Shown here in pieces: positions 1 to 34,570 of a stretch of 34,570 bases of DNA (the first letter of the stretch is position 1; each line of letters begins with the position of its first letter). This DNA comes from a bacterium. GTDB taxonomy: Bacteria; Zixibacteria; MSB-5A5; GN15; FEB-12. The notes below the pieces were generated by a model. It had not been told where the DNA came from. It saw nothing but the letters and a program-made list of their open reading frames with translations, and made no database searches. Made by a program: the position numbers and the translations under genes. The stretch spans positions 1-34,570 of the forward strand of contig JAUWIB010000049.1 of assembly GCA_030605565.1 (NCBI GenBank). Reading direction: 5' to 3'.

Positions 1-83
1 GCCTGAAGCTGCAAATCCACCTCTCGAACAAACCAGGGCTCCTCGATTCCGAGGATGCGGGCATAAAGATCTTTATCTCTCAT
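1..83 (-). CDS. ISL3 family transposase, N-terminal fragment (runs off window)
   Basis: Reading the - strand from an ATG at 83 gives an open frame to the window edge that begins [18 protein letters not shown] and continues VREVDLQLQ. This opening, a short helix followed by LG-(I/L)-x-x-PW-x-V and a V-D-L-x-L strand, is what I recognise as the start of ISL3 family transposases (established family pattern, recalled, not searched). Only about 27 residues are visible, so the zinc-finger and DDE-type catalytic part lie outside. The start codon overlaps the apparent start of the divergent sigma-54 activator by two bases, which makes sense only if the activator's first codons lie in the insertion sequence. 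Fairly sure of the family, unsure whether the copy is intact. Confidence 0.75.
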   Translation of the reverse strand, partial: MRDKDLYARILGIEEPWFVREVDLQLQ

Positions 84-138
84 GTCAGATAGAATACTCT
101 ATCTGGAACGTTTTACCCACACAAAATCCCGAAGCGCC
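1..138 (-). mobile_element. ISL3-type insertion sequence, transposase-proximal end
   Basis: The transposase start at 83 is preceded on the - strand by a short non-coding leader that ends, at 138, in GGCGCTTCGGGATTTTGTG. ISL3 elements typically end in GGCTCTTC-type inverted repeats, so base 138 is the probable outer tip. The next eight bases (139-146, GAAGAAAA) would be the target duplication if this is a simple insertion. The other end lies outside the window, so neither the duplication nor completeness can be checked here. Family from the transposase; boundary is inference. Confidence 0.65.
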
Positions 139-1626
139 GAAGAAAAAGAAGCGCTATCGATAGAGTTGGAGTGTTCTCGAATTGTGACTGAGATGACTGA
201 CGAAGAAAGACTGCGACGAGTCGTTGTCCTGAAACATCCGGCGGCGAGTGAGTACAGCGACACGGATTGGCAGAGGATAGGCCAAACCTGTACGGAGCTA
301 TCTCAGTTATACCAGATCGTCAAGGAGACGCGGGTTGATCTGATCCTGTATCATGGAACTCGCACCGACCTCACTGCTGCGGTGGTCTCCCGCTTGCGTC
401 GATCCAACGGCCTGATGGAAATCTGGAAGATAGTCGAGGACGATCTGGCCATAGAAACCGAGCCGGATCATATCGACGGTGTCGTATCGGAGGCAGTCGG
501 ACACGATCACGTGGCCGACAAGGTCAGGCACATTCTGCGTTTGAAGCAACTCCTGCGCACGTACGGTATCGTCGGTCGCTCAAGTCGGATCAAAGCGGTG
601 GCGGAAATTATCGAACGGATAGCACCCACCGACATGGCTATTCTAATAGTGGGAGCATCGGGATCAGGCAAGGAGTTGGTGGCGCGGGCTATCCACAATC
701 ATTCCCGTCGCGCCGAGCGTCCTTATGTAGCGATAAACTGCGGCGCCCTGGCCTCAGGAATCCTGGAGTCGGAGTTGTTCGGTCATGAGAAGGGCGCTTT
801 TACCGGGTCGGTGGGTCGCCGTGAGGGGCTGTTTCGCAAGTCTAATGGAGGCACCTTGTTTCTCGACGAGATCGGAGAGACCTCAGCCGACATGCAAGTG
901 AAGCTGCTGCGGGTGCTGGAGGACGGCACGTTTTATCCTGTTGGTTCCTCGGTTGCACACAAGTCCGACATCCGAATCCTATCGGCTACCAATCGCGACC
1001 TGACCGAAGCGATCAATGACCGGACATTTCGTGAGGACCTTTATTTCAGGCTGGCCGTGATCAAGATCGTTCTGCCGTCGCTCCTGGAGCGCAAGGGTGA
1101 CATTCTGCCCCTCCTGGAACATTTTTGGCGCGAGAACTTACAATTGACTTGCTCGGATTCCGCATTGGAATTGTTGATGAAATATGACTGGCCCGGCAAC
1201 GTCCGTCAGTTGCGGAATTTCGCCGACCGAATGCTGGCTCTTAAAGGCAAGGGGCTGGTCGAAACCGACGACGTGCAGCGCTTCCTTGACGAGCAGTATG
1301 TCGCCGCCAGGAATCTGCCGGTGTCGACCGGCAAAACGGTGGAAGAAGCCGGGCACGAATTGATCTATCACGCCATCCTGTCGCTTGGGAACGAGGTGCG
1401 CATGTTGCGCGACCTGATCACCGCCCACATCCCCGGTGAAGCTCAAGAAGCCGATATTGATGAGTCTCCTCCTGCCGGTGAGGCCGGCAGTCTCGAGGCG
1501 ATGGAAGAAGACATGATCAGGGCCGTGCTCGTTCAAACCGACGGTAACCGCAAAGAAGCGGCCCGTATACTCGGCATCGGCGAACGCACGCTTTATCGGA
1601 AACTGAAAAAGTACCAACTGAGTTGA
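82..1626 (+). CDS. Sigma-54 dependent transcriptional activator (bEBP), 5' end altered by IS
   Basis: This is a bacterial enhancer-binding protein that remodels sigma-54 RNA polymerase. In order: a poorly recognisable sensor region (residues 20-160, no clear receiver Asp pattern), an AAA+ domain with Walker A GASGSGKE (191-198), the sigma-54 contact loop as GAFTGS (238-243, the usual GAFTGA with Ser for Ala), Walker B GGTLFLDE (256-263), and arginine-finger region FREDLYFRL; then a Fis-type helix-turn-helix at the C-terminus (about 472-514, [20 protein letters not shown]). Residues 1-19 (82-138) are probably read from the IS end; native sequence seems to begin at Glu20. Possible native restarts are GTG 184 or ATG 193, neither with a strong ribosome site. 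The surface-protein genes follow at once, a plausible but unproven target. Confidence 0.88.
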
Positions 1627-1836
1627 TCTTGCAGAAACTCGCGCCGGCGTTACTTCTCGTCCTGGTGATCACCTCGGCAGCAGTGTCGCAAGAGTTGTCG
1701 ACCGAGGTCTATCCTTCCGAAGATGAGTTAGTACCTCGCTCTGGCCGCCGGTGAAATCGACTACTACCAGTTTCTGATACTTCGTGAAGTTATCCGCACC
1801 GGCATCGACACCACTAATCGCCATCTCCTGGATGAG
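1623..1836 (+). other. Frameshifted 5' portion of the outer-membrane barrel gene
   Basis: A TTG at 1623 (or 1629), overlapping the end of the activator gene, opens a frame encoding a typical signal peptide (LAPALLLVLVITSAAVSQ) and then ELSTEVYPSEDEL, but this frame stops at TGA near 1752. The downstream gene is open one frame over from 1732, giving YLALAAGEIDYYQFLILREV and on without a break into the barrel. Joining the two at about 1720-1731 by removing a single base yields a continuous secreted protein. So the gene carries a +1 base relative to an intact reading frame. It may be a real mutation, a sequencing or assembly error, or, less likely, recoding. Confidence 0.7.
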
Positions 1837-3267
1837 GTGCCGAACCTTAGCTACTTCCACGGCGATACGATTTCGTTATCAACCTCTCTTCAAAAGGAAC
1901 AACAATCCGGGTTCGACCCGAGGGTGCGTTCGGATTCCGACACGCACGGCGAATTTCGCTACCGTTACTATCAGTATTTGGAAGAAGCGTCGGAATCTCA
2001 GTACCGTGGAAGCATGCGGTGGAGCCTGGCCCACTGGACGACGTCACTGTTTATCCAGAGAGACCACTCCGGCGTTGAGCGGATAGCAAGGCGCTGCGTA
2101 GCTTTGCGAAGGAGTAAGGGTCGATTGTGCGAACTTCGTCTGGGGAACTACACGCGAAGACTTGGGTTGGGCACTGCCTTCGGCTACCGGGGCAAGTTGC
2201 TCGATTTCTCAGAACAACTCAAGGGTGAGTCTTTCCTGTTCCCCGACTACGGTGGATACAACGGACTCTACGTCAAGATGCAAGTGAGAGCGGTGCAACT
2301 CCAACTGCTCTCATCGTTCAACCGCGACGCTGACCACAGTTTGTCTACCGTTGCCGGAATGGCCGCCTGGAAGATGGGTTCCTTCAGTCCCGGTGTCATC
2401 GTGGGGGTCAATCGCTTGAGCAATCGGCACTCGGATAAGTCTCTCTACGATGCGAAAATAGCGCCGTCGGCTCGCTATCGCTATCGCGGTGGCTACACAG
2501 CGATGGAACTCTGTGCCCAGGCGGGGAAGCAGACCGGGTGGGGAGGGATGCTGATCGAAGGTCGGCATCGGTTCAGCACCGCCCAGATAAAGTACGCCGC
2601 ATGGAGCTATGGTGAAAGTTATCTCGATCTTTCGGGCGGCAGCAAGAGCGGCCGCAGTCGGCGGACTATCTATCTTGAGGATGTTGATTTCGAACTGAGT
2701 GACAAAAGATCAGGACATCAAGGAGGGATGATAAGAACCATTGTCCTGGTGTCAAACCGGATACAATTCGTGAACAGTCTGTTGTATTCAGGGCAACATC
2801 GAGACAGCTCTGATCTGCAACTGCTGTCAGGATTGCTCAGGCAGTTTCATCCGAGACTTTCGTTACGTCTGGACCACCTGGTCAAGTCACGTCGCCGCCT
2901 TGTCGCCGGAGATGCGAACGGCACTACTTCCCGTCGCACTCGACTGGAAGTCAGATTTACTACTGGCCAGGCCGCCGTCAGAGGTTATATTGCCTATAAT
3001 ACGAAGAGCGGTCGGTCCGATTACATCTCGGCCTTCATTCACCTGGACTATCGAACAGCGAGAGCGGGAAGGCTGCAATTGTGGTCGAATCTGGCCAGGC
3101 TGGATGGGCGCAATGGGACCGTGGACTATTGGTACCTCTTTCTTAGAAACGAACAGACTATTTGGGATGGCATGACTATTGCCGTCAAGATGAGCCGAAC
3201 CTATGACCGGGATGCGAGCGAGCGTCATCGGACGGCCCTGTCGCTTGAGGTGCGAGCCGTATGGTGA
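1837..3267 (+). CDS. Putative outer-membrane beta-barrel protein (5' end out of frame)
   Basis: The frame is open from 1732; 1837 is only the first GTG in it. The protein is about 476 residues from there, rich in alternating hydrophobic and aromatic/glycine strands (for example GNYTRRLGLGTAFGYRG, YRYRGGYTAMELCAQAGKQ) and ends in a strand with aromatic terminal residue (LSLEVRAVW), as outer-membrane barrels do. I recognise no specific family. The signal peptide lies upstream in another frame (see 1623-1836). The gene overlaps the next one by seven bases (ATG at 3261, TGA at 3265-3267), so the three surface genes are probably one transcript. Function unknown; assignment rests on strand pattern, terminal residue and the signal peptide. 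Confidence 0.65.
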   Translation: MPNLSYFHGDTISLSTSLQKEQQSGFDPRVRSDSDTHGEFRYRYYQYLEEASESQYRGSMRWSLAHWTTSLFIQRDHSGVERIARRCVALRRSKGRLCELRLGNYTRRLGLGTAFGYRGKLLDFSEQLKGESFLFPDYGGYNGLYVKMQVRAVQLQLLSSFNRDADHSLSTVAGMAAWKMGSFSPGVIVGVNRLSNRHSDKSLYDAKIAPSARYRYRGGYTAMELCAQAGKQTGWGGMLIEGRHRFSTAQIKYAAWSYGESYLDLSGGSKSGRSRRTIYLEDVDFELSDKRSGHQGGMIRTIVLVSNRIQFVNSLLYSGQHRDSSDLQLLSGLLRQFHPRLSLRLDHLVKSRRRLVAGDANGTTSRRTRLEVRFTTGQAAVRGYIAYNTKSGRSDYISAFIHLDYRTARAGRLQLWSNLARLDGRNGTVDYWYLFLRNEQTIWDGMTIAVKMSRTYDRDASERHRTALSLEVRAVW

Positions 3268-4907
3268 AGATCAGACGCTGTCCAAAGCTGTTTGCATTCG
3301 TGATCGGTGTCGTGTGCATAGCGTCAACCGTGATTGCAGAGGTCGTGGTTAATGAGGCCATGATCAACGAACCGGGACGAGCTACCAATCTCGAGTGGTT
3401 TGAACTGTACGTGAACTCCGACCAGGCTGTGCTCATGGACGGTTACCAGGTGATTGTCGACGATGCTACGATCACCTTTGCCCCCGGGTGTTTTCTGGGA
3501 CCTCACGAGTTTCTGGTCATCTGCCGGAAATTAGTATCTACCGACGGGGCGTCGTTCGAAGGTCATTGGGGTGACAACTCCGGCGTCTGGGGGGACACAC
3601 CGAGCGAGACAGCCATTCTAACACCGATCGAAGCGACCTTCTCGCTGGTGAACAAGGGTGGCTCCATACAACTGTTCCATGATGGTCACCTGGTTTCAGA
3701 CGTCACCTGGACGGAGCCCGGTGTCGACGGCGTTTCGTTGGAACGTGTATCGGCGCACTCGAATAGTGTTGAGCCGTCGGTCGATTGGGAAGGTTCCACG
3801 CCCGGTGTGGTCAACTCCGTAACACCGGTCGGTTCTGACCTGGCCCTTGAGGACGTATCGGCGACTAACGATGACGGCACGACCATTCTCAGTTTCACGC
3901 TGGTCAATCGTGGTCTTGAGATGTTCGATGAGACAGTACTGTCTCTATACTACGCCGCAGATCCATCCGGTACGCCGGGTCCCTGGCTGGATCAGTTTGA
4001 GATACCATCACTGAGTCCGGGAGAGTCATTTGAGACCAACGGCGAGTATGTCTTCGACAACATGTATGTCGACCTGATGGCTGTCCTGCCGGCGGATGAT
4101 CGACTGCGTAACAACACGCGTATTTTTACAGCACCGGCATCGGAGTTTCCACCGTTTCGGTTGAGCGAACTCATGCCGAAACCGGCCGCTGGCGCTCTTG
4201 GCGAATGGATCGAGATCATCAATCGCCTCGACGTCCCATACGACCTGGCCGGGTGGTGTATTGGTGATTACAAGGAGGTCGAACTGATTACCGCTACCGG
4301 TATCATGGTCGCACCCGGACAGCGGGTAGTGCTGACTCGATCAGCAGCCGCGTTCACCGAGCGCTACCCAGTTTTTGACGGACTCCTGATCGAACCGACG
4401 AGTTGGTCACCGTTGAACGATGACTTCGATACCGTCCGATTGGTGGATGGGTTTTCTCTTGAGGCCGACCGCTTTGCGTATGACGCCGTGTTCGATGACG
4501 ACCACACCTGGTGCCGTGGTGAAGAGTACGCACGGCGAAACGACTGGGGTCGCTCGGGGGAATCCGGCGGCTCACCCGGACAAGCCAATAGTGTGGTGTT
4601 CGGTGACGACGCGCGGGGACTGGTACTGACCGTCACGCCCGAAGTGTTTTCTCCTGATGGTGACGGCCACGAAGACTCCGTCGTCATCACGCTGGACGGT
4701 CCCGACACAGACCAATTTGAGTTGAGGATATACGATCGCCAGGGTCGGGTGGTCAGGCATTTCGATCAGGGTTCGTTCCGTCGCGAAACGTACGTGTGGG
4801 ATGGCTGTTCCGACGGTGGCAAGCGGCTGCCGATCGGCATCTACATCCTGTATTGCGAAATCGAAGGGGCCGGAGCGGTCAAGAAACCAATTGTGATTGC
4901 ACGATGA
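3261..4907 (+). CDS. Secreted lamin-tail domain protein with FlgD/CHU_C-like C-terminus
   Basis: A 548-residue exported protein. Residues 1-26 form a signal peptide ending STVIA. Two lamin-tail-like (LTD) modules follow, about 27-180 (VVVNEAMINEPG...EWFELYV) and 300-440 (FRLSELMPKP...EWIEIINR, ending in the usual SPGQAN), separated by a CARDB-like Ig fold at 193-290. The C-terminus (about 455-548) starts VFSPDGDGHEDSVVIT and runs through RIYDRQGRVVR, WDG and LPIGIYIL, the signature of FlgD-Ig/gliding-motility C-terminal folds common in FCB bacteria. LTD modules occur in surface proteins and nucleases, but no nuclease domain is visible here. Stop overlaps the next start (ATGATGATG at 4904). 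Probable cell-surface or envelope structural protein; role unknown. Confidence 0.8.
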   Translation: MVKIRRCPKLFAFVIGVVCIASTVIAEVVVNEAMINEPGRATNLEWFELYVNSDQAVLMDGYQVIVDDATITFAPGCFLGPHEFLVICRKLVSTDGASFEGHWGDNSGVWGDTPSETAILTPIEATFSLVNKGGSIQLFHDGHLVSDVTWTEPGVDGVSLERVSAHSNSVEPSVDWEGSTPGVVNSVTPVGSDLALEDVSATNDDGTTILSFTLVNRGLEMFDETVLSLYYAADPSGTPGPWLDQFEIPSLSPGESFETNGEYVFDNMYVDLMAVLPADDRLRNNTRIFTAPASEFPPFRLSELMPKPAAGALGEWIEIINRLDVPYDLAGWCIGDYKEVELITATGIMVAPGQRVVLTRSAAAFTERYPVFDGLLIEPTSWSPLNDDFDTVRLVDGFSLEADRFAYDAVFDDDHTWCRGEEYARRNDWGRSGESGGSPGQANSVVFGDDARGLVLTVTPEVFSPDGDGHEDSVVITLDGPDTDQFELRIYDRQGRVVRHFDQGSFRRETYVWDGCSDGGKRLPIGIYILYCEIEGAGAVKKPIVIAR

Positions 4908-5731
4908 TGATGCGACGTGCCCTTATTCCATTTCTGGTCATTTCCCTGGTCCCCAGCGCAGTGTGGGGTGTATTCGATCCGAACGCCGACCTTCCTGACG
5001 GCATGGGCAACACAGTGATGCTGGCGGAGTCGTCGGCTCTCGAATTGTTGTCGGTTCCCGTTGGCGGCATCATGGCTGGCGAACTCAAAGTAGAGAACGG
5101 GTACTCTCGCAAGTTCGCCATGAAAGAGTTGGATCGGGTGTATGGTGTGGCGGCTCGTCGGTTGGGCCGCTGGACCGTGGCGCTTGGTTTCTCTCAGTTC
5201 GGTCGTAGTGAACTCTATTCCGAGAAAACAGGACGATTGGCCCTGGGCTGCCGGATCGATTCGGCAGCAATTGGCGTGACGCTGTCGGCCATGCAACTTG
5301 AGTTTGGAGGATCTTATGAAAACCTCACCGCTGTCACCGCCGGCGTCGGTTGCGGCTACAGTACAAAACGACTAAAAGCAGCCCTGATGTTTGAGAACCT
5401 TACGACACCACAGTTGAGCGATGGAAGTCCCGAGATCAACATAGTCTCCACGCTGTATATGGAATTGATCGGGCCGGGACCATACTCGGTCACCGGACGA
5501 TTGACGCTGGAGAAAACAGAAAAGCCGCAGTTTGGTCTGGGCCAAAAGATCCGTCTGTCACAGCGCGGAAGTTTCTTCTGGGGGGTGACCTCGGCGCCGG
5601 TCGTTTATGGTGGCGGCGTTGAGTTGAACTACAAGAGTTACCTGATAACTATAGCTGCGTCTTATCATCCTCGGCTCGGGATTTCGCACACGGTGGCGTT
5701 AGCTCTGGTGCGGAGTGGGTCCACGAACTGA
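4904..5731 (+). CDS. PorV/UPF0164-like outer-membrane barrel protein
   Basis: Three consecutive ATG codons at 4904, 4907 and 4910 overlap the stop of the preceding gene; 4904 gives the tightest coupling and 275 residues. Residues 1-22 (MMMRRALIPFLVISLVPSAV) are a signal peptide. The rest alternates short beta strands with turns: ARRLGRWTVALGFSQFGRSE, YGGGVELNYKSYLITIAASY, and a final strand HTVALALVRS. Small single-domain barrels of this layout belong to the PorV/PorQ-like group in FCB bacteria (inference from architecture, no diagnostic motif). Being the third gene of a coupled set with a barrel and a FlgD-tailed protein, it may take part in placing or anchoring the surface protein. Confidence 0.6.
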   Translation: MMMRRALIPFLVISLVPSAVWGVFDPNADLPDGMGNTVMLAESSALELLSVPVGGIMAGELKVENGYSRKFAMKELDRVYGVAARRLGRWTVALGFSQFGRSELYSEKTGRLALGCRIDSAAIGVTLSAMQLEFGGSYENLTAVTAGVGCGYSTKRLKAALMFENLTTPQLSDGSPEINIVSTLYMELIGPGPYSVTGRLTLEKTEKPQFGLGQKIRLSQRGSFFWGVTSAPVVYGGGVELNYKSYLITIAASYHPRLGISHTVALALVRSGSTN

Positions 5732-5747
5732 CGAGAAAGGTGCCTGA

Positions 5748-6884
5748 GTGCTGCTTACACGACAAGAGATTGAACAACGCGAACAGAAATCGCTGGCGCC
5801 GTATGCCGCTCTGGCCAACGACAGTCGCGGTCGGGTTTATCCCATAGAGGAACACCCGCTACGCACAGCCTTCCAACGGGATCGCGACCGCGTCATTCAT
5901 TCGGCAGCCTTCAGGCGGCTTGAATACAAGACGCAGGTTTTCATTCCGCACGAGAAGGACCATTTTCGCACCCGTCTCACACACACTATCGAGGTGGCGC
6001 AGATCGCTCGCACGCTCGCGCGCAACCTGCGACTCAATGAAGACCTCACCGAGGCCGTTGCGCTGGTGCATGACCTTGGCCACACCCCGTTCGGTCATGC
6101 GGGCGAGGATGTACTGAACGAATTGCTGGCCGAGCAGGGTGGTTTTAATCACAACCACCAATCCCTCCGGGTGGTGGACATTCTCGAACAACGCTACGCC
6201 CGGCATCCCGGTCTGAACCTGTCCTACGAAGTGCGCGAAGGGATCGTCAAGCATGAGACCAGTGCACCGATCACTGCGCCGGGATTCGACAGCGATCAAC
6301 TGCCGACTCTGGAGGCGGCGCTGGTTGACATCGCTGATGAAATCGCCTACAACTCTCACGATATCGATGACGGCCTCTCGGCCGGCATTCTCAGTTTCGA
6401 TCAACTGATCAGCAGTGACTTCTGCAGCCAACTGGTCGGTCCGACGCCTCCGCTCGGCGAAGATCCGGCCTCCGATTACCAGCGCTACGCCCTGGTGCGA
6501 CAGTTGGTGAATCGCATGGCGACCGATGTCATCAACGAAACATCGTCGCGTATTGACCGTCTCGGCATCACTGATCTCGATTCTGTCAGACAGGCGCCGG
6601 AGAAACCATGCGCTTACTCCGAGGAGATAGGTACATTTGTTTCACAGTTGAAAAGTTTCCTGCGCCAACGACTGTACAAGCACCAACATTTGGTCACGAT
6701 GTCGGAGCGTGCGGGAGACATAATCACGACCATCTTCAGACGCATCCTGGCCGAACCATCACTAATGCCGCCGCGCTTTCAACAGATGCTTGATGGTGAA
6801 CGCATCGAGATTGTCGCTGCCGACTACATCGCGGGCATGACCGACCGGTATGCAGAGAAGGTGTATGGGGAGCTGGGAGGGTGA
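5748..6884 (+). CDS. dgt: Deoxyguanosinetriphosphate triphosphohydrolase-like HD protein
   Basis: dGTPase-family enzyme, hydrolysing dNTPs to the nucleoside and tripolyphosphate. The 378-residue length fits the short bacterial class. Motifs: SAAFRRLEYKTQVF (52-65), the metal-binding HD set H79 (TRLTHTIEV), H108-D109 (ALVHDLGHTPFGHAGED) and a later Asp in DIADEIAYNSHDIDDGL. The GTG start at 5748 is preceded by GAGAAAGG (5733-5740). It lies 16 bases after the barrel gene and may be read through from it, but has no functional link to it. Cytoplasmic role in dNTP pool control is known for the family; substrate preference cannot be read from sequence. Confidence 0.92.
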   Translation: MLLTRQEIEQREQKSLAPYAALANDSRGRVYPIEEHPLRTAFQRDRDRVIHSAAFRRLEYKTQVFIPHEKDHFRTRLTHTIEVAQIARTLARNLRLNEDLTEAVALVHDLGHTPFGHAGEDVLNELLAEQGGFNHNHQSLRVVDILEQRYARHPGLNLSYEVREGIVKHETSAPITAPGFDSDQLPTLEAALVDIADEIAYNSHDIDDGLSAGILSFDQLISSDFCSQLVGPTPPLGEDPASDYQRYALVRQLVNRMATDVINETSSRIDRLGITDLDSVRQAPEKPCAYSEEIGTFVSQLKSFLRQRLYKHQHLVTMSERAGDIITTIFRRILAEPSLMPPRFQQMLDGERIEIVAADYIAGMTDRYAEKVYGELGG

Positions 6885-6908
6885 AGACACGGCTTTTCAG
6901 ACAAGTAG

Positions 6909-6952
6909 GTCGAAACCCCTGGTCCGAAGGGCCGCCGAAGGCGGGTTTCGAC
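6909..6952. repeat. GTCGAAACC-stem hairpin, long-loop copy
   Basis: Ten-base perfect arms GTCGAAACCC (6909-6918) and GGGTTTCGAC (6943-6952) enclose 24 bases that themselves contain GGTCCGAAGGGCC. The same stem recurs at 10920-10942 and 34051-34071 with short, different loops. It lies just after the dGTPase gene. There is no T-run after it, so it is not an ordinary intrinsic terminator. Confidence 0.8.
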
Positions 6953-6993
6953 AAGGATATCTTGCTGGGCGGGGGGTTGATCAAGTAGCCTTG

Positions 6994-7148
6994 AAAATGG
7001 GTTCGTTTTGGGTCCTTTCGTTGTTGCCAAACGGGATGGGTGGTGAAATGGGTTCGTTTCGGTGATAAATCACTTTTTCGCACTTCGTGCGGCCCTTTTT
7101 GTCACATTCCTATAGCTGGGTGAGCGGCGTGCAAATGGGTTCGTTTTG
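6994..7148. repeat. Three copies of the AAATGGGTTCGTTTTG motif
   Basis: Copies at 6995-7010 (exact), 7046-7059 (AAATGGGTTCGTTT, then CGG) and 7133-7148 (exact), with uneven spacing (51 and 87 bases between starts) and unrelated sequence between. A fourth copy sits at 34186-34200 in the other repeat island. Read on the - strand the core is CAAAACGAACCCATTT, which in one frame encodes K-T-N-P-F. No function recognised. Confidence 0.8.
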
Positions 7149-7246
7149 TCTGTTTTTATACTCGGATAATAGGATCGGTGGTGATGACGTGGCCGTAACG
7201 GTTTGGCGGTGACAAATGCGGCAGTCTGTTTGGTAATGGTATCCAT
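7070..7246 (-). other. Small open frame (58 codons), likely relic of a repeat-borne ORF
   Basis: ATG at 7246 on the - strand reads MDTITKQTAAFVTAKP and ends at 7070. Its first codons resemble those of the frame starting at 34308 in the other island (MTTSAKQIAAYRLLN), and the DNA between them and the GGGTTCGTTTTG motif is recognisably shared. I recall a family of small proteins beginning MTTxxKQxxANRxNA in several phyla; both frames could be decayed starts of such a gene. The composition (Arg, Lys, His rich) and lack of a good ribosome site argue against a working protein. Confidence 0.35.
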
Positions 7247-7308
7247 TGGATGATCCTTTATTGATGGTTGTGCCGTCGTATTCTGGGAGGAATTGGTAGG
7301 GTTCTTGT

Positions 7309-7332
7309 GTGGTGTACGTCCTCGTGCACCAC
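7309..7332. repeat. TCCT-loop hairpin 1
   Basis: Arms GTGGTGTACG and CGTGCACCAC pair over ten bases with one U-G pair, closing the tetraloop TCCT. One of five hairpins in the window sharing this kind of apex (others 7665, 33515, 34081, 34128). Confidence 0.7.
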
Positions 7333-7416
7333 GTGGATACAGCGATTCTGCTTTACAGCGTGGATGGGTGGGGGTAAATTAGGAGTGGGAAAGTAAGTAG
7401 TAACAATCTCTGGAAA

Positions 7417-7611
7417 CCCAGGGCAAGGAGGCTGTCTCAAAAGTCGCTTTTTCTGTCGCGTAGCGGCGGGCCTTGTGTCCGCCGGCCACACGTGGCATTC
7501 ACTGGTGGGAGACAAGCCCCCACCCTACGCGGTGTTAGAATCTGTGCACATAAACAGTGGTGAGGACGATGCATTCACAACCGAGTTATGAGACAGCCTC
7601 CAAGCCCTGGG
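7417..7611 (+). mobile_element. MITE-like element, copy A
   Basis: Terminal inverted repeats GGAGGCTGTCTCA (7427-7439) and its complement (7589-7601) are perfect over 13 bases and extend outward to 23-base arms with two mismatches (CCCAGGGC at 7417, GCCCTGGG at 7604). The interior has no reading frame but nested pairing: CGCGTAG with CTACGCG, an inner GGCGGGCC/GTCCGCC hairpin and GGTGGG/CCCACC. An inverted copy about 12 bases shorter lies at 34409-34570. Terminal repeats, small size, no transposase and at least two copies fit a non-autonomous transposable element. Confidence 0.8.
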
Positions 7612-7664
7612 CCACCCGGCCTCCCGGTTTGCCTCTTTGAAGGACGTATCCAAGGTGATCAAGG

Positions 7665-7684
7665 GGCAGACGAGGACGTCTGCC
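7665..7684. repeat. AGGA-loop hairpin 2
   Basis: Eight-base perfect arms GGCAGACG (7665-7672) and CGTCTGCC (7677-7684) around AGGA, with two further pairs possible across a bulged G. Read on the other strand the loop is TCCT, so it is the same apex as hairpin 1 with an unrelated stem. Confidence 0.7.
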
Positions 7685-7714
7685 GCCCACAGCAGTGGCG
7701 GCCTCACAACAATT

Positions 7715-7762
7715 GGAGATTGCCGCGTAGCGGAAGAAGCCATTTATGGCCTCGCAATGACG
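7715..7762 (-). repeat. CGTCATTGCGAG-type intergenic repeat
   Basis: Read on the - strand the block starts CGTCATTGCGAGGCC and ends CGCGGCAATCTCC, with inner hairpins GCCAT/ATGGC and CCGC/GCGG and outer GCAAT/ATTGC pairing, a cloverleaf-like fold. GTCATTGCGAG...GGCAATCTC repeats are, from memory, widespread in unrelated bacterial genomes. Function unknown. Confidence 0.65.
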
Positions 7763-7810
7763 GGATTATGACTTTTTCAACAACCACTTAGAGTTTTTTC
7801 TTCGGCTTGC

Positions 7811-7838
7811 TTGACTGCGGTTGAAAACCTGTTATCAT
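7811..7838 (+). promoter_or_regulatory. Sigma-70-type promoter of the pyr operon
   Basis: TTGACT (7811-7816) and TATCAT (7833-7838) are separated by 16 bases. Transcription from about 7845 would give a leader of about 190 bases before pyrR that contains the PyrR-binding hairpin, which is what an RNA-regulated pyr operon needs. Confidence 0.65.
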
Positions 7839-7905
7839 TGATCGATAGATCATTCGGGAGATCGTCCAACGTCGTGCTCCGGTCGGTTCCGGCATGTCGT
7901 AGGAA

Positions 7906-7943
7906 GTCCCTTTTAAGGTGATCCGGTGAGGTCACTAAAGGAC
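7906..7943 (+). promoter_or_regulatory. PyrR-binding RNA hairpin in pyr leader
   Basis: The segment GATCCGGTGAGGTC (7920-7933) matches the known PyrR anti-antiterminator consensus ARUCCNGNGAGGYU at 12 of 14 positions. It folds as upper stem GTGATC (7918-7923) with GGTCAC (7930-7935), closing the hexaloop CGGTGA (consensus CNGNGA), over a lower stem GTCC-TTT (7906-7913) with AAAGGAC (7937-7943) separated by an internal loop. The genomic position, just before pyrR, is where such sites sit. I found no strong terminator between here and pyrR: only a weak AAACC/GGTTT hairpin at about 7972-7998. So the output could be attenuation or control of translation. Confidence 0.8.
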
Positions 7944-7958
7944 GAAAGCAATTGCTGA

Positions 7959-9576
<1,618 letters not shown>

Positions 9577-9577
<1 letters not shown>

Positions 9578-10887
9578 TGGCGAGTAAGAAATACGATCTG
9601 GTTATAACGGGTGGGCGAGTCATCGATCCGGCCCTGGGATTCGGACGTGACGCCGACGTCTTCATAAAGAACGGTGCGGTGTCGAGGATTGCCGCAGCCG
9701 GTAAGTCGACCGCTGTGTTGAAAAGTTTCGACGACGATCAAATCGTCGATGCCGCCGGCAAGATGGTGGCGCCCGGTCTGATAGATATGCACGTTCACCT
9801 TCGTGAACCGGGACGGGAAGATGAAGAGACGGTTATTAGCGGTTGTCGCGCGGCGGCGGCGGGCGGGTTTACATCGATCTGCTGCATGCCCAATACGTCA
9901 CCGGTAATCGATAACCAGGAGACGGTCAAGTTCGTGCAGGACCGCGCTCAACACGCCGACGCAAGAGTCTACGTGATCGGCGCCGCCACCAAGTTGATCG
10001 AAGGCAAGGAGCTCGCTGAGATCGGCGATTTGGTTAAGGTCGGCGCGGTGGCCATCACCGACGACGGCCACTATGTACAGAACCCGGAGTTGATGCGTCG
10101 GGCGCTTGAATATGCGCGCATGTTCAACATACCGGTAATGCAGCACGCCGAGGATCAGTACTTGTGCAGCGGCGCCATCATGAACGAATCGTACCAGTCG
10201 GCGCGACTGGGCATGAAAGGAGCGCCGCCGGTTGCTGAGGAGATCGCTGTGCTGCGCGATATAGCCCTTTGCCGCGTGGCCAATAGTCGATTGCACATAC
10301 TGCACGTTACCACGAAAGGGGCAGTTGACGCTATCCGGCAGGCCAAGCGTGAGGGAGTGAACGTCACCTGCGAAGCGACGCCGCATCACCTGGTGCTGAC
10401 CGACGATGAAATCAGCAAGGAGTTCAACACCAGCCTGCGCGTTAATCCGCCGCTGCGTTCGGTTCGGGATCGGGAGGCGGTGATTGAGGGCCTTGTCGAC
10501 GGCACGATCGACTGCATAGCCTCCGACCATGCTCCCCACTCGATGGAGGAGAAAGATTGTGAGTTCGACCAGGCGCCGCCCGGTATGATCGGTCTTGAGA
10601 CAACCCTCGGTTTGATCAAGACGTTTATCATCGATAAGGGTTACTTGAGTTGGGCGGACGTGATCCGTAAGATGACGATTAACCCGGCGCGTATTCTGAA
10701 CCTGCCGGGCGGCACGCTGCAGGAAGGATCGACAGCCGACATTACGATCATCGACCCCGATAAAAAGTGGACAGTGAAAGCAAAGGACTTCCGTTCTTTG
10801 TCAAAGAACTCGCCGTTTATCGGCTGGAAGCTCTCGGGTCGCGTGCACAAGACGCTGTTGGGGGGGAGGATCGTATTCGAACGGTAG
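9577..10887 (+). CDS. pyrC: Dihydroorotase, class I
   Basis: Cyclises carbamoyl aspartate to dihydroorotate. Metal and catalytic residues are all visible: H72 and H74 in MHVHLREPG, D163 in TDDGH, H190 in VMQHAED, H243 in ILHVTTKG, and D317-H318 in SDHAPH. The 436-residue length and the DMHVHLREPG...MPNTSP pattern identify the long class I enzyme, which commonly associates with PyrB. It is the last gene of the pyr set here; carAB, pyrD, pyrE and pyrF are not in the window. The stop is followed by two repeat hairpins rather than a classic terminator. Confidence 0.97.
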
Positions 10888-10918
10888 CAGGCCGGATGCC
10901 GTAAGTCAGTTTCTCGTA

Positions 10919-10971
10919 GGTCGAAACCCCTGCGGTTTCGACGGTGTCACCCTGAGCGGAGTCGAAGGGTG
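10919..10971. repeat. Two adjacent repeat hairpins after pyrC
   Basis: First, GTCGAAACC (10920-10928) and GGTTTCGAC (10934-10942) pair perfectly around CCTGC, the short-loop form of the hairpin at 6909. Second, CACCCTGAGCGGAGTCGAAG (from 10948) closes with AGGGTG (10966-10971); this CACCCTGAGCGGAGTCGAAGG sequence is, from memory, a dispersed repeat in many bacterial phyla. They fill the 100-base gap between pyrC and the DegT gene. Confidence 0.75.
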
Positions 10972-10999
10972 TGATGCCTATAACGCATAAGGAATGACT

Positions 11000-12100
11000 A
11001 TGGAAATCAAATACCTCGATCTGCAAGCGAACTACCAATCGATCAAGTCCGAAATCGATGAGGCTATTCATAAAGTGCTCGACAGTAGCGCCTATGTCCT
11101 CGGTCCGGCTGTGAATGAGTTTGAGAGCGCCTTCGCCGAATACTGCGGTACGAAGTTCGCCATCGGTGTCAACAGCGGCACCAGCGCGCTGACGTTGGCC
11201 CTCAAAGCATTGGGCGTCGGCCCGGGTGACGAAGTGATCACCGCAGCCAATACTTTCATTGCCACAGCAGCCGCCATTGAGCACGCCGGGGGACGACCGG
11301 TGCTGGTCGATGTCGATCCCGAAACGCGCAACATGGATCCTGTGCTGCTCAAGATGGCGATCACGTCAAGAACCCGCGCCATCATCCCGGTCCATCTCTA
11401 TGGCCGACCGGCCGACATGGACCCAATCATGCAACTGGCAACTCGGCACGATATCGTTGTGCTCGAGGATGCCGCCCAGGCGCACGGCGCCCGCTACAAA
11501 GGGAAAAAGGCCGGGGCCATCGGGCGGATAGCGGCCTTCTCATTCTATCCGGGCAAGAATCTCGGCGCTTATGGTGAGGCCGGGGCGGTGACAACCGATG
11601 ATCCGGAACTCGATCGGAGAGTTCGCATGCTGCGCGACCACGGCTCCGACAAGAAGTATGTTCACGATCTCCTCGGTTACAACGCCCGCATGGAAGGTAT
11701 CCAGGGAGCGGTACTCAAAATAAAGCTGGCGCATCTCGACCGCTGGAACGCCGAACGCAACCGGGTGGCCAGACTGTACAACCAACTCTTAGCTGACTTG
11801 CCGATCAAGCTACCGAACTTTGAAGATGATATCGATCAGGTGTTTCATCTGTACGTTATCGAAACCGAGCAGCGTGACCAGTTGCAAAAGTACCTTGGTG
11901 AGCATGGTGTGCCGTCGTTGATCCATTACCCGATCCCGATCCATCGGCAAAAGGCGTTCGATCATCTCGACCATCGTGCGGGGGATTTCCCCATTACCGA
12001 GAAGCTGGCCGACGAGATTCTATCGCTACCGATCTACCCTGAGATGTCGGACGAACAGGTCACGTTTGTTGCCGAGAAGGTGAAAGCTTTCTTTGGGTAA
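11000..12100 (+). CDS. DegT/DnrJ/EryC1/StrS family sugar aminotransferase
   Basis: PLP-dependent aminotransferase that converts a keto group of a nucleotide sugar to an amine. Schiff-base lysine K186 sits in SFYPGKNLGAYGE, the cofactor Asp D157 in VVLEDAAQAHGA, and the pocket motif NSGTSALTLALKALG at 58-72. ATG at 11000 is preferred over 10994 because AAGGA (10989-10993) is six bases from the former and touches the latter; this gives 366 residues. As the first gene of the surface-glycan cluster it probably makes an amino sugar for the glycan. Exact sugar not readable. Confidence 0.92.
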   Translation: MEIKYLDLQANYQSIKSEIDEAIHKVLDSSAYVLGPAVNEFESAFAEYCGTKFAIGVNSGTSALTLALKALGVGPGDEVITAANTFIATAAAIEHAGGRPVLVDVDPETRNMDPVLLKMAITSRTRAIIPVHLYGRPADMDPIMQLATRHDIVVLEDAAQAHGARYKGKKAGAIGRIAAFSFYPGKNLGAYGEAGAVTTDDPELDRRVRMLRDHGSDKKYVHDLLGYNARMEGIQGAVLKIKLAHLDRWNAERNRVARLYNQLLADLPIKLPNFEDDIDQVFHLYVIETEQRDQLQKYLGEHGVPSLIHYPIPIHRQKAFDHLDHRAGDFPITEKLADEILSLPIYPEMSDEQVTFVAEKVKAFFG

Positions 12101-12122
12101 AGCTGTCACAAAACGGTATCGT

Positions 12123-14237
12123 ATGTCCAGGACCACGATTCTCGTCCTGTGCCTGCTGGTGCTGATTCTGCTCTTGCGGGTCTGGAATCTTGATGCCGAC
12201 CCGCCGGCGACCGTATCAGGATCGACTGACGTCTATACTGATCCGCCCCAGTACACACTGTTCGCCAAAATGTTCGTGCAGGGTGGTGACTTCAATCCCT
12301 TCGGCGACACACGCCTGGTCTTCTTTCTGAAATCGTCCGTTACGGCTCTTGCCGCAGTAGTATTCAAGCTGATTGGAACAGGTATCCAACAATCCAATCT
12401 GGTCGGTCTGGTATATTCATACGGTGGTCTGCTGCTGTTTTTTCTATTCCTGCGCAAGACCGCCGGCAATCTGGCGGGTGTCATTTACTTGATCCTGATC
12501 TGTTTCAACTATAACCAGTTCTTCTATGGGCGACTTCCCTTTCTTGAAAACGCCATGTGGTTTTTCGCCTCAGGCGCTCTGGTTCTGATCACACATTTCC
12601 GCGGATGGTGGGCTTTTCTGACGGCGGGCGCATCTTTAGCTGCGGCTGTCTTTTTCGGCAAGATACTGGGCGTGGTATTCCTGTTTCCGTTCGCCTGCTT
12701 TCTGTTGCATCAGGCTGTATATGTAGACCGTGGCGGCCGTTCGGCCCGCGCCTCACGTCCTATGCTCTTTGCGGCCGGCTTTGCGCTGATTGGACTGTTC
12801 TGGGTTCTGTTCAGTTATCTGCCTTTGCAAAGCGAAGTGGCTGGATATATCGGTGAAAAAACAATCGACCTGTATGGCACTCCCGAAGGACTACATTCGT
12901 TCGATGATTTCGTCTGGAAGTTTGTGTCGTTCGGGATTTCGTCCGACCTGTTTCCAAGGATGACCATCGTGTCGATTCTCGGCGCCGTTTACCTTGGATT
13001 CGTCCTGTTCTCTCTCAGCCGGCGCGGATCGTGGAGCGAAAACCTCTCCTCTCTGATGAGCGGGCAGCTTTTTGTCGCGGCCATGATTGTCGCTTTTTAC
13101 GGATCGCTGATGATTTGGAACTACCAACCACTGCGCTACGAGATGGTTCTGATTTATCCCTTCTGTGGGGCGACGGCCATGATTCTGTCGAAGTTATGGT
13201 GCGAGATGAAATCTTATGAGTCCAAGGGTGGCGCCTCGTGGCTGTTTCCTGTCTTGCTGTACCCCATCGCGCTGGTGGTGGTGAGTCAGGCATGGTCCGG
13301 ATTGGCCGAGCGACTGGGATGGGAGTTTGTCTTTGACGATGTCAAGTACCAGGCGGCCGGGTTGGCATTGTTGGTCGCACTCGGCGTCACCGCTGCGGTG
13401 ATAATGGTTCGCAGGTTCACGATTGTCCTGCCGCCCTTGTTCGGAAAGATCGTGGTGACATTGGCCGTGGCAGCAACGATCGGTCAGGGGATAGCGCTCA
13501 TGGCTGACTGGTGGCGCTGGCCAACCTACAGCGCTCGTGACAACAGCGCCGACCTGGCCATGATTCTCTCACCCGGCGCCGTACTCTCGGGACCGTATGC
13601 TGCTCAGTTGACCCAAACCGGTGAACTCGGTTGCGTCATCCACATGTTTGGAGTGGCCGATGTTGATTCGACGATATTCACGCGGTTTCCCGTTACCCAC
13701 CTCCTTCTGGATCAGGCCAACGAAACCCGCGCTCGCAATGATCACCCCTATGTCATGCACGGAGCTGTCCACATATGCACTTATCATGTCGGCGTCAACA
13801 AGGTCCGGCTGTACCGTATCGCGGGTCACACCGGCAATCCTGCCGCCGATAACTACCGCCGCTCGCCGTTTGAAATGGCGGTCGACCAGTCCCGCAGCGG
13901 CGGATCGGCCATCGTGCAGCAGTACTTGATTACGTTTCTGCAGAATCACCCCGAGAACATGTCCGGGTACATGCTGGCCGGAGAGATTGCCCAAAAATCG
14001 AAGCTGTATCCCGAGGCCGAACAGTTCCTGAAAAAAGCGGTTGAGTTTTCGCCCACCAATTACAATCTTATCGGTACTCTGGCGATGCTCTACAAGAATT
14101 GGTATCACGCCAGCGGAGAGTTGCGGTATAAGGAACGTGCCCTGGAGCATTTTGATCGTGCCCTCAAGTATGCGCCGACGTCCAATCGCATGAAGGAAGA
14201 GTACGCTGAGCTTAAAGGACTGCATAGTGACGATTGA
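12123..14237 (+). CDS. GT-C type membrane glycosyltransferase with C-terminal TPR
   Basis: About 704 residues: roughly ten or more membrane helices in the first 470 residues (for example TTILVLCLLVLILLL, SYGGLLLFFLFLRKTAG), a loop after helix 1 carrying acidic residues (DVYTDPPQYTLFAKMF) as in polyprenyl-phosphate-sugar dependent GT-C (GT39-like) enzymes, a soluble segment, and TPR-like repeats at the end (YPEAEQFLKKAVEFSP, ERALEHFDRALKYAP). A TTG at 12093 in the same frame would couple it to the upstream gene; ATG 12123 has no clear ribosome site either. It overlaps the next gene by 11 bases. Acceptor unknown; could act on lipid-linked glycan or on proteins. Confidence 0.72.
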   Translation: MSRTTILVLCLLVLILLLRVWNLDADPPATVSGSTDVYTDPPQYTLFAKMFVQGGDFNPFGDTRLVFFLKSSVTALAAVVFKLIGTGIQQSNLVGLVYSYGGLLLFFLFLRKTAGNLAGVIYLILICFNYNQFFYGRLPFLENAMWFFASGALVLITHFRGWWAFLTAGASLAAAVFFGKILGVVFLFPFACFLLHQAVYVDRGGRSARASRPMLFAAGFALIGLFWVLFSYLPLQSEVAGYIGEKTIDLYGTPEGLHSFDDFVWKFVSFGISSDLFPRMTIVSILGAVYLGFVLFSLSRRGSWSENLSSLMSGQLFVAAMIVAFYGSLMIWNYQPLRYEMVLIYPFCGATAMILSKLWCEMKSYESKGGASWLFPVLLYPIALVVVSQAWSGLAERLGWEFVFDDVKYQAAGLALLVALGVTAAVIMVRRFTIVLPPLFGKIVVTLAVAATIGQGIALMADWWRWPTYSARDNSADLAMILSPGAVLSGPYAAQLTQTGELGCVIHMFGVADVDSTIFTRFPVTHLLLDQANETRARNDHPYVMHGAVHICTYHVGVNKVRLYRIAGHTGNPAADNYRRSPFEMAVDQSRSGGSAIVQQYLITFLQNHPENMSGYMLAGEIAQKSKLYPEAEQFLKKAVEFSPTNYNLIGTLAMLYKNWYHASGELRYKERALEHFDRALKYAPTSNRMKEEYAELKGLHSDD

Positions 14238-15207
14238 CGAAAACTACAACTTCCTGGTCTCAACGATCGTGCCGGCGATGAACGAGGAAGGTAACATCGA
14301 GCGGTTCTGTGAACTGTTCGACCAGATGGCCCAGGCGGCGCCCTTCAGGAACGAACTGGTATTCATCGACGATGGTTCCAGCGACGGCACCCTTGCCAAG
14401 TTCAAGCAGGCAGCACAGACATACAGTTTTGTGCGCTTTGAGACCCATGGCCGCAACCTTGGATTGACCGAGGCGCTCTTGACCGGGTTCGAACTCGCCC
14501 GGGGTGAGGTGTTCGTTTTCTATCCGGCCGATTTACAGTTCCTGCCCGAAGACATTCCGAACCTGGTAGCCAGGATTGCCCAGGGCACCGATGTTTGCGC
14601 CGGCTGGAAGCAGGGTGACTATCAAAAACCGTTCGTCTCAGGCATTTACAACTGGCTGTCACGAAAGCTGTTCGGATTGAAGATACATGACCTGAACTCA
14701 TGCAAGGCGTTTCGGCGGGAGGTGGTTGAGCAGGTTTTCCTCAGGCGTGACTGGCACCGCTACCTGGTGCCGTTGGCCTCCGACAAGGGCTTTCTCATCG
14801 AGGAGGAGAAAGTGACCCTGCACGAACGAAATTGGGGTAAGACCAAGTTCGGGTCTATCTGGCGAATTCCAATTGGTTTTCTCGACCTGATAGCGGTGAA
14901 GTTCCAGATAACGTTCTTGCGCAAGCCACTCTTGTTCTTTGGATCCATCGGGTCGGTACTGGTGATTCTGGGTTTCCTCGTTGGTCTCGTGACTATCTAC
15001 CTGCGTTTGACCGACGAAGGCTACCGACCGCTGCTGTACTTGGTGATGCTCCTGGTCGGAGTCGGAATGGCCCTCTTTGTAATGGGTTTCATGGCTGAGG
15101 GACAGGTGGCGGTCAAAGAAGAGATGGCCGACCTGCGCAAGAAAATGATGCGGATGATGAAACGGAAGAGTTCCGCGGATGACTCTGACAGTTCTCGTAC
15201 GACTTGA
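14227..15207 (+). CDS. GT2 polyprenyl-phosphate sugar synthase with two C-terminal membrane helices (CsbB/GtrB-like)
   Basis: GT2 fold: STIVPAMNEEGNIERF (12-27), VFIDDGSSDGT (45-55), then two hydrophobic helices at about 232-253 and 262-283. This is the layout of CsbB/GtrB/ArnC-type enzymes that load a sugar on undecaprenyl phosphate. Where the family usually has DADLQ, this protein reads FYPADLQFLPED (98-109), lacking the first Asp of the DxD. GTG start at 14227 overlaps the previous gene. The C-terminal tail is charged (KKMMRMMKRKSSADDSDSS). With the following membrane protein and YfhO it resembles a three-part extracytoplasmic glycosylation set. Confidence 0.85.
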   Translation: MTIDENYNFLVSTIVPAMNEEGNIERFCELFDQMAQAAPFRNELVFIDDGSSDGTLAKFKQAAQTYSFVRFETHGRNLGLTEALLTGFELARGEVFVFYPADLQFLPEDIPNLVARIAQGTDVCAGWKQGDYQKPFVSGIYNWLSRKLFGLKIHDLNSCKAFRREVVEQVFLRRDWHRYLVPLASDKGFLIEEEKVTLHERNWGKTKFGSIWRIPIGFLDLIAVKFQITFLRKPLLFFGSIGSVLVILGFLVGLVTIYLRLTDEGYRPLLYLVMLLVGVGMALFVMGFMAEGQVAVKEEMADLRKKMMRMMKRKSSADDSDSSRTT

Positions 15208-15255
15208 TGGGGGCTAACCCAAACCAGGCGAGCCAACTGTAGCTGCACACTCACC

Positions 15256-16182
15256 ATGACCTTCAAGAAAACCCTCACTACTCTACTTAAGATTGCTCTC
15301 ACGGCGGTGGTCGTGTTTTTTGTCTATCGCCAGGTGGCAGGTCACTGGGATGAAATCAGGAACTACCAGTGGCAGGTCGATTGGGCTATGCTCTTGCTGT
15401 CGGTGTTGCTGGGGCTGGGAACGTTTGTCGTCATGGCCTCAAACTGGCAACGGCTGATCGCAGGCTTCGGGCATCAGATACCGTTGAGAAAATCGTTTCG
15501 TATCTTCTATCTCGCCGACCTGGGACGTTACATCCCCGGCAAAATCTGGCCGCTGTTGGGTATTCTTTATCTCACTAAGAAGGAAGGCATCCCGCCGGAA
15601 CGGGCCACAGCTTCGTTTGTGCTGGTGCAGATGTTCGCCATCCCGGCGTCATTGCTGGTGTTCGTGATAGCTTTGCAGTTCGAGCCGCGAATTCTGGTCG
15701 ATCAGGTAGCAGTGTTGGGAGAGAAGAGCACCTACCTGCTCACCGGCTTGATGCTACTGTTCTCAGCGGTGGTGGTGGTGTGGCCGCAACGATTGCTGGC
15801 TATCGCCAACGCTCTCCTGCGTCGTCTGTCGCGTCCGGAGGTACACTTTGCGCTGGACAAAACTGTTGCCCTGCGTCTGTTCGTTGGTTATTGTGTAGGC
15901 TGGTTTTGTTACGGTGTTGCCTTTTATCTATTCGTCCGGGCGGTGATGCCCGATTCCGGACTGACGCTGGTCGCTGCTGTTGGAATATTCAACGCCGCGT
16001 ATCAGATTGGCTACCTGGCCCTGTTTGCGCCGGGTGGTTTCGGGCCGCGCGAGGTAGTGATGGGATTCATGCTGACACCGTTTCTTGGACCGCTTGCCCC
16101 GGCGCTGCCCGTTCTGGCGCGATTGTGGGCTATTCTTGTAGAAGTAACAGCGGCGCTGATAGCCCTGATGATTAGAAGATAA
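15256..16182 (+). CDS. Lysylphosphatidylglycerol-synthase-TM / UPF0104 family membrane protein
   Basis: About eight membrane helices in 308 residues, beginning LLKIALTAVVVFFVYRQVAG. The conserved block SFRIFYLADLGRYIPGKIWP (81-100) and the FAPGGFGPREVVMGF segment near the end identify the membrane domain seen in MprF and in many stand-alone proteins of glycan and lipid loci. No LPG-synthase catalytic domain is attached. Lies 48 bases after the GT2 gene and 15 before YfhO. The position suggests lipid or lipid-sugar handling, possibly flipping (inference). Confidence 0.8.
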   Translation: MTFKKTLTTLLKIALTAVVVFFVYRQVAGHWDEIRNYQWQVDWAMLLLSVLLGLGTFVVMASNWQRLIAGFGHQIPLRKSFRIFYLADLGRYIPGKIWPLLGILYLTKKEGIPPERATASFVLVQMFAIPASLLVFVIALQFEPRILVDQVAVLGEKSTYLLTGLMLLFSAVVVVWPQRLLAIANALLRRLSRPEVHFALDKTVALRLFVGYCVGWFCYGVAFYLFVRAVMPDSGLTLVAAVGIFNAAYQIGYLALFAPGGFGPREVVMGFMLTPFLGPLAPALPVLARLWAILVEVTAALIALMIRR

Positions 16183-16197
16183 CTCGAGTGACACTGC

Positions 16198-18657
16198 GTG
16201 GCTAAGAAAAAACAGTCCAGAAGACCAACTCCCAGACCGGCCCGGCGGTCGTTTGATCCTGAGAGTTCCCCCTGGTTTGCACCGGTGGCGTTCGCGGTTT
16301 TGTTTGTCGCACTTTTGGTGCTGTTCGGCGGGTTCGTTTTTTCGGACAAGATGCTCCATGGTTCCGATACCATCCAGGCCGGTGTCTACTTCCGTTCCTT
16401 TCTGGTCGACCACGTTAGTGAGCATGGGCGTGTACCACAGTGGAATCCGTACATCTTTTGCGGTATGCCGTATGTTGAGGCTTTTCACGGTGATATTTTC
16501 TATCCGCTGTCGGTGCTGAAGTTCTTCGGTTCGATTTATCGGATGCTCGGCCTCAATCTGGTGCTGCACATATTTTTGGCCGGGCTGTTCATGTACCTGA
16601 CGGCGCGGCGGTTCCGGTTGTCGAAGACGGCGGCGCTGATGTCCGGCGCATGCTACATGTTCGCAGGCTACCTGATATCGTTCGTGGCGCCCGGGCATGA
16701 CGGGAAGATATTCGTCACCACTCTTTTCCCTTTGGTCATACTATTTCTTGAGAGCGGCTTTCAGGATCGTGGGTTGCGATCCTTTTTCATGTTCTCTGTT
16801 CTCGGTCTGGTGCTCGGAGTGATCATCCTGTCGCCGCATCCGCAGATGTCGTATTTCACGTTGTGGGTGGTGGCGGCTTATGCTGCCTTCCGGATAGTGA
16901 TGATGCTCAGGGATAAAACCAGCTTGCAGGCAACGCTGCGACCGGCAGTTCTGACCGCCTACGCCGTGGTTATCGGTCTGCTGATCTCGGCTATCCAGTT
17001 CTACCCGGGGTACATCTATACCTCCGAGTTCTCGCCGCGAGCCGATTCCAAGAGCGGCTGGGAATGGGCAACCTCCTGGTCGATGCATGAAGAAGAAGCA
17101 GTGTCACTGCTAATCCCGGAATTCGCGGGCGTCTCGAGCCAAAACACCGAGACCTTTTACTGGGGCAAGAATCCTTTCAAAGACAATTCGGAAGCGGTTG
17201 GAATAGTCACGATCTTTGCCGCTCTGATTGGTTTCTTTTTCTATCGCCGTAAAGAGTCGTATTTCTTCGGCGGCCTGGCGCTGTTTGCCCTCATCTACGC
17301 GCTGGGAGCAACGACACCATTGTTCTATCTATTCTACTGGTTGATACCGAAAGTAGAATCGCTCAGGGCGCCGTCGATGATTATGTTCCTCTTTTCTTTC
17401 TCGGTAGCCTTGCTGGCGGGTATGGGTTTGCAGTGGCTGCGAGATTCGCGCAAGGACAAATCCGACGCGCGTTCGTCGACGCGGTTTACATACTTGTTAG
17501 TCGGGCTGCCTGCTCTCATGTTATTGTTGGCGCTTATCTTCGCTGTGGGCGGCAAGGGAGTGATGTCCACCTGGTGTTCGCTGTTCTTCGAAGAGGCCAG
17601 CAGTCGGCATATTACTCAGACTTTGACCAAACTGGACCTGGCCTACATGAACCTGCCCGCGATTCAGTCGGGGGCGTGGCTGGCGTTCTTGTTCACATCT
17701 ATGGCGGCGCTGTTCATCTGGCTGTACCGATCCGGCAGGGCGGGGGTTGCGGTTCTGTTGGCTCTGGTGGCTGTTGTGGCCGTTGACGGTTCTCGTTTCA
17801 ATCGCCGCTTCGTGGACACCATTGACCCCGATCAATACTGGCGGCCGAGCCCGGTTGCAGAGTTCATCGAGCAGCAGCATGACAACTACCGGGTGATGAA
17901 CTTCAGAGCATTGCCGGCAGATTTGTTACCGTTTTTCAGAATTGAGGTCGTGACCGGATATCATGGCAACCAACTACGCTGGTTCGATGAACTGTTGGGC
18001 GGGCCGGGCGCTAAGAATCAGACCAACCCGCGCCTGTTGAACCTGGCTTCGGCTGGGTACATCCTCATTCCATCCAATCAACAGTTGCCGGATGGTTATT
18101 TCGGGGACAAGCCCGTGACCGAACTGGCCTCTTTCGGGCAGGCCAGACTACTCAGGAATGAAAATGCTCTGCCGCGCGTATTCCTGGCCGATAAGTTTCG
18201 CGTTCTTGGCAACCGTAGTGAGATCTATCCACTTATTCTGGAAGGCGATGAAGACCTCAGTGAGGTCGTCTACCTGGAGAAGGAACCGTCATTGCCCCTT
18301 GTTGCGGATTCGATGCAGACCGACAGCGCCTGGATCGAGAACTTCGGCATCGACTCGGTCGTGGTCGGTCTCAACTGTACCGGCAACCGACTGTTGGTTC
18401 TTACCGACAACTTCTACGATGCCTGGCACGTGAGCGTTGACGGTCACCCGGCTGAGTTGCTGCGCGCCTACGGCACCTTTCGAGCGGTCGAGGCGCCCGC
18501 CGGCGCCGAGCGCGTTTTGTTTTGGTACCACTCCGAAAGGTATGCGACCGGCAAGACGGTGACCTGGGTGACTCTCATCTACCTGGCGTTAGTGATGGCG
18601 GGTTACGTTCTGATACGTCGGCGGCAAAGACGAAAAAAGGAAGAAGCAGCTATATGA
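16198..18657 (+). CDS. YfhO family membrane protein (GT-C-like)
   Basis: An 819-residue polytopic protein with a basic N-terminus (AKKKQSRRPTPRPARR), some twelve helices, and a C-terminal outside domain followed by a last helix (VTLIYLALVMAGYVLI). The NPYIFCGMPYVEAFHG loop after helix 1, SPHPQMSYFTLW, and the C-terminal DNFYDAWHVSVDG...AVEAPAGAERVLFWYHS pattern are those of the YfhO family. In Firmicutes YfhO is the GT-C partner of CsbB in glycosylating wall polymers (known). GTG start at 16198. Overlaps the DPM1-like gene by ATGA at 18654. Confidence 0.85.
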   Translation: MAKKKQSRRPTPRPARRSFDPESSPWFAPVAFAVLFVALLVLFGGFVFSDKMLHGSDTIQAGVYFRSFLVDHVSEHGRVPQWNPYIFCGMPYVEAFHGDIFYPLSVLKFFGSIYRMLGLNLVLHIFLAGLFMYLTARRFRLSKTAALMSGACYMFAGYLISFVAPGHDGKIFVTTLFPLVILFLESGFQDRGLRSFFMFSVLGLVLGVIILSPHPQMSYFTLWVVAAYAAFRIVMMLRDKTSLQATLRPAVLTAYAVVIGLLISAIQFYPGYIYTSEFSPRADSKSGWEWATSWSMHEEEAVSLLIPEFAGVSSQNTETFYWGKNPFKDNSEAVGIVTIFAALIGFFFYRRKESYFFGGLALFALIYALGATTPLFYLFYWLIPKVESLRAPSMIMFLFSFSVALLAGMGLQWLRDSRKDKSDARSSTRFTYLLVGLPALMLLLALIFAVGGKGVMSTWCSLFFEEASSRHITQTLTKLDLAYMNLPAIQSGAWLAFLFTSMAALFIWLYRSGRAGVAVLLALVAVVAVDGSRFNRRFVDTIDPDQYWRPSPVAEFIEQQHDNYRVMNFRALPADLLPFFRIEVVTGYHGNQLRWFDELLGGPGAKNQTNPRLLNLASAGYILIPSNQQLPDGYFGDKPVTELASFGQARLLRNENALPRVFLADKFRVLGNRSEIYPLILEGDEDLSEVVYLEKEPSLPLVADSMQTDSAWIENFGIDSVVVGLNCTGNRLLVLTDNFYDAWHVSVDGHPAELLRAYGTFRAVEAPAGAERVLFWYHSERYATGKTVTWVTLIYLALVMAGYVLIRRRQRRKKEEAAI

Positions 18658-19382
18658 GTCCTACCCAGCGCGCTCTGATCATATTTCCTACATATAACGA
18701 ACGCGACAACATCGAGAAGATAGTCCACGCGGTCCTGCCGCTGGATCCGCGAATTCACGTGCTGGTAGTGGATGATAGTTCGCCCGACGGCACCGGCGAG
18801 ATCGTCGACCGTCTGGCCGCCTCCGAGTCAAAGGTGAATGTTTTGCACCGCGTAAAGAAAGAGGGGTTGGGGCGGGCTTATCTGGCCGGTTTCAAGTGGG
18901 CTATAGAGCGGGAGTATGACTACATATTTGAGATGGATGCCGACTTCTCGCACGGGCCGGAGTACATCAAGGACTTCCTCAGAGAGATTCGGGAATATGA
19001 TCTGGTCCTTGGCTCGCGTTACATTTGCGGTGTCAACGTCATCAACTGGCCGATGTCCCGGTTGCTCTTATCCTACTGTGCCAATGTTTACACTCGTATT
19101 ATCACCGGGATGCCTTTGCGCGACGCCACCGGTGGGTTCAAATGTTTTCGTCGTAGAGTCCTTGAGGCGATAGATCTGGACGCCGTGCAATCGTCGGGCT
19201 ACAGTTTTCAAATAGAGATGTCCATGCGCGCCTGGAAGAAGGGGTTTCGCATCAAAGAGATCCCGATCACTTTCGTTGATCGAACCGCCGGTGAGTCCAA
19301 GATGTCAAAGAAGATCATGCGCGAAGCTATCTGGATGGTCTGGTTGTTGAGGCTCAAGTCGATCTTTGGCAAACTTGGCTAA
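18654..19382 (+). CDS. DPM1-like polyprenol monophosphomannose synthase
   Basis: Cytoplasmic GT2 of 242 residues that transfers a sugar, typically mannose from GDP-mannose, to polyprenyl phosphate. Motifs: IIFPTYNERDNIEKIV (9-24), LVVDDSSPDGTGEIVDRL (37-54), the DxD in FEMDADFSHGPEYI (92-105), and DATGGFKCFRRRVLE. Unlike the GT2 at 14227 it has no membrane helices. The start at 18654 is set by the ATGA overlap with YfhO and an upstream AAGGAAGAAG. Makes donor lipid for GT-C enzymes such as those at 12123 and 16198 (inference). Confidence 0.92.
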   Translation: MSPTQRALIIFPTYNERDNIEKIVHAVLPLDPRIHVLVVDDSSPDGTGEIVDRLAASESKVNVLHRVKKEGLGRAYLAGFKWAIEREYDYIFEMDADFSHGPEYIKDFLREIREYDLVLGSRYICGVNVINWPMSRLLLSYCANVYTRIITGMPLRDATGGFKCFRRRVLEAIDLDAVQSSGYSFQIEMSMRAWKKGFRIKEIPITFVDRTAGESKMSKKIMREAIWMVWLLRLKSIFGKLG

Positions 19383-19397
19383 AACAAGACGCCTATT

Positions 19398-20255
19398 TTG
19401 GTCAAGAACAAAGTCTCCATCGTCATCGTAACTCACAACTCGCAGGCGACCCTGGAGCGGTGTCTGACGAGTCTCCATGGGAGTCTTGCGAATGTCGACC
19501 ACGAATTAGTGGTGGTCGATAACGCCTCCTCTGACGACTCCGGCAAGATCGTGAAGCAGCAGTATCCCAATGCTACCATAGTGGCCAACGAGAAAAACCG
19601 TGGGTTTGCCGCCGCCTGCAATCAAGGAGTGCAAGAGACCGAGGGCGAGTTTTTGCTGTTTGTGAATCCGGATGTTCAGATGGATCCGGGGTCGGTCCAA
19701 AGCATGATGGCGCTGATACGCACCGATCACAAAGCAGGCGCCATTACGCCGCGGATGCGCAACCTTGACGGAAGCTTTCAACCTACCTGTCGCCGACTGC
19801 CGACCATTTACAATCTGGTGTTTTCGCGCGGTTCGATTCTTTCGCGACTGATCGGCGCAAGTCATATCTACACCCTGCCGGATTATGCCGAGATCAAGGC
19901 TGTTGAAGCGGTCGCGGCCACCGTGCTGTTGATCCGACGTTCGCTCTTTGTCAGGATGAAGGGTTTTGACGAACGGTTCTTCATGTACATGGAAGATACC
20001 GAACTCTGCTACCGTCTCCGGGCCATGGGTTATCGCAACTACTTCGTGCCGACCGCGGGTGCGGTTCACGATTGGGGATACGGCAGTGACGCCGGACGGC
20101 TCAGACGTATCTGGCGCCATCACTTCTCGGTATGGAAGTACTTTCTCAAGCATCTGCCCAACGGGTTCTCCCTGCTGATCCTGCCGGTCTTCCTGACTCT
20201 GAACATGTTGCTGTCAATCATTACACCGCCTTATAGCAGGTCGGGGAGGCGTTGA
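19398..20255 (+). CDS. GT2 glycosyltransferase, rhamnosyltransferase-like
   Basis: A 285-residue GT2 enzyme of the WbbL/RfbF-like type: VSIVIVTHNSQATLERCL at the N-terminus, VVVDNASSDDSG, the nucleotide-binding NKNRGFAAACNQG-like stretch (EKNRGFAAACNQG), and NPDV in place of a DxD, which is usual in rhamnosyltransferase-like members. FDERFFMYMEDTELCYRL is the conserved acceptor-side block. The TTG at 19398 is the only start near the N-terminal strand and lacks a clear ribosome site. Ends with a hydrophobic helix (FSLLILPVFLTLNMLLSII), so membrane-associated. Donor sugar not readable. Confidence 0.9.
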   Translation: MVKNKVSIVIVTHNSQATLERCLTSLHGSLANVDHELVVVDNASSDDSGKIVKQQYPNATIVANEKNRGFAAACNQGVQETEGEFLLFVNPDVQMDPGSVQSMMALIRTDHKAGAITPRMRNLDGSFQPTCRRLPTIYNLVFSRGSILSRLIGASHIYTLPDYAEIKAVEAVAATVLLIRRSLFVRMKGFDERFFMYMEDTELCYRLRAMGYRNYFVPTAGAVHDWGYGSDAGRLRRIWRHHFSVWKYFLKHLPNGFSLLILPVFLTLNMLLSIITPPYSRSGRR

Positions 20256-20258
20256 CCG

Positions 20259-21311
20259 ATGCCGACTGAGATGATCCTGGTTATCGGCCTTTGTTCGCTG
20301 TCCTCCGCTGCGATCAGCCTGCCCCTGCTCATCTGGTGGGGCCATAGGTTTGGGCTTCTTGACCAGCCGGGACGACACAAACGCCACAAGCGACCGGTGC
20401 CGTACCTGGGCGGCGTGGCTCTTTTCGTATCGGTATGGAGTTCGCTCATTGTCTCCACGCTTTTGTATCCTGAATGGTATGGGGACAACACGTCGGCGCT
20501 CTTCTATGTGTTTTTGGGAGCGCTGGTAATTGCCCTGATCGGACTTGCCGATGATCTGTCGCCGCTGTCGGCCCGTGTGAAGCTGACAGCGCAGATTGCG
20601 GTGGGTTTGCTGCTGTATCTGTCCGGCTTGCGAGTGGAACTCTTGAGTACCCCGTTTGGCAGTATCGATATCGGTATGGCGTCTTTGGGCATAACCGTGC
20701 TCTGGGTGGTGGTGCTGACCAACGCCATTAACCTGATTGACGGGCTCGACGGTCTGGCCGGGGGAGTGTCGTTGATCGCCGCGGCAACCCTAATGGTGCT
20801 GGGACATCTGATGAGTGTCGGCTGGGCGGTTGTGTTTATGGTTGGGATAATCGGTTTTCTCGTTCCATTTCTATTTTTCAATCGTTACCCGGCCAGGATC
20901 TTTCTGGGTGACTCGGGGTCCATGCAACTGGGTTATTATTTTGCGGTTTTTTCGCTTTTGGCGCCGCTCAAGTCCTTCACGGCCTCAGCCCTATATCTGC
21001 CGCTATTGGCCCTGGGCGTACCGATTCTCGAAACGGTATCTTCTTTTGTGCGTCGGGCCGTCACTGGGCGCAACGTAATGCAGGCGGATCGTCGTCACCT
21101 GTTTCATTTTCTGTCGTTGGCCGGATTGTCACAACGGGGCGTGGTTCTGGTGTTCTACCTGATGGGGATCGTTTTCTCTTTGTTCGCACTGGCCATGTTT
21201 CTGTGGAACCGGTTGATAGTGCTGTCTGTTTTGGCCGTTTTTATGGTTGTAATTCTGACGGCGTTCTTTATTTTAGTAACCGGTGTAGCCTCGCGTCGGC
21301 GTCGCAAATGA
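20259..21311 (+). CDS. WecA/TagO-like undecaprenyl-phosphate sugar-1-phosphate transferase
   Basis: Integral membrane GT4-family (MraY/WecA superfamily) enzyme that begins glycan assembly by moving a sugar-1-phosphate from a UDP-sugar to undecaprenyl phosphate. Key motifs: LADDLSPLSARVKL (D98-D99), NLIDGLDGLAGG (D161 and D164), IFLGDSGSMQLGY, and the cytosolic His motif QADRRHLFHFLS. Ten to eleven helices in 350 residues match the family. Starts four bases after the GT2 gene. It closes the glycan cluster and is the natural first enzyme of the pathway. GlcNAc-1-P is the commonest substrate but not proven. Confidence 0.92.
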   Translation: MPTEMILVIGLCSLSSAAISLPLLIWWGHRFGLLDQPGRHKRHKRPVPYLGGVALFVSVWSSLIVSTLLYPEWYGDNTSALFYVFLGALVIALIGLADDLSPLSARVKLTAQIAVGLLLYLSGLRVELLSTPFGSIDIGMASLGITVLWVVVLTNAINLIDGLDGLAGGVSLIAAATLMVLGHLMSVGWAVVFMVGIIGFLVPFLFFNRYPARIFLGDSGSMQLGYYFAVFSLLAPLKSFTASALYLPLLALGVPILETVSSFVRRAVTGRNVMQADRRHLFHFLSLAGLSQRGVVLVFYLMGIVFSLFALAMFLWNRLIVLSVLAVFMVVILTAFFILVTGVASRRRRK

Positions 21312-21361
21312 CGGTCGGCGGCAGAAACCATCGAGCCTGATAAGACTTAGATCGGAATGGC

Positions 21362-22324
21362 ATGGTCGACAGACCTTATTTGGAATTTGAACGACCGTTG
21401 GTCGAGTTGGAGAAGAAAATCTCCGACATGAAAGATTTCTCCGTCGGAGAGAGCATCGAACTGGACAGTGAGATTGCCTCCCTGGAAAAAAAACTGGCTC
21501 GACTTCGCAAGGACATCTACTCCCGGCTGACGCGATGGCAAAATGTACAGTTGTCTCGCCATCCCAAACGTCCCTATATGCTTGATTATGTCAAGATGAT
21601 CACCACCGATTTCGTGGAACTTCACGGCGATCGCTGTTTCGCCGACGATCAGGCGATGATCGGTGGGTTCGCCAAAATCGACAACCAGCCGGTACTGGTG
21701 ATTGGTCAGCAAAAAGGTCGCAATACCAAACAGAAACTGGCCCGCAATTTCGGCATGGCTCATCCGGAAGGGTATCGCAAGGCACTCCGGCTGTTCAAAC
21801 TGGCCGAGAAATTTGAGATCCCAATCATCGTACTGATCGATACACCGGGAGCGTACCCGGGGATCGGCGCCGAGGAGCGTGGTCAGGCCGAGGCGATTGC
21901 CCACAATATCAGAGAGATGGCCCGACTGCGAGTGCCGATTGTGGTGGTTATTATCGGCGAGGGTGCATCCGGAGGCGCGCTCGGTATCGGTGTCGGCGAC
22001 GTCGTCATGATACTTGAGTACGCCTGGTACTCCGTTATTTCGCCGGAGGGCTGCGCCGCGATTCTATGGCGTGACGCCGCCAAAGCACCGGAGGCGGCCG
22101 AGGCGCTCAGGGTGACATCGGATGATTTGATAAAGCTGAAAGTGGTCGACAAGGTGATCAGTGAGCCGGAGGGTGGTGCTCATCGAGATCCAACCGCGAC
22201 TGCCCGGTTAGTGAAGAAAGAAATACTGGCTGCTCTGAAGGAGTTGCAGACCAAACCGATCGAGCAACTTCTGCAGGACAGACTGGCCAAATACCGAAGT
22301 ATCGGTGAGTTTGAGGAACGCTGA
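21362..22324 (+). CDS. accA: Acetyl-CoA carboxylase carboxyltransferase subunit alpha
   Basis: AccA pairs with AccD to move carboxyl from biotin to acetyl-CoA, giving malonyl-CoA for fatty acid synthesis. The 320-residue length, N-terminal coiled region LEFERPLVELEKKISDMK, RHPKRPYMLDYVK, and the crotonase-fold oxyanion segments LIDTPGAYPGIGAEERGQ and GEGASGGALGIGVGD identify it without doubt. accD is not in the window, common in genomes where the two are apart. Start at ATG 21362; the native ribosome site is weak (GGAATGG). Confidence 0.97.
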   Translation: MVDRPYLEFERPLVELEKKISDMKDFSVGESIELDSEIASLEKKLARLRKDIYSRLTRWQNVQLSRHPKRPYMLDYVKMITTDFVELHGDRCFADDQAMIGGFAKIDNQPVLVIGQQKGRNTKQKLARNFGMAHPEGYRKALRLFKLAEKFEIPIIVLIDTPGAYPGIGAEERGQAEAIAHNIREMARLRVPIVVVIIGEGASGGALGIGVGDVVMILEYAWYSVISPEGCAAILWRDAAKAPEAAEALRVTSDDLIKLKVVDKVISEPEGGAHRDPTATARLVKKEILAALKELQTKPIEQLLQDRLAKYRSIGEFEER

Positions 22325-22336
22325 GGAAACAAGTCA

Positions 22337-22507
22337 ATGACGCTGTCGAATCAATTGTTGGAGAAACTGGTTTGTCCGAAGTGCAAGGGGAAACTGAGCT
22401 ACCAGGAAGATGAGAATCGTCTGGTCTGCGAGAACTGCCGGCTCGCTTACCGAATCACCGACGACATACCGGTGCTGCTGATGGACGAAGCAGAGAAAAT
22501 CGATTAG
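22337..22507 (+). CDS. Trm112-like small zinc protein (YcaR/UPF0434-like)
   Basis: A 56-residue protein in the 190-base gap after accA. It begins MTLSNQLLEKLVCPKCKGKL and carries two CxxC pairs, C13-C16 and C31-C34, followed by LAYRITDDIPVLLMDEA. The order CPxCxG, CxxC, Y-x-I-xDDIPV(L/M)L is diagnostic of the bacterial Trm112/UPF0434 family. In eukaryotes and archaea Trm112 activates methyltransferases; the bacterial role is less clear. GAGGAAAC lies just upstream (22323-22330). Lies 12 bases after accA and 10 before the EIIA gene. Confidence 0.88.
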   Translation: MTLSNQLLEKLVCPKCKGKLSYQEDENRLVCENCRLAYRITDDIPVLLMDEAEKID

Positions 22508-22517
22508 GGAATAATAC

Positions 22518-22970
22518 ATGAAGCTATCTAAATTCTGCGACGAGACACTGGTGCAATTCGACCTGAAGGCTACCGACAAGACTGGTGTGATCGAAGAGTT
22601 GGTTGATCTTGTTGCCCGTTCCAATATGGTCAAAGATCGGGATCAACTCCTACAGGATATCAAGGAGCGGGAAAACCTGGTCACAACCGGGGTTGGGTAT
22701 GGGGTGGCTTTTCCGCACGCGAAAACCAGATCGGTCAAGGGGATCGTGATTGCTTTCGGACGAAGCAGCGCTGGTGTGGACTTCGACGCCATGGATCACA
22801 AGGCAGTACATCTCTTTTTTCTGATCGCCGCTCCTGAGGACGCTATCGGTGCGCACCTGAATGTGATGGCGCGTCTGTCTTATCTGATGAAACCGGAGGA
22901 GAACCGCAAGAAACTGCTTGAGGCCGCTTCGCCCGGAGATGTGCTGGCTCTAATTGATGTCGTCGAGTAA
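22518..22970 (+). CDS. PTS EIIA domain protein, PtsN-like
   Basis: A single EIIA (fructose/nitrogen type) domain of 150 residues. The phosphorylatable histidine is H67 in GYGVAFPHAKTRSVKG, with KERENLVTTGVG before it and LFFLIAAPEDAIGAHLNVMA after, all family signatures. No sugar permease, EI or HPr is nearby, so a regulatory PtsN-like role fits better than transport. Lies between the Trm112-like gene and mreC, close enough to share a transcript with the shape genes. Confidence 0.88.
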   Translation: MKLSKFCDETLVQFDLKATDKTGVIEELVDLVARSNMVKDRDQLLQDIKERENLVTTGVGYGVAFPHAKTRSVKGIVIAFGRSSAGVDFDAMDHKAVHLFFLIAAPEDAIGAHLNVMARLSYLMKPEENRKKLLEAASPGDVLALIDVVE

Positions 22971-22987
22971 TCAGGGTCTCGTTCTGA

Positions 22988-23794
22988 GTGGCGTTTGCCA
23001 TGTTGAACAGGAAATCCGGTCTTTCTTATAAGAGTTGGCGGATTGTTCATCTCGCTGTAATTCTCATTTTCGTAGCTGCCCTGATACTTGAGTTGCCGAA
23101 TGTCAATCAACTGATCGGCGGCGCGATCATTGACACGGCCTACTCTCCCTTTTCCAAAATCCGATGGACAGTCCGTGATCTGATCGGCACCAATGAAGAG
23201 AATCGATTACTTCGAGACTCGCTGGCCGAGGCATCCTTGAGAGTCGTGGCTTTGGAGGAAGCTGAGCGGGAGAACTTCAGGTTACGGTCGATCCTTGGGT
23301 TTGAACCACCACCCGGGTATCGTCTGCTGCCGGCCCGGGTCATCTCAGTGACCGGAGAACCGCTACCGGTGTCCGCCGCCATTAACATGGGAATCAAGGA
23401 TTCCGTGCAGGTCAATCATCCGGTCATCAATCAGGTGGGTTTGGTAGGGCGGGTGCAGGAGGTGATGCCGGGATACGCCAAAGTACAGTTGTTGACCGAT
23501 CCTCTCAATCGTGTCGCCGGCCGGGTGGCGACCAGCCGCGAGATGGGCATCGTGCGCTACTTACCGTCGGAAGGTATGATTCTGGACGATTTCCCCAATC
23601 AGGGCGCCATCCAGGCAGGTGATACTATTTTGTCGTCGGGGCTGGGGGGCATCTACCCGCCGGGCCTGAGAGTTGGCATTGTATCGAATGTTCGGCGGCC
23701 GGAAAACAAGCCGTACTCGCTGATCAACCTTGAGCCGGCGGTCAGCTTTCGGACCATCGAGGAACTCTTCATTCTGATGCCGGAGGGTCTATGA
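22988..23794 (+). CDS. mreC: Rod shape-determining protein MreC
   Basis: Elongasome scaffold: one membrane helix (about 20-40, RIVHLAVILIFVAALILEL), a coiled coil (70-105, LLRDSLAEASLRVVALEEAE), then the beta-rich periplasmic domain with LPARVISVTGEPL, NQVGLVGRVQEV, LLTDPLNRV and SSGLGGIYPPGLRVG. The 268-residue length is normal. GTG 22988 or ATG 23000 could be the start; GAGTGG at 22986-22991 is better placed for the latter. Overlaps mreD by ATGA at 23791. mreB is not in the window. Confidence 0.95.
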   Translation: MAFAMLNRKSGLSYKSWRIVHLAVILIFVAALILELPNVNQLIGGAIIDTAYSPFSKIRWTVRDLIGTNEENRLLRDSLAEASLRVVALEEAERENFRLRSILGFEPPPGYRLLPARVISVTGEPLPVSAAINMGIKDSVQVNHPVINQVGLVGRVQEVMPGYAKVQLLTDPLNRVAGRVATSREMGIVRYLPSEGMILDDFPNQGAIQAGDTILSSGLGGIYPPGLRVGIVSNVRRPENKPYSLINLEPAVSFRTIEELFILMPEGL

Positions 23795-24279
23795 CGCGGG
23801 TGATCCCATTCATACTCTATCTTTTGTTGATCGCCCTGCACGGGGTGATGCTAAGGGGCATCACGACAGTCTTTACGGCTGAGATCAATCTGGCCGCCCT
23901 CATCGCGCTGATGGTGGCTGTCTACAAACCGGAGTTAGTGGCGACTTGGTTCGGCTTTGCCGCCGGTCTGGTGCTGGCTGCCGGGATGCCGGATCTCATC
24001 GGATGGCACGCGCTGTGGCTGGCGGGGCTGGGACTTCTCGCCTATCACACTCGCGAAAAGCTCAACCTCGACTCTCTATTTGCCAAGCTGCTGCTGATAC
24101 TGGGCGGCATACTCGTTCACAATATTCTGGTGCTGATTACCTTTGGAGCAGAAGATTTTTGGTTTCTTCTGGTGACCGCCGCGCTGCCGGGCGCTGTTTA
24201 CACTACTCTGATAGGGTGGCTTTTCTTTCTGGTCAAAGAAGGTCGCATCACCTGGACCAGAATTAAAGCTCTCTTCTGA
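23791..24279 (+). CDS. mreD: Rod shape-determining protein MreD
   Basis: Small membrane protein of 162 residues with five to six helices (VIPFILYLLLIALHGVML, LAALIALMVAVYKPELVATW, LLLILGGILVHNILVLITFG). MreD proteins diverge strongly and are recognised mostly by size, helix pattern and their place between mreC and the PBP2 gene, all met here. Its ATG overlaps the mreC stop, and it ends eight bases before mrdA. Confidence 0.9.
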   Translation: MTRVIPFILYLLLIALHGVMLRGITTVFTAEINLAALIALMVAVYKPELVATWFGFAAGLVLAAGMPDLIGWHALWLAGLGLLAYHTREKLNLDSLFAKLLLILGGILVHNILVLITFGAEDFWFLLVTAALPGAVYTTLIGWLFFLVKEGRITWTRIKALF

Positions 24280-24286
24280 CAATCGA

Positions 24287-26101
24287 ATGCCACAGTCAAC
24301 TCTCAGCCTCAAGTATCGCCAGGCGACAGTTCTCTTCATTGTGCTGGGTTTGTTACTGGTGATCCTCGGTGGTCTCGTCAAGCTCCAGATTCTGAACTAT
24401 CGTGAACTGGCCGAACAGTCCGAGAACAACCGGATTAGAGTTCAGCCGCTGGTGGCTGGTCGTGGCGTGGTATACGATCGGGAGGGACGCATCATAATCG
24501 ATAACCGACCCTCTTTCACGGTATCTGTCGTGGCGTCTGAGGCAGTTCGGGACACGACGATATCAAACCTGGCAGCGTTGATCGGACTTGATACGAGCGT
24601 AGTTCAAAAACGGCTCCGGAAAAACCTGGTCAATCGTTACCAACCTGCCCCGATCATGCGCGATGTTCCGTTTGAGATCGTGGCTGTAATCGAAGAGCAG
24701 GCCGGCCGTTTCCCGGGGGTGAGCATCCAGATGGAAGAGGTAAGACGTTATACGCCCGGTCTGGGTTCCGAGTGTTTCACCGGTCACGTCGGTGAGGTCT
24801 CCAAGGAAGAGCGACGGCGTGAGGGTGCGGTCGGTTATCGCCTGGGTAGCATAATCGGCAAGAAGGGGCTGGAAAAGCACCACGATGCGCTCCTCCGAGG
24901 GCGTGAGGGGACGGCCTATATCGAAGTTACTGCATCCGGCCAAAGCCGGGGACCGTACGAAGGGAAAGCGCCCACCCCCGCCGTTGCCGGCGCCGACCTG
25001 GTGCTGACGATCGACAACGATCTTCAACGCGAATGTGTGGCGGCGCTTGGAGAATACTGCTGTGGCGCTATTGTCGCCATGGATCCGCGTAGCGGCGAAA
25101 TCCTGGCCATGACATCCTATCCGGGGTTCGACGCCAATATTTTTTCCACTGTCATACCGGAGAGTCTTTGGCAGAGCATAATGCAGGATACGACCCATCC
25201 GCTGCTCAACCGTCCCATCAGTGGTCTCTATCCGCCTGCTTCTACGACCAAGCTGTTGACCATCGGCGCGGCGTTGGAAGAGGGAATGATCAGTGCGAAT
25301 ACTGCTCTGAAGCCATGCTACGGTGGCTATCAGTTCGGCAATCGTTACTTTCGCTGTTGGTTGCCCGGCGGTCATGGCAGCCTTAATGCGGTCGGTGCGA
25401 TTGAACAGTCCTGTGATGTGTACTTGTATCAGGTGGGATTGAAACTCGGTATCGATCTGTTGAGTCAATACTTCGATAAGTGCGGCTTTGGCCACGTCAC
25501 CGGCGTCGCTCTGCCCGGTGAAGAGGACGGTCTTAACCCCAACAGCGAATACTACGACAAGCGCTACGGTAAGAAAAAGTGGAGCCGGGGGCTGGTGCTG
25601 AACAATGCGATCGGACAGGGAGAGATACTCGTCACGCCGTTGCAACTGGCCCAGTTTTTCTGTGGTTTGGTCAACGACGGCATCGTGTATCGTCCACGAC
25701 TGATTAAGAGTATCCAGTTTCCGGAAGGCCAGCAGGTGATCCCGTCCAGGCAGACGGTCAGGAAACTGCCGTTTTCATCAGGAACACTGGAGTTGCTGCT
25801 GGAAGCGTTGCGCCTGGTAGTGGAGGGCGAGCACGGCACGGCCCGTGGTTTGAAGAATAATCTGTACAGCCTTGGTGGGAAAACCGGCACGGCTGAGAAC
25901 CCTCATGGAGACAATCATTCCCTGTTTGTCGGTGTAGCGCCGATGGAACGCCCCGAGATCGTAGTCTGTGCTGTTGTCGAGAATGCAGGTCATGGTTCGG
26001 AAGTGGCGGCGCCGATCGTCAAGCGGATTATTGATATTTACATGACCAAGAAGTTGAGTCTGGAGTCGGTAGCCGATCTGTCTCACGCGGAGGGTGACTG
26101 A
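24287..26101 (+). CDS. mrdA: Penicillin-binding protein 2, elongasome transpeptidase
   Basis: Class B PBP, crosslinking peptidoglycan during side-wall growth. One N-terminal helix (14-33), a dimerisation/pedestal region (GRGVVYDREGRIIIDNRP, 58-75), then the transpeptidase with S319-TTK (GLYPPASTTK), the second motif as S375-CD (EQSCD, where SxN is the general form and SxD is usual in PBP2), and K532-TG (GGKTGTAEN). The 604-residue length is typical. Its final base is the first of mrdB (A of ATG at 26101), so synthesis of the pair is coupled. Confidence 0.96.
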   Translation: MPQSTLSLKYRQATVLFIVLGLLLVILGGLVKLQILNYRELAEQSENNRIRVQPLVAGRGVVYDREGRIIIDNRPSFTVSVVASEAVRDTTISNLAALIGLDTSVVQKRLRKNLVNRYQPAPIMRDVPFEIVAVIEEQAGRFPGVSIQMEEVRRYTPGLGSECFTGHVGEVSKEERRREGAVGYRLGSIIGKKGLEKHHDALLRGREGTAYIEVTASGQSRGPYEGKAPTPAVAGADLVLTIDNDLQRECVAALGEYCCGAIVAMDPRSGEILAMTSYPGFDANIFSTVIPESLWQSIMQDTTHPLLNRPISGLYPPASTTKLLTIGAALEEGMISANTALKPCYGGYQFGNRYFRCWLPGGHGSLNAVGAIEQSCDVYLYQVGLKLGIDLLSQYFDKCGFGHVTGVALPGEEDGLNPNSEYYDKRYGKKKWSRGLVLNNAIGQGEILVTPLQLAQFFCGLVNDGIVYRPRLIKSIQFPEGQQVIPSRQTVRKLPFSSGTLELLLEALRLVVEGEHGTARGLKNNLYSLGGKTGTAENPHGDNHSLFVGVAPMERPEIVVCAVVENAGHGSEVAAPIVKRIIDIYMTKKLSLESVADLSHAEGD

Positions 26102-27318
26102 TGCTGAACTACCGTGATCTGGACTGGCGCATAATCAGTGCGGCTTTGCTCCTGTCCATGATTGGGATCCTGCTGATCATGTCGGCGCAACACTATGCCG
26201 ATTCAGCCTACAGCCAGAGTTTCTATCTTCGTCAATCGCTTTGGCTGCTGATAGCGTTGGTTGCTTTTGCGGTGGTCATCCATCTGCCTTTGAGGCTTTT
26301 TGATGTCAGCGCCTATCTGTTTTTCGGAATCACTTTGTCTCTGCTGGTCCTGGTGCTGCTGATCGGAAGTTCGCGAATGGGCGCCACCAGGTGGTTCTCT
26401 TTTGGTCCCATAAACCTGGCGCCGTCCGATGTGGCCAAACTGGCCGTGGTACTGGCTCTGTCACGGTTCTTCGCTTACACCAAACTGCCGCCGGCTTCCA
26501 AACGTCGACTCGCCTTCACTGCGATTCTGACTCTGATTCCAGTGATGTTGATTTTGAAACAACCGGATCTGGGTACTTCGCTGGTGTTCTGGATTATTCT
26601 CTTTGCTTTATGGTTCTGGTCGGGTCTGTCGCCGGTTTACCTCATTCTAATCCTGTCGCCTTTGGTAAGTCTGGTGGCCGCCTCGCACTGGCTGGCCTGG
26701 GTCCTGTATTTCGCTGTGCTCCTGAGCTTTCTCTTTCTTTCGCGACCGGGAATGTTGTTCAGCGTCCTGGTGGTGGTAACGAACCTCGCCTTCGGTGTAA
26801 TCACACCATACATCTGGAATCGAATGGCTGATTACCAAAAGCTGCGCATGCTTACCTTTCTCGATCCTGGTCGCGATCCACGTGGCGCCGGATATCAGAT
26901 CATCCAGTCCAAGATTGCTATCGGTTCCGGCGGCGTCTGGGGGAAGGGTTTGTTGTCCGGCTCGCAGACACATCTCGATTTCCTGCCGGAACGGCACACC
27001 GACTTTATCTTCAGCGTGCTGGGAGAGGAGTTTGGTCTGTGGGGTTCGTTGCTGGTGATCATGCTATTCGGATTGATTTTCTATCGCGCCATCCGCATTG
27101 CGACCAGATGTCGTTCGCGCTTCGCTTCCAACGTGGTGGTTGGCGCCGCCGCGGTGCTTTTGTTTCAGTTCTTCGTTAACATCGGAATGACCCTCGGATT
27201 TATGCCGGTGACCGGACTGGCGTTGCCGTTTCTGAGCTACGGCGGCACCTCGTTGGTGTTGACATGGACGCTGATCGGGCTGATCGTCTCCGCCGACTAC
27301 CGCTGGCAGGAGTACTAA
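26101..27318 (+). CDS. mrdB: RodA, SEDS peptidoglycan glycosyltransferase
   Basis: SEDS-family polymerase that works with PBP2. Ten helices in 405 residues; conserved SEDS segments include SSRMGATRWFSFGPINLAPS, LKQPDLGTSLVFW, the loop around RMLTFLDPGRDPRGAGYQ, GSGGVWGKG, LPERHTDFIFSVLGEEFG and the final LPFLSYGGTSL. The catalytic-type Asp of the family lies in the PDLGTS/ LPERHTDFIF loops. Last gene of the mre/mrd block. Confidence 0.96.
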   Translation: MLNYRDLDWRIISAALLLSMIGILLIMSAQHYADSAYSQSFYLRQSLWLLIALVAFAVVIHLPLRLFDVSAYLFFGITLSLLVLVLLIGSSRMGATRWFSFGPINLAPSDVAKLAVVLALSRFFAYTKLPPASKRRLAFTAILTLIPVMLILKQPDLGTSLVFWIILFALWFWSGLSPVYLILILSPLVSLVAASHWLAWVLYFAVLLSFLFLSRPGMLFSVLVVVTNLAFGVITPYIWNRMADYQKLRMLTFLDPGRDPRGAGYQIIQSKIAIGSGGVWGKGLLSGSQTHLDFLPERHTDFIFSVLGEEFGLWGSLLVIMLFGLIFYRAIRIATRCRSRFASNVVVGAAAVLLFQFFVNIGMTLGFMPVTGLALPFLSYGGTSLVLTWTLIGLIVSADYRWQEY

Positions 27319-27323
27319 TCGTG

Positions 27324-27372
27324 CCGTCGGGGTATCAGTCTGCCGACGGTTCACACCTCCGCCTGCGGCGGA
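27324..27372. repeat. Two short hairpins after mrdB
   Basis: CCGTCGG (27324-27330) with CCGACGG (27343-27349), and TCCGCC (27358-27363) with GGCGGA (27367-27372). They fill the 102-base gap between mrdB and the EamA gene. No T-run follows, so termination activity is doubtful. Confidence 0.5.
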
Positions 27373-27420
27373 TGCAAGAACCATCGGAACGTCAGATATA
27401 CTCACCAGCGTGCCTCTCCC

Positions 27421-28326
27421 ATGAGTGACTCCTCTCCGCCCAAGTCAGGTCTGTCGCCGCTGGTGCTATTGGTCTTCGGCGCCGTCTGCCTCAGTTTCGC
27501 AGCCATCTTCGTAAAGATGCTCGGCGTCGACGTCATGGGTCCGACCGCCATCGGTTTCTGGAGAGCTATCCTCGGGGCGGCGATTCTGTTCGTGTGGGCT
27601 ATTGCGGCGAGGCGAAAGCTGATGATGCCGCGCGCGATTTTCGGATGGTCTCTGCTGGCCGGGTTTGTGTTTTTTCTGGATCTTTTCTTTTGGCATCGCT
27701 CGATCATCTACGCCGGCGCCGGCATGGCCACCATCCTGGCCAACATCCAGGTTTTTGTAACGGCGACCTTGAGTTACCTGGTGTTCAAGGAGCGGCTGTC
27801 GATCAAGTTCTTTGGCATCGCCCTCAGTGCTATCGTCGGAATAGGCTTGCTGATTGGAATCGGGAGCGACGTTGAGTTTTCACGTCAATACATAACCGGT
27901 GTGATCCTCGGTCTGGCCACCGGCTTCGTGTATGCGTCCTACATAATCGTGATGAAACTGGCCGGACAGCGAAAGGACCATTCGGACTTTCGCGTCTTGA
28001 TGGCATGGACCTCCTTGTTCACCGCGACCTTCCTGTGTATTGCCTCATCCTGGGAGGAGGCCGCGTTCATGCCGCCTGACTGGCGCGCCCTCGCAGTGTT
28101 GGTAGCCCTGGGTTTGGTGGTGCAAACGTTGGGTTGGTGGTCGATCACGACCTCGCTGCCGCGTCTGGAGGCATCGCGGAGTGGGTTGGTTCTTCTGTTG
28201 CAGCCGTTACTGGCTACGGTGTGGGGTTGGCTCTTCTTCGCTGAGCATTTGACACCGCTGCAATTGGTCGGGGGGACTATTACCTTAAGCGCGATATATC
28301 TGGGCAGCGCCCGTCGCGCCGGGTGA
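27421..28326 (+). CDS. EamA/DMT family transporter
   Basis: A 301-residue membrane protein with ten helices as two EamA repeats (first from LSPLVLLVFGAVCLSFAAIF, second from YITGVILGLATGFVYASYII). FVKMLGVDVMGPTAIGFWRA and LANIQVFVTATLSYLVFKE are typical drug/metabolite transporter signatures, and the second repeat ends TLWGWLFFAEHLTPLQLVGG-like (TVWGWLFFAEHLTPLQ). Substrate cannot be inferred. Start ATG 27421 has no strong ribosome site. Isolated between mrdB and the dockerin-tail gene. Confidence 0.9.
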   Translation: MSDSSPPKSGLSPLVLLVFGAVCLSFAAIFVKMLGVDVMGPTAIGFWRAILGAAILFVWAIAARRKLMMPRAIFGWSLLAGFVFFLDLFFWHRSIIYAGAGMATILANIQVFVTATLSYLVFKERLSIKFFGIALSAIVGIGLLIGIGSDVEFSRQYITGVILGLATGFVYASYIIVMKLAGQRKDHSDFRVLMAWTSLFTATFLCIASSWEEAAFMPPDWRALAVLVALGLVVQTLGWWSITTSLPRLEASRSGLVLLLQPLLATVWGWLFFAEHLTPLQLVGGTITLSAIYLGSARRAG

Positions 28327-28368
28327 CTATCTCAGCAGCAATCATCGCCCCAAAGGCCGATTTTTGGC

Positions 28369-28397
28369 TTGCTTAACCAGCCATTATGGTTTATACT
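28369..28397 (+). promoter_or_regulatory. Promoter of the dockerin-tail gene
   Basis: TTGCTT (28369-28374) and TATACT (28392-28397) with a 17-base spacer, about 50 bases before the gene's start. A ribosome site GGAGGA lies at 28436-28441. Confidence 0.55.
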
Positions 28398-28447
28398 GAA
28401 ACTAAGTGCGATCGAACACTTACAAACATATCGTGGAGGACCTCACC

Positions 28448-29377
28448 ATGGTCAAGAAGACTCTTTTGACGGCACTGATCCTGTTGATACTTGTGACTGG
28501 GACGGTTCTCGCCGAACCGGACAGTCTCTGGATCGGTCAGTTGTATGCTTATCAGGTGAATGACAGCACCCTCAAAGTGCCCCTGTTCTATTCCAACGAC
28601 AACCCTCTGAACTCGTTAGGGTTCCCATTCATGTTCATCTCCTCCGGCGATCCCATTATACCCGACTCCATCACACGGGCGGACCGGACCTACGGCTCAA
28701 ACATGTTTGATCTCTTCCTTGGATTCTCAAGCGGTGATTACGGCGGCAATCCGGATTCGACTTGTGCCGGTCTGATCAGTCTTACTGCTGAGATCCCCGC
28801 CGGCGACGGTGTGATCGCCGAGTTGTGGTTCTCCGGAGGTCAGGTTGGCGATATGATATCGTTCTTGCCTATCCCTAACTACCCGCCGGGTTGCGCGATT
28901 GGAAGCAGTCCCTATGATCCCGATGGCGGTCCTGTTCATGCGCCAACGGCCGTGGTTATCATGGAAGGTGGCACTGAGATAGTCTGTCAGAGCAGTATCA
29001 CCGGCATGGCAACTCATGTCATCACTTTCGACATACAGGTTATGGGCGTGGCGCAGCCGTTTGACCTTGAGATCGTTTCACTGACAGGACCGGCCCCTTA
29101 TGACAACGAACCGAATCTCAGTGGCAGCAACCCCTGGACCTTCTACTGGGTACCCGGTTTCAGTGACGTTGGCGAGTACACTTTAGTCCTGCGCGCCACC
29201 GATGGTGATAGTGAAACAGTTGACAAAGAGGTATTGATAGACGTGGGAGAGTTGGAGGTGGACCCGTGCGACGTGGCGCGAGGAGATCTCAACTGCGATG
29301 GGATTGTCGATATAGCCGACTTGGTCTTTATGGTCGACTGGATGTTTTCAGGCGGCCCCCCGCCGTATTGTAAGTAG
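28448..29377 (+). CDS. Secreted protein with C-terminal dockerin-like tail
   Basis: ATG at 28448 follows GTGGAGGA and opens a signal peptide (MVKKTLLTALILLILVTG, cleavage after VLA at residue 22); 309 residues. The middle (about 25-160) resembles cohesin-like/Ig-type folds of secreted FCB proteins: repeated references such as LKVPLFYSNDNPLNSLGFPF. Residues about 190-275 look like a second Ig-type module (PFDLEIVSLTGPAPY, GEYTLVLRATDGDS). The tail has one dockerin-type calcium loop, RGDLNCDGIVDIADLVF, then MVDWMFSGGPPPYC. A single loop rather than the usual pair is frequent in this lineage. Own promoter upstream, terminator 40 bases downstream. Surface display or complex assembly possible; function unknown. 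Confidence 0.75.
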   Translation: MVKKTLLTALILLILVTGTVLAEPDSLWIGQLYAYQVNDSTLKVPLFYSNDNPLNSLGFPFMFISSGDPIIPDSITRADRTYGSNMFDLFLGFSSGDYGGNPDSTCAGLISLTAEIPAGDGVIAELWFSGGQVGDMISFLPIPNYPPGCAIGSSPYDPDGGPVHAPTAVVIMEGGTEIVCQSSITGMATHVITFDIQVMGVAQPFDLEIVSLTGPAPYDNEPNLSGSNPWTFYWVPGFSDVGEYTLVLRATDGDSETVDKEVLIDVGELEVDPCDVARGDLNCDGIVDIADLVFMVDWMFSGGPPPYCK

Positions 29378-29414
29378 ACCATCGCGACGCTTCTATTTGC
29401 GACAGGTCAATAAG

Positions 29415-29452
29415 TGAAAAAAGGCAATCACGCACTGCGTGATTGCCTTTTT
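29415..29452. terminator. Bidirectional intrinsic terminator
   Basis: Stem GGCAATCACGC (29423-29433) with GCGTGATTGCC (29437-29447), loop ACT, flanked by A-run (29417-29422) on the left and T-run (29448-29452) on the right. It lies between the convergent dockerin-tail gene (+) and aminotransferase gene (-) and can serve both. Confidence 0.92.
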
Positions 29453-29475
29453 GTGTTCTACTCAGAAATCCTGGT

Positions 29476-30759
29476 TCAGTCGACCAGAACCTTTTCCAAC
29501 CGCTCGCAGATGTAATTGATGTCATTCTCGTCGAGCACCAGCGGCGGTGAAATGCGGATAGTATGACCGTAGCTGTCATTCGCCAGTAGTCCAAGGTCAA
29601 GAAGCTTCCGACAGTACACCATAGCGTCGCCGCTCTTCACCTCGATCCCGATAAACAGGCCCTTACCCCGTACTTCTTTGACGTGCGACGACCGGGACGC
29701 GATGTCGTCGAGTTTCTTCTTGAGTATAGCACCCATCTTCGCTGATCGACCAGCCAGACCTTCGCCGGTGAGAACATCCAGCGCCGCGACGCCTGCTACG
29801 CAGGCCAGGGGATAACCGCCAAAGGTGGAGCCGTCAGAACCGGGATGAAAGGCCAGGTCCATCATCTTACTGTTGGTAACAAACGCCGACAACGGCACCA
29901 AACCGCCGGAGAGAGCCTTGCCCAAAACAAGGCCGTCGGGAACCACATCTTCATGTTCAAAGCAGAACATCTTGCCTGTTCTGCCGAGACCGACCTGGAT
30001 TTCATCGAAGACAAGAAACAAGTCGTTCTTGTCGGAGAGGTCACGCAACCCCTTAAGGAATCCTTTCGGTGGCTGGTACATGCCGCCCTCGCCCTGCATC
30101 GGCTCAACCAGTATACCGCAAGTGTTCTTGTTGATCGCTTTTTCGACGGCATCGATGTTGCCGTACTCGACCGATACAAAACCGGGGGTCAGCGGGCCGA
30201 AACCTTCCTTGTACTTCTTGCTGGAGGAGAATGACACTACCGCGATCATCCGCCCGTGGAAGTTGTTGCTGAAAACGATCAACTCCTGCTTGCCATCCGG
30301 GATGCCCTTGACTTTCCAGCCGTAGTAGCGAGCCATCTTGATGGCGGTCTCAACCGACTCGACCCCGCCGTTTTTGCAAAGTCCCTTGTTACCATGATCG
30401 CCGAAGCGGGGACCTATCTGGGGTATTAACTCGGTCAGCTTCTTCAGGAACAACGTCCGAGTATCGGTGTAGACTACGTTTGAGATAACAGAGGCGAAGT
30501 TGCCCTGCAGCGCATCGATAAGAGCCTGTGCGATACGGGGGTGACAATGACCGGGGTTGGCGGCGGAGTAGGCAGCCAGGCAGTCGAGGTACTTATTTCC
30601 ATCGACATCCGTTAACCAGAGTCCCTCGGCTTTGCGCACCACCACTTCAAGCCGGCCGTAGTGATTGGCGCCATAGGTGCGATCGTATTCAAAAACCTGC
30701 TTGTCGGGAATCTGGGAGAAGCCGATGGGTGAACGGTTGATGGTGTTGGTTTTGGTCAT
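29476..30759 (-). CDS. Class III aminotransferase, ornithine-aminotransferase-like
   Basis: PLP enzyme of 427 residues. Schiff-base lysine K281 is in GLVLGKALSGGLVPLSAF, cofactor Asp D252 in FLVFDEIQVGLGRTGKMF, and the family's N-terminal block reads YLDCLAAYSAANPGHCHP as in ornithine aminotransferases. The usual NTGVEAVETAIKLAR appears as KNGGVESVETAIKMAR (129-144), so the phosphate-contact residues differ slightly. The start CAT at 30757-30759 has GAGGTG (30765-30770 on the other strand) upstream. Monocistronic, with promoter at 30818-30846 and terminator at its end. Ornithine to glutamate semialdehyde is the likely reaction; related class III enzymes for other omega-amines cannot be excluded. 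Confidence 0.85.
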   Translation of the reverse strand: MTKTNTINRSPIGFSQIPDKQVFEYDRTYGANHYGRLEVVVRKAEGLWLTDVDGNKYLDCLAAYSAANPGHCHPRIAQALIDALQGNFASVISNVVYTDTRTLFLKKLTELIPQIGPRFGDHGNKGLCKNGGVESVETAIKMARYYGWKVKGIPDGKQELIVFSNNFHGRMIAVVSFSSSKKYKEGFGPLTPGFVSVEYGNIDAVEKAINKNTCGILVEPMQGEGGMYQPPKGFLKGLRDLSDKNDLFLVFDEIQVGLGRTGKMFCFEHEDVVPDGLVLGKALSGGLVPLSAFVTNSKMMDLAFHPGSDGSTFGGYPLACVAGVAALDVLTGEGLAGRSAKMGAILKKKLDDIASRSSHVKEVRGKGLFIGIEVKSGDAMVYCRKLLDLGLLANDSYGHTIRISPPLVLDENDINYICERLEKVLVD

Positions 30760-30817
30760 AATAGCACCTCACAAGAAAAGAACATTTATCTCAGACCACA
30801 ATTGGCCACAGCCAATT

Positions 30818-30846
30818 ATTATAACAATTGGTTGTGTGAAATTCAA
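30818..30846 (-). promoter_or_regulatory. Promoter of the aminotransferase gene, with AATTGG inverted repeats
   Basis: On the - strand TTGAAT (30846-30841) and TATAAT (30823-30818) are 17 bases apart, a near-ideal sigma-70-type promoter. Three half-sites surround the -10: AATTGG at 30800-30805, CCAATT at 30812-30817 and AATTGG at 30826-30831. CCAATT and the second AATTGG form an inverted repeat spanning the -10 box, well placed as an operator. Confidence 0.65.
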
Positions 30847-30907
30847 GAGGGAATGCAGAGATATTTATGCTCTTATTGTGAATACCGACGGTCAGGTTTT
30901 TGCACAA

Positions 30908-30985
30908 TTACGACCCGCAAACTGGCGGCGGCCCACCGGTGAACATGAAGTCCGCCATGTACACCAGATCAGCGATATCAATGAC
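30908..30985 (-). pseudogene. Dockerin-like tail remnant
   Basis: On the - strand the codons read VIDIADLVYMADFMFTGGPP then PVCGS and a stop at 30908. Over 22 residues 16 are identical to the tail of the secreted protein at 28448 (DIADLVFMVDWMFSGGPPP). Upstream the frame meets a stop after about 18 more codons with no start codon, so this is the 3' scrap of a lost gene. The rest of the 30760-31138 gap holds the two flanking promoters and nothing else I can identify. Confidence 0.7.
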
Positions 30986-31082
30986 CGGGTGGCTATAAGC
31001 AAGATGGAACAGTTTATCGCAAAGTGGCTCTTGTACCGTTTATGGACCCACCCAAAAACACGCTAAGTGGTCCAAATTCGTC

Positions 31083-31110
31083 TTGCTTTTTCCTACCAAA
31101 AGGTTATCAT
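31083..31110 (+). promoter_or_regulatory. Promoter of the nfn pair
   Basis: TTGCTT (31083-31088) and TATCAT (31105-31110), spacer 16 bases. A strong ribosome site GGAGG (31128-31132) lies six bases before the ATG at 31139. Confidence 0.55.
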
Positions 31111-31138
31111 CGGTCCTTTGAACGTATGGAGGAAATGA

Positions 31139-32020
31139 ATGCAAAAAGTTTTTGACAATACCCAGATCGGTCCCATGGTCTGGAAGATGAGAGTCGAAGT
31201 CCCGCGCATGGTGGCCAGGGCCAAAGCCGGGCAGTTTGTGATTCTGCGCGTCAACGAAAACGGCGAGCGAGTGCCCATGTCAATCGCCGGACTGGACAAA
31301 GAGAACGGTTTGCTCACCATAATTTACCAAGTGGTAGGCAAAACGTCGGCGCTGATGACTACTGTTCCGGATGGAGGCGAGATTTCCGACTGTGTCGGTC
31401 CGCTGGGGCTTCCCTCCCATGTCGACAATTGGGGCACGGCCGTTCTGGTGGGCGGCGGGATAGGCATCGCACCGATCTATCCGATTGCACAAGCCTACAA
31501 GGAAGCGGGCAACAAGCTGCACACGATTATCGGTGCTCGCTCCAAAGACCTGTTGTTTTACGAAGATGAGCACAAGGCGGTGGCCGACGAGTTGCATATC
31601 TGTACCGATGACGGTTCTGTCGGGCATCATGGTTTCGTCTCCGATATTCTCAAGCAGCTCCTCGATAGCGGTGAGAAGATCGGCATGATCATGGCTATCG
31701 GCCCGGTCATCATGATGAAAGTTGTCGCTAACCTGACTCGCAGCTACGAAGTCCCCACGTGGGTATCTTTGAACCCGCTCATGATTGACGGTACCGGGAT
31801 GTGCGGTGGCTGTCGTGTCTCTATCGGTGATGAGACCAAGTTCGCCTGCGTTGATGGTCCTGATTTCGACGGTCATAAGGTCGACTTTGACCTTTTGACC
31901 AGCCGACTCGGCGCCTACAAGGAGCAGGAGCGCGTCGCGATGAAACGTTTCCTGGAAAACCCCGGTTGCAAGCTGGCCAAGGCGGTCGAGACGTTCAAAT
32001 ATCCTAACGAAGTGAAATAA
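31139..32020 (+). CDS. NfnA-type FAD/NAD-binding subunit (sulfide/dihydroorotate dehydrogenase-like)
   Basis: A 293-residue ferredoxin-NADP reductase-like flavoprotein. FAD part: AGQFVILRV (30-38) and NGERVPMSIAG (41-51). NAD part: TAVLVGGGIGIAPIYPIA (100-117). The C-terminal [2Fe-2S] site shows D217 and C222, C225, C237 (IDGTGMCGGCRVS...FACVDG), i.e. Asp plus three Cys, the arrangement described for NfnA/NfnS rather than the four Cys of PyrK. Followed 58 bases later by the NfnB-like gene. Together they are expected to form the NADH-dependent reduced ferredoxin:NADP+ oxidoreductase, which bifurcates electrons. SudB-like sulfide dehydrogenase is the alternative name for the same fold. Confidence 0.85.
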   Translation: MQKVFDNTQIGPMVWKMRVEVPRMVARAKAGQFVILRVNENGERVPMSIAGLDKENGLLTIIYQVVGKTSALMTTVPDGGEISDCVGPLGLPSHVDNWGTAVLVGGGIGIAPIYPIAQAYKEAGNKLHTIIGARSKDLLFYEDEHKAVADELHICTDDGSVGHHGFVSDILKQLLDSGEKIGMIMAIGPVIMMKVVANLTRSYEVPTWVSLNPLMIDGTGMCGGCRVSIGDETKFACVDGPDFDGHKVDFDLLTSRLGAYKEQERVAMKRFLENPGCKLAKAVETFKYPNEVK

Positions 32021-32078
32021 GTGTAGCGTATCACCGTTTGCATACGCACGATCTTATTTAGCATAGACGGAGCAAGAT

Positions 32079-33503
32079 GTGACTGAGCAGATGCCAAAGA
32101 AAGAGCGGATGAAAATTCCCCGGCAGACGATGCCGGAGCAGGAACCCGACGTACGCAACCACAATTTCAAAGAAGTCCCCCTGGGCCTTACCGAGGAACA
32201 GGCCGTCCTGGAGGCGAACCGTTGCATTGAGTGCAAGAAAGCGCCATGCATTCCCGGTTGTCCCGTTGAGGTCGACATCCCCGGGTTTATCCGCTTGGTC
32301 ATGGACAGAGACTACGCGGCGGCGGCGCGCAAGATCAAAGAGACCAACTCGCTTCCGGCCGTCTGTGGGCGGGTTTGTCCGCAGGAAGAACAGTGCGAGA
32401 TCGTCTGCACCCTGCACAAGAAATTCAAGCCGGTAGCTATCGGTTACCTTGAGCGTTTCGTCTCCGACTGGGAACGCGAGAATAATCTGGTCGTTCTGCC
32501 CGAGATCGCTCCGCCTACCGGGCGCAAGGTGGCCTGTGTCGGTTCCGGTCCGGCCGGTCTCACCGTTGCCGGTGATCTGGTCAAGCTCGGCCACGCTGTT
32601 ACTATCTTCGAGGCACTGCACAAACCGGGCGGCGTGCTGGTGTACGGCATCCCGGAATTTCGGCTGCCGAAACATATCGTGCAGGCCGAGTGTGACTTCC
32701 TCGCCGAGATGGGTGTGGAATTCCAAAACTCGACCGTCGTCGGAAAGATGGACACTATTGACGAATTGTTTGAGATGGGTTACGACGCCGTCTTCATAGG
32801 CACCGGCGCGGGGCTACCGAACTTCATGGGCATCCCCGGCGAGAACCTGATCGGCATCTACTCCGCCAACGAGTATCTGACGCGCTCCAATCTGATGCGC
32901 GCTTACGATTTTCCGAATAACGACACACCAATCATCATAGGCAAAAACGTGGCCGTGCTCGGCGGTGGTAACACCGCCATGGACGCCGTGCGCACGTCGC
33001 TGCGACTCGGCGCCGACAACGCCTACATTGTCTACCGTCGCAGTGAGGCGGAGATGCCGGCGCGCGCCGAGGAGATCCATCACGCCATGGACGAGGGAGT
33101 GCAATTCCACATGCTCACCACTCCGATCGAGTTCATCGGTGATGACGACAACAAGGTGAAAGCGATGGAGTGTCTGCGCATGGATCTCGGTGAGCCGGAT
33201 GCGTCCGGTCGCCGTCGCCCGGTGCCGATTGAAGGTTCCAATTTCATCATGGAGGTCGATCTTGTCGTTGTCGCCATCGGCAACTCCTCCAACCCGTTGA
33301 TTCCTCAGACCACGCCGGGTCTGGATACCAACAAATGGGGTAACATCACTGTCAATGACGATACGATGCTGACTTCGCGCAAAGGTGTCTATGCCGGTGG
33401 TGACATCGTGACCGGTGGCGCTACGGTGATTCTGGCGGCCGGCGCCGGCAAGAAAGCCGCCCGCGCCATCCACAAGTACCTCATGGAGGAAGTGGAGAAG
33501 TAG
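32079..33503 (+). CDS. NfnB-type NADPH-binding iron-sulfur flavoprotein (glutamate synthase small-subunit fold)
   Basis: A 474-residue protein with two [4Fe-4S] sites built from C49, C52, C57, C61 (RCIECKKAPCIPGCPVE) and C96, C100, C106, C110 (CGRVCPQEEQCEIVC), an FAD Rossmann motif VGSGPAGLTVAGDLVKLG (154-171), an NADPH Rossmann motif LGGGNTAMDAVRTSLRLG, and a C-terminal GVYAGGDIVTGGATVILAAG. GTG start at 32079 is six bases from GGAG (32069-32072). No large glutamate synthase subunit is adjacent; the partner is the NfnA-like gene, so an NfnAB or SudAB complex is the better reading than glutamate synthase. Cytoplasmic. Confidence 0.9.
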   Translation: MTEQMPKKERMKIPRQTMPEQEPDVRNHNFKEVPLGLTEEQAVLEANRCIECKKAPCIPGCPVEVDIPGFIRLVMDRDYAAAARKIKETNSLPAVCGRVCPQEEQCEIVCTLHKKFKPVAIGYLERFVSDWERENNLVVLPEIAPPTGRKVACVGSGPAGLTVAGDLVKLGHAVTIFEALHKPGGVLVYGIPEFRLPKHIVQAECDFLAEMGVEFQNSTVVGKMDTIDELFEMGYDAVFIGTGAGLPNFMGIPGENLIGIYSANEYLTRSNLMRAYDFPNNDTPIIIGKNVAVLGGGNTAMDAVRTSLRLGADNAYIVYRRSEAEMPARAEEIHHAMDEGVQFHMLTTPIEFIGDDDNKVKAMECLRMDLGEPDASGRRRPVPIEGSNFIMEVDLVVVAIGNSSNPLIPQTTPGLDTNKWGNITVNDDTMLTSRKGVYAGGDIVTGGATVILAAGAGKKAARAIHKYLMEEVEK

Positions 33504-33511
33504 CGTGCTCC

Positions 33512-33572
33512 GTGGGCGGTGTATGTCCACATGCGCCGCCATGCAACCCGGCTTGACCGAGCGCGGGGACGA
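33512..33572. repeat. Direct repeat copy 1 with TCCA-loop hairpin
   Basis: Bases 33512-33559 are identical over 48 bases to 34078-34125. Within them GGCGGTGTATG (33515-33525) pairs with CATGCGCCGCC (33530-33540) around TCCA, with two U-G pairs. The match resumes at 33560-33572 (AGCGCGGGGAC) with 34150 onward. It precedes the cysteine-rich gene. Confidence 0.9.
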
Positions 33573-33595
33573 CATTTGACAAAGGAAGAGAAACG

Positions 33596-34027
33596 ATGGT
33601 GAAGAAAACCGGCAAGAAGCGCAGTAGCACAAAACGCCGATGCGGTCTCTGTGGCAAGACCACCAATCTGACCAGGACCGATTGCTGCGGCAACTGGATT
33701 TGCGATGACGAGGACAAGTACAAAGCGTTCTCTTATGCTCGAAACAGTTGCTCCCGCAACCACCGTCGACTCACACTGTGTGCTTACCACCATATGGAAG
33801 AGCATGAAGGTCGGTGGCAGGATTGCGAACTTTGTCGTGATGGGTTTGAGACGGAAATGTACGTGTGGTATGGAACGAACGAATACAACTTTGAGAAGCT
33901 TGAGAACCCCCCGTCATTCGAACCTACCCGCTGTGCGGACTGTGGCAAGATTATCCACCTTGGCGCCGATGGCTACTCGATGCAGGGCGGCAAGTACTGG
34001 TGCGAAGCCTGTTCTCGATACACGTAG
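33596..34027 (+). CDS. Cysteine-rich zinc-binding protein of unknown function
   Basis: A 143-residue protein, basic at the N-terminus (VKKTGKKRSSTKRR), with many metal-type cysteines: C16-C19 (CGLC), C30-C31 (DCCGNWICDDED, also C36), C52, C62 with H65-H66 (LCAYHHMEEH), C77-C80 (CELC), C113-C116 (CADC) and C136-C139 (CEAC). The last two pairs form one rubredoxin-like ribbon. The block NLTRTDCCGNWICDDED is very distinctive and I believe it belongs to a conserved uncharacterised family, but I cannot name it. The start has GGAAGAG upstream. It sits alone between two copies of a 48-base repeat. Confidence 0.75.
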   Translation: MVKKTGKKRSSTKRRCGLCGKTTNLTRTDCCGNWICDDEDKYKAFSYARNSCSRNHRRLTLCAYHHMEEHEGRWQDCELCRDGFETEMYVWYGTNEYNFEKLENPPSFEPTRCADCGKIIHLGADGYSMQGGKYWCEACSRYT

Positions 34028-34050
34028 TCGCGTAGATCAGCGTTCTGAGA

Positions 34051-34071
34051 TCGAAACCCGTGTGGTTTCGA
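34051..34071. repeat. GTCGAAACC-type hairpin, third copy
   Basis: TCGAAACC (34051-34058) pairs with GGTTTCGA (34064-34071) around CGTGT. Same stem as at 6909 and 10920, with another loop, and again directly after a gene (stop at 34025-34027). Confidence 0.75.
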
Positions 34072-34077
34072 CAGCGT

Positions 34078-34162
34078 GTGGGCGGTGTATGTCCACATGC
34101 GCCGCCATGCAACCCGGCTTGACCGGGCGGCAGATGTGGATATCTGCCGAGCACGGGGAACG
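34078..34162. repeat. Direct repeat copy 2 with two hairpins
   Basis: Same 48 bases as at 33512, followed by a 24-base insertion (34126-34149) relative to copy 1. The insertion holds the arms CGGCAGATG (34128-34136) and TATCTGCCG (34141-34149) around TGGA. After it the match to copy 1 resumes (AGCACGGGGAA). Here the CCCGG/CCGGG stem around CTTGA is intact, while copy 1 has CCGAG. Confidence 0.85.
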
Positions 34163-34185
34163 CCCGGGCCACCCAGCGGCGTGGG

Positions 34186-34330
34186 AATGGGTTCGTTTTG
34201 TGGAATTTCATCTTCCATTAATAACATCGGTGGTGATTCCGTGGCCTGCATTAGTTGGAGGTGATTCAGGAGCCGGTAGGCGGCGATCTGTTTTGCGCTG
34301 GTGGTCATAGGGCTTGTCCTTCAATGATCA
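34186..34330. repeat. GGGTTCGTTTTG motif plus about 120 bases shared with 7133-7264
   Basis: AATGGGTTCGTTTTG at 34186-34200 is followed, exactly 25 bases later as at 7148, by ATCGGTGGTGAT (34226-34237; 7174-7185), then CGTGGCC, TTGG-GGTGA and TCCTT-A-TGA in the same order. The - strand frame starting at 34308 (MTTSAKQIAAYRLLN) lies in this block and parallels the one at 7246. Diverged copies of one element. Confidence 0.7.
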
Positions 34331-34408
34331 ATGTACAGGCGCATTTTGTGTGGAATTAATGGTGTTTTTGCGAGCGCTGAAGTCGACTCTTGTTCAACCC
34401 ACCATAAA

Positions 34409-34570
34409 GAAACTGTCTCAAAACTCGGTCGTGAATGCATTGTCGTCACCACTGTTTGTGTGCTCAGATTCCAACACCGCGTAGGGTGGGGGCTTGTCTC
34501 CCACCTCGATTCCGGCGGACACAAGGCCCGCCGCTACGCGATAGAAAAAGCGGCTTTTGAGACTGCCTCT
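34409..34570 (-). mobile_element. MITE-like element, copy B (inverted, reaches window end)
   Basis: Inverted relative to copy A at 7417-7611. Its ends are GAAACTGTCTCA (34409-34420) and TGAGACTGCCTCT (34558-34570), diverged from copy A's GGAGGCTGTCTCA. The interior matches copy A except for about 12 missing bases near 34508; the pairing segments CGCGTAG, GGTGGG and GGCGGAC are kept. The last base of the window may cut its outer end. Confidence 0.8.

Follow-up and report, generated by a model that had tools for sequence, protein, structure and literature searches.

Genes for REP-associated tyrosine transposases (RAYTs) with inverted REP flanks have already been described, as have the possession of a separate REP family by each RAYT, compensated palindromes, and heterodimers, all according to the text of earlier papers (PMC2817692, PMC3733652, PMC6006769). 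CGTC repeats were reported without an associated transposase in the text of PMC3733652, and passages of PMC8266576 demonstrate loop-dependent activity for two group 3 RAYTs, which makes the reading of a tag and a loop proposed below plausible. A published automatic REP search demanded a GT[AG]G tag (text of PMC6006769), and about half of the GTGN-tagged copies described here would therefore escape that search. A full-text literature search on Zixibacteria with palindromic repeats returned no paper about such repeats, judged by titles and the beginnings of abstracts. The present study concerns a family of hairpins found in a 34,570-nt stretch of a Zixibacteria genome (the whole stretch is hereafter called the window), which very probably are REP elements, mostly REPINs (BIME-like head-to-head dimers), that are non-autonomous and cognate to a RAYT (TnpAREP-type HUH/Y1) encoded on contig C93 of this genome (G000:C93:4406-4927, minus strand).

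Results

The first-pass annotation had reported five hairpins, at 7309, 7665, 33515, 34081, and 34128, and all were present as described in the sequence and in a hairpin scan (Table 1). On the tagged strand, each of the five has GTG and two further bases ahead of a left arm of 9 nt, then TCCN and a right arm; the GTG tag, the inverted pairing, and the decay of the 34128 copy had been missed, as had the fact that the AGGA and TGGA copies are the same element read from the minus strand. The 34081 hairpin had been counted as a repeat of 33515, leaving four independent copies, and 33512-33563 and 34078-34129 are indeed 98% identical over 52 nt. Hairpin number in the window alone was unremarkable, with seven having stems of at least 10 bp versus one to seven in shuffled sequence; thus, a genome-wide test was needed, and what matters is the shared apex.

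Table 1 Hairpins of the family in the window, with their evidence and layout
Feature	Position	Strand	Evidence	Layout
REP hairpin, "GTA" type	7305..7333	+	sequence, hairpin scan, register shared with 200 other copies	tag GTG 7305-7307; loop TCCT 7319-7322; arms 7308-7318 and 7323-7333, stem GGTGTACG/CGTGCACC; without its usual partner hairpin
Putative eroded partner hairpin	7608..7634	+	loop spacing to next element, sequence; by comparison	TCCC loop 7622-7625 and right arm GGTTTGCC still recognisable; tag and left arm decayed
REP hairpin, "AGA" type	7662..7690	-	sequence, hairpin scan, covariance-model match (G000:C116:7661-7690:-)	minus strand GTGGG CGGCAGACG TCCT CGTCTGCCC; tag 7690-7688
REP hairpin	33512..33541	+	sequence, repeat comparison, covariance-model match	GTGGG CGGTGTATG TCCA CATGCGCCG; directly after gene ending 33503; "GTA" type
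REP hairpin, twin of 33512, forming left half of REPIN	34078..34107	+	sequence, repeat comparison, covariance-model match, pair analysis	
REP hairpin, "AGA" type, decayed, right half of REPIN 34078-34154	34126..34154	-	sequence, hairpin scan, pair at loop distance 45, folding energy	minus strand GTGCT CGGCAGATA TCCA CATCTGCCG; loop closed by A·C mismatch (tagged strand)

Two pairs were recognised in the window. The REPIN at 34078-34154 has a loop distance of 45, and the loop of the 7662 element lies 51 nt from that of 7608-7634, which is the class spacing in ten intact pairs; the latter is probably its eroded partner. When the two copies were compared by eye, the 33512 hairpin was without the partner that its twin at 34078 possesses, and CCG repeats border the absent stretch, suggesting slippage. 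Between the two copies of the 52-nt repeat (33512-34129) lies a 143-aa cysteine-rich reading frame (33596-34027), to which nothing aligned at the same place in the relatives G045 and G047.

Other repeats occur nearby. A second family (7417-7611 and 34413-34569, with further copies on other contigs) has terminal inverted repeats GAGGCTGTCTCA...TGAGACAGCCTC and carries two head-to-head GTAG-tagged hairpins, GTAGCGGCGGGCCTTGTGTCCGCCG and GTAGGGTGGGGGCTTGTCTCCCACC. Hairpins of the GTAGGTCGAAACC...GGTTTCGAC type at 10917-10942 and 34051-34071, the latter without a clear tag, resemble the GTAG hairpin near another RAYT of this genome (C62:69) and represent one more REP family there. Copies of a dispersed repeat, AATGGGTTCGTTTTG...GATCGGTGGTGAT, at 6992-7046, 7123-7212, and 34175-34264 are 65-73% alike, with more matches in the genus.

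A covariance-model search of the genome had been proposed, and a model built from 16 seeds (150 candidates scored in the 3.39-Mb genome) yielded at least 154 matches, all full-length, the weakest among the matches listed having an E of 0.006; the pattern RYGTCCWCRY occurred 401 times genome-wide versus 169 for the reversed-pattern control. In each copy, the GTG tag is followed after two bases by a stem of 9-11 bp that is capped by a TCCN tetraloop, all in fixed register: GTG stood exactly 14 nt before the loop (chance about 1 in 64) in 180 of 205 hairpins that were picked by TCC loop and pairing only from approximately 259 kb of genome stretches around covariance-model matches. What stays constant is not just the apex noted in the first-pass annotation but the TCCN loop together with the GTG tag. 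The base after GTG was C in 49% and G in 40% of copies, giving a tag GTGN (mostly GTGC or GTGG) of which only the GTGG part fits GT[AG]G, the rest fitting neither that nor GTAG; being GTG, the tag also does not fit that of the CGTC super-family. At sites selected by the left arm only, eight or nine of nine positions were paired in 167 of 178, a fraction that is somewhat favourable because the stretches were chosen where the covariance model matched. The hairpins number more than 100 in this genome, are mostly intergenic, and are under-represented in long reading frames, with 26 of 74 cases inside frames of at least 150 aa (spurious frames included), half the random-position rate (70%). A chance origin of the family is ruled out by copy number, tag register, and the covariation reported below.

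Two further patterns were observed. In the genome stretches, the second stem pair tracks the last loop base (T-A with TCCA in 69, C-G with TCCT or TCCC in 121, few exceptions), reflecting either inherited classes or joint recognition. Short head-to-tail arrays with a 24-nt period, in which only the tag, left arm, and loop are repeated (GTGCGCGGTGGACGTCCTCGTTTC) and which end in a full hairpin, occur at L091 (~613-660) and L133 (~106-130).

Stem covariation was assessed in an alignment of 37 sequences flanking RAYT orthologs of other species (left-arm selection only) and three hand-picked hairpins of this genome, from which two of the 39 selected rows, near-copies of unpaired rows that stayed in, were omitted. 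Pairing extended to 86.5% of cells, and two-sided changes numbered 75 cells versus 26 in shuffles; the covariation score was 0.472, compared with 0.181 for shuffles, none of which (out of 500) reached it, and a maximum of 0.133 for slid alignments. Related rows inflate the shuffle tests, but the slid controls carry the same relatedness. The counts of two-sided pairs and of pair types alone were not extreme relative to shuffles (44 and 43 of 500). The covariation that had been read from five hairpins is therefore real for most of the stem, as eight of ten pairs change on both sides, but the stem is not variable throughout: the G-C pairs at columns 7-26 and 8-25 were never altered on both sides, and the A-U pair at 12-21 rarely. 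A natural double change was found at orthologous sites, the loop being closed by G-C in the window (7662-7690) and by C-G in the relative G046. There were 87 G·T pairs and 18 A·C mismatches in this genome, and 19 and 6, respectively, in relatives. This excess suggests that selection acts on folding of the tagged strand, and DNA folding energies agreed for two of the three elements in which both strands were compared.

Where tagged hairpins were neighbours within 130 nt, 55 of 65 had a head-to-head arrangement, preferentially with loops 42, 51, 33, 44, or 38 nt apart. None of the 55 was a homodimer, and 44 combined a "GTA" stem with an "AGA/GGA" stem; loops matched within pairs (TCCA with TCCA, p 4e-9). 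These pairs are not independent events, since the copies belong to few inherited classes.

The first-pass annotation had proposed looking for a RAYT gene, and a PF01797 search of the genome returned five places. The gene on contig C93 exceeds the NCBIfam REP_Tyr_transpos cut-off and has five GTG/TCCN hairpins within 400 nt, on both sides and in inverted orientation. Its orthologs keep HxH at 61/63 (R at 63 in one), Y131, and N135, and the best PDB match of its profile was 4er8, E. coli TnpAREP (7.8e-11). According to the text of PMC6006769, E100, H101, and R104 of the E. coli enzyme contact the GTAG tag; in an ungapped stretch of the profile alignment to 4er8, these positions correspond to an acidic, a mostly hydrophobic, and a non-conserved residue, respectively, and may account for the GTGN tag.

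Three other RAYT genes are present in the genome, and these as well as a fragment were considered as the cognate enzyme and rejected: the C87 gene is flanked by its own palindromes, C62:69 has a GTAG hairpin nearby, C7 lacks hairpins of this kind, and C62:48428, near which a single hairpin lies, is a broken fragment. The palindromes flanking the C87 RAYT (L002:1350-2100), GTGGCCGAGTCTGAAGACTCG and GTGCCCGCTGAGTCTTCAGACTCAGCGGG, are likewise GTG-tagged.

Across the phylum, 93 of 132 genomes had a RAYT match at E up to 1e-10. GTG/TCCN hairpins lay within approximately 400 nt of the gene at 24 of 30 RAYT loci of the C93 lineage, this genome's included, with 52 hairpins near and six far, while each other loop trimer averaged 0.19 under the same filter. 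Stems differ between loci (e.g., CGGCAGATG, TGGCATACC, TGGCGTACC, CGGCAGGTG, CGGCACATG, TGGTGTACG), each paired with its own complement. On the tree, the 25 hairpin-flanked RAYTs fell in a single clade of 29 (support 96/90), requiring four changes versus 17.5 when shuffled; the four remaining members had no such hairpin in the stretch examined.

With no more than 55 candidates scored in each genome, hairpins were found in 92 of the 132. A RAYT was called close at an E of about 1e-31 or better, a threshold set by eye; the 29 genomes possessing one all had at least eight hairpins, with a median of 23, versus a median of two in the other 103, these being raw counts in which kinship is ignored. 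Six genomes carried about 50 hairpins and no close RAYT, including three that are 99-100% complete (G039, G044, G063); one reading is that the enzyme was lost or diverged after amplification. Among the RAYT loci examined outside Zixibacteria- or FCB-labelled records, there was no strict hairpin with GTG at -14 and a TCC loop. Two RAYTs outside the main clade, L225 ("bacterium Tobar14m-G34", 44% identical; ~1440-2034) and the Chloroflexi L276 (~1433-1460), have TCCT-loop hairpins with unrelated stems, GTGTCAGGCG and GTGTTGGGGTC, hinting that the TCCT loop is older than the stems.

Presence and absence were compared between relatives at five loci (the window at 33.5 kb and 7.6 kb, L098, L075, and L118, the last without detailed alignment), none of which displayed a clean insertion with an intact empty site. 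At L098, the clearest case, the whole pair is absent in G047, where the flanks are 90% and 85% identical and 36 unalignable nt stand instead; in G044, the gap is occupied by a GTAG-tagged repeat. The site following the gene that ends at 33503 holds, in G045, a paired stem of different sequence behind an unchanged tag and, in G047, a GTAG sequence; the L075 pair is conserved in two relatives. This pattern is compatible with mobility of the elements.

Discussion

The first-pass comparison with REP/BIME repeats and RAYT proteins was apt given the many copies, the stem covariation, and the hairpin-flanked RAYT gene, and we infer that the C93 RAYT recognises and moves these hairpins. The tagged strand would become single-stranded, for instance during lagging-strand synthesis, allowing GTGNN and the 9-11 bp hairpin to fold; the RAYT would then read the GTGN guide and the TCCN tetraloop, requiring a paired stem and no particular stem sequence. 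Its catalytic tyrosine would cut near the tag, and two inverted hairpins would be copied or moved as one mobile unit to other, mostly intergenic, sites.

It is quite improbable that the hairpins instead act as RNA (transcript-end stabilisers, terminators, or structured RNA), the fold being kept by selection on the transcript with no transposase involved, even though their mostly intergenic location, the known effects of other REPs on mRNA stability, and the covariation and G-U preference are as expected of a folded RNA. No T run directly follows the hairpins, as a terminator would have; T is enriched at -18 to -15, 5' of the tag, and an Rfam search of the window at the gathering score matched no family. 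Selection on a transcript also leaves unexplained the inverted heterodimers and the hairpins that flank a single RAYT clade.

That the hairpins are REP elements whose spreading enzyme is a different one or has been lost, with the C93 RAYT no more than a neighbour, we consider very improbable. The further RAYT genes of the genome and the hairpin-rich genomes that are without a close C93 match would accord with such a history, but the C87 and C62:69 genes adjoin different hairpins, C7 adjoins none, and the TCC hairpins follow the C93 clade on the tree. Vanishingly improbable are duplex binding sites for a host protein, such as palindromic operators or sites that organise the chromosome, even though the elements are short, dispersed, and palindromic: pairing is kept while stem sequence varies and G·T is in excess on just one of the strands, whereas a protein reading duplex DNA would require fixed stem bases and would not benefit from G·T.

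Returning to REP elements served by the C93 RAYT, we tentatively extend this reading, in a form that is somewhat more apt to fail than to hold: a phylum-wide RAYT lineage might read GTGN and TCCN, and most of the stem by shape only, so that stems drift, and each mobile unit might necessarily combine two different hairpins, one containing T·G and the other perfect, that mark its opposite ends. Across dozens of orthologous RAYTs, the stem changes but stays paired under a constant tag and loop, which amounts to a natural mutational scan of RAYT reading, and the roles of tag, loop, and stem in RAYT recognition become directly testable.

Relative to described REPs, as set apart by the text of the papers cited here, the new features are the GTGN tag, the TCCN loop kept phylum-wide on changing stems, and the host group, and a published family with the same loop is possible. 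IS200/IS605 ends likewise have a subterminal hairpin with a 5' guide and an HUH/Y1 transposase; the Zixibacteria system differs in its RAYT-type transposase and in hairpins that far outnumber the gene. The GTAG and CGTC super-families, in the text of PMC3733652, share the unpaired 5' tag, stems of 5-13 bp, and head-to-head, often heterodimeric, arrangement, although the Zixibacteria tag is neither GTAG nor CGTC. As in the REPINs of PMC3116915, by its text, the repeated unit is two inverted REPs, but here the two stems differ in all 55 pairs. The group 3 REPtrons of Stenotrophomonas and Marinomonas (text of PMC8266576 and PMC2817692) resemble the present family in their near-perfect stems, in loop positions that matter for cutting (PMC8266576, PMC2817692), in having one REP family per RAYT, and in compensated palindromes; they differ in their GTAG tag, other loops, and proteobacterial hosts, and those texts describe no phylum-wide TCCN loop. 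E. coli REP/BIME elements and TnpAREP (group 2 RAYT, 4er8; text of PMC8266576) are alike in their many tagged single-strand hairpins, inverted heterodimers, and an HUH/Tyr RAYT flanked by its own REPs; in E. coli, however, as that text has it, a GTAG tag goes with a stem bearing a conserved bulge, and the loop is not read, whereas the Zixibacteria tag is GTGN, the stem is without a fixed bulge, and conservation lies in the loop.

Follow-up and report, generated by a model that had tools for sequence, protein, structure and literature searches.

A gene for a cysteine-rich protein of 143 residues (33596–34027, plus strand) lies between two copies of a REPIN-like repeat in the stretch of DNA analysed here (henceforth the window: 34,570 nucleotides, which make up contig C116 in its entirety; the genome comprises 3.39 Mb in 152 contigs). 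With good confidence, the locus is read as follows. The two copies belong to an element built of two inverted REP palindromes with GTGG or GTGC heads, and a RAYT/TnpA-REP-like Y1 transposase would move them in trans. Copy 2 is the complete element and copy 1 its local sister, which, in the order of events that we infer, arose by duplication, a short-range hop or gene conversion and then most likely lost its right-hand hairpin, perhaps by slippage between CCG trinucleotides. The cysteine-rich gene would have been acquired by the lineage in a repeat-rich spacer and would in this way have come to lie between the copies.

Copy 1 (33512–33563, plus strand) and copy 2 (34078–34154, plus strand) start 566 bases apart and are identical at 51 of 52 bases (98%; 33512–33563 versus 34078–34129), of which the first 48 match exactly; alignment and open reading frame both confirmed the preliminary description of exact 48-base repeats around a 143-residue gene. 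Both copies begin with a GTG head (at 33512 in copy 1) and hairpin A (33515–33540 and 34081–34106, both plus strand), a REP palindrome whose loop reads TCCA on this strand and hence TGGA on the opposite one; in the pattern scan, copy 1 matched the A-type pattern with one mismatch. In copy 2, hairpin A and a spacer are followed by an inverted hairpin B (34128–34149, minus strand), past which the copy ends in GAGCAC at 34154, giving a head GTGC when read on the minus strand from 34154. Copy 1 consists of hairpin A and the spacer, with hairpin B missing, and has the form of a decayed doublet. The 24 additional bases of copy 2 (34126–34149, plus strand) fold as a hairpin with the loop TGGA, so a hairpin of the same family is indeed present in one copy only, as first described. 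Compared with shuffled sequences, copy 2 folded better (z −3.23) and copy 1 did not (z −0.78). Beyond the 24-base gap, the match between the copies resumes at 9 of 10 bases, a level reached in 173 of 20,000 shuffles (about 0.009) and 38 of 4772 real 30-mers of the window in an anchored test, which was adopted after an any-offset version had given 6007 of 20,000. The claim that copy 1 is matched on both sides of the additional hairpin thus holds for the near side and, since the far side comprises only 9 of 10 bases, is likely but less than certain for the other; if real, as is likely, the far-side match implies a deletion within copy 1, and a truncation of copy 1 is possible instead.

The repeats belong to a dispersed REPIN-like family and are not a private bracket of the gene. 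An 82-base query of copy 2 gave at least 45 matches in its own genome at an E-value of 0.001 (40 of 85 first-look candidates were scored). By pattern scan, 19 sites were found for hairpin A and, among the matches listed, 67 for hairpin B with zero or one mismatch; allowing up to three mismatches resulted in 75 forward and 77 reverse matches for hairpin B, in which most sites are counted twice due to the palindrome. Backwards control patterns for both hairpins yielded 0 sites. A side-by-side comparison of elements showed the usual complete form to be GTGGGCGGCGTATGTCCACATGCGCCGCC, a spacer, CGGCAGATGTGGACATCTGCCG, one base, and GCAC, i.e., two palindromes in inverted order, each headed by GTGG or GTGC when read from outside, and the same heads stand 5′ of the hairpins at the transposase flanks (see below). 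Fourteen elements, copy 2 among them, were read by eye as two inverted hairpins with a spacer, an architecture that copy 1 lacks for want of hairpin B. The script labelled 12 of these 14 as A plus B and called L010 and L021 A twice because its looser A pattern overlaps B; the printed sequence of both has B. A second case of a broken hairpin B was seen in element L013. Throughout the 61 genomes searched, the hairpin was present in 28, and the two-hairpin element is also the common form in sister species. According to the preliminary description, bracketing of the gene would be put down to chance if the repeat occurred widely without genes between; this is largely what was found, as the repeat is dispersed and mostly sits alone in this genome.

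Because the two-hairpin form is common both in the own genome and in sister species, the difference between the copies most likely reflects loss of hairpin B from copy 1. A gain of the hairpin by copy 2, as had been proposed, was rejected on the same grounds, the common element carrying both hairpins and copy 1 being the deficient one. The four best frames for the 24-base deletion are equally good and all run between two CCG trinucleotides, which suggests that slippage between these trinucleotides may have removed the hairpin.

A Y1 tyrosine transposase akin to the RAYT/TnpA-REP proteins presumably mobilises the elements in trans. The genome contains five Y1_Tnp matches, one of them with an internal stop. 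The transposase on contig C93 scored above the cut-off for Pfam Y1_Tnp (PF01797), its sole PDB match was TnpArep (4er8, E 0.00025), and its gene sits amid four copies of hairpin B. A search with this protein over 61 genomes yielded 20 loci, around which GTG plus a hairpin, with the head pointing outward, was sought within at most 180 bases. Such a hairpin was found on at least one flank at all 20 of these RAYT-like loci of the order and on both flanks at 14, compared to 1 with any flank and 0 with both among 90 control positions in the same loci and 4 and 0, respectively, among 523 positions in unrelated loci; with hairpin-B matches added, both flanks were occupied at 17 of the 20. At locus L093, repeats resembling hairpin A lie on either side of the transposase gene, and hairpins A and B therefore look like the REPs of related transposases. 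Presence of the hairpin was associated with that of a close RAYT at E 1e-30 (14 of 28 genomes with the hairpin versus 5 of the other 33, p 0.005) and at 1e-45 (12 of 28 versus 3 of 33, p 0.003), both uncorrected for kinship, and was not significantly so at 1e-5 (p 0.09) or 1e-20 (p 0.13) over the same 61 genomes. Within the genus, neither hairpin nor RAYT match was found in G002 and G004, and G003 (82% complete assembly) has hairpins and only a weak RAYT match. Regarding the other Y1 genes of the own genome, no GTG hairpin was found within 300 bases of L040, L042, and L043. A second Y1 transposase gene (L041:1465–1959) is flanked on one side by another kind of GTG hairpin, GCTGAGTCTTCAGACTCAGC; sequence resembling it occurs near hairpins in L032, and this type is perhaps a second REP family.

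At the orthologous site, G005 and G003, the two closest species, lack the cysteine-rich gene as well as both repeats, all of which therefore fall within a stretch that varies from species to species (33512–34182). In G005, in which the ortholog of the upstream gene is 97% identical in amino acids, similarity to the window extends into the first bases of copy 1 (GTGGGCGG), is interrupted by another hairpin and different sequence, and resumes at 34270; copy 1 thus has its left edge at or near the break relative to G005. G003 departs at 33493, at the end of the upstream gene, and matches again from 34183. A simple one-repeat scar was found in neither species, nor was a clean empty site found in the relatives compared at this or two other REPIN elements, where contigs break; one of these two other REPINs is retained at the same place in G005. 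In this genus, spacers are patchworks composed of many repeats. Downstream of the orthologs in G001 and G004, the cysteine-rich gene was not found by eye in the stretch inspected, and no common distal flank was seen there. A candidate anchor-gene ortholog in G006 (C260) was dropped as a paralog fragment (50% over 44 residues). In G005 (L072, near base 440, minus-strand reading), the different hairpin occupies exactly the position of copy 1 and is likewise preceded by TAGCGTGCTCC and GTGGGCGG, which would fit an exchange of REP types or two hits at the same site.

The gene between the copies had been described as an orphan, a view that had to be given up, as 109 relatives from many phyla were found in genome_contigs. 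Of these, 80 were kept, with 58–76% identity over most of the length, and their record names include Chloroflexi, Planctomycetota, Deltaproteobacteria, cyanobacteria, Acidobacteria, Nitrospirae, Asgard archaea (Lokiarchaeota, Sigynarchaeota), and others. No second copy was found in the own genome, and the gene was found neither in 131 other genomes of the phylum nor in 60 others of a smaller set. High identity across distant hosts together with this patchy distribution suggests horizontal transfer of the family. Three plasmid records matched the gene; a viral origin was considered and dropped, no relative having been found in viral_contigs or phages. Foreign composition was likewise rejected: GC3 (0.639 versus 0.667, sd 0.036) and codon-use score (0.071 versus 0.109, sd 0.038) fall short of the values for 26 window genes by roughly one standard deviation at most, and the composition of the gene is native-like.

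An alignment of the window protein with 37 of the 80 relatives (n = 38) contained 41 invariant columns, 13 of which are cysteine and 3 histidine, with C-x2-C pairs; these residues suggest zinc binding, and the protein probably binds zinc. It has no Pfam match and no fused domain, and NCBIfam and PHROGs gave only weak matches. The AlphaFold2 model (mean pLDDT 68.9, pTM 0.51) gave 0 Foldseek matches at E 0.001 and only weak ones resembling LIM or zinc-finger folds, as did a profile search of PDB sequences (best E 0.17). Five of six long-frame homologues scanned, with start codons chosen by script, have known domains (SEC-C, DUF1186, DUF6398, or DUF7309/DUF6930). The family thus touches SEC-C, DUF6398, and DUF7309 proteins, in that some homologues bear these domains beside the common region; it differs from them in that nothing in Pfam matches the cysteine-rich region itself, and in that the window protein lacks such a fused domain.

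If a common repeat had inserted twice independently, once on each side of the gene, the same neighbourhood would result without any link between the copies. The repeat is indeed common in the genome, and further hairpin pairs at close range, seen in the fetched loci, enclose genes or nothing. However, with 19 A-type sites, the expected number of pairs in the same orientation within 600 bases is only 0.03. Among 17 aligned elements (136 pairs), no other two are as similar as the window copies (98%; the next pair reaches 92%), which also share a variant, GTGGGCGGTG, found in none of the other A sites (19 in all). As the copies are the closest pair and share this variant, a local event linking them, i.e., duplication, short-range hop, or gene conversion, is likelier than two separate arrivals, and a chance neighbourhood is very improbable. 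Retention of the hairpins as transcript ends or RNA stabilisers, rather than as mobile elements, would agree with their positions, copy 1 directly after the gene at 32079–33503 and copy 2 after the cysteine-rich gene, and such roles of REPs are named in passages of PMC3733652. No T-run follows either copy, however, and dispersal and linkage to transposase flanks are traits of a mobile element; as a replacement for mobility this role is hardly credible, although the two views are compatible and do not exclude each other.

The preliminary description had also proposed that the gene could be moved or deleted as a cassette. In this case, the outer ends of the locus (GTG and hairpin A at 33512, hairpin B and GCAC at 34154) would act as one enlarged REPIN, which would allow the transposase to move the gene; alternatively, the copies could recombine and so delete it. 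In favour of this, the outer ends follow REPIN order, the copies are nearly identical, and gene and repeats fall in the segment that G005 and G003 lack, the left boundary of which is at copy 1; the absence of gene and repeats from the sister sites is thus the part of the proposal that stood. Homologues elsewhere argue against it: at the 74 testable loci (of 80; 6 were too near a contig end), flanking direct repeats scoring at least 25 were found at none and at least 18 at one (score 21; controls 0 of 152 at 18), leaving 73 of 74 without such repeats. The same gene was not found between the same repeats elsewhere in the own genome or in the 131 genomes of the phylum, and close hairpin pairs in the fetched loci enclose RAYT genes, other genes, or little. 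The lack of a second gene copy in the own genome and of a simple one-repeat scar in the sister species, as well as the mosaic spacers of the genus, also speak against a cassette, which we consider very improbable. The near-identity of the copies demonstrates a local event that links them, but does not extend to the gene travelling with them. More specifically, the outer REPs of two tandem REPINs might function together as a single long REPIN, with which a RAYT-type transposase could take along a passenger gene; the locus would then be such a cassette after loss of one inner hairpin. This has a slimmer chance still. To our knowledge, carrying genes is not the accepted role of REPINs, and no paper on REPINs carrying genes was found in the literature searched; a cassette, if real, would mean that REPINs transport genes. 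The position of the gene is taken here as acquisition in a repeat-rich spacer, with REPIN-driven carriage a small possibility.

Considered as a REPIN-like pair, the window system is a further REPIN/RAYT case, and the protein family between the copies is interesting but separate. REPINs are REP doublets (Bertels and Rainey 2011, PMC3116915), and BIMEs are named in PMC6006769; like both, the window family has two inverted REP palindromes and a spacer and appears to be dispersed between genes. Unlike the REPINs in the pertinent passages of PMC3116915, the window element has halves of two REP types (A and B) and GTGG/GTGC instead of GTAG heads, and a whole gene lies between its two copies. Those passages describe tandem, near-identical REPINs with flanks and unrepeated DNA between them in P. 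fluorescens SBW25, and interpret REP singlets of this strain as doublet remnants. RAYT/TnpA-REP transposases with flanking REPs appear as REPtrons in sections of PMC3733652 and PMC6006769, with GT[AG]G as the REP head, from which the GTGC head departs; as in these systems, Y1_Tnp proteins of the order are flanked head-out by GTG hairpins. The locus extends the known REPIN/RAYT systems by one that combines two REP types and occurs in several families of one bacterial order; a doublet and its decayed sister are visible here side by side. It also highlights an unnamed, strongly conserved cysteine-rich family that occurs in distant bacteria as well as in Asgard archaea, in a patchy pattern resembling that of transferred genes.

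Further repeats were seen in the window. An inverted repeat pair (7428–7596 and 34413–34569, 92–95% alike), the second arm of which ends the contig, has similar sequence in L025 and L015, i.e., it is another dispersed repeat, and the contig probably breaks within it. Another repeat (6992–7212 and 34175–34264, with AATGGGTTCGTTTTG near 34183) also occurs in L030 and L034, as well as in G003 downstream of the ortholog of the same gene. At 7665–7684, the exact hairpin GGCAGACGTCCTCGTCTGCC corresponds to a REP type that stands beside transposase genes in other genomes of the order.
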